A DNA stretch of 64,000 nt from Thermoanaerobacterium sp. RBIITD. Lineage in GTDB: Bacteria > Bacillota > Thermoanaerobacteria > Thermoanaerobacterales > Thermoanaerobacteraceae. Shown here in pieces: positions 1 through 64,000 of this stretch; position 1 is the first letter of the stretch; the number at the start of each line of letters is the position of its first letter. A program made the translations under genes and the position numbers. The stretch spans positions 2,183,411 to 2,247,410 of the forward strand of contig NZ_LT906662.1 of NCBI RefSeq assembly GCF_900205865.1, given 5' to 3'. Below the pieces are notes generated by a model. The model saw nothing but the letters and a program-made list of their open reading frames with translations. It had not been told where the DNA came from and ran no database searches.

Positions 1-2
1 TT

Positions 3-176
3 GGGCAAGATGATAAACTTGGTGGAGCTTATGAATTAATAGGTTTGTATCACTATGCCAAAGCTATCGATACTGTTACGACTTATATGCTTAATGGAAG
101 CGGAAGTGTTAGTGATATAAGAGAGCAAGTTAAATTCCATTTTGATAAATCGATAGAGGCTTCTGAAAAACATTGA
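3..176 (+). pseudogene. 5' part of a frameshifted helicase gene (partial)
   Basis: An open frame of 57 codons enters from the left edge and stops at a TGA one base before the ATG of the downstream helicase frame. The peptide is helical (an ELIGLYHYAKAID segment, then a KFHFDKSIEASEKH tail). Removing one T in the CAT-TGA-A junction makes it read straight through into the helicase frame (SEKH-EMSLLMQLLEK). I therefore read it as the N-terminal helical region of the same helicase, separated by a single-base frameshift. The alternative is the C-terminus of a separate upstream partner gene, for example in a two-gene defence system. Confidence 0.55.
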
Positions 177-177
177 A

Positions 178-2619
178 ATGAGTTTGTTAATGCAACTGCT
201 GGAAAAAACTTTGCTGCAAATGCTTTCTAACTCTGTATGGTGTGTTACTGAAAGGATAAATTCCCGAGTAACAAAGTTTGTAAATTCAATTACACGAGCG
301 TCAAAGCCACTATTTGAGCTTTTATATCCGCAAAGAACTGCTGTATTAGAACAGGGATTGCTTAATCCTGCTCATAAGGCTGTTGTTGTGGATATGCCAA
401 CTTCAAGTGGAAAAACATTAATTGCAGAATTCAGGATATTACAGGCGTTAAATCAGTTTGCAGAAGATGGTGGCTGGGTGGCATATGTTGTGCCTACTCG
501 TGCTTTAGTCAACCAAATTACTGCAAGGCTTCGTAAAGATTTATGCCCCATTGGAATAAAGGTTGAAAAAATGAGCGGTGCAATTGAACTTGACTCCTTT
601 GAAGAAACTATTATAACTGATAAAACGAATAAATTTGATTTGCTTGTAACAACCCCAGAAAAGCTCAATCTTTTAATACGGTATGGAATTGAAGAAAGAA
701 TAAAAAGAAAACTTGTTCTTGCTGTTATTGATGAAGCCCATAATATAGCAGATAGGACAAGAGGTTTGGCGTTAGAACTACTAATGGCTAATATAAAAAA
801 TGATTGTGAAAAGGCAAACTTTCTTCTCCTTACTCCATTTGTTCCTAATAGCGATGATATAGCTCGTTGGTTGGATCAAGACAGTCCAAAAGCGATAAGT
901 ATTTCGTTGAATTGGAAGCCAAACGATAGGGTTATCGGTGTTATTTACCCAGAAGGATCAAAAAGGGATTGGAATACAGTTTTTGAAACGCTTTTAACCA
1001 GTAATGAACGGATTCAATTGGAAAAGAAAATTTCTCTTTCCAAGCAGGCTACTTTAGATATTACAAGAAGCAAATTGACCAAAGGCCTTTTGAGTGTTGC
1101 TGCTGCTAAAGCACTATCTAATAGAAAAGGTATACTAATAATTTGCCAAACACCTAATGATTGTTGGAAAGTAGCAGATAAGTTGTTCAATGAAACACAA
1201 GATTCAACAACAGATGAAGATATTGAATTGATTAAAAAGTTCGTTTCTTCAGAACTTGGTGCGGATTTTAAGCTGATTCACTTGCTTAATAGACGGATAG
1301 GGGTTCACCACTCGGGATTACCTGATGAAATCAGATACTTAATGGAATGGCTAATGGAAAAAGGTAAGTTAAATATTCTTGTTGCAACCACAACCATTGC
1401 ACAGGGGATCAACTTTCCGGTATCCGCTGTATTAATGACAACATATACCCAGAGAAACAAGGGTTTCACAGAAAAAATGTCGACAAGTGACTTTTGGAAT
1501 CTTGTTGGTAGGTCTGGAAGGACTGAACAGGCTTCTTTAGGGGTAGTAGGCATTGTAGTTGGTGCTGAAGAAAATAAAAAGAATGAAGAAATATTAGCAT
1601 TAAAACAGTATGTAAAACAAAATGCAGAAGCACTTGTGTCCAATCTTGTAAAAATGATAGAAAGTGTTGTACAACTTGGCAGTGAGCTGGATTTATCAAA
1701 CCTGGCTTATTTGCCTGAATGGTCGCAATTTTTGCAATATATTACGCATATGTTTAATCAGTGTTCTGAAATGGGTGAGTTTAATACCAAAGCAGAGTTG
1801 TTCCTTCGCAGAACATATGGTTATTCTCATTGTTCCCGTGAAAAGCAAGCAGTTGTGCTGGAAGCAGTTAAGAGATACGGACAAAAACTTAATAGAGATA
1901 AAGGTCTTGCGAAACTTTCTGACTCAACAGGTTTTTCATTTGAGACTATTAAGGCAACTATTGCAAAAGCTAACGCTCTTGGAATTGACCATACTGTTTG
2001 GACTGGTTCAAAGTTGTTTTCTGCAAATAGTTCTTTAAAAGACTTAATGGGTATAATGTTAAGCATACCTGAAATCTGCAGCAACTTGGAGGAAATTGTT
2101 CCAAGTGGATATGCAGTAAATGGAGATACACTTGCTAATATTACTGTGGATTGGGTATCAGGAAATGATATAGAGGCAATAGCGTTAAAGTATTTTGGTG
2201 GCAATTCCGAAAAATCTCTAACAGAATGTTGTAGAGCTATCTTTAGTAAACTACTGAATACTGCCACTTGGGGATTGGCTTCATTACAAAAGGTTTCTTC
2301 GCTTGGTGCTGGCTTTGATAAATTACCACCAGAAGAACAGCTGCGGCTAAAGAATTTACCAGCAATGATTTATTATGGGGTTAATACAGATGAAGCCATA
2401 CTTATGAGAATGAACAATGTGCCAAGAAGTATAGCCCCAAACTTGGGGTATAAGTTGAAAAGTGCTTCTAAAGATATATATAAGATTACTCCTTCACAGG
2501 CACAAAAATGGTTAAATGAATTACCTGATAAAGAATGGCATTCTGCAGTTGCGGCGGGAAAGGCACTTAATGGAGGGGAGTATAAGAGGGTTTGGCAAAT
2601 CCTTAACGGTGAAGGATAA
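178..2619 (+). CDS. Ski2-like DEAD/DEAH-box helicase (813 aa frame, probably 5'-frameshifted)
   Basis: This is a superfamily 2 helicase. Visible motifs are motif I (PTSSGKT, about residues 74-80), motif II DEAH (185-188), a QGINFP segment (about 409-414) and motif VI GRSGRT (444-449). A HHSGLPDEIR segment before motif V is typical of Ski2-like enzymes. The first 70 residues look like the inside of a domain, and the frame starts one base after the stop of a 57-codon frame that fits as its missing N-terminus. Such helicases occur alone or in anti-phage operons such as Hachiman (HamB), but the partner lies outside the window, so a defence role is only an inference. Decayed mobile DNA follows directly. 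Confidence 0.75.
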   Translation: MSLLMQLLEKTLLQMLSNSVWCVTERINSRVTKFVNSITRASKPLFELLYPQRTAVLEQGLLNPAHKAVVVDMPTSSGKTLIAEFRILQALNQFAEDGGWVAYVVPTRALVNQITARLRKDLCPIGIKVEKMSGAIELDSFEETIITDKTNKFDLLVTTPEKLNLLIRYGIEERIKRKLVLAVIDEAHNIADRTRGLALELLMANIKNDCEKANFLLLTPFVPNSDDIARWLDQDSPKAISISLNWKPNDRVIGVIYPEGSKRDWNTVFETLLTSNERIQLEKKISLSKQATLDITRSKLTKGLLSVAAAKALSNRKGILIICQTPNDCWKVADKLFNETQDSTTDEDIELIKKFVSSELGADFKLIHLLNRRIGVHHSGLPDEIRYLMEWLMEKGKLNILVATTTIAQGINFPVSAVLMTTYTQRNKGFTEKMSTSDFWNLVGRSGRTEQASLGVVGIVVGAEENKKNEEILALKQYVKQNAEALVSNLVKMIESVVQLGSELDLSNLAYLPEWSQFLQYITHMFNQCSEMGEFNTKAELFLRRTYGYSHCSREKQAVVLEAVKRYGQKLNRDKGLAKLSDSTGFSFETIKATIAKANALGIDHTVWTGSKLFSANSSLKDLMGIMLSIPEICSNLEEIVPSGYAVNGDTLANITVDWVSGNDIEAIALKYFGGNSEKSLTECCRAIFSKLLNTATWGLASLQKVSSLGAGFDKLPPEEQLRLKNLPAMIYYGVNTDEAILMRMNNVPRSIAPNLGYKLKSASKDIYKITPSQAQKWLNELPDKEWHSAVAAGKALNGGEYKRVWQILNGEG

Positions 2620-2968
2620 AACATACTCGTTTTTGTTATATGCCTCTCGAATATACTTGAGTGTGTCTTTAATAAAGGTGGTTTTTTCCTTTATACCTTT
2701 CTAACTTAAACCTGCATCTATGTTCAACCAAAATAAACTCGTATCAAAGTAAAAAAAGTTGTGTCATAGGAATCATGGTCAAGGGGAAAGAAAAGAGTCC
2801 TTTTAACGGAGGGCACTGAAAAATCCCCTCAAATTGTAGATAAAATCGTAGGTTTTGAAGAAAGCCTACGATTTTGTTGTAACATAAAAAACGATGTAAA
2901 TAGTTTAATATTAAAGCATTTTCGGCGCTTTTATGGTATAATCATAATCAAATTAAATGGGTAATATT
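2620..2968. other. Gene-less spacer between helicase and IS1182 remnant
   Basis: No supportable coding sequence here. It contains one clear terminator-like hairpin (2842-2875) and short AT-rich stretches. The right part, from about 2880, may belong to the left end of the IS1182-type element, but I could not define terminal inverted repeats. Confidence 0.5.
2842..2875 (+). terminator. Terminator-like hairpin upstream of the IS remnant
   Basis: An 11-bp perfect stem (AAAATCGTAGG / CCTACGATTTT) with a 12-nt loop, followed by only a short T run. It could end helicase transcription or insulate the insertion sequence from outside transcription. Confidence 0.5.
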
Positions 2969-4384
2969 ATGATTAAGCAACAAGAAACAATGGTTTTAAG
3001 TCCATATATTGATATTTATGACTTAGTCATACCAAAAGATAATATCTTGCGAAAAATTAAAGAATTAATTGATTTCAGTTTTATCTATGATGAATTATTA
3101 AACAAATAATGTCTTGATAATGGCTGTAATGCTATCAATCCGATACGTATGTTTAAATATTTGTTGTTAGAATCAATTTTTGATTTATCAGATGTTGATG
3201 TTGTTGAACGTTCAAAGTATGACATGTCTTTTAAATATTTTCTTGATATGGCTCCAGAAGATGTAGTTATTGAACCAAGTTCACTGACTAAATTTAGAAA
3301 ATTACGGCTAAAAGACGTAAAACTTTTAGATATCCTTATTAATAAAACAGCAGAAATTGCTATAGAAAAAGGTATCATTAAAAGCAAGTCAATTATTGTA
3401 GATGCCACCCATACCAAAGCACGCTACAATCAGAAGTCACCCAAAGAAATATTGATGGATAGGTCAAAAAAACTTAGAAAAGCCGTGTATGAAATTGATG
3501 AAACAATTAAAAGACATATTTCCTTCTAAAATAATAACAAATGTTTTAGAAGATGAAATAGAATATTGTTAAAAATTGATTGATTCTATAGAAAAAGAAA
3601 ATGCAATCTGCCAATATCCGAAAGTAAAAGAAAAATTAAATCTTTTAAAAGAAACATTGACAGATGATATAGAACATTTACAAATATCAAAAGATGAAGA
3701 TGCAAAAATTGGTCACAAAACTTCTGACTCTTCATTTTTTGGTTATAAAACACATATTGCCATGAGTGAAGAAAGGATTATTACTGCAGCGACAATCACA
3801 GCTGGTGAAAAAACTGATGGAAAACAATTAGAGACTCTAATTGAAAAAAGTATCGAAGCAGGTATTAAAGTTGAAACTGTAATTGGTGATGCAGCATATT
3901 CTGAAAAAAGAAATATTGAATATGCGAATAAAATTAGTAGCGAAATTTAACCCTTCAGTCACACAAGGATTTCGAAAGAAAAAGAAAGAAGAGGAATTTG
4001 AATTTAATAAGGATGATGGAATGTATGTATGTAAAGCTGGTCATATGGCTATAAGGAAAGCACGCAAAGGTAGCAGTCAATTAAACAGATACATATTATT
4101 TTGATATAGAAAAGTGTAAGTGTTGTCAATATAAAGAGGGATGCTATAAGGAAGGTGCCAAAAGTAAAAGCTATTCTGTAAGTATAAAATCAGTTGAACA
4201 TACTGGACAGGCAGAATTCCAAGAAAGCGATTATTTTAGAGAGAAATTAAAGGAACGATATAAAATAGAAGCCAAGAACGGTGAATTAAAACACAGACAC
4301 GGATATGATATTGCATCATCTTTGGGTCTTATTGGCATGGAAATGCAAGGAGCAATGGCGATCTTTGCAGGTAATCTCAAGTGA
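2969..4384 (+). pseudogene. IS1182-family transposase, degenerate
   Basis: The joined frames give a full-length DDE transposase of the IS1182 type. It has an N-terminal DUF772-like part (MIKQQETMVLSPYIDIYD, then NPIRMFKYLLLESIF), IVDATHTKARY, the central VIGDAAYSEKRN segment, and the C-terminal KCKCC...CYKEGAKSKSYSVSIK and ELKHRHGYD with AMAIFAGNLK. It cannot be translated as one protein. There is an in-frame TAA at 3107, a frameshift near 3525, a TAA near 3569, a frameshift near 3940 and another near 4085. Several independent lesions mean this copy has been dead for some time. Confidence 0.88.
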
Positions 4385-4445
4385 ATATTGAAACTAATAA
4401 GTTAATTGACATAATAAAACAAAGTTATATATACTTATTTTTGAT

Positions 4446-4497
4446 AAAAAAGATGACTACAAGATTTTAAAAGTTGGATCTTGGGTCATCTTTTTTT
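4446..4497 (+). terminator. Hairpin with T tract at the 3' end of the IS1182 remnant
   Basis: A long imperfect stem (AAAAAAGATGAC...CAAGAT pairing with ATCTTG...GTCATCTTTTTT) followed by a run of eight T. It looks like a rho-independent terminator behind the transposase. Confidence 0.65.
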
Positions 4498-4602
4498 TAT
4501 TTCATTACTGAAACTTGATAAAAATCTATAGCTTTTCAGTGCCATCGTTTAATGCCTGCCTTTTTTTATGTCCAAAAAATTTTATAAAAGGATAGATGAA
4601 AG

Positions 4603-5364
4603 ATGATAGATGGCAAGACAGACAAACAAATTTTGACAAGCACATTAAGTGCAATTGAAAGAGTAAAGGACGGTGATGAAACAAAGGAATGTGCAGTAGT
4701 TTTTCACAATGACGTAAAGGAGCTAATTCCATTTGAAGAAATGGGATTGCCAAGAGAAAGTATTTCAATAGTACGTTCAATGATAGGTGCAGAAATAGAC
4801 TACGTTGTATGTGGTATTGACACCGACAAAGAAATAGCAATAGCCTTAAGGAAATTTGCAATGGCATTAAGGAGAAAATTGGAATTACCAAAACACAACG
4901 TAGGAGACATTGTACAAGTCAGAATTGATGCAGTCGGCAGAAATAGTGTAATAGCTGAAGTTTATGGCATCGAGACAAGAATACCGAAAGAAGAAATAGA
5001 TTATGGCTAAATAGACCGCATTAACGATCTTTTGCAGGTCGGCGATAAAGTGCAAGCAAAAATAACAGAAATGGATCCTGAACAAGGCATAGTAAAAGTC
5101 TCAATAAAGAAAACAAAACCTAATATATTTTTAACAGTAGGTACAAAATACGTAAGAGGCGGTGAATATTTAGGTACAGTAAAAGGAATAAAATCATACG
5201 GCTATTTTGTAAATTTGGAACAAGGTATAGACGTTTTATGTCCTAATACGTACTGGAAAGACATGCCTAAACGTGGCGACAAAGTTACAGTGCGTTTAAC
5301 GTATATTAATAAGAATAAACAATATATAAGCGGAATATTAAAAAGGATTATCAGAAAGGCATAA
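4603..5364 (+). pseudogene. S1 RNA-binding-domain protein, interrupted by an in-frame stop
   Basis: The two frames 4603-5010 and 5032-5364 are in the same phase and are separated only by a TAA at 5008. Reading through gives one protein of about 253 aa. It has an N-terminal region rich in charged residues, then two S1/OB-fold segments: HNVGDIVQVRIDAVGRNSVIAEVYG followed by DLLQVGDKVQAKITEMDPEQGIVKVSIKK, and GGEYLGTVKGIKSYGYFVNLEQGIDVL. Its length and domain content resemble the S1-like proteins carried by phages and integrative elements rather than chromosomal RpsA. A single TAT-to-TAA change would explain the stop. Terminal truncation to a 135-aa product is possible. Confidence 0.72.
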
Positions 5365-5519
5365 TTACAGGCGTAAAAGCCTGCTTTTTGTTTTAACAAA
5401 AGCTTGAAATAAGTCTCCCATTCTCTTTAGGTGAGAGATGAATTTCAATTGTATTCAATAGAATAATATGGCATAATAATTTTTGAAGGATTTTATAAAA
5501 GAAAGTCAAGGTGAGAAAA

Positions 5520-7395
5520 ATGATGATATGTCAGCATTTTCTCATAGAGCCAACAAAAGAACAAGAAGAAAAGCTGTTCTATACACTGTATCTTTGCCGT
5601 AAATTATATAACTATTCACTGGACCAAAGAATAAGACATTACAAAGAAAAGTGCGCTGCGTTTGCGCGATAATCCTGCCCTGATAAGGTAGGAAAAATGC
5701 CAGCATGTCAGAAATGGCATGACAACTAACTTACTGAATTCAGAGGTGAAACTCCTCTGTCACACGGAATTAACATCTATGAAGCATATCAAAGCTGAGA
5801 TGATGTGCGTGCTAATACTCCTATAGGTAGTAACGTATCGCTATACGTTACTAGTTCTAAAGCCAGGTGAAGAACGTAACATGATGTGTCTAAACCGAAA
5901 GGCATGGCGGAGTATATGTGCTGGCATCCTGACCCATGGAGATGTGAGAAAGGTATGTCTGAAGCTTCGTTAGTAATGGCCACAGAAATGTGGAAACAAT
6001 GGAAATCAAGCATGGTATTTTTCCTTTATCTTGTTTGTACAAGTCTGAAATGACTTGTGATAGCCAATGAACAATTGTAATTCAAATATTAAAGTTAATT
6101 CCTGGAGTATAGTACCCTCTTAAAGGTCGAATAAGGATAAGTGAGTCGGAACGCAGGAGAGCCTGTATGCGGAATGTAGCTACATAATGAAACATGCAGG
6201 AAGTCGGAGGCGTCATAGTAGTGATGATGTACTATAACAAAAATAGTACTGAACGAAGGACGCCAGAAAGTTAATAAATTTAGAGAATTATTACAGGCAG
6301 GTGATAGCGGTGAGGTTAAAGCTTGATGCCGTAATAACGACTAATTATTGGAAAGTCGTATGAAGCGAAAGTTTCATGTACGGTTTGGGATGGAGAAAAG
6401 GCAGAGATAACTTCAAAGCCTTACCTATCATCTACATGAAAAGGACTTACATATAGAAAGCAACAAAATATGTTACCACAGTATAAGAAAGAGCATCCTG
6501 AATACAAATTATTACAATCGCAGATATTGCAAGACGTATTGAGAAGATTAGATAGAGCATATAAAAACTTCTTTGAAAAAAGAGCAAAATATCGAAAGTT
6601 CAAAGATAAATATCACTATACATCAATAACACTTCCACAATGTGAAGCAAAAAGAAACTTCGGCGAAGAAGGATATGTGTATATAAAAAATATGGGTCAT
6701 ATAAAAATAAAAGCACATAAAGAATATGATCCATCAAAAGTAAAACCATAAACATAAAATATCATGCAGGTAAATGGTATATAAACTTATCGGTTGAAGT
6801 AGAAGAAGAAAAATCAACCATAGGAGAAAAAGCAGTAGGAATAAACAAAGGAATAAACTCAATAGCTGCAATATCAGATGGAGAATTATACAACAATCCT
6901 AGATGGCTACAAAAAGCAGAAAAGAAGCTAAAAAGACTGCAAAGAGAATTATCGAGAATGAAGAAAGGGAGTAAAAACAGGGAAAAACAAAAGAAAAAAT
7001 TAGCAAAACTTCACGAAAAGGTAGCAAATCAGAGAAGAGACTATCTGCACAAGATAAGCTATAACATAGTCAAAAACAATGACATCATTTGCGTTGAAGA
7101 CTTGCAAGTAAAAAATATGATGAAAAATCATAAACTTGCAAAATCAATAGCAAATGTATGATGTGGAATGTTAGATACATTTCTAAAATATAAAGCGGAG
7201 AGAGAGGGCAAAATATTCATAAAAGTAAATCCAACATACACAGCACAAAAATGTAGCAGATGCGGAAAAATTGTAGAAAAAGATTTATCAGTAAGAGTAC
7301 ACAAATGTGAATGTGGATTAGAAATAGATAGAGATATAAATGCAGCGATAAATATACTCCATGAAGGATTAAAGCAATTAGGAATAGCAGCATAA
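5520..7395 (+). pseudogene. TnpB RNA-guided nuclease family, broken and intron-interrupted
   Basis: The N-terminus (ATG 5520, MMICQHFLIEPTKEQEEKL) is cut at codon 44 by a group II intron and resumes after 6435 (KGLTYRKQQNMLPQYKKEHPEYK, then LQDVLRRLDRAYKNFF). Further lesions are a TGA at 6437 just after the intron, a frameshift near 6745 and a TGA at 7159 where homologues usually have Trp. The RuvC-I motif reads GINKGINSIA instead of GIDxG, so the first catalytic Asp is Asn. RuvC-II (CVEDL), the zinc ribbon (CSRCG...HKCEC) and RuvC-III (DRDINAAINI) are intact. The protein would be inactive even if assembled. Confidence 0.85.
5651..6435 (+). mobile_element. ORF-less group II intron inserted in tnpB
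   Basis: The 785-nt segment starts GTGCG (consensus GUGYG) exactly where the TnpB frame breaks and ends in CTAC. Domain V is recognisable at about 6353-6386: a GTCGTATGAA arm, a GCGAAAG turn and a TTTCATGTACGG arm. A domain VI hairpin (AAGGC/GCCTT) lies just before the 3' end, with an A about 8 nt upstream of the junction. GTAATG at 5973-5978 is the exact complement of the 5' exon CATTAC (5637-5642), a plausible EBS2-IBS2 pair; TTTTCC near 6018-6024 could be EBS1 for AGAAAA. No reverse transcriptase/maturase is encoded, so splicing or mobility would need one in trans. Confidence 0.85.
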
Positions 7396-7503
7396 AAACA
7401 TGATAATATTTTTCGTAGGGAAGGTTCTTCCCGAAGTTACGCCTATGGGGATTATGTAAGACGTGTTGTGAATAACAGCAGGCAATGATCAATGAAATAG
7501 GAA

Positions 7504-7526
7504 GCTCCCTCCTCTTTAGGAGGGAG
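7504..7526. repeat. Right-end hairpin of the IS605-type element
   Basis: Perfect palindrome CTCCCTCC / GGAGGGAG around TCTTTA, similar to the left-end hairpin at 5414-5437. It is the expected recognition structure for a Y1 transposase. Confidence 0.65.
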
Positions 7527-7561
7527 AAGGTTCACTTTCATTATAAAGGTAGGAGGTTATT

Positions 7562-8539
7562 ATGTGCATAGAAGTCAATCATGTTTCAAAAAGCTACGCA
7601 CTCTGGAAAATCAGAGGATGGATTTCCAGAGAGCAAGAAGTTATAGAAGCATTAAAAGATGTTTCATTTAAAGTAGAATGTGGCAGTGCTGTAGCACTTC
7701 TTGGGCCCAATGGGGCGGGTAAATCAACAATGATAAAACTGCTTTGCGGTATTCTCAGTCCAACGGAAGGAAGTATAGATGTTCTTGGTATGAATCCGTT
7801 TAAAGATCGCAGTAGATTGGCATATCATATTTCCTCCGTATTCGGTCAGAGGTCTCAATTATGGTACCATTTACCTCCCATTGATACCTTTTACCTTTTG
7901 GGTAAAATATACGACATTGATGGGATTGAACTTAAAAAGAGGATGGAAGAACTAATCGAATTATTTGATTTAGGTTCTATTTTATATCAACCGGTTCGCA
8001 AACTTTCGTTAGGACAGCGCATGCGGTGTGAAATTGCTGCATCCCTTATACATAATCCGAAAATACTATTTCTGGATGAACCTACTATTGGCTTGGATGT
8101 AGTTGCGAAGTCTACGGTGATAGATATTCTGAAATATCTTAACCAACATAGAAAGGTGACTATAATTCTCACTTCACATGATACTAGCGACGTAGAGCGC
8201 ATTTGTGATGACGCCATTATCCTTAATAGAGGTAAAATTATACTTAAATCAAAAATTGCGGAATTGAAAAGGAACTTTTTCCAATCTAAGGTCATCGAAG
8301 TAGAATTCTATGGATTTCCCAATAATTTAAGCCTGCCATCAAGTGTTGAAATAATAGAAAAAATTGGGCATGTGGTCAAGTTTAAAGTTGATTTGAAAAT
8401 GGCAGAGGTAAACGAAATTGTAAGCTACATAATAAATAATTATCCTATATGTGATATAACCATACAGGACCCTCCTTTAGAGTCTATAATACAGCACATC
8501 TATCTTTCTGATTATTCAACAGAGGAAGGGAGAAATTGA
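7562..8539 (+). CDS. ABC-2 exporter ATP-binding protein (COG4586 type)
   Basis: The 325-aa ATPase energises an ABC-2 exporter together with the two permeases that follow. It has Walker A GPNGAGKST (about residues 49-57), an FGQRSQLWYHLP Q-loop region, signature LSLGQRMRCEIAA, Walker B ILFLDEPTIGLD and the switch histidine in LTSHD. An N-terminal extension (about 25 residues) before the first strand and a C-terminal domain of about 80 residues are typical of this subfamily. A strong AGGAGG site precedes the ATG. The next gene starts two bases after the stop, so it is one operon. Substrate is unknown. Confidence 0.9.
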   Translation: MCIEVNHVSKSYALWKIRGWISREQEVIEALKDVSFKVECGSAVALLGPNGAGKSTMIKLLCGILSPTEGSIDVLGMNPFKDRSRLAYHISSVFGQRSQLWYHLPPIDTFYLLGKIYDIDGIELKKRMEELIELFDLGSILYQPVRKLSLGQRMRCEIAASLIHNPKILFLDEPTIGLDVVAKSTVIDILKYLNQHRKVTIILTSHDTSDVERICDDAIILNRGKIILKSKIAELKRNFFQSKVIEVEFYGFPNNLSLPSSVEIIEKIGHVVKFKVDLKMAEVNEIVSYIINNYPICDITIQDPPLESIIQHIYLSDYSTEEGRN

Positions 8540-8540
8540 A

Positions 8541-9341
8541 ATGTCTAAGTCATTAGGCAAATATTTGACTACTATTGCATTAAGTGTCAAAAATTATATG
8601 GCGTATACTTTTGAGATGATCTTTAGGTCAGGGTTTCTGGTAGTTATTTTATTTGTTTTTGTTAATTTATGGACAGTTACCTATAACCGTTCTGGGACTC
8701 CAGTAATTGCGGGATTTGACCTTAAACAAATGTTGTGGTATTTGGTATTTACCGAATCTATTGTTATTTCTCGGCCCAGAGTGTATCAGAAAGTAGAAGA
8801 AGATATCCGAACAGGTACTGTGAGCTACACTCTTCCTCGTCCTTATAATTATCTTTTATTTCAATTGAGTGTAAGTTTAGGAGAGCGTATGGTACGATTT
8901 ATATCTACTCTTTTAGTTGGTTATGTTGTTATGAGTATTATGATTGGACCGTATTTCCCTGCTATATCTTTCCTACCTTTTATAGTAATAACTGTTGTGC
9001 TGGCATTAGTAGCCGATTTAATAGGAATGATTGCTATTGGATTACTGGCGTTTTGGGTGGAAGAGGTATCGCCCTTTTTCTTGGTGTATTCTAGGTTGCA
9101 GATGTTACTAGGAGGAATGATAATTCCTATTACTTTCTTTCCATCTTTTCTTTACAAGCTATCTTATTGGCTTCCTTTTAAGTTTATGGTGTATGCTCCT
9201 GCAAAACTGTTTGTATCTGATCAGTTTGAGGAAGCTGTCAGCCTGATAGGGGAACAGATTTTTCTCTGCATTTTACTTTTTCTTATTTCAATATCAATAT
9301 ACCGGATGGGAGTGAAACGCTTAGATGTCAATGGTGGGTAA
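8541..9341 (+). CDS. ABC-2 family permease (COG4587 type)
   Basis: The 266-aa integral membrane protein has about six hydrophobic segments and belongs to the uncharacterised ABC-2 permeases that pair with COG4586 ATPases. A conserved stretch DIRTGTVSYTLPRPYNYLLFQLS lies between the second and third membrane segments. It starts one base after the ATPase stop codon region and overlaps the next permease by 17 bp, so the three genes are translationally coupled. It would form half of the heterodimeric membrane channel. Confidence 0.87.
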   Translation: MSKSLGKYLTTIALSVKNYMAYTFEMIFRSGFLVVILFVFVNLWTVTYNRSGTPVIAGFDLKQMLWYLVFTESIVISRPRVYQKVEEDIRTGTVSYTLPRPYNYLLFQLSVSLGERMVRFISTLLVGYVVMSIMIGPYFPAISFLPFIVITVVLALVADLIGMIAIGLLAFWVEEVSPFFLVYSRLQMLLGGMIIPITFFPSFLYKLSYWLPFKFMVYAPAKLFVSDQFEEAVSLIGEQIFLCILLFLISISIYRMGVKRLDVNGG

Positions 9342-10116
9342 ATGTTTAAATCTTTTTGCTGGCTATTTCCATATTAATAAAAAAGAACTTTTAGAATACA
9401 GAGTTAGTAACTTTACAGCCCTGTGTAGTTCATTGCTTAACAGTGCTATCTGGCTTGTTTTCTGGTGGGTATTTTTTAGGAAATTTCCGAATATTTCAGA
9501 ATGGCAGTTTGAACATTTGTTTACGATATGGGCTGGACTCAACGCTTCTTTAGGATTGGTCAGTATTGCTTACAATGTATATGAGATACCATTAATTATT
9601 AATGAAGGAAAACTTGAATATTATCTTATAAGGCCTAAAAATGCGTTATTCCATCTTTTAATAGCACGGATGCAGTTGGTAGATCTAATAGAATCTATCA
9701 TTTGGTTTATTAATTTCATTATACTAAAACAGCAACTGAGATTAATTCTCTTGTTTGTGTTAATGACGGTATTATCAGCTTTGATTATACATGGTTTTCT
9801 TCTCATATTGGGTTCCTTGGGCTTTTTCTTTAAATCTGCTGATGGCGTAGGTACAGAACTGTATAATGCTCTTATTACTTTTAGTACATATCCAAACTGG
9901 ATATTTAGAGGGATAGCTCAGTGGATAATATTCACTGTTATACCGGCAGGTTTTATTTCTTATGTACCTATTCAAGTTATTTATAACCATATATATTGGT
10001 GGATATTAGGGAGTGCTGGAGTTGGCTTATTATTGAATGCAATGGGGTATATTATTTTTTCGCGGGGTCTTAAGAACTTTGAGACTAGCAATACATTTGT
10101 CTTAAGGGCTGATTGA
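9325..10116 (+). CDS. ABC-2 family permease (COG3694 type)
   Basis: The second 263-aa permease of the exporter has about six membrane segments. It carries the family-typical LEYYLIRPKNALFHLLIARMQ segment in its cytoplasmic loop, equivalent to the VSYTLPRPYNYL region of its partner. The frame opens at an ATG inside the end of the preceding gene; an ATG two codons further in is equally possible. No substrate-binding protein or efflux accessory is encoded nearby, consistent with export rather than import. Confidence 0.87.
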   Translation: MSMVGKCLNLFAGYFHINKKELLEYRVSNFTALCSSLLNSAIWLVFWWVFFRKFPNISEWQFEHLFTIWAGLNASLGLVSIAYNVYEIPLIINEGKLEYYLIRPKNALFHLLIARMQLVDLIESIIWFINFIILKQQLRLILLFVLMTVLSALIIHGFLLILGSLGFFFKSADGVGTELYNALITFSTYPNWIFRGIAQWIIFTVIPAGFISYVPIQVIYNHIYWWILGSAGVGLLLNAMGYIIFSRGLKNFETSNTFVLRAD

Positions 10117-10536
10117 GATGGCGATTTTGCACCTCTGTTGTAGGGAATGGCTTATAGTTACTTCTTCTGAAACTATTGATGAAGTAGCAGGGACAGTTTT
10201 CCCCTCTCCCTATACACTTGACTTTAAAAAAAAACATTTGTGTCAAGTAGTTGTTGGCACTTTTTTTCTTTAAATAGTATCCACATAATGTTTAACATAT
10301 CATGAATTTTCATACAATTGTCTTTACGTAATCCTTCTCTTCAGATTACTACTTTCTATATAACTTTTAGCTCACTTAAACATTTGTATCTAAGTATTTC
10401 CCTTATTGTTTTTCGGCCGTTTGTCATTGCACAACCTTCAAACGGCATACCACCTCTTTGTATATTATATGTCTTTGTTTTTTTATCTTCTTATTTACAT
10501 CTGCTGCTCATAGTTCTATTTCTTCTTTTATCTCTG

Positions 10537-10811
10537 TCAATTTTTCCTCAGATATAGATAATGCTGTGAGGTAATTTTAGCTGTTATATATCCTGTTGTA
10601 CCGTGTAATATTTGACGGGCTTCTAAGATGACGACATTATATCCATCTTTTTTAAGCAAATACTCACAGGATATACCTACCATACCACCACCAATTATTG
10701 CAATATCAATTTTTAAGTCATTTTCTAAAACTGGATAATGAGTCTCAGGTGTTGATGCTATCCAATATAATTGCGGATTATTTTTTAAATACTTGTTTTA
10801 TCAATAGCCAT
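10537..10811 (-). pseudogene. N-terminal remnant of an FAD-dependent oxidoreductase
   Basis: Read on the minus strand, an ATG with a Shine-Dalgarno-like AGAGG stretch (10809-10811) is followed, after one frameshift, by NPQLYWIASTPETHYPVLENDL, the Rossmann motif IAIIGGGMVGISCEYLLKK, and GTTGYITAKITSQH. That is the start of the DAO-type FAD oxidoreductases, some of which carry a C-terminal Rieske domain. Only about 80 of several hundred residues remain, and the frame then stops. The rest of the gene is not in the neighbourhood. Confidence 0.7.
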
Positions 10812-10934
10812 AATTAACCTCTTTTGGCATTAGTATTTTTATATGTCTTTTGTAAATTAATATTAAATATACAATTTAATAAAAAATATTTATTACAAGA
10901 TAACATACTTACTAACAATTAAAATACATTGAGA

Positions 10935-10986
10935 TTCACTTATGAACAGAGATATCCACACTATCCACAGTTTTTATATTGACATT
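10935..10986. repeat. Copy 1 of a repeat with paired DnaA-box-like sites
   Basis: ATATCCACA (10952-10960) abuts CTATCCACA (10961-10969), each one mismatch from the DnaA box TTATCCACA. They are followed by GTTTTTATATTGACAT and preceded by TTATGAACAGA. The same arrangement recurs at about 12213-12262, where both boxes are perfect. The two copies flank the LysE-hemerythrin gene pair. Confidence 0.65.
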
Positions 10987-11122
10987 TTGGATTGCATTTT
11001 CGATTATATTGGACCATAAATATATAAAATAAATTAAATTTTTTTTAATAATTTCTATTAACATTGTTATGTTATAATAAAATTATTAAGCATAATACAT
11101 AAATTGTTAAAGGGGGTATGCT

Positions 11123-11758
11123 ATGTTATTGTGGGGTATATTTATTAGTGCTTTTTTAATAGGATTTTCTGGTGCCATGATGCCAGGCCCTATGTTAGGT
11201 GTAACAGTTGATGGCAGCCTTAAAAAGGGTTATTTAGCGGGACCGCTGATAGTCTTTGGGCATGCTCTTTTAGAATTGTCAATTGTCGTAATTTTGGTCT
11301 TGGGTTTAAAAGATTTCTTATCAAATCCAATTGTTGCCGGTTTAATTGGTTTTTTTGGAGGGATATATCTTCTTTGGATGGGGTATGGAATGATACGGTC
11401 CGGTATATTAAGGACGGTTTCACTTAATATAGAGACACAAGAGACTGTAGGAACAAACCTCATATTAGCTGGTATACTTACAAGTGCTACAAATCCTTAT
11501 TTTATCATGTGGTGGGCAACAACAGGCATTGAAATGATTAGACAGTCGCTGACGATAGGCATAATAGGGCTTATAATATTTTATATTGGACATATTCTAT
11601 CGGATTTTACATGGTTCTCGGCAGTATCTATGGCTATATCAAAGGGCAAAAAATTGATAAATGATGACATATACCGCTTAGTTATTATTTTATTAGGCGT
11701 TTTTATAACTGGATTTTCTGTGTATTTTATTTATAGCGCCTTTAATATGTTAATTTAA
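11123..11758 (+). CDS. LysE family exporter
   Basis: The 211-aa membrane protein has about six transmembrane segments and the family N-terminus (FLIGFSGAMMPGPMLGVTVDGSLKKGYLAGPLIVFGHALLE), which includes the Pro-Gly-Pro pair of LysE/RhtB transporters. It would export an amino acid or similar small molecule by proton antiport. An AGGGGG ribosome-binding site lies just upstream. A hemerythrin gene follows after 21 bp, so the two are probably co-transcribed, though no functional link is obvious. Confidence 0.88.
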   Translation: MLLWGIFISAFLIGFSGAMMPGPMLGVTVDGSLKKGYLAGPLIVFGHALLELSIVVILVLGLKDFLSNPIVAGLIGFFGGIYLLWMGYGMIRSGILRTVSLNIETQETVGTNLILAGILTSATNPYFIMWWATTGIEMIRQSLTIGIIGLIIFYIGHILSDFTWFSAVSMAISKGKKLINDDIYRLVIILLGVFITGFSVYFIYSAFNMLI

Positions 11759-11779
11759 AAGAGGAAAGAGGAAAAACAG

Positions 11780-12172
11780 ATGATAACATGGAGAGAAGAA
11801 TTTAGTCTTGGCATTGACAAAATAGATGAACAGCACAAGAAATTATTTGCAATTGCAAATGAGGCTTATAACCTTTTAAAAGATGAATTCTATTTTGACA
11901 AGTATGACCAGATCATAAAGATTATAAAAGATTTAAGGAATTATACGATATACCATTTCGGATTTGAAGAAGCATATATGAGAAGTATAGAGTATAAAAG
12001 GTATTTTTCTCACAAAGTAGTCCATGATGATTTTAAGGAGAAAATAAATAATATAGATCTTGATAAAATTGATGAAAACCAAGATGAATATATAATGGAA
12101 CTATTAAATTTCATTGTTGACTGGATAGAAAATCATATATTGAAAGCTGATAAGCTTATAGTAAGTAAATAA
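11780..12172 (+). CDS. Bacteriohemerythrin
   Basis: The 130-aa protein is a single-domain non-heme di-iron oxygen carrier. All ligands are present: H19 (DEQH), H59 and E63 (HxxxE), H78 and H82 (HxxxH), H119 and D124 (HxxxxD). The length is exactly that of the family. In an anaerobe it probably binds or senses oxygen in the cytoplasm. It lies 21 bp behind the LysE gene with a GAGGAAAGAGG ribosome-binding region. Confidence 0.93.
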   Translation: MITWREEFSLGIDKIDEQHKKLFAIANEAYNLLKDEFYFDKYDQIIKIIKDLRNYTIYHFGFEEAYMRSIEYKRYFSHKVVHDDFKEKINNIDLDKIDENQDEYIMELLNFIVDWIENHILKADKLIVSK

Positions 12173-12212
12173 TAATATTAACAGGTTGTAAACACCATAA
12201 TATATCTAAAAT

Positions 12213-12262
12213 CAGTTATTAACAAACTTATCCACATTATCCACAGTTTTTATATTAACATG
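12213..12262. repeat. Copy 2 of the repeat, with two perfect abutting DnaA boxes
   Basis: TTATCCACA occurs at 12228-12236 and again at 12237-12245 with no spacing, followed by GTTTTTATATTAACAT. The flanks (GTTATTAACAAAC before, GTTTTTATATT after) match copy 1 at 10935-10986. No dnaA, dnaN or origin-type genes are nearby, so this is not oriC. Confidence 0.7.
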
Positions 12263-12327
12263 ATTAGTATTTTTACAGTCTAGTTTAAGGGAATTTAGAA
12301 TATTGGCATTTCAGCAGTCATTTAAAC

Positions 12328-12356
12328 TTGAAATAGCAGTCAAAAAAGTATATAAT
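12328..12356 (+). promoter_or_regulatory. Probable sigma-A promoter of helD
   Basis: TTGAAA (12328-12333), 17-bp spacer, TATAAT (12351-12356). The predicted start near 12362 falls at the base of the hairpin 12357-12394, so the RNA would begin with a terminator structure. Confidence 0.6.
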
Positions 12357-12394
12357 AAAAAGATAGTTATAAGAAACCTTATAACTATCTTTTT
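12357..12394 (+). terminator. Perfect terminator hairpin between hemerythrin and helD
   Basis: A 17-bp perfect stem (about AAAAAGATAGTTATAAG) with an AAAC loop that ends in a T tract. It may end hemerythrin transcription or attenuate helD, because a good promoter lies directly upstream of it. Confidence 0.8.
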
Positions 12395-12457
12395 ATTTAT
12401 CATTATATATTTAATTTAAACATTGTGTCAATAGAAAGTATTCGGGAGTGTGACAAG

Positions 12458-14725
12458 ATGGTGAGATCTGAAGATGATTATCATGATGAACTTGCATATT
12501 TAAAAAAAACTATTGACCTTATTGATAATGAATTATATAAGCTTAAGCAATTATTGGTGCTAAGAAAAGAAAATCTTATAGAATCAACTAGAGAGATGTG
12601 GGAAAATAGCTCACATTTTACTAATGATTTTGATAAGCTTATTGAGGCAAACCAGTATCTTATGGAAGTAAAAAGACAGTCTATATATTACAATAAAACA
12701 TTGCAAGAAATAAAAATCTATAAAAGGATGCTTTATTCACCATACTTTGGTAGATTCGATTTTATCGAAGATGGATACGATAAAGAAGAAAAGATATATA
12801 TTGGGTTGCATAATTTAAGGGATCCAGAGACTTTTAATATCATTGTTTATGATTGGAGAGCGCCTATTTCAAGTGTATTTTACCAATTTGAAAAGGGCAG
12901 AGCTTATTTTAAAGCACCTAGTGGAATTATTAAAGGTAATATCACACTTAAGCGTCAGTATATGATAAAAGATTCTAAGCTTGAATATTTTTTTGACTGT
13001 AATATAAAGATTGATGATGAAATTTTACAAGAGGTATTAAGCCGCAATGCATCGACGAAAATGAGAACCATAGTTGAAACAATCCAAAGAGAGCAAGATA
13101 TGATTATAAGGGATACTGAAAATGAGTTGTTGCTGGTGCAGGGTGTTGCAGGGAGCGGTAAAACCTCAATTGCGCTTCATAGAATAGCATATCTTTTATA
13201 TTTTGGAAAAGATAAAAATATAAATAAGCGCAATATACTTTTAATTTCCTCAAATAGAATTTTTAGTGAATATATAAAAGATGTTTTGCCAGAATTAGGA
13301 GAAGAGAATGTCAACCAGATTGTATTTGAAGATTTTCTTTATGACATTCTAAAAGGTAAAGGTGTTGTTGAAAAAAGGGGCACATATATAGAAAATCTGA
13401 TTATTAGTAAAAATAATGATAAAATTAAAGAAAATTCTATCAAATTTAAGGGCTCACGAGAATTTGCAATATTGTTAGACAGATTTATATCTTACTATGA
13501 AAGGAAATTGATACAGTTTACAGATATATATTATGACGGTAGAGTGATTTTCACGAGGCAGGACTTGAAAAACATATTTCTAAATAACAAAATCAAACGA
13601 CCAGCTCAAAAAAGGTTAGAAAGATTGAAGAAGATTATATTTGAGAGAATCCATTCTATGAAACATAGGAGGATTTCAAAGCTTGAAAAGTTTGTCGAAA
13701 AATCCGATGAGCACAAATTTGAAGTAAAGGCCTATAGCAGACTCCTATCTATTAAAGAAACAAAGGTCTTAATGAGTCAAATTAATAAATTTACAAATAT
13801 TGACTATCTTAAAGTATATAAGTTATTATTTTCAAATAAAAATTTATTTAAAAAACTTTCATATGGAATTAAGCTTACCGATGACATAGATGAAATTATT
13901 CAAATGACAATAGAAAATTTGGAGAAAGGCTTTATAAGCTATGAAGATTGCGGACCACTGCTGTACATGAAATTTAAATTAGAAGGATGCCAAATGTATG
14001 AAGATATAAGACATGTAGTAATCGATGAGGCCCAAGATTACTCTCCTTTATTTTACGAGGTTTTTAACATGCTTTTTAGCAATGCAAATTATACAATACT
14101 TGGGGATATATACCAGACATTTGATAGAGAGCTTGACAATACTTTTTATGATGAAATAGAAAAAATATTTAATAAAAGTAAGGCTACGAAAGTTTTTTTA
14201 AAGAGAAGCTATAGGTCATCATTTGAAATAAATGCCTTTAATCAAAATCTATTACAGGAAGCCCCAGGTATTGTCCCCTTCGATAGGCATGAAGATTTGC
14301 CGACTATAATATATAAAGACAATAATGATGAAATATATCTAAAAATGATATTGGATATTAAGGCGCTTCTTAAGGCGGGTTATAAAACCATCGCTATAAT
14401 TTGTAAAACTAAAGAGGAATCTAAGGAGGTTTATGAAAAGCTTAAGAAAGATATTAGATTAAGGATTGTGGATTCGGGTGATAATGAGATATTGGAAGGT
14501 GTCAATGTTATTACACCATATGCAGCAAAGGGCCTTGAATTTGATGCTGTCTTGGTTTTCAATGTTTCAAAAGAAAATTACAAAACCGTTTATGATAGAA
14601 GGCTTTTGTATGTAGCATGTACAAGGGCACTACATAGGCTCATGCTGTACTACACTGGCGAAATCACCGACTTTTTAAAAAAGAATGTCAATTATACCAA
14701 AGAGATTATACAAGGAAGAATGTAG
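12458..14725 (+). CDS. helD: HelD-type RNA polymerase recycling ATPase
   Basis: The 755-aa UvrD/Rep-like (SF1) ATPase binds RNA polymerase and releases it from stalled complexes. It has a long N-terminal coiled-coil (about residues 10-120) that reaches into the secondary channel, then YDWRAPISSVFY, Walker A GVAGSGKTS (about 229-236), VIDEAQDYSP (Walker B, about 521), the LKRSYRS motif and a C-terminal VITPYAAKGLEFDAVLVFN motif with YVACTRALHRL. The frame is open from a GTG at 12425, but ATG 12458 is preceded by GGGAG at the right distance and is chosen. The N-terminal coiled-coil distinguishes it from true DNA helicases. Confidence 0.9.
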   Translation: MVRSEDDYHDELAYLKKTIDLIDNELYKLKQLLVLRKENLIESTREMWENSSHFTNDFDKLIEANQYLMEVKRQSIYYNKTLQEIKIYKRMLYSPYFGRFDFIEDGYDKEEKIYIGLHNLRDPETFNIIVYDWRAPISSVFYQFEKGRAYFKAPSGIIKGNITLKRQYMIKDSKLEYFFDCNIKIDDEILQEVLSRNASTKMRTIVETIQREQDMIIRDTENELLLVQGVAGSGKTSIALHRIAYLLYFGKDKNINKRNILLISSNRIFSEYIKDVLPELGEENVNQIVFEDFLYDILKGKGVVEKRGTYIENLIISKNNDKIKENSIKFKGSREFAILLDRFISYYERKLIQFTDIYYDGRVIFTRQDLKNIFLNNKIKRPAQKRLERLKKIIFERIHSMKHRRISKLEKFVEKSDEHKFEVKAYSRLLSIKETKVLMSQINKFTNIDYLKVYKLLFSNKNLFKKLSYGIKLTDDIDEIIQMTIENLEKGFISYEDCGPLLYMKFKLEGCQMYEDIRHVVIDEAQDYSPLFYEVFNMLFSNANYTILGDIYQTFDRELDNTFYDEIEKIFNKSKATKVFLKRSYRSSFEINAFNQNLLQEAPGIVPFDRHEDLPTIIYKDNNDEIYLKMILDIKALLKAGYKTIAIICKTKEESKEVYEKLKKDIRLRIVDSGDNEILEGVNVITPYAAKGLEFDAVLVFNVSKENYKTVYDRRLLYVACTRALHRLMLYYTGEITDFLKKNVNYTKEIIQGRM

Positions 14726-14814
14726 TTTGATTTAAAATATTCCAAAAAAATTTTTCGATTAAAACCTAATATGTGCTATAATTTATATAAATTTAATTTT
14801 GAGGGAGTGTTTGT

Positions 14815-15201
14815 ATGACTGTACTTGAGATAAATACGCCATATAGAGAAGCTATGATTAATATAACAGACAAAATATATGATGAAATAAAAAAATCAGG
14901 AATTGTTGATGGATTATGTACTATATTTGTACCGCATACGACTGCAGGGATTACTATAAATGAAAATGCTGATCCTGATGTTAAAGATGATATAGTAAAA
15001 GGATTAAGAGAAATGATACCGAATATACATTTTAAACATATGGAAGGTAATTCAGACGCCCATATTAAGGCTTCAGTTATAGGAAGTTCTGTGAATTTAA
15101 TAATTGATAATGGAAGACCTGTTCTTGGCACTTGGCAAGGAATATATTTTTGTGAATTTGATGGGCCTAGAAGGAGAAAGATATATATCAATTTTGTATA
15201 A
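14815..15201 (+). CDS. YjbQ family protein (UPF0047)
   Basis: The 128-aa single-domain protein of the YjbQ/UPF0047 family contains the diagnostic VPHTTAGITINENADPDV, EGNSDAHIKASVIGSS and LGTWQGIYFCEFDGPR segments, with the conserved His residues of the putative active site. Family members have weak thiamine-phosphate-synthase-like activity, but the physiological substrate is not settled. It has a GAGGGAG ribosome-binding site and overlaps the upstream-extended frame of the next gene, so the pair is probably co-transcribed. Confidence 0.92.
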   Translation: MTVLEINTPYREAMINITDKIYDEIKKSGIVDGLCTIFVPHTTAGITINENADPDVKDDIVKGLREMIPNIHFKHMEGNSDAHIKASVIGSSVNLIIDNGRPVLGTWQGIYFCEFDGPRRRKIYINFV

Positions 15202-15224
15202 TGTGTTTAAGGGGGATAATTGTT

Positions 15225-16478
15225 ATGACCAAAGATGAATTAAAGAAAATATTATTTAATATCAGAAAGATTATTATCTACAGGAATATTTTTAACGATG
15301 ATGCAGTAAAAAAATTTATCAAAATTATTGATACTTTATGTCAAGATAAACCTCAAGAAGAAGCTATATACGAATTATATGGGGACTTATATGATATTCT
15401 AACAAAGTACGCTATTAAAAATGCTGTCTATAAAAATCTGTGGAGATCGAAAATAAATGAATTGATTAAAGAAGATGAAAATATTTTTAGCCTTTTATCA
15501 GAAAAGTATGGCTCTGAATATATTGAAAAATCACTTAAAATCACGGTTATGTCAGAGCTTAGTGTCATAAAAGAACTTGCGGATACAGACTTAAAAGAGG
15601 TAATAAAAGATGTTTTATCTATAGAGATACCTTCATGGGAAAGTATTGTGGGAGGCATTTGTCACGAGAATAATATCGACATCCTCAATTATAAGACTGT
15701 AAAAGAAATTTCTGATTACTATAGTACAAATGGCTGTGGATTATTTAATAAGTATAAGGCATTTAGATGGAATAATGGCGAATTGGCTGGAATAGACAAT
15801 CCTGATCCTATACTTTTTGATGATTTAATAGGATATGAAGAAGAACAGAAGATTGTGATAGATAATACAGAAGCATTTATTAGAGGGCTTCCCGCATCAA
15901 ATATTCTTCTTTATGGTGATAGGGGTACAGGCAAATCCTCGACGGTAAAAGCTACACTTAATATGTTCAGCGAAAGAGGATTAAGATTAATTGAAGTAAC
16001 TCGTGAAGACGTGATGGAACTTAACAAAATAATAAGTACAATAAGCAGGAGGGGATTAAAGTTTATTTTATTTCTCGATGACCTTTCATTTGAAGAAAAT
16101 GAGACAGAGTATAAGATATTGAAATCAACCTTAGAAGGCGGTATAGAAAAATTACCAGATAATATAATTATTTATGCAACATCAAACAAGAGGCATATGG
16201 TAAGGGAGTACCTTGATGATAGTGAGCAAAATGAACTTCATTTAAGGGATACAAAAGAAGAGAAGCTTTCACTTTCTGATAGGTTTGGCATTACGATTAC
16301 ATTTACATCACCGGATCAGGAGAAGTACCTAAGAATTGTGGAATCACTTGCAAAGAAGTACAATATTGACGTTGACCTACATACACTTAGAGAAAAATCG
16401 CTTAGATGGTGTACATGGCATAATGGAAGGTCTCCAAGGTCTGCAAGGCAGTTTATTGATTACATGAGAAGCCATTGA
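15225..16478 (+). CDS. DUF815 AAA-type ATPase
   Basis: The 417-aa ATP-binding protein of the DUF815 family has an N-terminal helical region (about 1-200) and an AAA core with Walker A LLYGDRGTGKSS (about 228-239), Walker B FILFLDDLSF (about 280), sensor ATSNKRHM and the C-terminal GRSPRSARQF. The frame is open from 15201, but ATG 15225 follows AAGGGGG with good spacing. The function is unknown; the fold suggests a DnaA/DnaC-like loader or chaperone. Confidence 0.88.
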   Translation: MTKDELKKILFNIRKIIIYRNIFNDDAVKKFIKIIDTLCQDKPQEEAIYELYGDLYDILTKYAIKNAVYKNLWRSKINELIKEDENIFSLLSEKYGSEYIEKSLKITVMSELSVIKELADTDLKEVIKDVLSIEIPSWESIVGGICHENNIDILNYKTVKEISDYYSTNGCGLFNKYKAFRWNNGELAGIDNPDPILFDDLIGYEEEQKIVIDNTEAFIRGLPASNILLYGDRGTGKSSTVKATLNMFSERGLRLIEVTREDVMELNKIISTISRRGLKFILFLDDLSFEENETEYKILKSTLEGGIEKLPDNIIIYATSNKRHMVREYLDDSEQNELHLRDTKEEKLSLSDRFGITITFTSPDQEKYLRIVESLAKKYNIDVDLHTLREKSLRWCTWHNGRSPRSARQFIDYMRSH

Positions 16479-16479
16479 A

Positions 16480-16516
16480 AGAAAAAGGATTTCTATTTTA
16501 GGAATCCTTTTTTATG
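16480..16516 (+). terminator. Terminator after the DUF815 gene
   Basis: Stem AAAAAGGATT / AATCCTTTTT around CTATTTTAGG-type loop sequence, ending in a T run. Confidence 0.75.
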
Positions 16517-16797
16517 TCAGCAAAATATTTAAGAAAAAATAAAAAAACTTTTCGACAAATTTCGCCATTATCATTTATTAATATAAAAGATTTATTTTCA
16601 TAAACTAGTTGAATCCCTTATTGACAAGGTATTAAATGTTTACAAATGAAAGATTTTATCATTTTCTGTCGATAAAAAATTTTCGGAAAAAAGAAGGATT
16701 TTTGAGGGATAAATAGAATATTATAATATAATTTATACAATAATAATAAATCTTTGATAAAAATTTAAGGTATAAAATAATTGAAGGGGGTTCTAAA
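16517..16797. other. AT-rich upstream region of the DUF6514 gene
   Basis: No coding sequence. It is very AT-rich with several TATAAT-like hexamers (about 16725-16750) and probably holds the promoter of the following gene. I could not choose between sigma-A and a sporulation sigma factor. Confidence 0.4.
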
Positions 16798-17160
16798 ATG
16801 TATTACAAAAGAGTAAGCGAATATGTATCGACAAAAAACGTTGGTGACAAAACGATTATACGGAAATATAGTGTTGTAAAATCAGAGGTAAATATTTTTA
16901 ATGGTGGTGAAAACGTCGAAGTTCCTTCATATGGGATCGAAATTTCTGAGCAAGTATTTGTAAATAATGTTGTTCAAAAAGAATTTGGCGATGTTGTGGC
17001 ACACATAAGTCCATATCATGATAAGGTTGAAGATATCGCAAAACTTTTGCGGGACAAGGACTTATCACCTTTACACTTATCGGACATAATAGATGATGTG
17101 TATTACATATACATAGCTGATTATGATGAATATGCTAAGGAATGTAGGATCGCTATATGA
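16798..17160 (+). CDS. DUF6514 family protein
   Basis: The 120-aa small cytoplasmic protein resembles the DUF6514 family of spore-forming Firmicutes. Supporting segments are IIRKYSVVKSEVNIF, PSYGIEISEQ, FGDVVAHISPYHDKVEDIAKLLRDKDLSPLHLSDIIDDVYY. Its function is unknown. It has a very strong AAGGGGG ribosome-binding site and its own terminator, so it is a monocistronic unit. Confidence 0.72.
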   Translation: MYYKRVSEYVSTKNVGDKTIIRKYSVVKSEVNIFNGGENVEVPSYGIEISEQVFVNNVVQKEFGDVVAHISPYHDKVEDIAKLLRDKDLSPLHLSDIIDDVYYIYIADYDEYAKECRIAI

Positions 17161-17183
17161 AGGCTTGCAGCCTTCTTTTTTTA
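17160..17183 (+). terminator. Terminator after the DUF6514 gene
   Basis: Short stem AAGGCT-TGC-AGCCTT followed by CTTTTTTT. Confidence 0.8.
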
Positions 17184-17251
17184 TGCAATTTTTCGGATTA
17201 TAATATACATAATGATAATAATAAAAAATAGTTTTATGTGGAGATGGTTGT

Positions 17252-18781
17252 ATGAAAGTATTGTCAAATAAGGAAATGAAGGATTTAGAAAGTACTGCGA
17301 TTAACACTATAGGAATACCTTCAATTTGTCTTATGGAAAATGCGGGTAGAATTGTCGCGGAATACACTAAGGAATACCTTTTAATGAATAATAAAGTAAA
17401 TGCTTTAGTCATATGTGGAAAAGGAAATAACGGTGGCGATGGATATGTTGCTGCAAGATACCTATATAATAGTGGATTTGACGTAAAAGTATTTATAACG
17501 ACAAGTAGTGCTGCAATTACTGGTGATGCAAAGAAAAATCTTGACATAATAATGAATATGGGTATTTTTGTTGCGGAAATAATCCAAAAGGAGCAGATAA
17601 AATTACTCGAAAAAAATATAATGGATTGTGACATAATAATTGATGCAATATATGGAACAGGTTTAAGTGGAGAGATTTGCGGTACTACGAAGGAGATTAT
17701 TGATATAATTAATAAATCTGGGAAATACATCATATCTGCCGATATCCCCTCTGGAATAAACGGTGATACCGGACATATTGAAGGCTGTGCTGTTAAAGCA
17801 AATAAAACTATAACGATGGGTTTTATAAAAAAAGGTCTTACTATATACCCCGGTGTAGAGTACTCTGGGGATATAGTCATAGCAGATATCGGGATTCCGA
17901 AAAATATTATTGAGCAATACAAAAATACTTATAACATTATTACACATGAGGATGTGAAAATAACAAAAAGAAATCGAAATACCCATAAGGGTGATTATGG
18001 AAAATTGCTTATCATTGCAGGTTCAAAGAATATGACAGGTGCTGCAGCATTATGCGCTATGAGTGCCATTAAAACGGGATGTGGGATTGTCAGGCTTGCG
18101 GTGCCACAAAAAATTCAACCAGTTTTACAGGGAAGTTTAAAAGAAATTATAACATATGGTATAAAAGATAAAGATGGGATATTTTATAAAGATTCTGTAG
18201 ATGAAATATTAGAAATATCAAAGGACGCGGATGTTGTTGCAATAGGCCCAGGGCTAACAAATTGTAGTGATATTAAAGAATTTGTTGAAAATATAATAAT
18301 AAGCATAGATAAGCCACTTGTTATCGATGCTGATGCATTAAATGTATTATCGAGCATAATTGACATAATAAAAGGAAGAGATATAATATTGACCCCACAT
18401 TTAGGTGAAATGTCCCGCCTAATAGGCATCACAATAGATGAAATAAAAAATGATATATTTGGGGTTACACAATATTTTATAAATAAGTATAAGGTAACAC
18501 TTGTTTTAAAAGGTTCAAGAACAGTAATAGGAAATAGTGATAGTGGCATATATATAAATAATACAGGTAATCCAGGTATGGCAACGGCAGGATCTGGTGA
18601 TGTATTAACAGGTATGATTTCGTCTTTTTTAGCACAAGGATTAAGCAACATTAAGGCAGCTATTTATGGTGCCTACTATCATGGAAAAGCTGGTGATTTA
18701 GCATCATATAAGTATGGCGAATACAGCCTTACTGCATCTAATATCATTGAATATATCCATGAAGCCATAAAATCAGGTTAA
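17252..18781 (+). CDS. nnr: Bifunctional NAD(P)H-hydrate epimerase / ADP-dependent dehydratase
   Basis: The 509-aa two-domain repair enzyme converts hydrated NAD(P)H back to NAD(P)H. The N-terminal YjeF_N epimerase domain (about 1-210) has LMENAGR, CGKGNNGGDGYVAARYL and DAIYGTGLSGE with ADIPSGINGDTG. The C-terminal ribokinase-like domain (about 225-505) has GDYGKLLIIAGS, AIGPGL, LTPHLGEMSRL and GNPGMATAGSGDVLTGMI, which carries the catalytic Asp of GSGDVL. The length is that of normal fusions. It sits upstream of a lipoprotein gene and alr, with short spacing. Confidence 0.96.
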   Translation: MKVLSNKEMKDLESTAINTIGIPSICLMENAGRIVAEYTKEYLLMNNKVNALVICGKGNNGGDGYVAARYLYNSGFDVKVFITTSSAAITGDAKKNLDIIMNMGIFVAEIIQKEQIKLLEKNIMDCDIIIDAIYGTGLSGEICGTTKEIIDIINKSGKYIISADIPSGINGDTGHIEGCAVKANKTITMGFIKKGLTIYPGVEYSGDIVIADIGIPKNIIEQYKNTYNIITHEDVKITKRNRNTHKGDYGKLLIIAGSKNMTGAAALCAMSAIKTGCGIVRLAVPQKIQPVLQGSLKEIITYGIKDKDGIFYKDSVDEILEISKDADVVAIGPGLTNCSDIKEFVENIIISIDKPLVIDADALNVLSSIIDIIKGRDIILTPHLGEMSRLIGITIDEIKNDIFGVTQYFINKYKVTLVLKGSRTVIGNSDSGIYINNTGNPGMATAGSGDVLTGMISSFLAQGLSNIKAAIYGAYYHGKAGDLASYKYGEYSLTASNIIEYIHEAIKSG

Positions 18782-18795
18782 AAGAGGTGATTTTA

Positions 18796-19776
18796 TTGAA
18801 GAGACTTATTGCTCTTCTGCTGATGATATGCTTTATAGTAACAGGTTGTATGAGAAAATCTCAGGAAGATGAATTTTCTATAATAAAAAAGTCTCTAAAT
18901 AATTTAAAAACTTATATCTCAGATGTAGAAGTAGAATTACACAACAATAAAAATGTCAAAAAGTTTTCCATGAAGCAGTTTTACAAAGGCGAAAAATACA
19001 GGATGGAAATATATGATGTATCTGGAAAACCAGATAAAATTATTGTATATGACGGAAGTAAAAGCTATGTCTATTTTTCAAAGGTTAATCAAACCTTTAT
19101 AGAGGATAATAGTGAGAATATACCAGCATATTCTCTTGTCATATCATTTATAAATAATTTCAAGATTGCAGGAGAATTAAAAAAAGAATCAACTACTGAC
19201 ACGTATATGATAGAAGCTCCAATACCTGAAGGAAATACATTTATGTATAATGAAATCATGGAGTTTTCAAAAAAAGGATATATGCCTACAGCATTAAAGA
19301 TTTACGACATTAAGGGGGAGCTATTTGCAGATATAAAATACAAAAACTTTAAATATAATCCTGACATAAATGATGAATTATTTAATAAGGGTGATATTTC
19401 CACATTTAGTACTTATATAAATTCATCAAATGATGTATCTGTTGATATAAAAGATGTATACAAATATTCCGGGATAAATCCTATACTGCCATCATATTTA
19501 CCAAAAGGATATGTGCTTGCAAATGTCAATATAGATAAGATGAATGACAATGCAATAAATTTAACATATTTAAACGGAAATGATATAATAAAGATTATTG
19601 AGAATGTCACAAATTTTGATGGATTAGGTTATGAAGAAAAAACCAGTGGTGACACAATATATTATAAAAAAGATAATCAATATATCATAAATAAAAATGG
19701 ACTTATGATAAAAGTACTGTCAAACAATAATGTAAGTTCTGATAAAATTATAATGATTTTAAAATCATTCAAATAA
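18796..19776 (+). CDS. Lipoprotein with LolA-like and DUF4367-like regions
   Basis: The 326-aa exported lipoprotein has a signal peptide ending in the lipobox VTGC (lipidated Cys about residue 18). The middle part (FSMKQFYKGEKYRMEIYD, then LKIYDIKGELFADIKYKNFKYNPDINDELF) resembles LolA-like outer-membrane-lipoprotein-sorting folds. The C-terminus (SGINPILPSYLPKGYVLANVNID) resembles DUF4367. TTG 18796 is chosen over GTG 18787, because the GTG lies inside the AAAGAGGTGA ribosome-binding site. A Gram-positive cell has no outer membrane, so it probably acts at the outer face of the cytoplasmic membrane. Confidence 0.82.
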   Translation: MKRLIALLLMICFIVTGCMRKSQEDEFSIIKKSLNNLKTYISDVEVELHNNKNVKKFSMKQFYKGEKYRMEIYDVSGKPDKIIVYDGSKSYVYFSKVNQTFIEDNSENIPAYSLVISFINNFKIAGELKKESTTDTYMIEAPIPEGNTFMYNEIMEFSKKGYMPTALKIYDIKGELFADIKYKNFKYNPDINDELFNKGDISTFSTYINSSNDVSVDIKDVYKYSGINPILPSYLPKGYVLANVNIDKMNDNAINLTYLNGNDIIKIIENVTNFDGLGYEEKTSGDTIYYKKDNQYIINKNGLMIKVLSNNNVSSDKIIMILKSFK

Positions 19777-19792
19777 TGTTGGAGGTATAAAA

Positions 19793-20959
19793 GTGTTGGA
19801 TTTATATAGGCCCACATGGGCAGAAGTTAATCTCGATAATATAAGACACAATTACAATGAGATAAGGAAGATAACAGATAAAAAAGCTAAAATTATGGCT
19901 ATTGTCAAGGCCAATGCATATGGACATGGGTCATATGAAGTTTCAAAGGCTTTAATCGATTGTGGTGTTGATTACCTTGCTGTTGCAACAATTGATGAAG
20001 CCATCGAATTAAGAGAATATGGTATATTAAAGCCGATACTTATATTGGGATACACCCCTTCTAATTTTGCAAATGAGATTGTAAAATACGATATTACTCA
20101 AACTGTATTTGAATTAAGTTATGTAAAAGAACTTTCGAAAGAAGCAAAAAAACAAGGGAAAACGGCGAAAGTTCACGTTAAAATTGATACAGGAATGGGC
20201 AGGATCGGATACAATGATATGGAAAAAGCTGCGAATGAAATTTTTGAGATGGCCTCAATCGAAGGAATATTTTTGGAGGGCATATTTAGCCATTTTTCGT
20301 CATCTGATGAAAAAGATAAGGAATATACTATGAGGCAATTTGAAATTTTTAAAAGCATAAATGAAAAAATAAAAAAGCGCGGTATTGATATACCATTAAG
20401 ACATATAGCAAATAGTGCAGCGATTATAGATATGCCTATTACACATCTTGATATGGTAAGACCCGGTATAATATTATATGGCAGTTATCCGTCAGATGAA
20501 GTTGAAAAAAAGATTGATTTAAAAAGGACTATATCATTAAGGACAAGAATAGTATATATTAAAGATGTACCAGAAGGGGAATATATAAGTTATAACAGGA
20601 CATATAGAACAAGTAAAAAAAGTAAAATAGCGACATTACCAATTGGATATGCGGATGGCTTAAATAGATTGTTATCAAATAACCATAATGTTATAATAAA
20701 AGGGAAATATGCACCGATCGTAGGGAAGATATGCATGGACCAGTGCATGGTTGATGTCACTTCAATAGATAATGTACAAGAAGGTGATATTGCTACAATC
20801 ATGGGTGAATCTGATGGTATATGTATAAGTGCTGATGAAATAGCAAAAAAATTAAAAACTATTTCATATGAAGTATATTGTGGAATATCTAGAAGGGTAC
20901 CAAGAATATATATATTAAATGGAGAGATAACAAAAGTAGAAAATTATTTAAAACATTAA
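19793..20959 (+). CDS. alr: Alanine racemase
   Basis: The 388-aa PLP enzyme interconverts L- and D-alanine for peptidoglycan. The PLP lysine is K39 in IVKANAYGHG; the second base is the Tyr of the YNRTYR segment. KIDTGMGRIGY, MVRPGIILYGSYP and GKICMDQCMVDVT are typical. It starts at GTG behind GGAGGT, 17 bp after the lipoprotein gene, and is followed by a separate promoter for the toxin-antitoxin pair. Confidence 0.97.
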   Translation: MLDLYRPTWAEVNLDNIRHNYNEIRKITDKKAKIMAIVKANAYGHGSYEVSKALIDCGVDYLAVATIDEAIELREYGILKPILILGYTPSNFANEIVKYDITQTVFELSYVKELSKEAKKQGKTAKVHVKIDTGMGRIGYNDMEKAANEIFEMASIEGIFLEGIFSHFSSSDEKDKEYTMRQFEIFKSINEKIKKRGIDIPLRHIANSAAIIDMPITHLDMVRPGIILYGSYPSDEVEKKIDLKRTISLRTRIVYIKDVPEGEYISYNRTYRTSKKSKIATLPIGYADGLNRLLSNNHNVIIKGKYAPIVGKICMDQCMVDVTSIDNVQEGDIATIMGESDGICISADEIAKKLKTISYEVYCGISRRVPRIYILNGEITKVENYLKH

Positions 20960-20984
20960 AAAATATGTATAAAAATAATAAAGA

Positions 20985-21014
20985 TTGACATTAATATATA
21001 TAGCAGTATATAAT
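20985..21014 (+). promoter_or_regulatory. Promoter of the mazEF-type pair
   Basis: TTGACA (20985-20990), 18-bp spacer, TATAAT (21009-21014), about 30 bp before the GTG start. Confidence 0.7.
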
Positions 21015-21046
21015 AAATTATATAAGTGTGTTAGGAGGTCATAATT

Positions 21047-21322
21047 GTGGGCGAGACAAAAAGGATCCTCGTCAGTTTGCCAGAGAGCTTACTAGAAGAA
21101 GTTGACATACTTGCAGCTATGGAAAATAGGAATCGTAGCGAATTTATAAGAGAAGCAATGAGATTATACATCAAGGAAAGAAAGAAGATGAAAATAAGAG
21201 AAAGTATGAAAAAGGGATACCTTGAGATGGCTGCAATAAATGCAGAACTTGCGGAATTGGGCCTAACCGCTGATAATGAGTGCTTTAATGGCTATGAAAA
21301 AAAACTAAAAAAGTGTGATTGA
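21047..21322 (+). CDS. mazE: Ribbon-helix-helix antitoxin (MazE/EndoAI type)
   Basis: The 91-aa antitoxin has an N-terminal RHH DNA-binding domain ([37 protein letters not shown], residues 5-42) and a C-terminal toxin-binding tail. It corresponds to EndoAI of Bacillus subtilis. GTG start behind GGAGGTC. It overlaps the 5' end of the toxin frame and would repress the shared promoter in complex with it. The alr-endoAI-endoA gene order is a known Firmicute arrangement. Confidence 0.93.
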
Positions 21323-21323
21323 T

Positions 21324-21674
21324 ATGATTATAAAACGTGGAGATATTTTATATGCAGATTTAAGCCCTGTAATTGGCTCTGAACAGGGTGGTGTTAGGCC
21401 CGTACTGGTAATACAAAATGACATAGGCAATAAATACAGTCCTACTGTTATTGTATCAGCAATAACTTCACAGATTAATAAGGCAAAATTGCCTACACAT
21501 GTAGAGATAAATGGAACGGAATACGGACTTAATAAAGATTCTGTTATTTTATTAGAACAGATTAGAACTATTGATAAAAAGCGGTTAAGGGAAAAAATAG
21601 GACATTTTGATCAAGAGATGATGGATAAGGTAAATGAGGCATTGCAGATAAGTCTCGGATTAATAGATTTTTAA
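21324..21674 (+). CDS. mazF: MazF/EndoA endoribonuclease toxin
   Basis: The 116-aa PemK/MazF-fold mRNA interferase matches EndoA closely: [30 protein letters not shown], then [17 protein letters not shown] and [14 protein letters not shown]. EndoA of this type cleaves UACAU sites. ATG 21324 is chosen because homologues begin MI-KRGD; an upstream GTG at 21315 overlaps the antitoxin. Translation is coupled to the antitoxin. Confidence 0.95.
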
Positions 21675-21706
21675 AGGACTAAAGTGTGAAAATAGTCCTT
21701 TTGTTT
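21674..21706 (+). terminator. Terminator after mazF
   Basis: Stem AAAGGACT / AGTCCTTT followed by TGTTTTTG. Confidence 0.75.
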
Positions 21707-21796
21707 TTGCTTGGAACTATAAGATAATGATATAAGATTTATTGTTGAAAAAGGTAGAATTTGAGTTTAAAATAGAATAAAAGGAGGTTTTACATA

Positions 21797-22249
21797 GTGA
21801 AAAAAGTTTACGCACTAATTTTGACTTTTGTTGTAATTTTGGCTGCACTTGGAATAGGCTATGCAGATTCATCCTCCGATCCTGGAAGCCAACAGGATCC
21901 ATTAGTAAGTAAAAGTTATGTAGATAATAAATATGATGAAGTAAAAAGCTATGTTGATAGCAAAATAGGCAGTGGAGCTGTAGGCAGTAGTTATGATATA
22001 GTTGAACTTAAAGCGGGTGAAAGCATTACATTATACGAAGGCTCTGAAGCAATCGTTAGAACAAATAATTCTTCAGTTATAGTGACAAAAACCGACGGTG
22101 TATCAGACCTTACTGGTGGAAAAGACCTGAAAAATGATACATTAATACCTGCAAATCACCTTCTCTTATTTCCAAGGTCCGACGGAAGAGGTATAAAAGC
22201 TAATAATTATACGATTATTGTCGTAATGGGAAAATACACGAAAAATTAA
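21797..22249 (+). CDS. Secreted protein of unknown function
   Basis: The 150-aa protein has a clear signal peptide (MKKVYALILTFVVILAALGIGYA), a short Ser/Asp linker, a helical repeat-like KSYVDNKYDEVKSYVDSK segment (about 38-56), and a beta-rich C-terminal domain (VELKAGESITLYEGSEAIVRTNNSSVIVT...). I do not recognise the domain. GTG start behind AAAGGAGG. It has its own terminator and lies before the cell-surface polymer genes. Confidence 0.75.
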   Translation: MKKVYALILTFVVILAALGIGYADSSSDPGSQQDPLVSKSYVDNKYDEVKSYVDSKIGSGAVGSSYDIVELKAGESITLYEGSEAIVRTNNSSVIVTKTDGVSDLTGGKDLKNDTLIPANHLLLFPRSDGRGIKANNYTIIVVMGKYTKN

Positions 22250-22276
22250 GTGGCGCTATGCGCCTTATTTTTTTGT
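22247..22276 (+). terminator. Terminator after the secreted protein gene
   Basis: GC-rich stem GGCGC-TAT-GCGCC followed by TTATTTTTTT. Confidence 0.8.
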
Positions 22277-22360
22277 AAAATATGGTATTGCTCTATTTGT
22301 TGTTTAAGTGATATAATTTAAATGGTATTAAATTAACAAATAGATAAAGGAGCGATTTTC

Positions 22361-24382
22361 TTGGGCTTTAAAAAAATGCTAATAATTTTAATAGCAATTT
22401 CGGTAATCATGTCAGTATATGTTGATGTAACGAGGATCAATGTAGAAAATAATTATAACACAGTCGAGACCGTGGCAGATCTTTATAATTTTGAAAAACT
22501 TGCTGCAAATAATGAAAATAGTATAAAGGATACATTAAATATGTTTAAATCAAATGGGCTTACTGGTGTTGCGGTTCCAGAAGTATCGCTTGAAAGACTT
22601 CAGGAAATTGGTGATATATTTCTTGATAAAATGTCAGATGTAGAAAACATATATAATTTATCAAACAATGCAGGAAATGCTGCGATAACAGAATATTTAA
22701 AAGGATTAAGTGATAGTGAAAAAAGAATTCAAAAAGACTATATTGTTGTATCAACTAATAATGAAAAAACTTACAGATTTTTAAAAGAATCTTTAGTGAG
22801 AAGAGTACCAAGTGATAAACTCAAGACATTAGAAAAAAGCGGTAGTTATGCATTTGTTATTAACGAAAATATGGATACTTTTACAAAACAAGGACTCGGA
22901 TTTAATAAAGATGATTTGGATATGGTAAAATCCCTTGGGCTTGATTTGATACCAAGGATCGAAAATTTTAATGGCATTAAAGATAGCGATATAAATAATT
23001 ATGTTAATCTTTTAAAACAATACAATGTTAAAACAGTTATTTTTGGTGGAAATGATGTCTTGGGAAATCCCGAGAAAATTTCATATGCTGCATCAAAATT
23101 CAAGAAGAATGGCATAACTATTGGTATCATAGATACTCCTATGGGTAAAAAGCTGCAGGCAGGAACAGAGAAGTTTACAAAATTCGATGGATATAGGGGC
23201 GCTAAAATATATGGTTTATCAGAAGCGGAAACGGACAAATACGATTTAAATGGGATTGTCGATAGATGGTATAGGTCTATAATAGAAAGAGATGTAAGAA
23301 TAATATACATGAGGGCTAAAGTTGATACAACTAAAACGGCAGCATTTAACATGAATCAAAATATAACCATGTTAAAAAGGATAAATACACTATCAGAATA
23401 TGCAGGACTTAAATTAGGTATTGTTAAACCAATGAGTCAAATACATCAGACAAAATTAATCGAGATATTGATTTCATTGGGTGTCATTGCTGGAGGTATA
23501 TTGCTTTTAATGCTGTTTGGCTTAAAGAGGACGCCTTCTATGATACTAACAATAATCGGCATTGTATTTACGTCACTTGTTTTATTAAGCAGATTTAATG
23601 ATCTTGGCGTCAAAACTATTGCACTGGCTTCATCAATAATATATCCATCACTTGCAATTGGATATTTTATTGATGGCAGCAACAAAATTATTGAAAATGA
23701 TGGTAACAATCACTTCATTAGAAAGTCTATTGTGATATTTATAAAAACGGTATTAATATCCTTGATTGGTGGACTTATAATTGCTGCGATTATGGCAGAC
23801 AGCAAATATATGCTTAAATTAGATTATTTTAGAGGTGTTAAACTTTCGTTTACAATACCTGTTTTAGTATACATTGCATATTATTGCTATAAGGTATGGA
23901 ATATAAATAATTTAAAAAAGCTTTTAAATGCATCTATAAAAATTTTGAATACTAACATAAAGATTTGGCATATTATTGCGGTTATGATAGCTGGTGTGAT
24001 AGGCATAATATATATATCAAGAACAGGTAATTCACCAATTGTGAAGCCTTCTGGGGTAGAATTAAAATTTAGAAGCCTTTTAGAACATTATTTGGTTGCA
24101 AGGCCGAGGACAAAAGAATTTCTTGTAGGCTACCCTGCTTTGGTATTAGCTGTTTATGCGGCATTTAAAAAATCAAAGGTATGGAATTTTATATTGGGTA
24201 TATTTGCATCAATAGGAATTCTTTCAATGCCAAACACTATGAGTCATGTTGAAAGTGTACTTACAATTGCTCTTGAAAGAACTATAATAAGCTGGGTTTT
24301 TGGAGTAATTATAGGAATAATTGTCACTATCATCATAAATTATCTTATTAACTTAATTAATAAGAAAAGAGCACTGCTTTGA
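22361..24382 (+). CDS. DUF5693 membrane protein
   Basis: The 673-aa protein of the DUF5693 family has an N-terminal membrane anchor (residues 2-20), an extracytoplasmic domain of about 350 residues (NMFKSNGLTGVAVPEVSLERL..., VIFGGNDVLGNPE) and about nine C-terminal membrane segments (about 370-670). TTG start behind AAAGGAG. It lies directly upstream of csaB and tagA and has been seen in that setting in related genomes, which suggests a role in cell-surface polymer assembly; no activity is established. Confidence 0.82.
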   Translation: MGFKKMLIILIAISVIMSVYVDVTRINVENNYNTVETVADLYNFEKLAANNENSIKDTLNMFKSNGLTGVAVPEVSLERLQEIGDIFLDKMSDVENIYNLSNNAGNAAITEYLKGLSDSEKRIQKDYIVVSTNNEKTYRFLKESLVRRVPSDKLKTLEKSGSYAFVINENMDTFTKQGLGFNKDDLDMVKSLGLDLIPRIENFNGIKDSDINNYVNLLKQYNVKTVIFGGNDVLGNPEKISYAASKFKKNGITIGIIDTPMGKKLQAGTEKFTKFDGYRGAKIYGLSEAETDKYDLNGIVDRWYRSIIERDVRIIYMRAKVDTTKTAAFNMNQNITMLKRINTLSEYAGLKLGIVKPMSQIHQTKLIEILISLGVIAGGILLLMLFGLKRTPSMILTIIGIVFTSLVLLSRFNDLGVKTIALASSIIYPSLAIGYFIDGSNKIIENDGNNHFIRKSIVIFIKTVLISLIGGLIIAAIMADSKYMLKLDYFRGVKLSFTIPVLVYIAYYCYKVWNINNLKKLLNASIKILNTNIKIWHIIAVMIAGVIGIIYISRTGNSPIVKPSGVELKFRSLLEHYLVARPRTKEFLVGYPALVLAVYAAFKKSKVWNFILGIFASIGILSMPNTMSHVESVLTIALERTIISWVFGVIIGIIVTIIINYLINLINKKRALL

Positions 24383-24434
24383 AATTAATCAAAGAGAAAA
24401 ATATATGTGGCATTATTGCCATGGAGGAATAAAA

Positions 24435-25523
24435 ATGAAGGTTTTAATATCCGGTTATTATGGCTTTGAAAATTGTGGTGATGATGCGGTTTTAGAATGC
24501 ATCATCGCTGGATTTAGAAAGATTGGAATAAATGATATAACAGTGCTTTCAAATTCTCCAGATGAAACGAAAAATAATTATGGTGTTAATGCAGTATATA
24601 GGAATTCATTTAAAAAAGTTTTAAATGCCATAAAAAATACTGATGTGTTGATTAGTGGTGGGGGTAGTCTCATACAAGATAAAACTAGTAGCAGAAGTCT
24701 ATGGTATTATCTTGCCATAATCGCATTTGCACTTATTTTTAGAAAAAAAGTATTTATAATAGGACAAGGGATAGGCCCAATAGAACATAAGTACAATAGA
24801 TGGCTTACAGCGGTTATATTAAGAAGAATAAATAGAATTACAGTAAGAGATGAAGATTCTAAATTATTTTTAGAAAAACTTAATATTAAGAAAAATGTGG
24901 TATTAGCAGCGGACCCCGTTGTCAACCTTGATTCCTATGATGATGATCATCTAAAAGATATATTAGCAAAAGAAGACATTAACTGCGAAAAATATATGGT
25001 TATATGTACGAGGGAATGGGAAAACACAGAGTTATCGAGGGTAGAACTGGCGAAAGCCATTGATAAAATATCTGAAGAATATGGTTACAAAGTAGTGTTT
25101 TTACCTTTTTATTATAAGAAAGATGAGGAAGAGAGCGAAAAAGTAGCTAACTATCTAAAGACCCCGTATAAAATTATAAGAGGAAAGTATGATCCAAAAG
25201 AAATTTTGGGGATCATAAAAAATAGCAATTTGCTAATAGGTGTCAGGCTTCATTCACTAATATTTGCTCTTGTGGCTATAGTACCATTTATAGGTATATC
25301 ATATGACCCAAAAATAGATGGATTTTTAAAATCGGTTGGAATGAAGGCTTTTAAGATAGATAAATTTTCGTCAGATGAATTAGTTAACTATGCAGAGTAT
25401 ATATTAGAACATAAAGAAGAGATTGTGAAAAATCTAAATGAACATCTACAAAAATTAAAGACTCTTGCAGATAATAATTTTAAAGTGTTTGATGAATATT
25501 TAGATAATGAGGTGCAAAAATGA
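24435..25523 (+). CDS. csaB: Polysaccharide pyruvyl transferase CsaB
   Basis: The 362-aa enzyme adds pyruvate ketals to secondary cell wall polysaccharide, the modification bound by SLH domains of S-layer proteins. Supporting segments are SGYYGFENCGDDAVLECII, ISGGGSLIQDKTSSRSLWYY, GQGIGPI, RDEDSKLFL and GVRLHSLIFALVAIVPFIGISYDPKI. ATG 24435 behind TGGAGGA is chosen over an in-frame ATG 30 bp upstream. The stop overlaps the next start by 4 bp. Confidence 0.94.
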   Translation: MKVLISGYYGFENCGDDAVLECIIAGFRKIGINDITVLSNSPDETKNNYGVNAVYRNSFKKVLNAIKNTDVLISGGGSLIQDKTSSRSLWYYLAIIAFALIFRKKVFIIGQGIGPIEHKYNRWLTAVILRRINRITVRDEDSKLFLEKLNIKKNVVLAADPVVNLDSYDDDHLKDILAKEDINCEKYMVICTREWENTELSRVELAKAIDKISEEYGYKVVFLPFYYKKDEEESEKVANYLKTPYKIIRGKYDPKEILGIIKNSNLLIGVRLHSLIFALVAIVPFIGISYDPKIDGFLKSVGMKAFKIDKFSSDELVNYAEYILEHKEEIVKNLNEHLQKLKTLADNNFKVFDEYLDNEVQK

Positions 25524-26251
25524 GAGATAGACTTAACATTTTTGGAGTGCCTATTGATAAGGTTACAATGGCAGATGCGGTAGACATGGTACAGAATTTC
25601 TTAAAAGAGGACAGGCTTCATATTGTTGCAACACCAAATGCCGAAATAATAATGATGGCACAAAATGATGAAGAATACAAAGATATACTAAATAAAACCG
25701 ATATGAATGTGCCCGATGGCAGTGGTGTTGTATTTGCTTCAAAAGTGTATAAGGAAGATCTTCCTGAACGTGTTGCAGGCTTTGACCTTATGATGGAGCT
25801 AATTAAAATTGCTTCATTAAAGAAGCAGAAGATATATTTACTAGGTGCTAAATCTGATGTTGTTAAAGATGCTTATTTAAATCTTATTAAAAAATATCCT
25901 GAGATAGATATAGTTGGATTTCACGATGGATATTTTAAAGATGATGATGAAGAAGAATTAGTAAATGATATAAATGAGAAAAAAGCTGATTTGCTTTTTG
26001 TAGCACTAGGTGCACCAAAACAAGAAAAATGGATATATAAGATGAAGGATAGGCTAAATGTAAAAGTTGCAATTGGCGTTGGTGGAAGTTTTGACGTTAT
26101 CGCTGGAAAAGTCGAAAGAGCACCAGAAATGTATCGCAAATTGGGACTTGAATGGCTTTACAGGCTATTAAAAGAGCCTTGGAGATATAAAAGAATGATG
26201 GCATTACCAAAATTTGCAATAAAGGTTCTATTTTCAAAAAAACAATCATAA
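25520..26251 (+). CDS. tagA: WecG/TagA/CpsF family glycosyltransferase
   Basis: The 243-aa GT26 enzyme of the TagA type transfers N-acetylmannosamine to lipid-linked GlcNAc in wall polymer synthesis. Supporting segments are GVPIDKVTMADAVDMV, VATPNAEIIMMAQ, MNVPDGSGVVFASKV, PERVAGFDLMMEL, ALGAPKQEKWI and GVGGSFDVIAGKVERAPEMYRKLGLEWLYRLLKEPWR. It overlaps csaB by 4 bp (ATGA), so it belongs to one translationally coupled operon making the S-layer-anchoring wall polymer. Confidence 0.94.
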   Translation: MRDRLNIFGVPIDKVTMADAVDMVQNFLKEDRLHIVATPNAEIIMMAQNDEEYKDILNKTDMNVPDGSGVVFASKVYKEDLPERVAGFDLMMELIKIASLKKQKIYLLGAKSDVVKDAYLNLIKKYPEIDIVGFHDGYFKDDDEEELVNDINEKKADLLFVALGAPKQEKWIYKMKDRLNVKVAIGVGGSFDVIAGKVERAPEMYRKLGLEWLYRLLKEPWRYKRMMALPKFAIKVLFSKKQS

Positions 26252-26289
26252 TATACTTGGCATAAAAGTTTGAAAGGACTTAGTTAAAT

Positions 26290-27135
26290 ATGAATACAAA
26301 AGTAAAGAAGATTGTATTTGATTTTATTTGGGTTACGATTGGGACACTTTTACTTACATTGTCACTAGATCTATTTTTGGTTCCAAATCAAATTGCACCT
26401 GGTGGTGTGAGTGGACTTGCTATTGTCTTAAACCATATTTTTAGTTGGCCGGTTGGTGCTGTAACACTTTTAATAAATATACCATTATTTTTGATATCGA
26501 TTAAAGTTTTGGGATCGGTTTTTGGTGCAAAAACTTTGTATTCTACAATATTGCTTGGCATTTCAATTGATGCACTTGCTTTTTTAAAGCCACTTACACA
26601 TAATGCAATGCTTGCATCTGTTTATGGAGGACTACTTATGGGGTTAGGACTAGGATTAGTTATCAAATATGGTGCTACGACAGGCGGTACAGACCTTGCG
26701 GCTATGACACTACATAAATACATACCATCTTTAACTGTTGGAAGGATATTATTGATTATAGATTTTATTATAATAGCTATGGCAGGTATCGAATTTAGCC
26801 CAGAACTTGCCTTATATGCTCTTGCAACAGAATTTATTGCGATAAAAGTTATAGATGTCATTCAAGAAGGAACTGATTACGAAAGAATTGCAATAATAAT
26901 CTCAGATAAATATGAGGAAATAAGCAAATCCATTCTTTATGATATGGACAGGGGTGTAACCGAATTAAAAGGAGTTGGTGCATATTCAAAAAAGGACAAG
27001 AATGTGCTATTAGTAGTTGTTAATAGAAGTGAAGTCACCATATTAAGAAATGTTGTAAAGAAAACAGATCCGAGGGCATTTGTTATACTATCTACTGCTC
27101 ATGAAGTGCTTGGTGAAGGTTTTAGAAATATATGA
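26290..27135 (+). CDS. YitT family membrane protein
   Basis: The 281-aa protein has an N-terminal YitT membrane domain with about five helices (GTLLLTLSLDLFLVPNQIAPGGVSGLAIVL, then KYGATTGGTDLAAMTLHKY) and a C-terminal soluble DUF2179 domain (YERIAIIISDKYEEISKSILYDMDRGVTELKGVGAYSKKDKNVLLVVV). The function of the family is unknown. It follows tagA by 38 bp and may be in the same transcript. Confidence 0.92.
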   Translation: MNTKVKKIVFDFIWVTIGTLLLTLSLDLFLVPNQIAPGGVSGLAIVLNHIFSWPVGAVTLLINIPLFLISIKVLGSVFGAKTLYSTILLGISIDALAFLKPLTHNAMLASVYGGLLMGLGLGLVIKYGATTGGTDLAAMTLHKYIPSLTVGRILLIIDFIIIAMAGIEFSPELALYALATEFIAIKVIDVIQEGTDYERIAIIISDKYEEISKSILYDMDRGVTELKGVGAYSKKDKNVLLVVVNRSEVTILRNVVKKTDPRAFVILSTAHEVLGEGFRNI

Positions 27136-27280
27136 GTGACTTATCGATTATAAAATTTTTTATAATTTACGGCATATTAAATAATTTGTAATTTAATTAA
27201 TACAAAAATGGGGCATATCGCTTATTGATATGTCCCATTAATTACAACATTACTAATAAAACAAGTAAAAATATTTATAT

Positions 27281-27796
27281 TCATCTGTCAAAATATATAT
27301 TTTTACCTGTTGCGGATAAGGGAATGCCTACAACTATTTCACCATCGATAAGGTTTAATCTTTTTGCACAGATGCCAATCCTATACATTATTCTATTATC
27401 TACATTTAGCATACTTGCTGTTTTTACGGCTGAACCTATAGCTATTCCAAGGTCTATAAGTCTCCATGCACATATTGGACCGTCAAATTCGCTACCCTTT
27501 TTAAAGTCAGGTAATTCATCACATCTGTTGTATCCACATGCACCACAATTTAAACCTGCCTTCTTGGGCTTATTTAGTGAAATAAGCAAAACTGCTCCAG
27601 AGTTTTCGACATTTCTACCATCCCTATCGAAATTCTTTTTACCTGATTCATTGCCGTACTTTACCATATCTTCATTTAATCTTTTTAAATCTTCTCCAAC
27701 GATAACTTTTGTTTCTACAAAATCTTGACCAGATGCTTTTGGGGCGGTTCTCGCAGAAAGTGACATCAATTCACCAGCTAATTCAATAACATTCAT
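27281..27796 (-). CDS. DUF2148 ferredoxin-domain protein
   Basis: The 171-aa minus-strand gene has the DUF2148 signature: a cysteine cluster GLNCGACGYNRC (four-Cys motif-like) plus DGPICAWRLIDLGIAIGSAV and RIGICAKRL, consistent with an iron-sulfur cluster. The start has a perfect AGGAGGA ribosome-binding site. It is convergent with the YitT gene; the roughly 145 bp between their stops carry no clear terminator. Function unknown; members are common in strict anaerobes. Confidence 0.9.
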   Translation of the reverse strand: MNVIELAGELMSLSARTAPKASGQDFVETKVIVGEDLKRLNEDMVKYGNESGKKNFDRDGRNVENSGAVLLISLNKPKKAGLNCGACGYNRCDELPDFKKGSEFDGPICAWRLIDLGIAIGSAVKTASMLNVDNRIMYRIGICAKRLNLIDGEIVVGIPLSATGKNIYFDR

Positions 27797-28018
27797 TTAT
27801 ATTCCTCCTAAAATCTTAATTTTATTTCTATTATATTATAATTCAATAATGTATAACTTCAAAATATAAGTTAAAAATGTAAATATAGTGGTTTATTTTA
27901 TCAAACACGCAAAAATGATAATTCATTAAAATGTACACTATAAAAATAAATTATATGAATGGGTTAAATTTATCATGAAATATTTTATATAAAAAGGATT
28001 ACAGATGAAATTTATCTG

Positions 28019-28046
28019 TTGACATATTGCAAATCTATAGTATAAT
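28019..28046 (+). promoter_or_regulatory. Sigma-A promoter of the first ammonium transporter
   Basis: TTGACA (28019-28024), 16-bp spacer, TATAAT (28041-28046). The predicted start near 28053 leaves a leader of about 100 nt containing the hexaloop hairpin and terminator. Confidence 0.75.
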
Positions 28047-28075
28047 AATGAATAAATAATTAACTTTAAGGTAAC

Positions 28076-28130
28076 AGAGCAAAGGCGCTCTAATACATGG
28101 GATATATCTATGTATTAGAGCGCCTATTTT
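28076..28130 (+). promoter_or_regulatory. ANTAR-type antitermination leader (P2-like hairpin overlapping a terminator)
   Basis: A small hairpin AGAGC-[AAAGGC]-GCTCT (28076-28091) has a six-base loop with A at position 1 and G at position 4, the signature recognised by ANTAR-domain response regulators. Its 3' arm is also the start of the 5' arm of a 16-bp perfect terminator (28083-28098 with 28110-28125, then ATTTTT). The two structures are mutually exclusive. A clear upstream P1 partner hairpin was not found. Confidence 0.68.
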
Positions 28131-28156
28131 TGCAAATAATACAAGGAGGTATTATT

Positions 28157-29479
28157 TTGAAAAAAAGCATAATAATTTCAGCAACAACTCTATTATTAGT
28201 ATTAATACCGAACATAGCATTTGCCGCAGCAGGCAAAATTGACACAGGTGATACTGCATTTATCTTATTTTCATCAGCTTTAGTTATGATTATGACTCCT
28301 GGACTCGCATTTTTCTATGGTGGTATGGTTAGTGGAAAAAATGTTATAAGCATAATGATGCAGAGTTTTACAATAATCGCACTTATATCTGTTCAATGGG
28401 TATTATTTGGTTTTTCATTATCATTTAGTGGAGATATAGGTCATATTATAGGCAATCTACATTGGGCAGGATTAAGTAACATAGGCTATGGGCCTGATAA
28501 TACATATTCATCAACAATTCCACTTTTAGCATTTATGGTATATCAATTAATGTTTGCCATAATAACACCGGCTTTAATAACAGGTGCATTTGCAGAAAGA
28601 ATGAAATTTGCAGCATTCATAATATTTACATTACTCTGGACAACATTAGTATATGATCCACTTGCACATTGGGTATGGGGCGATGGAGGATGGCTTAAGA
28701 ACTTAGGCGCATTGGATTTTGCTGGTGGTACAGTTGTTCATATAAGTTCCGGTGTGTCAGGGCTTGTCGCAGCCTTAGTGCTTGGCAAAAGAAAAAATAT
28801 GAAGATGGTGCCACATCATATGCCAATGGTATTAATGGGAGCTGCGTTCTTGTGGTTTGGATGGTTTGGATTTAATGCAGGGAGTGCATTATCTGTAAGT
28901 GGAATCGCAGTTAATGCATTTGTTGTAACAAATACAGCGGCTGCAGCTGCTGCAATAGGATGGGTGTTAACTGAATGGAAGTTAAGTGGAAAGCCTACAC
29001 TTTTAGGAGCCGTAAGTGGTGCTGTTGCAGGGCTTGTCGCAATTACACCAGCATCAGGATATGTTACACCTGTTGCAGCAATTGTTATAGGTATTATATC
29101 AGGAATAATATGTTTCATATCCGTCAATTATATTAAGCATAAGTTTGGATATGATGACTCACTAGATGCATTTGGAATACATGGTGTTGGTGGTACATGG
29201 GGTGCATTAGCGACAGGATTATTTGCAACGAAAGCTATAAATCCTGCAGGTTCAAATGGATTATTTTATGGGAATCCAAATCAATTGTTAACTCAACTTA
29301 TAAGTGTTATCGTAACATATGTTTTCGCGGGATTGATGTCATTTATCATACTTAAATTTATAAGCTTATTTATGGATCTTAGAGTCACAAAAGAAGAAGA
29401 AGAAGCAGGGCTTGACATTGTTGAACATGGTGAAGAAGCATATAATCTCGGTTTTAAAGCAATTAACTTTAATCAATAA
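28157..29479 (+). CDS. amt: Ammonium transporter (Amt), first copy
   Basis: The 440-aa transporter has a cleavable signal peptide (MKKSIIISATTLLLVLIPNIAFAA) and the 11-helix Amt fold. The pore His pair is in LDFAGGTVVHISSG and in FGIHGVGGTWGALATG; the ammonium vestibule lies near AFFYGGMVSGKN. TTG 28157 is chosen because AAGGAGGT precedes it; the frame extends upstream into the terminator leader. It probably responds to nitrogen status through that leader. Confidence 0.95.
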   Translation: MKKSIIISATTLLLVLIPNIAFAAAGKIDTGDTAFILFSSALVMIMTPGLAFFYGGMVSGKNVISIMMQSFTIIALISVQWVLFGFSLSFSGDIGHIIGNLHWAGLSNIGYGPDNTYSSTIPLLAFMVYQLMFAIITPALITGAFAERMKFAAFIIFTLLWTTLVYDPLAHWVWGDGGWLKNLGALDFAGGTVVHISSGVSGLVAALVLGKRKNMKMVPHHMPMVLMGAAFLWFGWFGFNAGSALSVSGIAVNAFVVTNTAAAAAAIGWVLTEWKLSGKPTLLGAVSGAVAGLVAITPASGYVTPVAAIVIGIISGIICFISVNYIKHKFGYDDSLDAFGIHGVGGTWGALATGLFATKAINPAGSNGLFYGNPNQLLTQLISVIVTYVFAGLMSFIILKFISLFMDLRVTKEEEEAGLDIVEHGEEAYNLGFKAINFNQ

Positions 29480-29505
29480 GTTAGGAGCTTTAAGATAAAT
29501 AAAAT

Positions 29506-29570
29506 ATTGCCAAATAAAAATAAGTGTAAATTAGTAAATATTATAAAAAGTTAATAACTTATTTGGCAAT
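29506..29570. repeat. Inverted repeat before the second amt leader hairpin
   Basis: ATTGCCAAATAA (29506-29517) and its exact complement TTATTTGGCAAT (29559-29570), 41 nt apart. It ends five bases before the P2-like hairpin. It may be the first amt gene's 3' structure or part of the second leader. Confidence 0.5.
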
Positions 29571-29574
29571 TGAA

Positions 29575-29620
29575 AAGCAAAGGTGCTTAATCTGAAACGA
29601 TATAAGCACCTTCATTTTTT
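29575..29620 (+). promoter_or_regulatory. Second ANTAR-type leader: P2-like hairpin overlapping a terminator
   Basis: AAGC-[AAAGGT]-GCTT (29575-29588), again a hexaloop with A1 and G4. Its 3' arm lies in the 10-bp terminator AAGGTGCTTA / TAAGCACCTT (29580-29589 and 29603-29612), followed by CATTTTTT. It shares AGCAAAGG and the same layout with the leader of the first amt gene. Confidence 0.65.
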
Positions 29621-29640
29621 AAAAGGGGGTGATGATAAAA

Positions 29641-29904
29641 GTGAAAAAAATGTCTATTATCACATTATACACAATAAATACAATAATTCTAACTTTAAGT
29701 TTTGCGTTTATATTATACAGCATTGCAACACATAATACAATAATAATTTTTTCAAGGCAAGTACCAGCATTTATAATGGGATTACCAATTGTTTACCTTG
29801 GTATCATTTCTTTCGTACGAGTGCATAGGCTTTCGAAAAGTATAAGGGATAAGGAATTTTCAATAAGTAATTTTAGGGCTAGAAAAATATTAAAAACAAA
29901 ATAA
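29641..29904 (+). CDS. Small two-helix membrane protein
   Basis: The 87-aa protein has two predicted membrane segments (about residues 5-27 and 39-58) and a basic C-terminus (VRVHRLSKSIRDKEFSISNFRARKILKTK). I do not recognise the family. GTG 29641 is chosen because the AAGGGGG site is too close to the in-frame ATG at 29629. It lies between the leader and the second ammonium transporter, 16 bp from the latter, so it is co-expressed with it and may be an accessory of ammonium uptake. Confidence 0.6.
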   Translation: MKKMSIITLYTINTIILTLSFAFILYSIATHNTIIIFSRQVPAFIMGLPIVYLGIISFVRVHRLSKSIRDKEFSISNFRARKILKTK

Positions 29905-29920
29905 TTTGGAGGTGTTTTTT

Positions 29921-31851
<1,931 letters not shown>

Positions 31852-31865
31852 AATAATCTTTTATG

Positions 31866-31902
31866 GAATAATAACCTCGACAAAAAGAGGTTATTATTTT
31901 TT
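31866..31902 (+). terminator. Terminator after the PII gene
   Basis: Stem AATAACCTC / GAGGTTATT with an intervening GACAAAAA loop and a long T run. Confidence 0.85.
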
Positions 31903-31988
31903 TAATTTACCATTGTATATACATTGGTATAGACATTGAGTTATACAAATGATAAAATAGTATTGAATTCGATAAAGGGGAAATAAAA

Positions 31989-32897
31989 ATGGATGATATA
32001 GTTTTAAATAAAATAATAGACTTAAAAAATAAGCAAAATGCTGTTATATTAAGTCACTTCTATCAAAGACCAGAGATACAGGATGTTGCAGATTTTATAG
32101 GTGATTCATTAGAATTATCGAGAAAAGCTGCAGAAACAAATGCAGATGTTATCGTATTTTGCGGTGTTCATTTCATGGCAGAAACAGCTAGCATTTTATC
32201 ACCCGATAAGAAAGTATTATTACCGAATGCCAGTGCAGGTTGTCCAATGGCTGATATGGCTGATTATGAAGGACTATTAAAACTAAAAGAGGAATATCCA
32301 GATGCGGCTGTTGTAAGCTATGTTAATACAACTGCAGATGTAAAGACATTAAGTGATATATGCTGCACATCAGCAAATGCGATTAAAGTAGTGAGTTCGA
32401 TACCGCCTAATAGAGAAATCATATTTGTGCCGGATAAAAACCTGGGTCATTATGTAGAAAAGATGACCGGGAGAAAAATGATATTATGGCAAGGTTACTG
32501 CAATACACATAATAAATTGACAGCTGAGGAGGTAATACTAACTATAGAAAACCATCCTGAAGCAAAAATAGTCGCACATCCAGAATGCAAAGAAGAAGTT
32601 TTGGAACTTGCGGATGGAATCTTTTCAACATCAGGAATGATAAATTATGTAGGTGAAAGTGATGCAAAAGAATTTATTATATGTACGGAGGAAGGCATAA
32701 TACATCAACTTGAAAAGAGATTTCCTAATAAAAGTTTTTTTATACCGTCGAATAAATTAGTTTGCCCGAATATGAAAAAAACGAGGATAGAGGATATAGT
32801 TTATAGCCTTGAAAACATGAAACCAGAAGTGAAAGTGCCTGATGATATTAGAGAAATGGCGATTATTCCTATAAAAAGGATGCTTGAGATAAAATGA
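31989..32897 (+). CDS. nadA: Quinolinate synthase
   Basis: The 302-aa 4Fe-4S enzyme condenses iminoaspartate with dihydroxyacetone phosphate in NAD synthesis. The three cluster ligands fit C85 (AGCPMADM), C171 (GYCNTHNK) and C259 (LVCPNM). HFYQRPEIQDVADFIGDSLELS is the typical N-terminal motif. GGGGAAA site before the ATG. It overlaps nadB by 4 bp. Confidence 0.97.
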   Translation: MDDIVLNKIIDLKNKQNAVILSHFYQRPEIQDVADFIGDSLELSRKAAETNADVIVFCGVHFMAETASILSPDKKVLLPNASAGCPMADMADYEGLLKLKEEYPDAAVVSYVNTTADVKTLSDICCTSANAIKVVSSIPPNREIIFVPDKNLGHYVEKMTGRKMILWQGYCNTHNKLTAEEVILTIENHPEAKIVAHPECKEEVLELADGIFSTSGMINYVGESDAKEFIICTEEGIIHQLEKRFPNKSFFIPSNKLVCPNMKKTRIEDIVYSLENMKPEVKVPDDIREMAIIPIKRMLEIK

Positions 32898-34498
32898 GTT
32901 ATAGTATTAATTTTGATTCAGAAAAACTTGAACAGAAATACAGTGATTTTGTAATAATAGGTAGCGGTATTGCTGGGCTTAATGCCGCATATCTCGCAAA
33001 AAGTTTTGGTAATGTATGTCTTATAACAAAAGGTAGGTTAGAAGATTCGAATTCTGTCTTGGCACAAGGTGGGGTAGCCTGCGTTGTATCAGATTTAGAT
33101 TGTTTTGAATCACATATAAAAGATACACTATATGCCGGTGTGGGCTTATGTGACGAAGATGCCGTTGAGATCTTAGTAAAAGAAGCACCAATTAATTTAA
33201 AAAGACTAATAGATTTGGGTGTCGAATTTGATAAAAAAAACGGCACATTTGAACTCGGAAAAGAAGGAGCACATTCCCATAATAGGATTTTACACGCAGG
33301 TGACTACACAGGTAGGATGATTATAGAAGGGTTATTAAAAGCTATAGAAGGCATTGATGTTCACGAAAATACATTGATACACGATATACTTGTTTCAGAT
33401 AATACTGTAAGAGGCGTCTTGGTAAAGAACGAAATATTAGATAAATTATATATTATATGGGCAAAAGTAGTCATACTTGCAACAGGTGGTGCTGGCAATT
33501 TGTTTTTGAATACGACAAATCCGACGATAGCAACCGGTGATGGCTTAGCAATTGGAGCAAGGCAAGGGGCAGTATTGAAGGATATGGAATTTATGCAGTT
33601 TCACCCTACGGTATTATACGATAAAGCCGGTGAAAGGTTTTTAATATCAGAGGCTGTTAGAGGTGAAGGCGGTATCTTAAGAAATCAAAAAGGTGAGCGT
33701 TTTATGCTGAAGTACCATAAGCTAAAAGAGCTTGCGCCTAGGGATGTTGTAGCAAGAGCAATATTAAACGAGATCAAAAATAGCGATATACCGTATGTTT
33801 ATCTTGATGTAACAAGTATTGGCAAAGATATATTTAAAGAACGTTTCCCGTCTATATATAATAAATGTTGTAAAATGGGAATAGATATTGGAAAGGACTA
33901 TATACCGGTATCACCTGCTGCACATTATTATATGGGTGGCATAATGACAGATATAAATGGAGAGACATCTATAAATAGACTATATGCCTGCGGTGAATGT
34001 GCATGTACAGGTGTACAAGGTGCTAATAGACTTGCCAGCAATTCACTTCTTGAGGGATTAGTATTTTCGACAAGAGCAGTTTACGATGCGAAGAAATACC
34101 TTTATGAAGAAATTGAGCCTTTGCACTTTTATAATGACAGTAAAATTGACAAACAGCTTGATGTGGAGAGCATTAAATATGAATTAAAGTGTCTTATGGA
34201 ACAAAATGCAGGAATAATTAGAAGCGATAAGAGTTTAAGGTCCATGTTTCATTGGTTTACTCTACATAGAGATATATTAAATATTAATGCTGATAATAGA
34301 GAGAAAAGTGAGCTTTTAAATCTATACACTGTAAGCAAATACATGGTTATGGCTGCAATTTTAAGGAAAGAGAGCCGTGGAAGTCATTTTAGATCAGATT
34401 TTCCTGAAAAAAGTGATAAATATAGAAAACATATTTTGATAAAGGGAGATGAGCTTTATTTTGATAGACAGATTGATAGCACAAAGATTAATCGATAA
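32894..34498 (+). CDS. nadB: L-aspartate oxidase
   Basis: The 534-aa FAD enzyme supplies iminoaspartate to NadA. Supporting segments are the Rossmann motif IIGSGIAGLNAAYLA, LAQGGVACVV, GKEGAHSHNRILHAGDYTGR, the FAD-covalent-type loop region MEFMQFHPT, EAVRGEGGILRN, LAPRDVVARAI, AAHYYMGGI and RLYACGECACTGVQGANRLASNSLLEGLVF. In an anaerobe fumarate is a likely electron acceptor. It overlaps both nadA (4 bp) and nadC (50 bp). Confidence 0.97.
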   Translation: MSYSINFDSEKLEQKYSDFVIIGSGIAGLNAAYLAKSFGNVCLITKGRLEDSNSVLAQGGVACVVSDLDCFESHIKDTLYAGVGLCDEDAVEILVKEAPINLKRLIDLGVEFDKKNGTFELGKEGAHSHNRILHAGDYTGRMIIEGLLKAIEGIDVHENTLIHDILVSDNTVRGVLVKNEILDKLYIIWAKVVILATGGAGNLFLNTTNPTIATGDGLAIGARQGAVLKDMEFMQFHPTVLYDKAGERFLISEAVRGEGGILRNQKGERFMLKYHKLKELAPRDVVARAILNEIKNSDIPYVYLDVTSIGKDIFKERFPSIYNKCCKMGIDIGKDYIPVSPAAHYYMGGIMTDINGETSINRLYACGECACTGVQGANRLASNSLLEGLVFSTRAVYDAKKYLYEEIEPLHFYNDSKIDKQLDVESIKYELKCLMEQNAGIIRSDKSLRSMFHWFTLHRDILNINADNREKSELLNLYTVSKYMVMAAILRKESRGSHFRSDFPEKSDKYRKHILIKGDELYFDRQIDSTKINR

Positions 34499-35291
34499 TT
34501 TTCTGAAAGAAGACCTTTCATGGGGAGATATTACTACAGACTTACTTATACCAATAGGTACCATATCAAAAGGTTATGCGTATGCCAAAGAAGATGGTAT
34601 ATTGGCAGGCATTGATGTCTTTAAAATGGTTTTTAAAACAGTTGATAATAGCATCGTGATAAAAAGTAATTTTAATGATGGAGATATAATTAAAAAGGGC
34701 GATATAATTTTAGAGACCTATGGTGATCTTAATTCATGTCTTAAGGCAGAACGTACCGCATTAAATTTGATACAGCGGATGTCAGGTATAGCTACATATG
34801 TAAGAAAGCTTTCTAATATCATAAAGGAAACTAAAGCGAGATTGACAGACACTCGCAAAACAATGCCAGGCATTAGATATTTTGATAGATATGCTGTAAG
34901 TGTTGGCGGAGGAATAAACAATAGGTACAATCTTTCAGACGGTATCCTAATTAAAGATAATCACATAAAAGCTGTAGGAGGAATAAAAAATGCCCTTTTA
35001 AAAATTAAAGAGAACATCTCACATACTATGAAGATTGAAATAGAAGTTGAAACAATCGATGAGCTTAAAGAAGCATTGAAATACGGTGCAGATATAATAA
35101 TGCTTGATAATATGACAATCGAAATGATGAAAGAAGCTGTGGAAATAGCAAGTGGGAAAGTAATATTAGAAGCATCTGGCAATATAAATGAAAATAATAT
35201 TCTCGATGTGGCAAGAACAGGTGTAGATGTTATTTCGGTAGGCGCCATAACACACTCTGTTAAAGCGCTTGACATAAGTTACGATTTATAA
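34449..35291 (+). CDS. nadC: Nicotinate-nucleotide diphosphorylase (quinolinate phosphoribosyltransferase)
   Basis: The 280-aa enzyme decarboxylates quinolinate to nicotinate mononucleotide, closing the nadABC set. Supporting segments are EDLSWGDITTDLL, ERTALNLIQRMSGIAT, DTRKTMPGIRYFDRYAV, GGGINNRYNLSDGILIKDNHI, EIEVETIDEL and LEASGNI with VGAITHS. The start may be TTG 34461 instead, since AAGGGAG lies directly against ATG 34449. It overlaps nadB either way. Confidence 0.96.
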   Translation: MSFILIDRLIAQRLIDNFLKEDLSWGDITTDLLIPIGTISKGYAYAKEDGILAGIDVFKMVFKTVDNSIVIKSNFNDGDIIKKGDIILETYGDLNSCLKAERTALNLIQRMSGIATYVRKLSNIIKETKARLTDTRKTMPGIRYFDRYAVSVGGGINNRYNLSDGILIKDNHIKAVGGIKNALLKIKENISHTMKIEIEVETIDELKEALKYGADIIMLDNMTIEMMKEAVEIASGKVILEASGNINENNILDVARTGVDVISVGAITHSVKALDISYDL

Positions 35292-35329
35292 AGTAATTTT
35301 ATTTGACATAATAACCATGAGGTGATAAA

Positions 35330-35508
35330 ATGCAAAAATTTTGAGGAACATATACCGATTTAACAGTTTCCTCATGGGCATTAAGAGCGATAGCAGTATT
35401 GAAATGTGGCTTAAAGAAAACCTCTTAGCATACAGCATTAATGATTATCGTGATGTTCTTCTCGCAATATATGAAAACAATGATTTACTATATCTGTCAA
35501 AAAAATAG
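35330..35508 (+). CDS. Small ORF, start uncertain (possible one-base frameshift)
   Basis: An ATG at 35330 with GAGGTG upstream reads only MQKF before TGA. The next frame, from TTG 35341, runs 55 codons (MRNIYRFNSFLMGIKSDSSIEMWLKENLLAYSINDYRDVLLAIYENNDLLYLSKK in outline) to 35508. Adding one A to the AAAAA run would join them as MQKILRNIYRF. It is either a small helical protein with a TTG start or a recently frameshifted gene. Unrecognised family. Confidence 0.45.
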
Positions 35509-35530
35509 GGAGCAATGAGCTCCTATTTTA
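35502..35530. terminator. Bidirectional terminator between the small ORF and rubredoxin
   Basis: Stem AAATAGGAGC / GCTCCTATTT-type palindrome with A run on one side and T run on the other; it can serve both convergent genes. Confidence 0.75.
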
Positions 35531-35686
35531 TATCTTCTCAAACTGTTCCTTTCCGACTCCGCAATCAGGACATACCCAATCATCAGGCAAATCCTCAAAT
35601 CTTGTTCCAGGTGCAATATTCTGTGTCGGATCGCCAACTTCAGGGTCATATATGTACCCGCATACAGTGCATTCCCACTTATCCAT
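35528..35686 (-). CDS. Rubredoxin
   Basis: The 52-aa iron protein is an electron carrier, often for oxygen or peroxide reduction in anaerobes. Both knuckles are complete: CTVCGY (N-terminal) and CPDCGVGK (C-terminal), with the conserved [27 protein letters not shown] core. A GAGG site precedes the ATG on the minus strand. It was found by translating the minus strand and is the real gene here. Confidence 0.97.
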
Positions 35687-36034
35687 ATTATTCAATCCTC
35701 TCTATGATATTATTTATTTACAATATATATTATAGCAGTACATCTTAATAAAAATCAATAAATCCTTTTTACGTCATAAAGTTTTTGAAAGGATTATTAA
35801 TTATTGTAGAATAAAAAATAGACAATCTATAATTTATTTAAGTTCTATAAATATAAAACTAAACCTTTAGATTTATAACAATCTTCCACAAATTCAATTA
35901 TCAGAGTATAAATTTAATTATCAAAATCCTGATGAAAATGCATATAAGAAACTTGTTTTTGCTAAATATGATATGTTAATCTAATAGGTGTTGGTGTATA
36001 ATTAGGTAGAAGCTTATAAAAAGGAGGGATCTTT
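35687..36034. other. AT-rich spacer with a possible decayed frame
   Basis: It carries the rubredoxin promoter on the left. Near 35920-35983 a short plus-strand frame (FNYQNPDENAYKKLVFAKYDMLI) ends in TAA and could be the tail of a lost gene. I see nothing else. Confidence 0.35.
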
Positions 36035-36394
36035 ATGTCAAGATGCCCTAAATACGGAAAAGAATATAATGATGATGTACACAATGTTGACTTGGAAGAT
36101 GTGAAGGAAATGTCATCAAATAGCGAAAGCAAAAATAACGATAAAGAGGCTTTATTAACATCTGTTTATGATGATATTGAAGCGGACATTGTTGAATCAC
36201 TTTTGAATTCATATGATATTCCAGTTCTAAAAAAATATAAAGGAGCAGGTGTATATATGAAAGTTTTTATGGGCAAAACCAAACTGGGAATTGATATATA
36301 TGTACCTTCAAAGTTTTTTGATAAAGCAAAGGAAATTCTCGAAAGTAAGCCTGAATGTGACAATGCGAATGAGAAAGATTCAAAGAATGAATAA
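36035..36394 (+). CDS. DUF2007 domain protein
   Basis: The 119-aa cytoplasmic protein has a DUF2007 domain (about residues 38-105: ALLTSVYDDIEADIVESLLNSYDIPVLKKYKGAGVYMKVFMGKTKLGIDIYVPSKFFDKAKEIL). The N-terminus MSRCPKYGKEYND looks like half of a zinc ribbon whose second cysteine (usually CPKCG) is Tyr. AAGGAGGG site. Role unknown. Confidence 0.82.
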   Translation: MSRCPKYGKEYNDDVHNVDLEDVKEMSSNSESKNNDKEALLTSVYDDIEADIVESLLNSYDIPVLKKYKGAGVYMKVFMGKTKLGIDIYVPSKFFDKAKEILESKPECDNANEKDSKNE

Positions 36395-36474
36395 TCATAA
36401 GTTTTCATATTGGGATTTTCAATATAATTTATATAAAGAACATAAAATACGTTATTCTAAAAACACGGGTTAAT

Positions 36475-37221
36475 ATGATTGTGAGGCATGACATGATTAA
36501 AAATTATTATATAAATGCGTATAATATCACTATATCATATGATTTAATTAGAAGTTATCGCAAGACCTTAGGTATAAAAATAGATAATAATGGGAATATA
36601 AAAATATTTGCACCTATTAATATAAGCAATAGCCAAATTGATGAGATAATAAATAAAAAAGCTAAATGGATTATAGAAAAGTCAAATCAAATGATTAAGA
36701 TTAAACAAAGACTCGATAAAGTATATTCTGATGGTAAAAAAATTCTCTATCTAGGGGACGAATATCATTTAAAATTAGTGAAAACTAAATTAAGAAGTCC
36801 GAAAATCTCAATAGAGGACAAAAATATAGTTATAAGTATGCCAGAAGATTTAATGTGCGATAAACAAAATCAATTGATAAAGGATTTGTTGAGAAATTGG
36901 TATATTGAACGTTTTAGAAATGTAGTTATTTATAGTGTCGAAAAATATTCTGCAATAATAGGTGTTTTACCTAAAAATATAAATATAAAAGAGCAAAAAA
37001 CAAAGTGGGGAAGCTGTAGCAGTTTAAACAATATTAATCTAAATTGGAGACTAATTATGGCACCAATTAAAATAATAGACTATGTTATAGTACATGAATT
37101 ATGCCATTTAAAAATAATGAATCATTCGAAGGATTTTTGGAATCTTGTTCATTCAATATTGCCAGACTATGAATTACGGCGTGAATGGCTTAAGAAGAAT
37201 GGATATATGCTTGCGATGTAA
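36475..37221 (+). CDS. YgjP-like (DUF45) zinc metallopeptidase
   Basis: The 248-aa protein has the family layout: an N-terminal beta-rich part (SYRKTLGIKIDNNGNIKIFAP), then KTKWGSCSSLNNINLNWRLI (about 176-195) and the zinc site VHELCHLKIMNHSKDFW with H207, E208, H211 and H217. It resembles the SprT/WLM gluzincin group. An in-frame ATG at 36493 is an equally good start. Substrate unknown. Confidence 0.9.
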   Translation: MIVRHDMIKNYYINAYNITISYDLIRSYRKTLGIKIDNNGNIKIFAPINISNSQIDEIINKKAKWIIEKSNQMIKIKQRLDKVYSDGKKILYLGDEYHLKLVKTKLRSPKISIEDKNIVISMPEDLMCDKQNQLIKDLLRNWYIERFRNVVIYSVEKYSAIIGVLPKNINIKEQKTKWGSCSSLNNINLNWRLIMAPIKIIDYVIVHELCHLKIMNHSKDFWNLVHSILPDYELRREWLKKNGYMLAM

Positions 37222-37250
37222 ATTGCAAAAGATAAAAGGAGGTATATTTT

Positions 37251-38375
37251 ATGAAGAAGAAAATAAAATTGGGGTTTGTAGGGCTTGGTTTTATTGGTAC
37301 ATTACATGCGACTGCGTGCTTTGCTATGCCATTAATATTTAAAAGTTTACCATATGAAGTTAGACTTGGTAAAGTGTGTAAAAATAATATTCAAGATATA
37401 CCACATTTCTTTGAAGGTGGTGTAAAAACGGTTGAAGAATTATTACAGGACAATGATTTAAATGCGGTTGATATATGTACACCAAATTACCTTCATTACG
37501 GTCAAGCAATCAAAGTTATAGAAAAGGGTTTAAATCTATATCTTGAAAAGCCTATTGGACTAAACGGCAATGAAGCATATGAAATAATGAAAGCTGCAAA
37601 TGATAGAGGAATTATTAACCAGGCTGCACTTATGTACAGATTCATGCCTGCAGTAAATCAAGCGAGAGATATGATAAATAATGGTGAGATAGGTGAGATA
37701 CTGAATTTTAAAGCTATGATGCTGCATTCTGGTTATCTCGATCCAAAAAGACCTATGTCATGGAAGATGCGCTTTAATACATCTGGCGGCGGTGCAGTTA
37801 TTGACCTTGGCATACACCTCATTGATTCAATTAGATTTATGCTTGGTGAAGTAAAATCTTTAAAAGCAGAATCGAAGACATATTTTAAAAGTAGACCAAA
37901 ATCAAATGGATCTGACGTATATGAAGATGTTGATGTTGATGATTGGACAATGGCATATTTAGTAATGCAAAATGGTGCATGGGGAACTATGGAGACATCA
38001 AGAATATCGGCTAATTTAGAAGAGGAAACGCGCTTTTTAATATATGGTACAAAGGGTTCCATAGTCGTTTCTACAAAACAACCTCGATATGCATCACTTT
38101 ATAAAAAGCAAGAAAATCAATTTGTAATGGGTAAATACAATAAAAAGAGTGAGTTTTCAAAATATCTAGATACAATATATCCTGAAGAAAAGTACTCACT
38201 TGGCTGGATGGTTGATATGCATATGGCAAGCCTTACAAATTATTTTTTAAATATTACTGAAGGCAAAATAATATTTAAAGAAACACCAACATTTGAAGAA
38301 GCTTATAAAAGCCAGACAATAATAGATAAAATTTTACAATCAGTAAATGATAATAGTAAAGAAATAGAAATATAA
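37251..38375 (+). CDS. Gfo/Idh/MocA family oxidoreductase
   Basis: The 374-aa NAD(P)-dependent sugar dehydrogenase-type enzyme has the Rossmann motif LGFVGLGFIGTLHA (residues 5-18), DICTPNYLHYGQAI, the catalytic EKPIGLN (Lys), and the C-terminal domain with GGGAVIDLGIHLIDSIRFMLGEV. AAGGAGGT site before the ATG. The substrate is likely a sugar or inositol derivative, but the context gives no hint. Confidence 0.9.
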   Translation: MKKKIKLGFVGLGFIGTLHATACFAMPLIFKSLPYEVRLGKVCKNNIQDIPHFFEGGVKTVEELLQDNDLNAVDICTPNYLHYGQAIKVIEKGLNLYLEKPIGLNGNEAYEIMKAANDRGIINQAALMYRFMPAVNQARDMINNGEIGEILNFKAMMLHSGYLDPKRPMSWKMRFNTSGGGAVIDLGIHLIDSIRFMLGEVKSLKAESKTYFKSRPKSNGSDVYEDVDVDDWTMAYLVMQNGAWGTMETSRISANLEEETRFLIYGTKGSIVVSTKQPRYASLYKKQENQFVMGKYNKKSEFSKYLDTIYPEEKYSLGWMVDMHMASLTNYFLNITEGKIIFKETPTFEEAYKSQTIIDKILQSVNDNSKEIEI

Positions 38376-38468
38376 AAAATATGATAAATTTTATTCTCTT
38401 GTATAGGATTTAGATTATTTAAGATTTATAAAATAGAAATAAAAAATTGCTTTACTAAGAAATTTCGA

Positions 38469-38513
38469 GTATACTTAAGTATACGGTAATATATGCGTGA
38501 TATATTACCGTAT
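38469..38513. terminator. Double palindrome before the rRNA operon
   Basis: GTATACTTAAGTATAC (38469-38484) is a perfect palindrome that runs into a 13-bp hairpin ATACGGTAATATA / TATATTACCGTAT (38481-38513). It may end transcription of the oxidoreductase or act as a regulatory site for the rRNA promoters. Confidence 0.5.
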
Positions 38514-38539
38514 ATGTTCATAATAAGCTTTAAACAAAG

Positions 38540-38568
38540 TTGATATATGAAATAATACATGGTATATT
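38540..38568 (+). promoter_or_regulatory. rRNA promoter P1
   Basis: TTGATA (38540-38545), 17-bp spacer, TATATT (38563-38568). Confidence 0.55.
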
Positions 38569-38689
38569 AATAACTGTCGCTGCAAGAGCGGGACAATAGG
38601 TTGATGCAATTCTGAGCCGAATGAACTGAGGCGAAGGATCTTAGGATCCGAAAGAAGTAGTCCAAAGAAATATGACAGCAAAAAAATAG

Positions 38690-38718
38690 TTGACATAAAA
38701 AATGAAATATGATAATAT
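38690..38718 (+). promoter_or_regulatory. rRNA promoter P2
   Basis: TTGACA (38690-38695), 17-bp spacer, TAATAT (38713-38718), about 85 bp upstream of the 16S 5' end. Confidence 0.65.
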
Positions 38719-38745
38719 AGACAATGTCGCCAATGCGACAGGTTG

Positions 38746-38769
38746 AACCTTGAAAACCGAACAGTGAGA
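38746..38769 (+). other. 16S processing stem, 5' strand
   Basis: AACCTTGAAAACCGAACAG... pairs with the strand at 40546-40569 on the other side of the 16S gene, forming the expected RNase III precursor stem. Confidence 0.75.
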
Positions 38770-38803
38770 AAAAAGCCAGAGAATAAAAAAGAGGTAAGGA
38801 TTT

Positions 38804-40329
<1,526 letters not shown>

Positions 40330-40356
40330 AATCCTACAAAAAGTATTAAAAGGCGA

Positions 40357-40538
40357 ATTGTAATTATTAAGAGATGACGATTAATTGCGCTTTCGTAATA
40401 TACTAGGCGAGTGAAGCGCAGTGAGGCGTATGAGCGAAAGCGAAAGCCGTCACAACGCATAGACGGCGTTAGCCGAACAAGCGTAAGGAGCCTAAAGTAT
40501 ATAGAAAGCACAATTTGTCGATCGATAATAATTACAAT
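40357..40538 (+). repeat. rRNA spacer stem-loop repeat, copy A
   Basis: Outer arms ATTGTAATTATTA (40357-40369) and TAATAATTACAAT (40526-40538) are perfectly complementary. Inner arms (GCTTTCGTAATATACTAGGC against GCCTAAAGTATATAGAAAGC) continue the long stem. The apex carries GTCACAACGCATAGACGGC. Related copies lie at 40661-40847 and 44166-44334. Confidence 0.8.
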
Positions 40539-40545
40539 GAGCATA

Positions 40546-40569
40546 TCTCACTGTTCAGTTTTGAGGGTT
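40546..40569 (+). other. 16S processing stem, 3' strand
   Basis: TCTCACTGTTCAGTTTTGAG... is complementary to 38746-38769. Confidence 0.75.
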
Positions 40570-40581
40570 AAACCCTCAAAG

Positions 40582-40605
40582 TGAACCTTGAAAACTGCAC
40601 AATGC
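40582..40605 (+). other. 23S processing stem, 5' strand
   Basis: TGAACCTTGAAAACTGCACA... pairs with 44107-44130 after the 23S gene, with two mismatches. Confidence 0.8.
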
Positions 40606-40660
40606 AAAAAAAAGGGTAACGAGAAAAACGAGTTACAATGAGAACCGATATACATTGTCC

Positions 40661-40847
40661 GGAAAATATTATTAAAAGCGAACGATTAATGAAGCTTTCG
40701 TAATATATCACGATGAACGTAGCGCAGTTTGGCGTATGAGCGAAAGCGAAAGCCGTCACAACGCATAGACGGCGTTAGCCAAACAAGCGAAGAGAACCGA
40801 TGATATATTAGATAAGCGGAATTTGTGAGCGTTAATAATAATTTTCC
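40661..40847 (+). repeat. rRNA spacer stem-loop repeat, copy B
   Basis: Outer arms GGAAAATATTATTA and TAATAATAATTTTCC are near-complementary. The core GTATGAGCGAAAGCGAAAGC and GTCACAACGCATAGACGGC are identical to copy A, while the inner arms differ but keep pairing. It lies between the 23S 5' processing strand and the mature 23S. Confidence 0.8.
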
Positions 40848-41363
40848 AAAGAAAAGCGATGTATAAAAAAGAGAAGGTCAAGTTACAAAGGGCGTATGGT
40901 GGATGCCCAGGCACTTAGAGCCGAAGAAGGACGCAGCGAGCGGCGAAACGCTCCGGGGAGCTGCAAGCAGGCAGAGATCCGGAGATATCCGAATGGGGAA
41001 ACCCGCTTAAGGTAATACTTAAGCATCCCATGGTGAACACATAGCCATGAGGAAGGGAGACCGCGCGAACTGAAACATCTAAGTAGCGCGAGGAAAAGAA
41101 AGAAAAATCGATTTCCCAAGTAGCGGCGAGCGAACAGGAAAGAGCCCAAACCATCACCTATGGTGATGGGGTTTAGGACCACGCAAAATGAGTATCGGAC
41201 GAAGCCGAACGGACCTGGAAAGGCCGGCCAAAGACGGTGAAAGCCCAGTAGGCGAAAGAAAGATACAAAGGTGGGATCCAGAGTACCACAGGATAGGCAA
41301 CCCGGTGGGAAGACGGGAGGACCATCTCCCAAGGCTAAATACTCCTAAGTGACCGATAGCGCA

Positions 41364-41395
<32 letters not shown>

Positions 41396-41445
41396 GGGAG
41401 GGGAGTGAAAAAGAACCTGAAACCATATGTCCACAAGCAGTGGAA

Positions 41446-41513
41446 GTCTGGCACTCAACTGAACATGTTAGGGAGGAGAAAAAAGAACTAGCGTGTCCGG
41501 TTGAGTGCCAGAC
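41446..41513 (+). mobile_element. Short 23S intervening sequence (ORF-less)
   Basis: GTCTGGCACTCAACT (41446-41460) pairs over 15 bp, with one G-U, to GGTTGAGTGCCAGAC (41499-41513). The stem replaces the short hairpin that normally follows the CAAGCAGT segment. The loop contains TTAGGGAGGAGAAAAAAGA, which aligns with the ribosome-binding region of the GIY-YIG insert at 42768-43074 (TTAGGAGTGAAAAAGATG), and then ACTAG like the end of that insert. It looks like a deletion derivative of the same element. Confidence 0.7.
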
Positions 41514-42034
41514 GACCACGTACTTTTTGTAGAACGGACCGGCGAGTTATAGATATGCAGCAAGGTTAAGCGAAAGCGGAGCCGAAGCGAAAGCGAGTCT
41601 AAAGAGGGCGGAAGTTGCATATCATAGACCCGAAACCGTGCGACCTACCCATGATCAGGGTGAAGCCGGAGTAAGATCTGGTGGAGGCCCGAACCACGTT
41701 GACGTTGAAAAGTCATGGGATGAATTGTGGGTAGAGGAGAAATTCCAATCGAGCTCGGAGATAGCTGGTTCTCCCCGAAATAGCTTTAGGGCTAGCCTCA
41801 GGGAGTAAATATGGAGGTAGAGCACTGAATGGGCTAGGGGCCAAAAAGGCTACCGAACCCTATCAAACTCCGAATGCCATATTGATACCTGGGAGTCAGA
41901 CTACGAGTGATAAGATCCGTGGTCAAAAGGGAAAGAGCCCAGACCGACAGCTAAGGTCCCAAAGAGCATGTTAAGTGGGAAAGGAAGTAGGACTTCCAAG
42001 ACAACCAGGATGTTGGCTTAGAAGCAGCCATACA

Positions 42035-42066
<32 letters not shown>

Positions 42067-42767
42067 AAATCCTGCGCCGAAAATAAACGGGGCTAAAACA
42101 TGACACCGAAGCTTCGGATGAAAAATGGTAGGGGAGCGTACTGTATAGGGGGAAGGATAAGCGGAAGCGAATCTGGACAATACAGTAGAGAGAATGCCGG
42201 TATAAGTAACGAGAGTAAGGCGAGAAACCTTACCGTCGAAAGCCTAAGGATTCCTGGGGAAGGATAATCCGCCCAGGGTAAGTCGGGACCTAAGCCGAGG
42301 CGAAAGCGTAGGCGATGGACAACCGGTAATGAGTCCGGTACCACCAATATCCGATAAAAGAGAAGCAAGGACGCAGCGAGATAAGAAAAGCGTGCGGTTG
42401 GTAGAGCACGTCCAAGCAGCGACGAAAAGGGATGTGAGTGAAGTACCACATACCATAAGAGCTGTAACGGGGAGCCGAAAGGCGAAGTTTCAAAGGGGCT
42501 GCCGAGAAAAATTGCTATCGAGGATAAAGGTGCCCGTACCGCAAACCGACACAGGTAGGCGAGGAGAGAATCCAAAGACGAGCGGGAGAACCCTCATTAA
42601 GGAACTCGGCAAAAAGACTCCGTAACTTCGGGAGAAGGAGTGCCGAAAGGCCGCAGAGAAGAGGCCCAAGCGACTGTTTACCAAAAACACAGGTTTCTGC
42701 TAAGTCGAAAGACGAAGTATAGGAGCTGACGCCTGCCCGGTGCTGGAAGGTTAAGGGGAAATGTTAT

Positions 42768-43074
42768 CCGGCACTCAACTATACCTATTAGGAGTGAAAA
42801 AGATGTATTATGTCTATGTAATAAAGAATGAAAAAGGAGGCATATATACAGGCTATTCAGAGAATCTACGAAAAAGAGTAGAGGCACATAATAAAGGATT
42901 AAACAAGTACACAAAAGAGCATAAATGGGAAATAATTTATTATGAAGCATACAAAGCGAAAGAAGATGCAATAAAAAGAGAAAAACAATTAAAAGAATCT
43001 CATAACGCAAGAAGATGGTTAAAAGAAAGAATAGCCAAAAGTAAAAACTCTTAGTAGATAGAGTTGAGTGCCGG
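42768..43074 (+). mobile_element. GIY-YIG-encoding intervening sequence in 23S helix 68
   Basis: The 307-nt insert is bounded by CCGGCACTCAACT (42768-42780) and AGTTGAGTGCCGG (43062-43074), a 13-bp perfect stem. In other bacteria this point is the tetraloop of helix 68 in domain IV. Flanking rRNA resumes at GAGAAGCATAG...AAGCCCCAGTAAACGG. No group I or group II intron features are visible, so this is an RNase III-type intervening sequence rather than a self-splicing intron. Confidence 0.8.
42803..43054 (+). CDS. GIY-YIG endonuclease encoded inside the 23S rRNA gene
   Basis: The 83-aa single-domain nuclease is related to the UPF0213/YhbQ group. The YVY...YTG version of the GIY-YIG motif is in MYYVYVIKNEKGGIYTGYSENLRKRVEAHNKG, with the catalytic Arg in NLRKRV and the metal-binding Glu in EDAIKREKQLKES. 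The frame is open from 42761, but ATG 42803 has TAGGAG 8 nt upstream and lies wholly within the insert. It is probably the homing or maintenance factor of the intervening sequence; translation from rRNA transcripts would need processed or separate RNA. Confidence 0.85.
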   Translation: MYYVYVIKNEKGGIYTGYSENLRKRVEAHNKGLNKYTKEHKWEIIYYEAYKAKEDAIKREKQLKESHNARRWLKERIAKSKNS

Positions 43075-43087
43075 AGAAGCATAGAAC

Positions 43088-43182
<95 letters not shown>

Positions 43183-43433
43183 CTTGGGCGCTGTCTAGAT
43201 GGGGGACCCGGTGAAATTGTAGTACTCGTGAAGATGCGAGTTACCCGCGACAGGACAGAAAGACCCCATGGAGCTTTACTGCAGCTTGTCACTGGATTTT
43301 AGTAATCCCTGTACAGGATAGGTGGGAGGCAGAGAAAGATGGGCGCAAGCCTATCTGGAGCCGACGTTGGGATACCACCCTGAGATTACCGAAATTCTAA
43401 CATAGGAGCCGTAAGCCGGCATATGGACACTGA

Positions 43434-43466
<33 letters not shown>

Positions 43467-43677
43467 AAAAAAGTAACGGAGGCGTCCAAAGGTTACCTCA
43501 GCGCGGAAGGAAATCGCGCGTAAGAGTGCAAAGGCAGAAGGTAGCCTAACTGTGAGAAAAACAATTCGAGCAGGGACGAAAGTCGGGCTTAGTGATCCGG
43601 CGGTAGAGAATGGGATTGCCGTCGCTCAACGGATAAAAGCTACCCTGGGGATAACAGGCTGATCTCCCCCAAGAGTC

Positions 43678-43821
<144 letters not shown>

Positions 43822-44106
43822 TCGCGGGCGTAGGAAATTTGAGAGGGGCTGCCCTTAGTACGAGAGGACCGGGGTGGACGAACCGATGGTGTACCAGTTG
43901 CGTAGCCGTACGCACAGCTGGGTAGCCAAGTTCGGAAGGGATAAACGCTGAAAGCATCTAAGCGTGAAACCCACCTCAAGATAAGATTTCCCAAACCGAA
44001 AGGGAGTAAGACACCTTGAAGAAGACGAGGTAGATAGGCCGGAGGTGTAAGAGTAGAAATACTTTGAGCTGACCGGTACTAATAAGTCGAGGACTTGACC
44101 AAAGAA

Positions 44107-44130
44107 GCATTGTGCAGTATTCAAAGTTCA
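44107..44130 (+). other. 23S processing stem, 3' strand
   Basis: GCATTGTGCAGTATTCAAAG... is complementary to 40582-40605. Confidence 0.8.
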
Positions 44131-44165
44131 TTTAGAAAAAGCATATATGTGAAGAATCAAAAGAA

Positions 44166-44334
44166 GAAAATATTATTGGAGAGAGCGATTAATTGCGTTT
44201 TCGTAATATACTCGGCGAACGAAGTGCAGTGAGGCGTCAAAAGACGTCACAACGCATAGACGGCTTTAGCCGAACAAACGAAGTGAGCCGAAAGTATATA
44301 GAAAACACAATTTGCGAACGGAAATAATATATTC
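44166..44334 (+). repeat. rRNA spacer stem-loop repeat, copy C
   Basis: It lies between 23S and 5S. Outer arms GAAAATATTATT and AATAATATATTC pair with one mismatch. Inner arms TTTTCGTAATATACTCGGC / GCCGAAAGTATATAGAAAA and the apex GTCACAACGCATAGACGGC match copies A and B, though the GCGAAAGCGAAAGC segment is missing. Confidence 0.8.
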
Positions 44335-44378
44335 TAAGAGAAGAATCAACATATATGCAAAGAAATGAACAAAAGATA

Positions 44379-44488
44379 TCCGGTGGCAATAGCGGAGGTT
44401 AAAAACCCGTTCCCATACCGAACACGGAAGTGAAGCCCTCCAGCGCCGATGGTACTGCTATTGCGGGAGAGTAGGTCGCTGCCGGTGA
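44379..44488 (+). rRNA. rrf: 5S ribosomal RNA
   Basis: Complete 5S gene of about 110 nt. It starts TCCGGTGGCAATAGCGG, contains CCGTTCCCATACCGAACACGG and GCGGGAGAGTAGG, and ends in GCTGCCGGTGA, which pairs with the 5' end. Ends are estimated by the terminal helix. Confidence 0.95.
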
Positions 44489-44499
44489 AAATTTACATA

Positions 44500-44540
44500 A
44501 AAGAGGTGGTCTGTTTTAAATAGACTATCTCTTTTTTATT
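44500..44540 (+). terminator. Terminator of the rRNA operon
   Basis: Long stem AAAAGAGGTGGTCT / AGACTATCTCTTTT with a T tract. Confidence 0.85.
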
Positions 44541-44706
44541 TTCGTAGGTTTATTACTTTCTATAAAATTACAAATATTTTATTTTGCATTTTTTGTTTTT
44601 ATAAAAAGTAATATAATATAATTATTACTTATGATGGAAATATATTTTAATAGGTTTATGGTGTTATAAGGAAATTTAAAATAATGATATATAAATGGTG
44701 GTTTAA

Positions 44707-46065
44707 ATGGATTTAGAACTTAATAAAGACTTTATAGAGAAGATGAAAGTCTTACTAAAAGAGGATTTTGAATCATTTATAAAAGAATTAGATAAAGAGC
44801 CATATAGAGCATTAAGAGTGAATACACTAAAAATTACAACCGATGAATTTAAAAGGATTTCTCCCTTTTCATTAAAACCTGTACCATGGTGTGATATGGG
44901 ATTTTATTTTGATAATAATGAAAGACCGGGAAGTCATGTATATCATGATGCTGGGTTATATTATATACAAGAGCCAAGTGCAATGGCGGTTACAGAAGTT
45001 TTGGATCCAAAGCCTGGTGAATTTGTATTAGATTTAAGTGCTGCACCTGGGGGAAAATCAACACATATTGCGTCTAAACTTAATGGTGAGGGCATCCTTG
45101 TTGCAAATGAGATTAATTCGAAGAGGGTAAAGATACTTGCGGAAAACATAGAGAGAATGGGCATAAAAAATGCTATAATACTTAATGAATCACCTGACAG
45201 GATTACTGATAAATTTAGAGAGTACTTTGACAAAATCCTTGTTGATGCACCCTGTTCCGGGGAAGGGATGTTTAGAAAAGATGAAATCGCGAGGAAAGAA
45301 TGGTCAAAAGAGAATGTTGCAAGATGTGCTGCAAGGCAGAAAAATATACTTGATAGTGCATCAAAAATGCTTAAACCTGGAGGAATATTGGTTTATTCTA
45401 CATGTACATTTTCGCCGGAAGAAGATGAAGGAGTTATTTCAGACTTTCTTATAAAACATGAGAATTATGATATTGTTGAAAGTAATGTATACTCTGGCTT
45501 TGATTATGGCCACCCTGAATGGGTAAATGGTAATGATAAATTAAAAAAATGTATTAGACTTTGGCCACATATGATAAAAGGTGAAGGACACTTTATTACA
45601 AAACTTAAAAAAGAAGGCATTAATGACTACAAAGGTGAAAATAAAATTAAAAAGATTTTAGATAAAGATATAAATTTTTTCTATGATTTCGCAAATAATT
45701 ATCTTGATATTGATGTAAATAAATTAAATTTAAAAATCATAGGTGACCATATATACCACATACCATATCAATTGCCGCATTTAAATGGAATTAAAGTATA
45801 TAGAAATGGATGGGACCTTGGCATTCTCAAGAAAAATCGATTTGAGCCTTCACATTGGCTTGCAATGGCGCTAAAAAAAGATGAATCGAGGCAATATTAT
45901 AAACTTAAAGATTTTGAATTAGATAAATATCTTCATGGTGAAACATTAAATGTTGACATGGAGGATGGATGGCTTCTTGTTTTAGCTGATGAATTTCCAA
46001 TAGGATGGGGAAAAATTACAAAAGGAATTTTAAAGAATTACTATCCTAAATGCTTGAGAAGATAA
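44707..46065 (+). CDS. rsmF: RsmF-like rRNA cytosine-C5 methyltransferase
   Basis: The 452-aa NOL1/NOP2/Sun-family m5C methyltransferase has an SAM-binding motif DLSAAPGGKSTHIASKL (about 113-129), the motif IV Cys in DAPCSGEGMFRKDE (about C182) and the catalytic motif VI Cys in YSTCTFSPEEDE (about C232). A C-terminal RNA-binding extension (about 310-450, FEPSHWLAMALK) is typical of RsmF/YebU types. It lies directly behind the rRNA operon with its own promoter region. Confidence 0.92.
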   Translation: MDLELNKDFIEKMKVLLKEDFESFIKELDKEPYRALRVNTLKITTDEFKRISPFSLKPVPWCDMGFYFDNNERPGSHVYHDAGLYYIQEPSAMAVTEVLDPKPGEFVLDLSAAPGGKSTHIASKLNGEGILVANEINSKRVKILAENIERMGIKNAIILNESPDRITDKFREYFDKILVDAPCSGEGMFRKDEIARKEWSKENVARCAARQKNILDSASKMLKPGGILVYSTCTFSPEEDEGVISDFLIKHENYDIVESNVYSGFDYGHPEWVNGNDKLKKCIRLWPHMIKGEGHFITKLKKEGINDYKGENKIKKILDKDINFFYDFANNYLDIDVNKLNLKIIGDHIYHIPYQLPHLNGIKVYRNGWDLGILKKNRFEPSHWLAMALKKDESRQYYKLKDFELDKYLHGETLNVDMEDGWLLVLADEFPIGWGKITKGILKNYYPKCLRR

Positions 46066-46078
46066 ATATTTTATGAAA

Positions 46079-46111
46079 AAAAGGTACATAATAATATGTG
46101 CCTTATTTTTA
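46079..46111 (+). terminator. Terminator after rsmF
   Basis: Stem AAGGTACATA / TATGTGCCTT (one G-U) and ATTTTTA tail. Confidence 0.8.
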
Positions 46112-46193
46112 TGCCTTTTTGAGTTAAAAATAATATTAAATTGGGAATAATAATTTTATCGTAATATTTTGGGATAAAGGAGATGAGTTTTTC

Positions 46194-49100
46194 TTGGATT
46201 TTACAACATTAGCACATGTATCGATTGGGGTTTTACTTGCATTTGTATTATTAATGATTTTAGATAAATATTTTAGAAGAGATATTGTCGATGAAAGAGA
46301 ATTAAATGATGTTTTGCTAAATCAAGAAGAATTAATGAAACACGCACAGGATTTAGCACAAAATCATTATTTAATAAAAGATACAAAGCTTAACTATATG
46401 CTAATACCCCGCATGAATAAAAGCTATAATTACATAAAATCCGTATATAGAAGTATAAATACCGGTGAAGATACACAATCAATATCACAAGATGCTGAAT
46501 GGCTGTTGGATAATTTTTACATAATTGAAGAGCAGGTAAAGGAGATAAGGAGAAGCCTATCAAAAGGATATTATTCAGGATTGCCAGGGCTTAAAAACAG
46601 CATTTTAAAAGGATATCCAAGGGTATATGCAATTGCGCTTGAATTAGTATCACATACAGATGGTAGGATTGATGAAGATACTGTTTTGAATTTCATCAAT
46701 GCATATCAATCTAAATCTCTTTTATCAAGTGGTGAGCTATGGGCACTTGGGTTGATGATCCGCATTGCACTAATTGAAAATATAAAGAGAAGTTCAGAGA
46801 AGATAATCGTTACTCAAAAACAATGGCATAAAGCGGATGAAGTAGCTAATATTTTATTATCAAATAAAAATATTTCTTTTGAAGATGTTAAAAAATTAAT
46901 ACATGAAAAAGTAATTACAGTTGAAAGGATACCTACATCATTTTTTGAAAGACTGCTACAAAGAATAAGGATGAATAGCGATGATACCACAATATTGATT
47001 CAATATATAGATAGGATTCTTCAGGAATATGATACAAATATAACTAACATTGTAGAGATTGACCATCAGATACTGGCGGCACGACAGGTTTCTATTGGAA
47101 ATGCCATTACAAGCCTTAAATATGTTTCTACGCTTGACTGGGCACAGATTTTTGAAAGGCTTAGCAATGTTGAACAGATTTTAAGACAGGACCCAGATGG
47201 TACATATCCCGCGATGGATTTTGAATCAAGGGACTACTATAGACATGAGGTAGAGAAGATCGCCAAAAGGTATAATACATCAGAGACATTTGTTGCAAGA
47301 AAAGCAATTGAATGTGCGAAGGAAGTATTAAATGACAATAATAAGCCGGGTTATATAAATCATGTTGGGTTTTATATAATAGGTAAAGGTAAAAGCATAC
47401 TGGAAAGTAAACTTGACCACAACAAAAGCAATATAAGAATTAGAAGGCTTATTAAAAAATATCCTGCAGCATTTTATATTTCTTCTATAATAGCGTTAAC
47501 AGTCATTTTTATTTGCGCTATAGCACTGTTGTCAATGAAAGTAGGTATAAGTGCATCAAATCTTGTAATAATGGTGGCTGTATCTTTAATACCCGTAAGC
47601 GAAATAGCAGTGCAAGCAGTAAATTGGACTTTGATGCACATAAATAAGCCTACAATCATACCAAAGATTGAGCTAAAAAATGGCATACCTGATGATTCTG
47701 CTACAATGGTAATAATACCGACATTGCTCACAAGTGTAAAAAGGGTTAAAGAACTTTTGTCGCAGCTTGAAGTAATCTATATTGCAAATAAGGAAAAGAA
47801 TCTATATTTTGCACTGGTTGGGGATTTTAAAGATACTAAGGAAGAAAAACTACCAGATGACGATAAAATAGTCGAGAGTGCTCTAAATGGGATTAAAAAG
47901 CTAAATAAAAAATATTCTCCTGAGAAAGATGTATTTTTCTACTTTCATAGGAAGAGAATCTTTTGCAAAATGCAAGAGTCATTTATGGGATGGGAAAGAA
48001 AAAGAGGTGCAATTGTTGAGTTTAACGAGCTTTTGAATGGCTCAAATGACACAAGTTATAATATAAAAAGTACAGAAGAAATAGATAAATTACCACATAT
48101 AAAATACGTGATAACTCTTGATGCAGACACAAATCTTACAATGGATACAGCTAAAAAGCTCGTAGGAACAATGATGCATCCTTTGAATAAGGCGGTAATT
48201 GACAGAGAAAGAAATATTGTCGTTGAAGGGTATGGGCTTTTGCAGCCGAGAATTGGTGTAGATATTGTATCTGCCAATACAACAAGATTTTCAAAGATTT
48301 TCGCAGGTCAAGGTGGGATAGATCCTTACACAACTGCAGTATCCGATGTGTATCAAGACCTTTTCGGCGAGGGAATATTTACAGGAAAAGGCATATATGA
48401 TGTGGATGTATTTAGAAACATACTTAGAGATTTGATACCAGATAATGCTGTTTTAAGCCATGACCTATTAGAAGGTTCATTTGTAAGAGCTGGCCTTGTT
48501 ACAGATATTTTGTTAATTGACGGTTTTCCAGCAAAGTACAATTCATACATGATGAGACTTCACAGATGGGTTAGGGGTGACTGGCAGCTTATACCATGGC
48601 TTTTCAAAAGAATTAGAAATAGAGAGGGAAAATTGATTGAAAATCCTTTATCAACTATATCTAAGTGGAAAATTATAGATAATCTAAGGAGAAGCCTTGT
48701 TGCGCCTTTTACTATATTACTATTATTTTTAGGTGTTTTGTCGCCAATTAATGGATTATTAAGCTTGGGGTTATCAATGTTAGTAATGTTTATGCCGTTT
48801 TTAGCTAGCGTATTAGATACATGTATAGGTAAAGTAAGAGTGAATACAGGAAGCCGCGATAATGTGATTACTACTGGAATAAAGAATTCATTTTACAGTA
48901 GTTTGTTACAGTTTGCTTTCCTTCCATATCAAGGATATATGATGACAGATGCTATAATTAGAACATTGTATAGGGTCTTTGTATCGAAACGCAATTTGCT
49001 TGAATGGGTTACTGCAGCAGACATGGAAAGGCGTCTTAAAAACGATCTTCTTAGTTTTTTAAGCAAAATGTGGATATCTATCACAATTGCATTAGCATTT

Positions 49101-52100
49101 ATTATAGCTAGTGGGTATTTTAAACCCAATATGTTTTATTACGTTTTTGCTATCTCTGTTTTATGGATAATGTCGCCATATGTAGCATATATTGTAAGCT
49201 ATCCTAAGGTAGACCATGATGTCGAATTATCAGAATCAAATATTAAAGAGTTGAGAAAAATAGCGCGAAGGACATGGAGATATTTTGAAGATTTTGTGAC
49301 GGAAAAAGAAAATTATCTTCCACCAGATAATTTTCAGCTAGACCCATATGCCGGTATAGCCGAAAGGACGTCACCAACAAATATCGGCTTATATCTTTCA
49401 TCTACAATAGCTGCAAGGGATTTTGGATTTATTGGCACAGTAGAAATGATCGATAGAATAGAAAATACAATAAGAACGATTGAGAAGATGGAGAAATGGC
49501 ATGGTCATCTTTACAACTGGTATAAAACAGATACATTAGAACCACTGAGGCCTTTGTATGTATCAACGGTTGATAGCGGAAATCTTGTAGGGTATTTGAT
49601 TGTGCTTAAAGAAGGACTGAAGGAGATTATAGAAAAGCCTTTGATAGAAGGTCTGTATGAAGGATTAGTGGATTTAATTGATATCCTCAATGAGGATATA
49701 CCAGATTTGAAGATAAAAGATTATTATTTAAAAGATGATTTTAATATATACGATTGGAACCATTATTTGGATATGTTGGAGGATAAAATTGAAAGAATTA
49801 AAACAGATGATGAGAATGGCTGGTATCAAAAAACAAAGGATACTATTGCTTTATATAAAAAAGAAATAGATGAGTTAATACCGTGGACCAAAAACATTGA
49901 TAATCACGGAATATACAAGAATTTATTAGATGACCTTTCATTAGAAGGTCTTAATTTGGCATATAAAAAGCTAATAGATTCAGATGAGAATTATGACAAT
50001 AATAAAATAATGACGGCATTTAATAAGACAAATGAAATCTTAGAGAGAATTCACCATTTGATTGATAGATTACAGAATTTGATAGATGCAACCGAATTTA
50101 GACCACTATTTGATTCGAGAAGACAGCTTTTTTCTATCGGCTACAATATAGAGGATGAAAAACTGACAAAATCATATTATGATTTGTTTGCGTCTGAAGC
50201 AAGGCAAGCAAGCTTTATAGCGATAGCAAAAAAGGAAGTTGACATGAAGCATTGGTTTAGGATGGGAAGAATGGTGACAGCCGAGAGTAACTTAAAAGGT
50301 CTTGTCTCATGGTCAGGAACTATGTTTGAGTATTTTATGCCGCTTCTAATAATGAGAAATTACAAAAATACTCTCATAGATGAGACATATAAGTTTGTTG
50401 TAACAATGCAGAAGAAATACGCCAAAAAATATAATATACCATGGGGAATATCAGAATCAGGCTTTTACTCCTTCGACATTAGATTAAATTACCAATATAA
50501 AGCATTTGGTGTTCCAGGCCTTGGCCTAAAAAGAGGATTATCACATGACCTTGTAATAGCACCATATGGAACAATATTGGCTTTGCCAGTTGATCCGCAA
50601 TCTGTCGTTACAAATATAGAGAAACTTAATAAGCTTGGTATGCTGGGAAAATACGGATTGTATGAAGCTATTGATTTTACACCTGAGAGGATACCATATG
50701 GGAAAAAATATGCGATAGTCAAAAGCTTTATGTCGCATCACTTAGGCATGAGCTTATTGGCATTGAATAATTTTATAAATGGGAATATAATGCAGAGAAG
50801 GTTTCATTCGGATCCACATATAAAAGCAGCTGAAATATTGTTACAAGAGAGAATACCCGATGGAACGATGGTGATGAGGGAAGAGATAGAAGCACAAAGG
50901 AAATTCGAAGAGCTATCAAAGGAAGATGTAAAGACCGTAAGAGTGATAGAAGAGTTTGAAAAGCCCCTTCCAGAAGTTCATATTATCTCTAACGGCGACT
51001 ATTCAGTAGTGTTAACAGATAGAGGTACTGGTTACAGCAAAAAAGAAGGGATATCAGTTACAAGGTGGAGAAATAAATTAGGTGAGTTAGACGGGACATT
51101 TATATTTATACAGAACATAAATTCGAATACAACTTGGTCTGCTACACATGCACCATTTTTGGAGAAAAATGAAAAGTATAAAGTTGTTTTTACACAAGAT
51201 ATGGCGAAGTTTTACAAGAGGGTTGGGAATATTGATACAGAGACAGAGATTATAGTCTCCCCTGAAGATAATGCTGAAATAAGACGTGTAACGCTAAAAA
51301 ACCACAGCCAGCATTCCAGGACATTAGAAATAACCAGTTACTTGGAACCTGTTTTAAGTGATATTAATGCTGACATAGCGCACCCAGCTTTTAATAAGTT
51401 ATTCATAAAAACTGAAAATTTATACAGCAGTGACACAATAATAGCAAAAAGACGGCCGAGGGACTTAAGTAAACCATCTGTTTGGGCATCACATGCGGTA
51501 ACTGTAGAAGGTGGTGAAACAGTAGGCGATACACAGTTTGAAACAGATAGGGTAAAGTTTATAGGCAGAGGAAGGACACTTAAAAATCCAATTGCACTTG
51601 AGCCAGATAGACCCCTATCAAATTCGGATGGGTCTGTACTTGATCCTATTATGTCATTAAGAAAAAGGATAAGATTAAGTCCAGGCCAAACGGCGATGGT
51701 AATTTTTATTACTGCAATAGGAGATTCAAAAAATGAGGTTTTAAAACTTGCAGAAAAATACAAAGATGTTGGAGCTACCGAAAGAGCTTTTGAGATGTCT
51801 TTATCAAGAGGAAAAGTCGAGCTTGACTATCTCAACTTAAAATCGGATGAGCTTAATCTTTTCCAGCGTATGCTGCCGCATATAATCTTTTTAAGCCCTA
51901 TAAGGATGAAGAAGGAAGAATATATATTAAAGAACGAAAAAGGACAATCCGGACTTTGGGCATATGGAATCTCTGGTGATATTCCTATTGTACTTATGGA
52001 GATCGGCAAAAAGGAAGAACTTCCAATATTGAAACAGCTTTTAAAAGCACATGAATATTGGAGGATGAAAGGCATTCTTGTGGACCTTGTCGTTTTAAAT

Positions 52101-54815
52101 AGCGATAAAGGCGGTTATATCGATGCATTAAATGACAAGATAAAAGACGTGATAAACGGAAGTTTTGCGTACAATATTGTAGGAAGTTATGGTGGCATCT
52201 TCTTGTTACAAAAGAGCAGTATGCCCCAAGAAGATATTGTGCTTTTAAATACTGTCGCAAGGCTATCGTTAAAAGGTGATATGCCAATATCTGAGCAAAT
52301 AAAGCTCGATATAGCTAATGATGATGAAAGGTATATTGAATGGCCGGAAAAAGTCGATGTTAATTATCCTGTGCTACAAACGCATGTTTACTTGGAATAT
52401 GATAATGGATGTGGTGGATTTTCTGATGATGGACATAGTTACATCATATGTTTAGAAGATAAAAAAGAAACACCCGTTCCATGGATAAATGTTATTTCGA
52501 ATTATAAATTTGGATTTCAGGTATCAGAGTCAGGAAGTGGTTTTACATGGTCCGAAAATAGCAGGGAGTATAAGCTTACACCATGGTCGAATGATCCTGT
52601 TTTAGATGAAAGTGGTGAGATATTATATTTAAGGGATGATTTTACAGGAAAATATTGGACAATCACACCAAAGCCCATAAGAGAAGATGAACCATATATT
52701 GTTGAGCATGGCTTTGGTCATACCGTTTTTAGACATGTAAGCTCGGAAATAAAGCAGGATATGCTTGAGTTTGTACCAATGAATGATACTGTTAAGATAA
52801 CTATGGTAAAGCTCAAAAATTTAAGCCATAAAAATAGAAAATTGAGCCTCTACTACTATGTAAAGCCTGTACTTGGTGTATTTGATAGTATGACATCGCC
52901 ATATATAGTGACGGAAATGGATAAAGGTTTGGGTGCACTTCTAATAAGGAATATGTACAATGAAGATTTTCCAAATAGGATATCTTTCATTAGCACATCT
53001 GGCAATATACGTTCATATACGGGAAATTTGTCGGAATTTCTTGGATCAGATTTTGACATCAAACGACCAGAATCATTAAAAAAAGAATCCTTATCGAATA
53101 ATGCCGGTGCCGGATATAATCCATGTGCAGCTATACAAATTGATGTCGAATTAAGAGAGGATGAAGAAAAAGAGATTATATTTATGCTTGGTACTGGTAC
53201 ATCCAATGAGGATGTGAATAGAATTATAAAATATTACAAAGATTTAAATAATTCAAAAGAAGCTTTGAAATATGTTGATACTTTTTGGGGAAATTTTGTG
53301 AGTACAATAAAAGTAAGCACACCTGATAAATCAATGGACCTTTTGCTAAACGGTTGGTTATTGTACCAGACAATATCATGCAGAATATGGGCAAGGTCAG
53401 CATTTTATCAATCTGGCGGCGCATATGGTTTCAGAGACCAGTTGCAGGATACCATGAATGTAGTTTATATTGCACCGGAGCTTACGAGAGCGCAAATATT
53501 AAATGCTTGTGCACATCAATACAAAGAAGGAGATGTAATGCATTGGTGGCATCCGGGAACAGACAGGGGTATAAGAACAAGGTACTCGGATGATTTATTG
53601 TGGCTACCATATGCTGTTGCAGACTATGTCAATGTAACTGGTGACAATAAAGTTCTAGATGTTGAGATGCCCTTCATTGAAGATGAACCTTTAAAAGATG
53701 GTGAAGATGAAAGATATAATAAACCGAGGATTGCAGAAGAGACAGGGACGGTTTATGAACACTGCATTAGGGCGATTGAACATTCATTGAGATTTGGTAA
53801 ACATGGAATACCGCTAATGGGTTCTGGTGATTGGAATGATGGAATGAACATGGTCGGAAATAAAGGGAAAGGTGAGAGCATATGGCTTGGATGGTTTATG
53901 TATGTTACACTCAAAAAATTTATTCCTTTATGCTTTAAAAATAATGATAATGAAAAAGCAGAAAAATATAAAAATATAGCCATGGATATAATTAACTCAA
54001 TAGAAGAAAATGGTTGGGACGGAAGCTGGTACAGAAGAGCATACTTTGATGATGGTGTACCGCTTGGCTCAAGTATAAACAGTGAATGCAAGATAGATTC
54101 AATTGCACAGTCATGGGCTGCTATATCAGGTGCGGCTAAGAAAGAGAGGGTAAAAGAAGCGCTTGATGCATTAGAAAACTACTTGATTGATTATGATAAT
54201 GCTCTTATAAAGCTTTTGTCACCTCCGTTTGATAAAGGCGACCTTAATCCAGGATATATTAAAGGGTATGTGCCAGGTGTAAGAGAAAATGGGGGACAGT
54301 ATACACATGCAGCAATTTGGGCTATAATGGCATATGCTGTGATCGGTGATGGTGATATGGCTTGTAAGCTTTATAGCATGATAAACCCCATAAATCATAC
54401 AAGGACGCCTATCGAATGTGCAAAATACAAAGTTGAACCATATGTAATGGCAGCTGATGTTTATGCAGTCGAACCAAATGTCGGCAGAGGTGGTTGGACA
54501 TGGTATACGGGTTCATCTGGTTGGATGTATAGAGTCGGCATCGAGCATATACTGGGGTTTAAGAAAATAGGTGATACCTTAATTATCGATCCATGCATTA
54601 ATAAGTCATGGAAAAATTACAAAATTGAATATATGTATAAGGACAAAACAAAGTATATCATCAAGGTAAATAATCCTGAAGGCATAAATAAAGGTGTTCA
54701 GGAGGTATATGTTGATGAAAAACTTATTGATGATAAAAAGGTAAAACTAATTGATGATAATAAAGTTCATAGTGTAGTAGTTAATCTTGGAACAAAGGTA
54801 GCTGCAAAGATATAG
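46194..54815 (+). CDS. Cyclic beta-1,2-glucan synthase homologue (GT84 + transglycosylase + GH94)
   Basis: This giant 2873-aa membrane enzyme has the three activities of cyclic glucan synthases in order. After an N-terminal anchor (about 7-24) and helices near 430-490 comes a GT84 polymerising domain with TLDADTNL (about 638-645) and HRWVRGDWQ (about 788). More helices lie at about 820-1000. A middle glycoamylase-like domain, the cyclising transglycosylase region, has SWSGTMFEYFMP (about 1370) and SESGFYSFD (about 1422). Two GH94 supersandwich-type regions lie near 1600 and 2070. The C-terminal GH94 catalytic domain has WHPGTDRGIRTRYSDD (about 2450) and GDWNDGMN (D2546/D2549). Full length, TTG start behind AAAGGAG. 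It probably makes a cyclic or linear beta-1,2-glucan. Confidence 0.93.
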   Translation: MDFTTLAHVSIGVLLAFVLLMILDKYFRRDIVDERELNDVLLNQEELMKHAQDLAQNHYLIKDTKLNYMLIPRMNKSYNYIKSVYRSINTGEDTQSISQDAEWLLDNFYIIEEQVKEIRRSLSKGYYSGLPGLKNSILKGYPRVYAIALELVSHTDGRIDEDTVLNFINAYQSKSLLSSGELWALGLMIRIALIENIKRSSEKIIVTQKQWHKADEVANILLSNKNISFEDVKKLIHEKVITVERIPTSFFERLLQRIRMNSDDTTILIQYIDRILQEYDTNITNIVEIDHQILAARQVSIGNAITSLKYVSTLDWAQIFERLSNVEQILRQDPDGTYPAMDFESRDYYRHEVEKIAKRYNTSETFVARKAIECAKEVLNDNNKPGYINHVGFYIIGKGKSILESKLDHNKSNIRIRRLIKKYPAAFYISSIIALTVIFICAIALLSMKVGISASNLVIMVAVSLIPVSEIAVQAVNWTLMHINKPTIIPKIELKNGIPDDSATMVIIPTLLTSVKRVKELLSQLEVIYIANKEKNLYFALVGDFKDTKEEKLPDDDKIVESALNGIKKLNKKYSPEKDVFFYFHRKRIFCKMQESFMGWERKRGAIVEFNELLNGSNDTSYNIKSTEEIDKLPHIKYVITLDADTNLTMDTAKKLVGTMMHPLNKAVIDRERNIVVEGYGLLQPRIGVDIVSANTTRFSKIFAGQGGIDPYTTAVSDVYQDLFGEGIFTGKGIYDVDVFRNILRDLIPDNAVLSHDLLEGSFVRAGLVTDILLIDGFPAKYNSYMMRLHRWVRGDWQLIPWLFKRIRNREGKLIENPLSTISKWKIIDNLRRSLVAPFTILLLFLGVLSPINGLLSLGLSMLVMFMPFLASVLDTCIGKVRVNTGSRDNVITTGIKNSFYSSLLQFAFLPYQGYMMTDAIIRTLYRVFVSKRNLLEWVTAADMERRLKNDLLSFLSKMWISITIALAFIIASGYFKPNMFYYVFAISVLWIMSPYVAYIVSYPKVDHDVELSESNIKELRKIARRTWRYFEDFVTEKENYLPPDNFQLDPYAGIAERTSPTNIGLYLSSTIAARDFGFIGTVEMIDRIENTIRTIEKMEKWHGHLYNWYKTDTLEPLRPLYVSTVDSGNLVGYLIVLKEGLKEIIEKPLIEGLYEGLVDLIDILNEDIPDLKIKDYYLKDDFNIYDWNHYLDMLEDKIERIKTDDENGWYQKTKDTIALYKKEIDELIPWTKNIDNHGIYKNLLDDLSLEGLNLAYKKLIDSDENYDNNKIMTAFNKTNEILERIHHLIDRLQNLIDATEFRPLFDSRRQLFSIGYNIEDEKLTKSYYDLFASEARQASFIAIAKKEVDMKHWFRMGRMVTAESNLKGLVSWSGTMFEYFMPLLIMRNYKNTLIDETYKFVVTMQKKYAKKYNIPWGISESGFYSFDIRLNYQYKAFGVPGLGLKRGLSHDLVIAPYGTILALPVDPQSVVTNIEKLNKLGMLGKYGLYEAIDFTPERIPYGKKYAIVKSFMSHHLGMSLLALNNFINGNIMQRRFHSDPHIKAAEILLQERIPDGTMVMREEIEAQRKFEELSKEDVKTVRVIEEFEKPLPEVHIISNGDYSVVLTDRGTGYSKKEGISVTRWRNKLGELDGTFIFIQNINSNTTWSATHAPFLEKNEKYKVVFTQDMAKFYKRVGNIDTETEIIVSPEDNAEIRRVTLKNHSQHSRTLEITSYLEPVLSDINADIAHPAFNKLFIKTENLYSSDTIIAKRRPRDLSKPSVWASHAVTVEGGETVGDTQFETDRVKFIGRGRTLKNPIALEPDRPLSNSDGSVLDPIMSLRKRIRLSPGQTAMVIFITAIGDSKNEVLKLAEKYKDVGATERAFEMSLSRGKVELDYLNLKSDELNLFQRMLPHIIFLSPIRMKKEEYILKNEKGQSGLWAYGISGDIPIVLMEIGKKEELPILKQLLKAHEYWRMKGILVDLVVLNSDKGGYIDALNDKIKDVINGSFAYNIVGSYGGIFLLQKSSMPQEDIVLLNTVARLSLKGDMPISEQIKLDIANDDERYIEWPEKVDVNYPVLQTHVYLEYDNGCGGFSDDGHSYIICLEDKKETPVPWINVISNYKFGFQVSESGSGFTWSENSREYKLTPWSNDPVLDESGEILYLRDDFTGKYWTITPKPIREDEPYIVEHGFGHTVFRHVSSEIKQDMLEFVPMNDTVKITMVKLKNLSHKNRKLSLYYYVKPVLGVFDSMTSPYIVTEMDKGLGALLIRNMYNEDFPNRISFISTSGNIRSYTGNLSEFLGSDFDIKRPESLKKESLSNNAGAGYNPCAAIQIDVELREDEEKEIIFMLGTGTSNEDVNRIIKYYKDLNNSKEALKYVDTFWGNFVSTIKVSTPDKSMDLLLNGWLLYQTISCRIWARSAFYQSGGAYGFRDQLQDTMNVVYIAPELTRAQILNACAHQYKEGDVMHWWHPGTDRGIRTRYSDDLLWLPYAVADYVNVTGDNKVLDVEMPFIEDEPLKDGEDERYNKPRIAEETGTVYEHCIRAIEHSLRFGKHGIPLMGSGDWNDGMNMVGNKGKGESIWLGWFMYVTLKKFIPLCFKNNDNEKAEKYKNIAMDIINSIEENGWDGSWYRRAYFDDGVPLGSSINSECKIDSIAQSWAAISGAAKKERVKEALDALENYLIDYDNALIKLLSPPFDKGDLNPGYIKGYVPGVRENGGQYTHAAIWAIMAYAVIGDGDMACKLYSMINPINHTRTPIECAKYKVEPYVMAADVYAVEPNVGRGGWTWYTGSSGWMYRVGIEHILGFKKIGDTLIIDPCINKSWKNYKIEYMYKDKTKYIIKVNNPEGINKGVQEVYVDEKLIDDKKVKLIDDNKVHSVVVNLGTKVAAKI

Positions 54816-54851
54816 TAGTGGGACAAGGACTGTTCTTTGTCCTACTTTTTT
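54816..54851 (+). terminator. Terminator after the glucan synthase gene
   Basis: Stem GTGGGACAA / TTTGTCCTAC followed by TTTTTTA. Confidence 0.8.
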
Positions 54852-54952
54852 ATTTCGCATTGGAAAATATTTCGTCTATTATTGCTTTTTATAAATGCGA
54901 AACAAATAAGTTTTATAATTTATATTTATTTTAATTTATTTTTATATTCTTA

Positions 54953-55001
54953 TTGACTTTTTGTTCTATCTGTTATATCATATATATAACAGATAGAACA
55001 A
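54953..55001 (+). promoter_or_regulatory. Promoter with a perfect 18+18 bp palindromic operator
   Basis: TTGTTCTATCTGTTATAT (54961-54978) and its exact inverse ATATAACAGATAGAACAA (54984-55001) flank CATAT. A TTGACT -35-like hexamer lies just left, and a TATATC/TATCAT -10-like hexamer lies inside the palindrome. This is the size and position expected for autorepression by the YtrA-type GntR regulator that follows. Confidence 0.75.
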
Positions 55002-55017
55002 CTGAGGTGAAAAATCG

Positions 55018-55392
55018 GTGTTTTTAAAGATAGAATTCGAATCAGAGATACCTATATATGTACAAATTAGAAATCAAATAGTAGAGGGTATTGCATTAGG
55101 AAAAATAAAGGAAGGTGATTCATTACCATCTATAAGGCAATTGGCAGGAGATTTTGGTATAAATCTTCATACAGTAAAAAAGGCATTTGACATATTGAAG
55201 GATGAAGGATATCTGATTGTGCACAGGAGGAAGGGATATGTCGTTTGCAAAAATGCTGTTGTAGATGAGAAGTTTATAGGAAATTATAAGAATCAAATTA
55301 GTCCAATATTGGCTGATGCATATTGTAGAGGAATGACACATGAGGAGATAATGAAAATATGTGGAGAGATATTAAGACAATTTAAAGGGTGA
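55018..55392 (+). CDS. GntR family regulator, YtrA subfamily
   Basis: The 124-aa repressor has the winged-helix domain (PIYVQIRNQIVEGIALGKIKEGDSLPSIRQLAGDFGINLHTVKKAFDILKDEGYLIVHRRKGYVV, residues 10-75) and the very short C-terminal dimerisation tail of the YtrA subfamily. GTG start behind GAGGTGA. The palindrome at 54961-55001 is its likely operator. The next gene, a DUF1648 membrane protein, is the likely regulated partner. Confidence 0.92.
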   Translation: MFLKIEFESEIPIYVQIRNQIVEGIALGKIKEGDSLPSIRQLAGDFGINLHTVKKAFDILKDEGYLIVHRRKGYVVCKNAVVDEKFIGNYKNQISPILADAYCRGMTHEEIMKICGEILRQFKG

Positions 55393-55453
55393 AATACTTT
55401 ATGTCAATATCATAATCTTATTTAATTAAATGAATACTAGGAGGTATCATAAA

Positions 55454-56554
55454 TTGGATGTTTTAAGTTATATTAGTATATTTATAACATATGTTGTAAT
55501 AATTATAGTAGGGTGTATAACACCATATGTTACACGAAAAAATATTATATTCGGTGTTTATGTACCAAAAGAATACTCGAATGATAAAGAAATTCAAAAG
55601 ATAAGAAGAAGCTATGTCTATAATTTTTTGATATCAAGCATTGTTTTGCTTGCTATATTAGTATTAAAACTTAAAAATATCAATATAGCAATTGGCGGTT
55701 TTTTCATTGAAATAATTTTAATGTATATATCTTATTTAAGAGCACATTCACAGGTGGCTGCGTTGAAAGCTGAAAAAGAGTGGAGCAAAGACAAAAAACA
55801 AGCAGCTGTTGTAGATATTGATTTTAGAAAGAAACCTGTCGTTGTATCGCCATTATGGTTTATAATACCTGCCTTAATTTTTATTTTTACTGTTATTGTA
55901 GGAATTTATGTGTATCCATATTTGCCTTCCAAGATACCAATGCATTTTAATTCACAAGGTATTGTTGATTCATATGCAAAGAAATCCATAGGCTCAGCTT
56001 TTTTTATAAATATTATCCAATTTTTTATTATTGGAATAATGTTTGTATGTTATAAAGCAATCGAAAGTGCAAAGCAGCAGGTGGATCCATCAAATCCAGA
56101 GGCTTCTATAGAAAAAAATTTGAGATTTAGGAAGTTATGGTCGGGAATGATAATAATTACTGCCGTAATAATAAGTAAAATTTTTATGCTAGCTGCATTT
56201 ATGGTATGGGGTATATTAAAGGAAATAAATTTAGCAAATATGTTAATCGTCATAGTAACAACCATCATTATTATTGTTCCGATAGTTTTAGCAATAATAA
56301 CTGGCCAAGGTGGTGAAAGAATTAGGATCGAAGGAGAGGATAAAAGCACAAAATCTTTTAACAGAGACGATGATAAATATTGGAAATTGGGTTTGTTTTA
56401 CTATAATCCTGATGATCCCGCAATATTTCTCGAAAAAAGATTTGGCGTTGGTTGGACGGTAAACTATGGAAACCCTATCGTATGGATTGGAATGATTATT
56501 TTTATACTTATAATGGTGGCAATAATATTACTTCCAATGTATTTGATGAAATAA
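55454..56554 (+). CDS. DUF1648/DUF5808 membrane protein
   Basis: The 366-aa protein has about eight membrane segments. An early FGVYVPKEYSNDKEIQKIRRSYV loop, the DUF1648 segment (YPYLPSKIPMHFNSQGIVDSYAKKS, about 160-185) and a C-terminal DUF5808 segment (DDKYWKLGLFYYNPDDPAIFLEKRFGVGWTVNYGNP) are clear. TTG 55454 is chosen because AGGAGGT lies between it and the in-frame ATG 55430. Such proteins are often cotranscribed with YtrA-type regulators and respond to wall stress. Confidence 0.88.
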   Translation: MDVLSYISIFITYVVIIIVGCITPYVTRKNIIFGVYVPKEYSNDKEIQKIRRSYVYNFLISSIVLLAILVLKLKNINIAIGGFFIEIILMYISYLRAHSQVAALKAEKEWSKDKKQAAVVDIDFRKKPVVVSPLWFIIPALIFIFTVIVGIYVYPYLPSKIPMHFNSQGIVDSYAKKSIGSAFFINIIQFFIIGIMFVCYKAIESAKQQVDPSNPEASIEKNLRFRKLWSGMIIITAVIISKIFMLAAFMVWGILKEINLANMLIVIVTTIIIIVPIVLAIITGQGGERIRIEGEDKSTKSFNRDDDKYWKLGLFYYNPDDPAIFLEKRFGVGWTVNYGNPIVWIGMIIFILIMVAIILLPMYLMK

Positions 56555-56576
56555 TTTTGATTAGGGGGAATTTATA

Positions 56577-56854
56577 ATGATAAGTAATACATTTTTCTAT
56601 TTTTACTAAACGGTTTAGAGAGATTATTTGCTTTTACACTGCAAATTGCTTTATCTATTTTAGTTTTATACAGCATTAGGAGTGGAAAATATAGGTATTT
56701 TATATATGCTTTATTAGCACACTTTATAACAGATATTGTGGCAGGTTTATATCAAGCCAAAGTAATTACAAGTATTTTTATAGTTGAGATAGTTTTATTT
56801 ATAATGGCAATATTATCGTATGCCTATATAATAAAATCAAAAAATGATATTTGA
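56577..56854 (+). pseudogene. Remnant of a YhfC-type membrane protein
   Basis: An ATG with AGGGGGA upstream reads ten codons and stops. In another frame the tail LNGLERLFAFTLQIALSILVLYSIRSGKYRYFIYALLAHFITDIVAGLYQAK continues to TGA 56854. That is the C-terminal part of YhfC-family intramembrane proteins (glutamic-type protease-like). The N-terminal half is missing and the junction is frameshifted, so it is dead. Confidence 0.65.
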
Positions 56855-56985
56855 AAAACCAGGTACAAATAGTCTCTAAAAAGTTACAAAATTGTTTCAT
56901 ATGGAACAATTTAACAGTTGATATGATAATTTGAGTTGAAATCTATCGAAAAGAATAAATTTACGAAAAATTTACTTATAGTCTA

Positions 56986-57014
56986 TTGACATAAATATTT
57001 ATAAGGCTAGTATT
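56986..57014 (+). promoter_or_regulatory. Promoter of the slipin gene
   Basis: TTGACA followed at 17 bp by TAGTAT, about 40 bp before the start codon. Confidence 0.55.
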
Positions 57015-57051
57015 AGTATAAAGGGATAATATTTTAGAGAGGAGAGATTTT

Positions 57052-58014
57052 ATGGATAGTTCAACTATTACGATTATAAGTACGGTCTTTATGGTCATAT
57101 TTGCCATTGAGGGCATATGGTGGATCGTGTGGATGGCAATAGCTGCTGCAAGAAAGATCTTTGCTAATTTTTATTTCATGCTCATAACCTTTATAATTTG
57201 GTGTATAATTGACATAATATCACTACAAAATATGAATCCGGCTTTTGCAATTGTTGATTTCATATTAGCAATCGTACCATTTATAATACTTCCTGGCATG
57301 GTAAAAGTAATAACAGAATATCAGAGGGGCGTCCTATTCCGTTTTGGTAAATTATCAGGATTGTTAGGACCTGGCTTTAACGTAATATTCCCCTTTGGAA
57401 TCGATAGAGTTATAAAAGTAGATTTAAGGACATTTACAATAGACGTCGCAAAACAAGAGATTATAACAAAGGATAATGTTCCTGTTTTCGTTGATGCTGT
57501 TGTATACTTCAATGTATTTGACCCTATTCTTGCAATAACCAAGGTCGCAAATTACACACAGAGTACAACATTATTGGGACAAACGATTCTAAGGTCTATA
57601 CTTGGTCAGCATGAACTTGACGAGATGCTTTCTAAGCGTGCGGAACTAAATGAAAAATTGAGGCAATTACTTGATGAGGCAACAGATCCATGGGGCATTA
57701 AAGTTACTATGGTTGAAATAAAGAGCATAGAGCTTCCCGATACAATGAAGAGGGCTATGGCAAAACAAGCTGAAGCAGAAAGAGAAAGACGCGCAAAAGT
57801 TATATCTGCTGATGGTGAATTCCAAGCATCACAAAAACTTATGGAGGCAGCACAGGTTATTTCAAAAGAACCAGCTGCAATCCAATTAAGATATTTACAG
57901 ACATTGCCTGAAATAGCAGCTGAAAAGAATTCTACTATATTGTTTCCTCTTCCAATAGAGCTTTTGAACGTATTTAAGAAACTATCCGAACAAAACAGTA
58001 ATAATGAGGAATAG
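57052..58014 (+). CDS. Slipin / SPFH-domain (stomatin-like) protein
   Basis: The 320-aa membrane scaffold protein has three N-terminal hydrophobic stretches (about 7-28, 38-57, 63-82), then the SPFH/band-7 domain with EYQRGVLFRFGKLSGLLGPGFNVIFPF, TKDNVPVFVDAVVYFNV and GQHELDEMLSKR, a coiled-coil (AMAKQAEAERERRAKVISADGE) and the slipin C-terminus (RYLQTLPEIAAEKNSTILFPLPIELL). It probably organises membrane microdomains. No NfeD partner is beside it. Confidence 0.93.
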   Translation: MDSSTITIISTVFMVIFAIEGIWWIVWMAIAAARKIFANFYFMLITFIIWCIIDIISLQNMNPAFAIVDFILAIVPFIILPGMVKVITEYQRGVLFRFGKLSGLLGPGFNVIFPFGIDRVIKVDLRTFTIDVAKQEIITKDNVPVFVDAVVYFNVFDPILAITKVANYTQSTTLLGQTILRSILGQHELDEMLSKRAELNEKLRQLLDEATDPWGIKVTMVEIKSIELPDTMKRAMAKQAEAERERRAKVISADGEFQASQKLMEAAQVISKEPAAIQLRYLQTLPEIAAEKNSTILFPLPIELLNVFKKLSEQNSNNEE

Positions 58015-58026
58015 AAAAATGGTTTA

Positions 58027-58052
58027 TAGGAGTTCGATTTATCGAATTCTAA
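58027..58052. terminator. Hairpin after the slipin gene
   Basis: Palindrome AGTTCGAT-TT-ATCGAATT; weak T tract, so termination is tentative. Confidence 0.4.
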
Positions 58053-58140
58053 TTTTAATACTGTTATCTAAAAAATATCATAAAATATAACTGTAAATAA
58101 AGATTGTTGAATTAATTAGGATTTAAATGAAGGGATATTT

Positions 58141-58827
58141 ATGAAGATAAATGTAATGACATACAATATCCACGGTGGAAAGGACATTAATGATAGACTT
58201 ACACTATATGGCATTGCAAATTTAATAAGAGAAAATAAAGCAGACATAGTTGGACTCCAGGAAGTAGATTTCCATGTTAATCGTTCCTATTTTAAAAATG
58301 AGATAAAATACTTATCAAAGAAGCTAGGAATGTACTATGCATATGGACCAAATATTAGGCTAGGGTTTGGATCTTTCGGAAATGGAATATTAAGCAGATA
58401 TAAAATTAAGGAAAATAAAAACTATCATCTATATTCAAAAGGTGAAAGAAGAGGATTGCTAACATCATTAATAGAACTTTATGGTGAAAAATTATGCTTC
58501 ATGACGGCACATCTTGGATTAAATAGTGATGAAAGAGTTAAGCAGGTTGAAGATATAATAAAGGCGATGGAAAATTTTAAGGGGAATATAATTTTGACTG
58601 GTGATTTTAATGAGACACCATCTGGAAAAGCCTATTCAATTCTAAAAGACACTCTTATTGATGCAATTTATAGTTCAAAATCTGATTATTTTTCATATAT
58701 GGATGGTGATAAACCAGTCAGAATAGATTATATAATGCATTCAAGAGATATAATGGCTGAATCAATTAAAGCGATTAAAACGGATCTATCAGACCATTTC
58801 CCTGTGATAACATCATTGACAATTTAA
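58141..58827 (+). CDS. Endonuclease/exonuclease/phosphatase (EEP) family protein
   Basis: The 228-aa metal-dependent phosphohydrolase has the EEP motifs TYNIHGG (Asn), GLQEVDF (Glu metal ligand), FMTAHLGL (His), LTGDFNETPSG (Asp/Asn) and the terminal SDHFPV (Asp-His). No signal peptide. Substrate (nucleic acid, phospholipid or inositol phosphate) cannot be told. Confidence 0.92.
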   Translation: MKINVMTYNIHGGKDINDRLTLYGIANLIRENKADIVGLQEVDFHVNRSYFKNEIKYLSKKLGMYYAYGPNIRLGFGSFGNGILSRYKIKENKNYHLYSKGERRGLLTSLIELYGEKLCFMTAHLGLNSDERVKQVEDIIKAMENFKGNIILTGDFNETPSGKAYSILKDTLIDAIYSSKSDYFSYMDGDKPVRIDYIMHSRDIMAESIKAIKTDLSDHFPVITSLTI

Positions 58828-58888
58828 ATTCAAATAAGAGGACAGGTATCTTGTTTTTACATCAAACGTTGCACCTGTCCTCTTATTT
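58828..58888. terminator. Long hairpin between the EEP gene and the his operon
   Basis: AATAAGAGGACAGGT and its exact complement ACCTGTCCTCTTATT flank about 30 nt. It has A/T-rich ends on both sides; probably a terminator for the EEP gene. Confidence 0.65.
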
Positions 58889-58907
58889 ACGTGTCTTTTA
58901 AAACTAC

Positions 58908-58936
58908 TTGACACATCTAATAAAATAATTTAAAAT
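58908..58936 (+). promoter_or_regulatory. Promoter of the histidine operon
   Basis: TTGACA (58908-58913), 17-bp spacer, TAAAAT (58931-58936). Confidence 0.65.
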
Positions 58937-58952
58937 TAATATAACAAATTTC

Positions 58953-58983
58953 CGCACTTTATCAATTTACCATATTAAAGTGC
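58953..58983 (+). promoter_or_regulatory. Inverted repeat in the his leader
   Basis: GCACTTTA...TAAAGTGC, an 8-bp perfect repeat 10-40 nt after the predicted start. It could be an operator or a leader hairpin. No T-box features (AGGTGGTACCGCG-type antiterminator) are present. Confidence 0.4.
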
Positions 58984-59018
58984 AATGCTTATATGGAATT
59001 TGATTGTGAGGTGTTTTA

Positions 59019-60179
59019 ATGAATTATTTACCTGATGGTGTACAGGATTTTCTACCTGAGGAATACAGGTTTAAACATAATATAGAAGAAATATTGAGAA
59101 AAACTTTTGAGACTTCCGGCTATGAGGAAATAATGCCTCCTACTTTTGAATACAGTGAAAATTTTAGCAATACTTCTGGACTTATATTTGATAAAAATAA
59201 TCTCTATAGGTTTTTCGATAAAAAAGGAAATATTTTAGCATTGAGGCCGGATGTCACGACGCAGATTGCAAGAATTGCTGCAACGAAGTATAGTGATTAT
59301 CCTGTAAAATTTTGCTACATAGCGAATGTTTTTCGCTATGATAATCCTCAAGTTGGCCGAATGAGGGAATTCACACAGGCGGGAATCGAGCTTATAGGTA
59401 AGAATCACGAATATTCAGATGCTGAATGTATAGCGGTTGCGGTAGAATCTTTAAAAAACGTAGGAATAAAGGATTTTAAGGTTGATATAGGACAAGTTGA
59501 ATTTTTTAAATCGGTTCTTGCTGAATTAAATCTTAAAAAGGATGATGAACAAGTCCTAAAAGAATTGTTAGAGCAGAAGAATCAGTCTGAAATAGAGTAT
59601 TTCCTTGAAAAGAATAATATTAAAGGAGTTAATTTTGAATATATTGTGAACCTCCCACTGCTTTTCGGTGATATTGAAGTTATAAAAAAGGCAAAAGATG
59701 TATATAAGATAGAAAAAGCTCAGGAAGCACTTGGATATTTAGAGCATGTGTATGATATGTTAAAAGATTATGGTATGGAGGACTATGTAATGTTTGACCT
59801 TGGTATGGTACAGAGCATTGACTATTACACAGGTCTCATTTTCAGGATATTTGTAAAAGATCTGGGCTATGCCATTTGTGCAGGCGGTAGATATGATAAT
59901 CTTCTATACAATTACGGTAAAAATCTTCCCGCGACTGGATTTGCCATAAGCGTAGAGAGAGCTATGTTAGCACTTCAAAATCAAAGTGTAGATTATACAA
60001 AGAAACCCTACAGTGTTGGAATTATCCATACAAATGAAAATAGGAAAAAAGCATATAAGTTGGCATTGAAATTGAGGAAAGAAGGAAAGATTGCAGAACT
60101 TATTAATAATGATGATATGAATTATTTAAAGAAGAAAAAGTTTGATGAAATCATAGAAATAGGTGAATATGATGGATAA
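59019..60179 (+). CDS. hisZ: ATP phosphoribosyltransferase regulatory subunit
   Basis: The 386-aa catalytically inactive HisRS paralogue forms the regulatory subunit of the short HisG. Class II synthetase core features are clear: DFLPEEYRFKHNIEEIL, PPTFEYSENF, LRPDVTTQIARIAAT, FRYDNPQVGRMREFTQAGIELIG and GGRYDNLLYNYG; no anticodon-binding domain follows. GAGGTG site. It overlaps hisG, so the two subunits are coupled. Confidence 0.95.
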   Translation: MNYLPDGVQDFLPEEYRFKHNIEEILRKTFETSGYEEIMPPTFEYSENFSNTSGLIFDKNNLYRFFDKKGNILALRPDVTTQIARIAATKYSDYPVKFCYIANVFRYDNPQVGRMREFTQAGIELIGKNHEYSDAECIAVAVESLKNVGIKDFKVDIGQVEFFKSVLAELNLKKDDEQVLKELLEQKNQSEIEYFLEKNNIKGVNFEYIVNLPLLFGDIEVIKKAKDVYKIEKAQEALGYLEHVYDMLKDYGMEDYVMFDLGMVQSIDYYTGLIFRIFVKDLGYAICAGGRYDNLLYNYGKNLPATGFAISVERAMLALQNQSVDYTKKPYSVGIIHTNENRKKAYKLALKLRKEGKIAELINNDDMNYLKKKKFDEIIEIGEYDG

Positions 60180-60801
60180 CATAACGATTGCTCTACCAAA
60201 GGGAAGGATGGCGGAAAAGTCTTTTGAGCTTTTTACGTCTTGCGGACTTTCGCAAAATCTTTTAAATGATATATCGAGAAAACTTGTTATATATGATATG
60301 GGAAGTCATCTAAAATTTATATTGGTTAAGCCCACAGATGTACCAACATATGTTGAGCATGGTGCAGCAGATATAGGTGTTTGCGGAAAAGATGTATTAT
60401 TAGAATTAAACCGTGATTGCTATGAAGTGTTGGATTTAAAATTTGGCAAATGCAAAATGGTTGTTGCAGGTCCTAAAGCGAGAAAAGATAATTTTTTAAG
60501 CAATAAAAGGGTAGCAACTAAATTTCCAGCAATAGCAGAAGAATTTTATAGAAAAAAAGGTGAGAATGTCGAGATTATTAAACTCAATGGATCTGTCGAA
60601 TTAGCACCGATTGTAGGATTATCTGAAGTAATTGTCGATATTGTCGAAACAGGTACTACCCTTAGGGAAAATGGTTTAACAATCTATGAAGAAATATTTT
60701 CATCAAGTGCAAGGCTTATTGTGAATAAAGCTAGTATGAAAACAAAAAGCGACAGAGTGAAAGAAATCATATATATATTAAAAAATGCTGTTGATAATTA
60801 G
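60172..60801 (+). CDS. hisG: ATP phosphoribosyltransferase catalytic subunit, short form
   Basis: The 209-aa short-form HisG catalyses the first step of histidine synthesis and needs HisZ. Supporting segments are ITIALPKGRMAEKSFELF, VKPTDVPTYVEHGAADIGVCGKDVL, KRVATKFPAIAEEFYRKKG, GSVELAPIVGLSEVIVDIVETGTTLRENGL. The C-terminal regulatory domain of long HisG is absent. GTG 60163 and ATG 60169 are alternative starts. Confidence 0.96.
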   Translation: MDNITIALPKGRMAEKSFELFTSCGLSQNLLNDISRKLVIYDMGSHLKFILVKPTDVPTYVEHGAADIGVCGKDVLLELNRDCYEVLDLKFGKCKMVVAGPKARKDNFLSNKRVATKFPAIAEEFYRKKGENVEIIKLNGSVELAPIVGLSEVIVDIVETGTTLRENGLTIYEEIFSSSARLIVNKASMKTKSDRVKEIIYILKNAVDN

Positions 60802-60908
60802 ATAATACTTAATTTAATTTTGTTGTTTTATGGAAACTATAAAAATGTGGCATTAAAGCAATATTTACTAATAAAAAATTTTTGCATAGCGAAGGGAATG
60901 AATATAAC

Positions 60909-62198
60909 GTGATAAAAATATATGATTTTCGAGATAAAATAGATGAAAGCATTTTTAAAAGATTATCAAACAGGTCTAAACTCGAAAGAAAAGATATAGT
61001 TAAGAGTGTTGACGAAATCATAGAAAATGTAAAAACGTATGGTGACAAGGCTTTATCTAGCTATACATTAAAATTTGATGGTGTTACAATTGATGACAAT
61101 TCTTTTGAGGTTGAGAAAGAAGAGATAGATGATGCATACAATAAAGTTGGCATGAGCTTTATTAATGCGATTAGAAAGGCAATAAAAAATATAACAGAAT
61201 ACCATGAAAATCAAAAACAAAAAACATGGATGGATTTTAAAGGTGGCATAGTCTACGGTCAGAAAGTTAGGGCACTTGAAAAAGTAGGGATATATGTTCC
61301 TGGTGGGACCGCTTCATACCCATCTTCTGTTTTAATGAATGCAATACCTGCCAAAGTCGCTGGTGTAAAGGAGATTATTATGGTTACTCCACCTGGTAAA
61401 GATGGGCTAAATCCATATGTGCTTGTTGCGGCAAATGAAATCGGAATATGTAAAATTTATAAAGTTGGTGGTGCACAGGCTGTTGCTGCACTTGCTTTCG
61501 GTACAAAATCCATACCAAAAGTAGATAAAATAGTCGGCCCAGGGAATATATATGTTGCAATGGCAAAAAGATCGTTGTACGGATATGTAGATATTGATAT
61601 GGTGGCAGGGCCCAGTGAAGTACTTGTAATTGCAGACGAATATGCAAATCCAACATATGTTGCAGCAGATCTCCTCTCACAGGCTGAACACGACCCTATG
61701 GCATCGGCGATGCTTGTAACAACATCATATGAATTGTCGAGGGATGTATCATCAGAAATTGAAAGACAAATGCAATACTTAAAGCGAAAAGATATCATTA
61801 ATAAATCTATAGAAGATTATGGAGCTATAATAATTGTCAAGGAATTAGATGATGCAATCGAGATAGCAAACCAGATCGCACCAGAGCATCTCGAACTTGA
61901 TATAAAAAATCCATTTGAAATGATTGGCGGGATAAAAAATGCCGGTGCAGTATTTCTTGGGGAGAATTCACCGGAACCCCTTGGTGATTATATGGCAGGA
62001 CCAAATCATGTACTGCCGACAAGCGGGACGGCAAGATTTTTTTCACCACTTTCTGTTGATGATTTTATAAAAAAAATGAGCATTTTATACTATGATAAGG
62101 AGTCTTTAAAAAGTGTATCAGATGACATTATAGAACTTGCGGAATCAGAGGGCCTTGATGCACATGCTAATTCTATAAAAGTGAGGTATAAAAGATGA
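60909..62198 (+). CDS. hisD: Histidinol dehydrogenase
   Basis: The 429-aa zinc enzyme performs the last two oxidation steps. Supporting segments are YVPGGTASYPSSVLMNAIPAKVAGV, VGGAQAVAALAFGTKSIPKVDKIVGPGNIYVAMAKR, the zinc/active-site region DLLSQAEHDPMASAML, APEHLELDI and GDYMAGPNHVLPTSGTARFFSPLSVDDF. GTG 60909 with GAAGGGA upstream is chosen over a TTG nine codons earlier. It overlaps hisC by 4 bp. Confidence 0.96.
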   Translation: MIKIYDFRDKIDESIFKRLSNRSKLERKDIVKSVDEIIENVKTYGDKALSSYTLKFDGVTIDDNSFEVEKEEIDDAYNKVGMSFINAIRKAIKNITEYHENQKQKTWMDFKGGIVYGQKVRALEKVGIYVPGGTASYPSSVLMNAIPAKVAGVKEIIMVTPPGKDGLNPYVLVAANEIGICKIYKVGGAQAVAALAFGTKSIPKVDKIVGPGNIYVAMAKRSLYGYVDIDMVAGPSEVLVIADEYANPTYVAADLLSQAEHDPMASAMLVTTSYELSRDVSSEIERQMQYLKRKDIINKSIEDYGAIIIVKELDDAIEIANQIAPEHLELDIKNPFEMIGGIKNAGAVFLGENSPEPLGDYMAGPNHVLPTSGTARFFSPLSVDDFIKKMSILYYDKESLKSVSDDIIELAESEGLDAHANSIKVRYKR

Positions 62199-63250
62199 TT
62201 AGCGATCTACTGAGAGAAGAAATAAAGAGATTTAAGAATTATGAAGTTTACAATATTGAGTGTAAGTACAAGATGGATGCAAATGAAATTCCTTTTAAAC
62301 TCCCCGAGACAACTATTGAAAACCTGCAAGAAATAGTATGTAATGCAAATGTCAATAGATACCCTGATCCTGTTAGTATGAAATTAAAAAAGAGACTTTC
62401 TGAATATTGTGGTGTTTTGCCTGAAAATATAATGGTTGGCAATGGCTCTGATGAGCTTATCCACATTATTATGAATGCCTTTGTCGATGTTAATGATTAT
62501 GTAATATATCCTATGCCATCATTTAGCATGTATAAAGTATATGCACAGATAGCTGGTGCAAATCGAATTGAGATAAGTTTAAATGATGATTATTCATACG
62601 ATGCAGATAAATTCATAAATGCTATTAAAAAATATAATCCAAAAGTTACAATTTTATGCACTCCTAATAATCCTACTGGCACTGTCATTAGTAAAGAAGA
62701 TATTATAAAGATACTAAAACATAATCATGGGCTTACTGTTGTTGATGAAGCATATTATGAGTTTTATGGTGAAACAGTTGTTGATTTAATAAAAGATTAT
62801 GAAAATCTTATTGTCCTAAGGACACTTTCAAAGGCATATGGACTTGCTGGCCTTAGAGTTGGCTACCTTGTTGCAAATGTTGAAACAGTAAAATGCCTTA
62901 GCATGGTTAAATCGCCATATAATGTAAATAGCATATCACAGGCAATTGCACTAAATGTATTGGAAAGTGATGTTATAAAAAATAGAGTAGAATACATCAA
63001 AAATGAAAGACAATATCTTTTAAATGAGCTAAATACAATACAGGGGATTAAGATATACCCTTCAAATGCCAACTTTATACTTATTAAGTTTAATAATGCA
63101 GATTATGTGTACAATAAGCTTATTAAATGTGGCATACTTGTGAGAAATTTCTCAAAAGATCCGGGACTATATGAAACACTTCGCATAACTATAGGCACAA
63201 GGGAAGCCAATAATTATCTTGTAAAATGTTTGAAAGAAATTTTGCAATGA
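62195..63250 (+). CDS. hisC: Histidinol-phosphate aminotransferase
   Basis: The 351-aa PLP fold-type I aminotransferase has NRYPDPVSMKLKKRLSEY, VGNGSDELIHIIMNAF, TPNNPTGTVISKEDI, VVDEAYYEFYG and the PLP lysine in RTLSKAYGLAGLRVGY. ATGA overlap with hisD. The gene sits between hisD and hisB, as in many Firmicute his operons. Confidence 0.96.
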   Translation: MISDLLREEIKRFKNYEVYNIECKYKMDANEIPFKLPETTIENLQEIVCNANVNRYPDPVSMKLKKRLSEYCGVLPENIMVGNGSDELIHIIMNAFVDVNDYVIYPMPSFSMYKVYAQIAGANRIEISLNDDYSYDADKFINAIKKYNPKVTILCTPNNPTGTVISKEDIIKILKHNHGLTVVDEAYYEFYGETVVDLIKDYENLIVLRTLSKAYGLAGLRVGYLVANVETVKCLSMVKSPYNVNSISQAIALNVLESDVIKNRVEYIKNERQYLLNELNTIQGIKIYPSNANFILIKFNNADYVYNKLIKCGILVRNFSKDPGLYETLRITIGTREANNYLVKCLKEILQ

Positions 63251-63299
63251 ATGTAAACACTGTGTCATTTTGAGCAATCTTGAAAGGAAGAAAGTTAAT

Positions 63300-63884
63300 A
63301 TGAGATATGGGGAAATCACAAGAAAAACAGGTGAGACGGATATAAAAGTCAAGATAAATATAGATGGCAGTGGAAATTCCGATATCGATACAGGGGTCGG
63401 ATTTCTTGATCATATGCTTACACTATTTTCAAAACACGGACTTTTTGATTTGGATGTCAAAGCAAAAGGCGATTTATATGTTGATTCTCACCATACTGTT
63501 GAAGACATTGGCATAACGTTGGGACAGGCTTTTTTAAAAGCCATCGGTGATAAAAAATCTATTAAGAGATATGGTGTATCATATGTTCCAATGGATGAAA
63601 CCTTGGTAAGAGTAGTTGCTGATATAAGCGGAAGACCTTATATATATTATGATATGAATTTAAATGCGCAAGTGCTTGGAAATTTTGAAACAGAGACGGT
63701 TGAGGATTTCTTGAGGGCATTTGCACTTAATTCGGGCATAACACTTCATGTAGAACTACTTCACGGCAAGAATACACATCATATTATTGAAGCAGCTTTT
63801 AAGGCATTAGGCAGAGCACTTGATGAAGCAGTGAAAATCGATGAACGAATTAATGGGGTACCATCCACAAAGGGAATCTTATAA
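63300..63884 (+). CDS. hisB: Imidazoleglycerol-phosphate dehydratase
   Basis: The 194-aa manganese enzyme is full length, without the HisB-N phosphatase of enterics. Supporting segments are GVGFLDHMLTLFSKHGLFDL, DSHHTVEDIGITLGQAF, GRPYIYYD and ELLHGKNTHHIIEAAFKALGRAL. ATG 63300 with GAAAGGAAG upstream is chosen over a start ten codons earlier. Confidence 0.96.
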   Translation: MRYGEITRKTGETDIKVKINIDGSGNSDIDTGVGFLDHMLTLFSKHGLFDLDVKAKGDLYVDSHHTVEDIGITLGQAFLKAIGDKKSIKRYGVSYVPMDETLVRVVADISGRPYIYYDMNLNAQVLGNFETETVEDFLRAFALNSGITLHVELLHGKNTHHIIEAAFKALGRALDEAVKIDERINGVPSTKGIL

Positions 63885-63917
63885 TTAAACTATCTTTTCT
63901 TAAAAGGTGGTGTTATT

Positions 63918-64000
63918 TTGATAGGTATTATTGATTATGGCATGGGAAATTTAAGAAGTGTCGAAAAGGCTTTTCAGTATATAGGAGAAGATGCTAAAAT
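63918..64000 (+). CDS. hisH: Imidazole glycerol phosphate synthase glutaminase subunit (partial)
   Basis: TTG start behind AAGGTGGTG. The first 27 codons read MIGIIDYGMGNLRSVEKAF..., the typical HisH N-terminus. It runs off the right edge; hisA, hisF and hisI probably follow. Confidence 0.93.
   Translation, partial: MIGIIDYGMGNLRSVEKAFQYIGEDAK

Follow-up and report, generated by a model that had tools for sequence, protein, structure and literature searches.

A candidate single-hexaloop variant of the ANTAR antitermination target before nitrogen genes of Thermoanaerobacterium

Known ANTAR targets

The best described target of ANTAR antiterminators is a pair of hairpins, P1 and P2, each with a hexaloop that carries A at position 1 and G at position 4 (A1/G4), P2 having a stem of at least 3 bp; both hairpins are needed in vivo; in the eut leaders of Enterococcus faecalis the linkers between them measure 5-12 nt (Ramesh 2012, PMC3369931). 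The same survey already placed ANTAR targets before genes for ammonium transporters, P-II, nitrogenase, and glutamine and glutamate synthesis, and overlap of P2 with a terminator was screened for, without being demanded of every target as the search is set out there (PMC3369931). A longer linker abolishes antitermination by EutV in vitro (Walshe 2022, PMC8934654), and two stem-loops were required in an actinobacterial ANTAR survey too (PMC8164766).

The leader described here precedes amt1, the first ammonium transporter gene of the window (the whole analysed stretch of 64,000 nucleotides from Thermoanaerobacterium sp. RBIITD). It resembles the nitrogen-gene targets of Ramesh 2012 in the kind of target genes and in the terminator overlap; those, however, were found by a dual-hairpin model, by which sites lacking P1 would probably be given low scores or be overlooked. 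With the eut leaders of E. faecalis, regulated by EutV/EutW, it has in common a receiver-ANTAR regulator, the A1/G4 hexaloop, the overlap of hairpin and terminator and several of the main loop-contact residues of the protein; unlike them, it shows just the terminator-overlapping hairpin instead of two hexaloop hairpins, and is concerned with ammonium assimilation and not with ethanolamine use. A further parallel is NitR of Clostridium acetobutylicum, reportedly also an antiterminator tied to ammonia assimilation. No paper giving an RNA target of this NitR was found, and no description of single-hexaloop ANTAR targets was met among open-licence papers. The C. acetobutylicum antiterminator is named in PMC4676874, which suggests a NitR role in C. 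thermocellum too, for a receiver-ANTAR protein the expression of which fell together with its gene cluster. What differs here is the apparently P1-less unit, ANTAR targets before ammonium transporters being known in general.

The amt1 leader

The following features make up the amt1 locus.

28019..28046, + strand: predicted sigma-70 promoter of amt1 (TTGACA at 28019-28024, 16-nt spacer, TATAAT at 28041-28046), assigned by consensus match alone
28076..28091, + strand: putative antiterminator hairpin P2 of amt1, AGAGC[AAAGGC]GCTCT, 5 bp, hexaloop with A1 (A81) and G4 (G84)
28083..28131, + strand: amt1 intrinsic terminator, 16-bp stem at 28083-28125 and T-run at 28127-28131
28157..29479, + strand: amt1, ammonium transporter (PF00909), TTG start at 28157 with GGAGG before it

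From the predicted promoter, transcription would be expected to start near 28053. The preliminary description of this region had pointed to a hairpin with an AAAGGC loop, A at position 1 and G at position 4, sharing its 3' arm with a 16-bp terminator before amt1. Both can be read directly from the sequence: the hairpin occupies 28076-28091, and the terminator arms, AGGCGCTCTAATACAT (28083-28098) and ATGTATTAGAGCGCCT (28110-28125), form 16 perfect base pairs, to which RNAfold adds three more. The last four loop bases and the 3' arm of P2 (28083-28091) are common to both structures, which are therefore mutually exclusive; the exclusive layout is thus borne out, with part of the loop shared as well.

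Folding gave the hexaloop hairpin in the short transcript and the terminator in the full leader. Truncated at 28098, the leader (28053-28098) forms the hexaloop hairpin, its 5-bp stem lengthened by 3 bp on the outside, at -8.2 kcal/mol (z -3.0, equalled by one of 200 shuffles); at full length (28053-28132) it reaches -31 kcal/mol (z -7.9, matched by none of 200). The gene upstream (27281-27796) lies on the opposite strand with its start towards the leader, so that its transcript does not end at this terminator. Rfam returned no family at gathering score for the amt1 leader, where it gave only weak matches, under that threshold, to models of sRNAs and microRNAs. Most amt1 leaders of the genus have a conserved block, ACTTTAA (within 28060-28075 here), after the start site and ahead of P2; the block recurs before the third amt of the relative G017.

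The amt2-glnK unit and other features of the window

A second unit lies in the gap between amt1 and amt2.

29575..29588, + strand: second P2 hairpin, AAGC[AAAGGT]GCTT
29580..29620, + strand: terminator with T-run overlapping the second P2, from sequence, alignment and folding
29629..29904, + strand: small ORF of 91 aa, first gene of the amt2 operon, no Pfam match
29906..31513, + strand: amt2, second ammonium transporter (PF00909)
31513..31851, + strand: glnK-type P-II protein (PF00543)

The folding of this terminator has a z of -3.6, unmatched in 200 shuffles. The truncated amt2 leader is on a par with its shuffles (z -0.4, 61 of 200); its lowest-energy fold is a slightly preferred 5-bp tetraloop hairpin, and its centroid is the hexaloop hairpin. 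The 91-aa ORF apparently occurs in relatives too. Directly 5' of the amt2 unit, an 11-bp inverted repeat, TTGCCAAATAA / TTATTTGGCAA (29507-29517 and 29559-29569), is recognisable in several relatives and may mark where the amt1 transcript ends. Elsewhere the window holds a group II intron match, over the Rfam gathering score (6351-6433), and an rRNA operon with 16S, 23S and 5S genes (38804-44487).

Covariation

Both hairpins were examined in 21 aligned elements, the rows of which are related and were chosen partly by motif and pairing, so that the paired share is inflated and the covariation figures are somewhat overstated: for P2, 95.2% of the cells are paired and 20 are double-changed, against 7.2 in shuffles (none of 500 reaches 20), and for the terminator 88.3% are paired and 39 double-changed, against 14.8 (again none of 500). 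Double changes fall at four of the five P2 pairs and at eight of the eleven terminator pairs; the number of such positions is not clearly above shuffles, either for P2 (4 vs 3.0, reached by 106 of 500) or for the terminator (8 vs 5.8, reached by 30 of 500). Slid registers gave far lower pairing and covariation in each case, for P2 and terminator alike. None of the 21 elements departs from the closing C-G pair, A1, A2 or G4, an invariance favoured by the use of the motif in choosing rows.

Other sites of the regulon

A covariance model of P2 and terminator without P1 (R1), built from these 21 related elements, was run on the genome, with 150 of 3563 first-look candidates scored. Six places were returned at E<=5.1e-5, before amt1, glnA, amt2, a branched-chain amino-acid-type binding protein (liv), alanine dehydrogenase (ald) and an aconitase-X-like gene, five of them being training rows; a further site precedes a polar amino-acid binding protein (E 0.0035), and this one and the aconitase-X-like site are outside the training set. 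The name of alanine dehydrogenase is above the NCBIfam cut-off, those of the aconitase-X-like gene and the two binding proteins being taken from below-cut-off matches. The search gave 15 matches in all at E<=10; the lesser ones comprise the amt1 terminator on its reverse strand (6.1e-4), 877658 on both strands (about 0.05), 849644 (0.065), the loop of which starts with G, and four above 2. A second unit before ald and one before a 173-aa ORF (L039), both training rows, yet unreported by this search, are only possible members of the regulon.

A DNA pattern of loop and terminator matched the genome seven times forward and seven times in reverse, against 0 and 2 in the backward control, mostly as both strands of the same palindromes. 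Those at 2211491 (amt1) and 1284422 (ald) were kept; the remaining ones, at 126945, 1072787, 1265907, 1848310 and 2906408, are outside the kept set. Upstream of a molybdate-binding-protein-like gene, the palindrome at 877665, GCAAAGGTGC...GCACCTTTGC (L040:2162-2205), resembles the unit but has a 3-bp P2 and no T-run; it too is outside the kept set.

The preliminary description had looked to glnA and nif genes for the same hexaloop-terminator motif, and it is present before glnA and, in relatives, before nifH. The glnA unit of the genome itself reads AGGAC[AAGGGT]GTCCT and is overlapped by a long terminator; of 18 glnA leaders fetched from relatives 17 are intact, that of G016 being cut by a contig end, and all 17 carry the hairpin (16 by a 4-bp scan, G001 with 3 bp). 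Before nifH the unit occurs in the relatives G017 and G001, where the gene is over the NCBIfam cut-off, and in G034, where it was named by eye. R1 also places sites in relatives before the third amt of G017, as a tandem, and before a gene named by eye as an aminotransferase, after which comes an NCS1 nucleobase-type permease. Hexaloop-terminator units also stand in series before ald (L039:3918-4006) and before nifH of G001 (L135:203-297), an arrangement that would make a two-step gate.

In f4, another family of the class, near-identical hexaloop-terminator units precede a methyl-accepting-type protein and a carboxylase-type gene (L146:308-359 and L146:3100-3150; named by eye). They were not counted in the nitrogen regulon, the ANTAR protein there being a different one, with Glu for Asp in the receiver (by eye), and possibly form a non-nitrogen regulon.

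The ANTAR protein and its link to the sites

An ANTAR regulator had also been anticipated from the leader, and the 3.40 Mb genome has exactly one ANTAR match, directly behind glnA; the longest reading of the gene codes for 195 aa and overlaps the glnA stop codon by one base. The protein comprises a receiver domain (PF00072, residues 6-114) followed by ANTAR (PF03861, 132-185), both over cut-off, and its closest PDB matches are 1s8n, a putative antiterminator, and EutV (6wsh). In EutV, R142, K149, E160, Y164 and M172 keep G4 in place or are essential for binding, and joint mutation of N173, R175 and R177 abolishes it. The Thermoanaerobacterium protein retains R142, K143, K149, E160, Y164 and M172 and has R for K147; N173, R175 and R177 are D, T and P. 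Its receiver has the phosphate-accepting Asp and has lost one of the two acidic neighbours. It is likely orthologous to NitR of C. acetobutylicum, and is called NitR below.

Sites of this kind follow the presence of ANTAR. Within the family, 18 of 20 genomes have an ANTAR protein, and strong sites (E<=1.2e-7) were found in 17 of these 18, with 147 of thousands of first-look candidates scored per genome; the exception is G016, which is 89% complete and in which a contig end truncates the glnA leader. In the two ANTAR-less genomes, G007 and G009, the best R1 matches have E of 0.006 and 0.010, and no amt1 match was found, as was also the case in the ANTAR-bearing, 89% complete G016. Both have kept glnA, in the leader of which the -10 box is intact, P2 is broken, with closing pair and loop altered, and remnants of the terminator persist; the P2 of glnA is identical in the eight ANTAR-bearing genomes of their genus. 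A sample of 149 genomes of the phylum, searched with stricter filters and 36 candidates scored per genome, had sites at E<=1e-4 in 17 of 77 ANTAR-bearing genomes (one of the 77 below the family cut-off) vs none of 72 others (Fisher 5e-6); leaving out the own genus, the counts are 14 of 74 vs 0 of 72 (Fisher 4e-5). At E<=0.003 they become 29 of 77 vs 3 of 72, and of these three, one has no P2 and one a 3-bp P2. The ANTAR gene, the tracking of ANTAR presence by the sites and the covariation together support ANTAR-type antitermination at amt1, as the preliminary description had proposed, and for these leaders as a group it appears well supported by sequence comparison.

The missing upstream hairpin

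An A1/G4 hexaloop hairpin was sought within 45 nt upstream of P2, and at amt1 none with at least 3 bp was found. Across 47 rows of the family (f1), which are related and non-independent and include two uncertain units of the own genome, a P1 of at least 4 bp occurs in none, against 1.25 expected from shuffles, one of 3 bp in four (2.89 expected), and one under a bulge-tolerant 5-bp rule in none (2.46 expected). Among distant clostridia, found by the same P1-free R1, a P1 of at least 4 bp is present at 6 of 22 loci (0.32 expected) and a bulge-tolerant one at 9 of 22 (0.62 expected; L164 is doubtful for its long linker); these 22 were taken from 27 loci, leaving out L167, L172, L182 and L183, which lack a P2 where it should lie, and L178, whose P2 has 3 bp and whose genome has no ANTAR protein. 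In other families P1 was found in two of six rows of f2 (one all A-T), and in none of two each in f3 and f4. In named genomes, P2 with terminator is present at 10 of 18 glnA-bearing loci (two from Thermoanaerobacterium, the others including Pelotomaculum and Desulfofundulus), and one of these ten (L258) has a P1 of at least 4 bp.

With near-perfect promoters, the distance from -10 box to P2 is 23 nt at the own ald and at liv of G004, 26 at amt1 of G001, 29 at the own amt1, 30 at the third amt of G017, 34-36 at relatives' amt1 and 38 at the own liv. About 16 nt are left at ald and at liv of G004, less than a P1 of 4 bp and a linker of 5 nt would take up; other leaders are long enough and still have no P1. 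This distance was dropped as a decisive argument against P1, since it runs from 23 to 38 nt in the family and the dual sites L177 and L176 have 37 and 38 nt.

Alternative explanations

These leaders could be normal dual-hairpin targets in disguise, the role of P1 falling to a hairpin near 28060-28075, weak or non-canonical, that contains the ACTTTAA block. The block recurs in most Thermoanaerobacterium amt1 leaders seen (as GCTTTAA in G017 and G013), GTTG/CGAC in G017 against GTTA/TGAC in G012 may be a compensated pair, and several leaders are roomy enough, with 34-38 nt from -10 box to P2. Nevertheless, on inspection by eye one or more of the hairpin's four pairs are disrupted in the own genome, in G015, G018 and G019 and before the third amt of G017, and a conserved ACTTTAA hairpin in place of P1 was rejected; moreover, its loop does not have the A1/G4 hexaloop form, the ACTTTAA block was not seen in the glnA, ald, liv or nifH leaders or in the amt1 leader of G001, and before glnA of G001 a TATAAT box ends only 7 nt from P2 (the automatic scan gave another box, 67 nt away). 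A disguised P1 is thus unlikely.

Less probable still is a plain attenuator or leader terminator with a fortuitous hexaloop, in which any regulation would come from another factor. Leader terminators are common and the ANTAR link has been drawn here from sequence; against this stand the closing C-G, A1, A2 and G4, unchanged in 21 elements even if row choice by motif helps, the covariation of P2 pairing, though a mere terminator needs no P2, and the fact that sites track ANTAR presence and P2 decays after ANTAR loss. Similarly, there is very little to be expected from the idea that the ANTAR protein binds the hairpins and represses, or acts on translation or RNA stability instead of antitermination: the 21 aligned sites overlap a terminator, with 88.3% of its cells paired, and the ribosome site of amt1 lies outside P2.

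Proposed mechanism and significance

The amt1 leader is most probably a transcription attenuator run by NitR, the sole ANTAR protein, with a one-hexaloop unit that is read as a single-hexaloop variant of the ANTAR target. By default, as polymerase leaves the promoter, the 16-bp hairpin would form and transcription would stop before amt1. When nitrogen is short, which is presumed to be the signal, an active NitR dimer would bind the A1/G4 hexaloop of P2 as it exits the polymerase, and P2 so held would keep 28083-28091 out of the terminator, with the presumed outcome that amt1 is made. The amt2-glnK, glnA-nitR, ald and amino-acid uptake genes carry units of the amt1 type, so that a joint response would be expected, and through the unit in the glnA-nitR leader NitR may feed back on itself. 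One hexaloop soon after the start site appears sufficient; since EutV needs both hairpins and a longer linker abolishes its antitermination, a one-hairpin site must differ somehow in its working.

A broader proposal is favoured with moderate confidence: single-hexaloop ANTAR antiterminators may form a natural class, in which one dimer on one hexaloop suffices, P1 being a lineage-specific addition, and in Thermoanaerobacterium and its family NitR may run the whole nitrogen regulon from P2-only leaders (amt, glnK, glnA, ald, amino-acid uptake and, in some species, nifH). Walshe 2022 asks why both hairpins are needed, it being implausible that one dimer touches both at once (PMC8934654); with P1-less leaders, one ANTAR protein and no P1 site found in the genome, this question becomes directly testable. 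It would follow, too, that searches with dual-hairpin models probably overlook P1-less targets, and thus the nitrogen regulons of thermophilic clostridia may exceed their known size.
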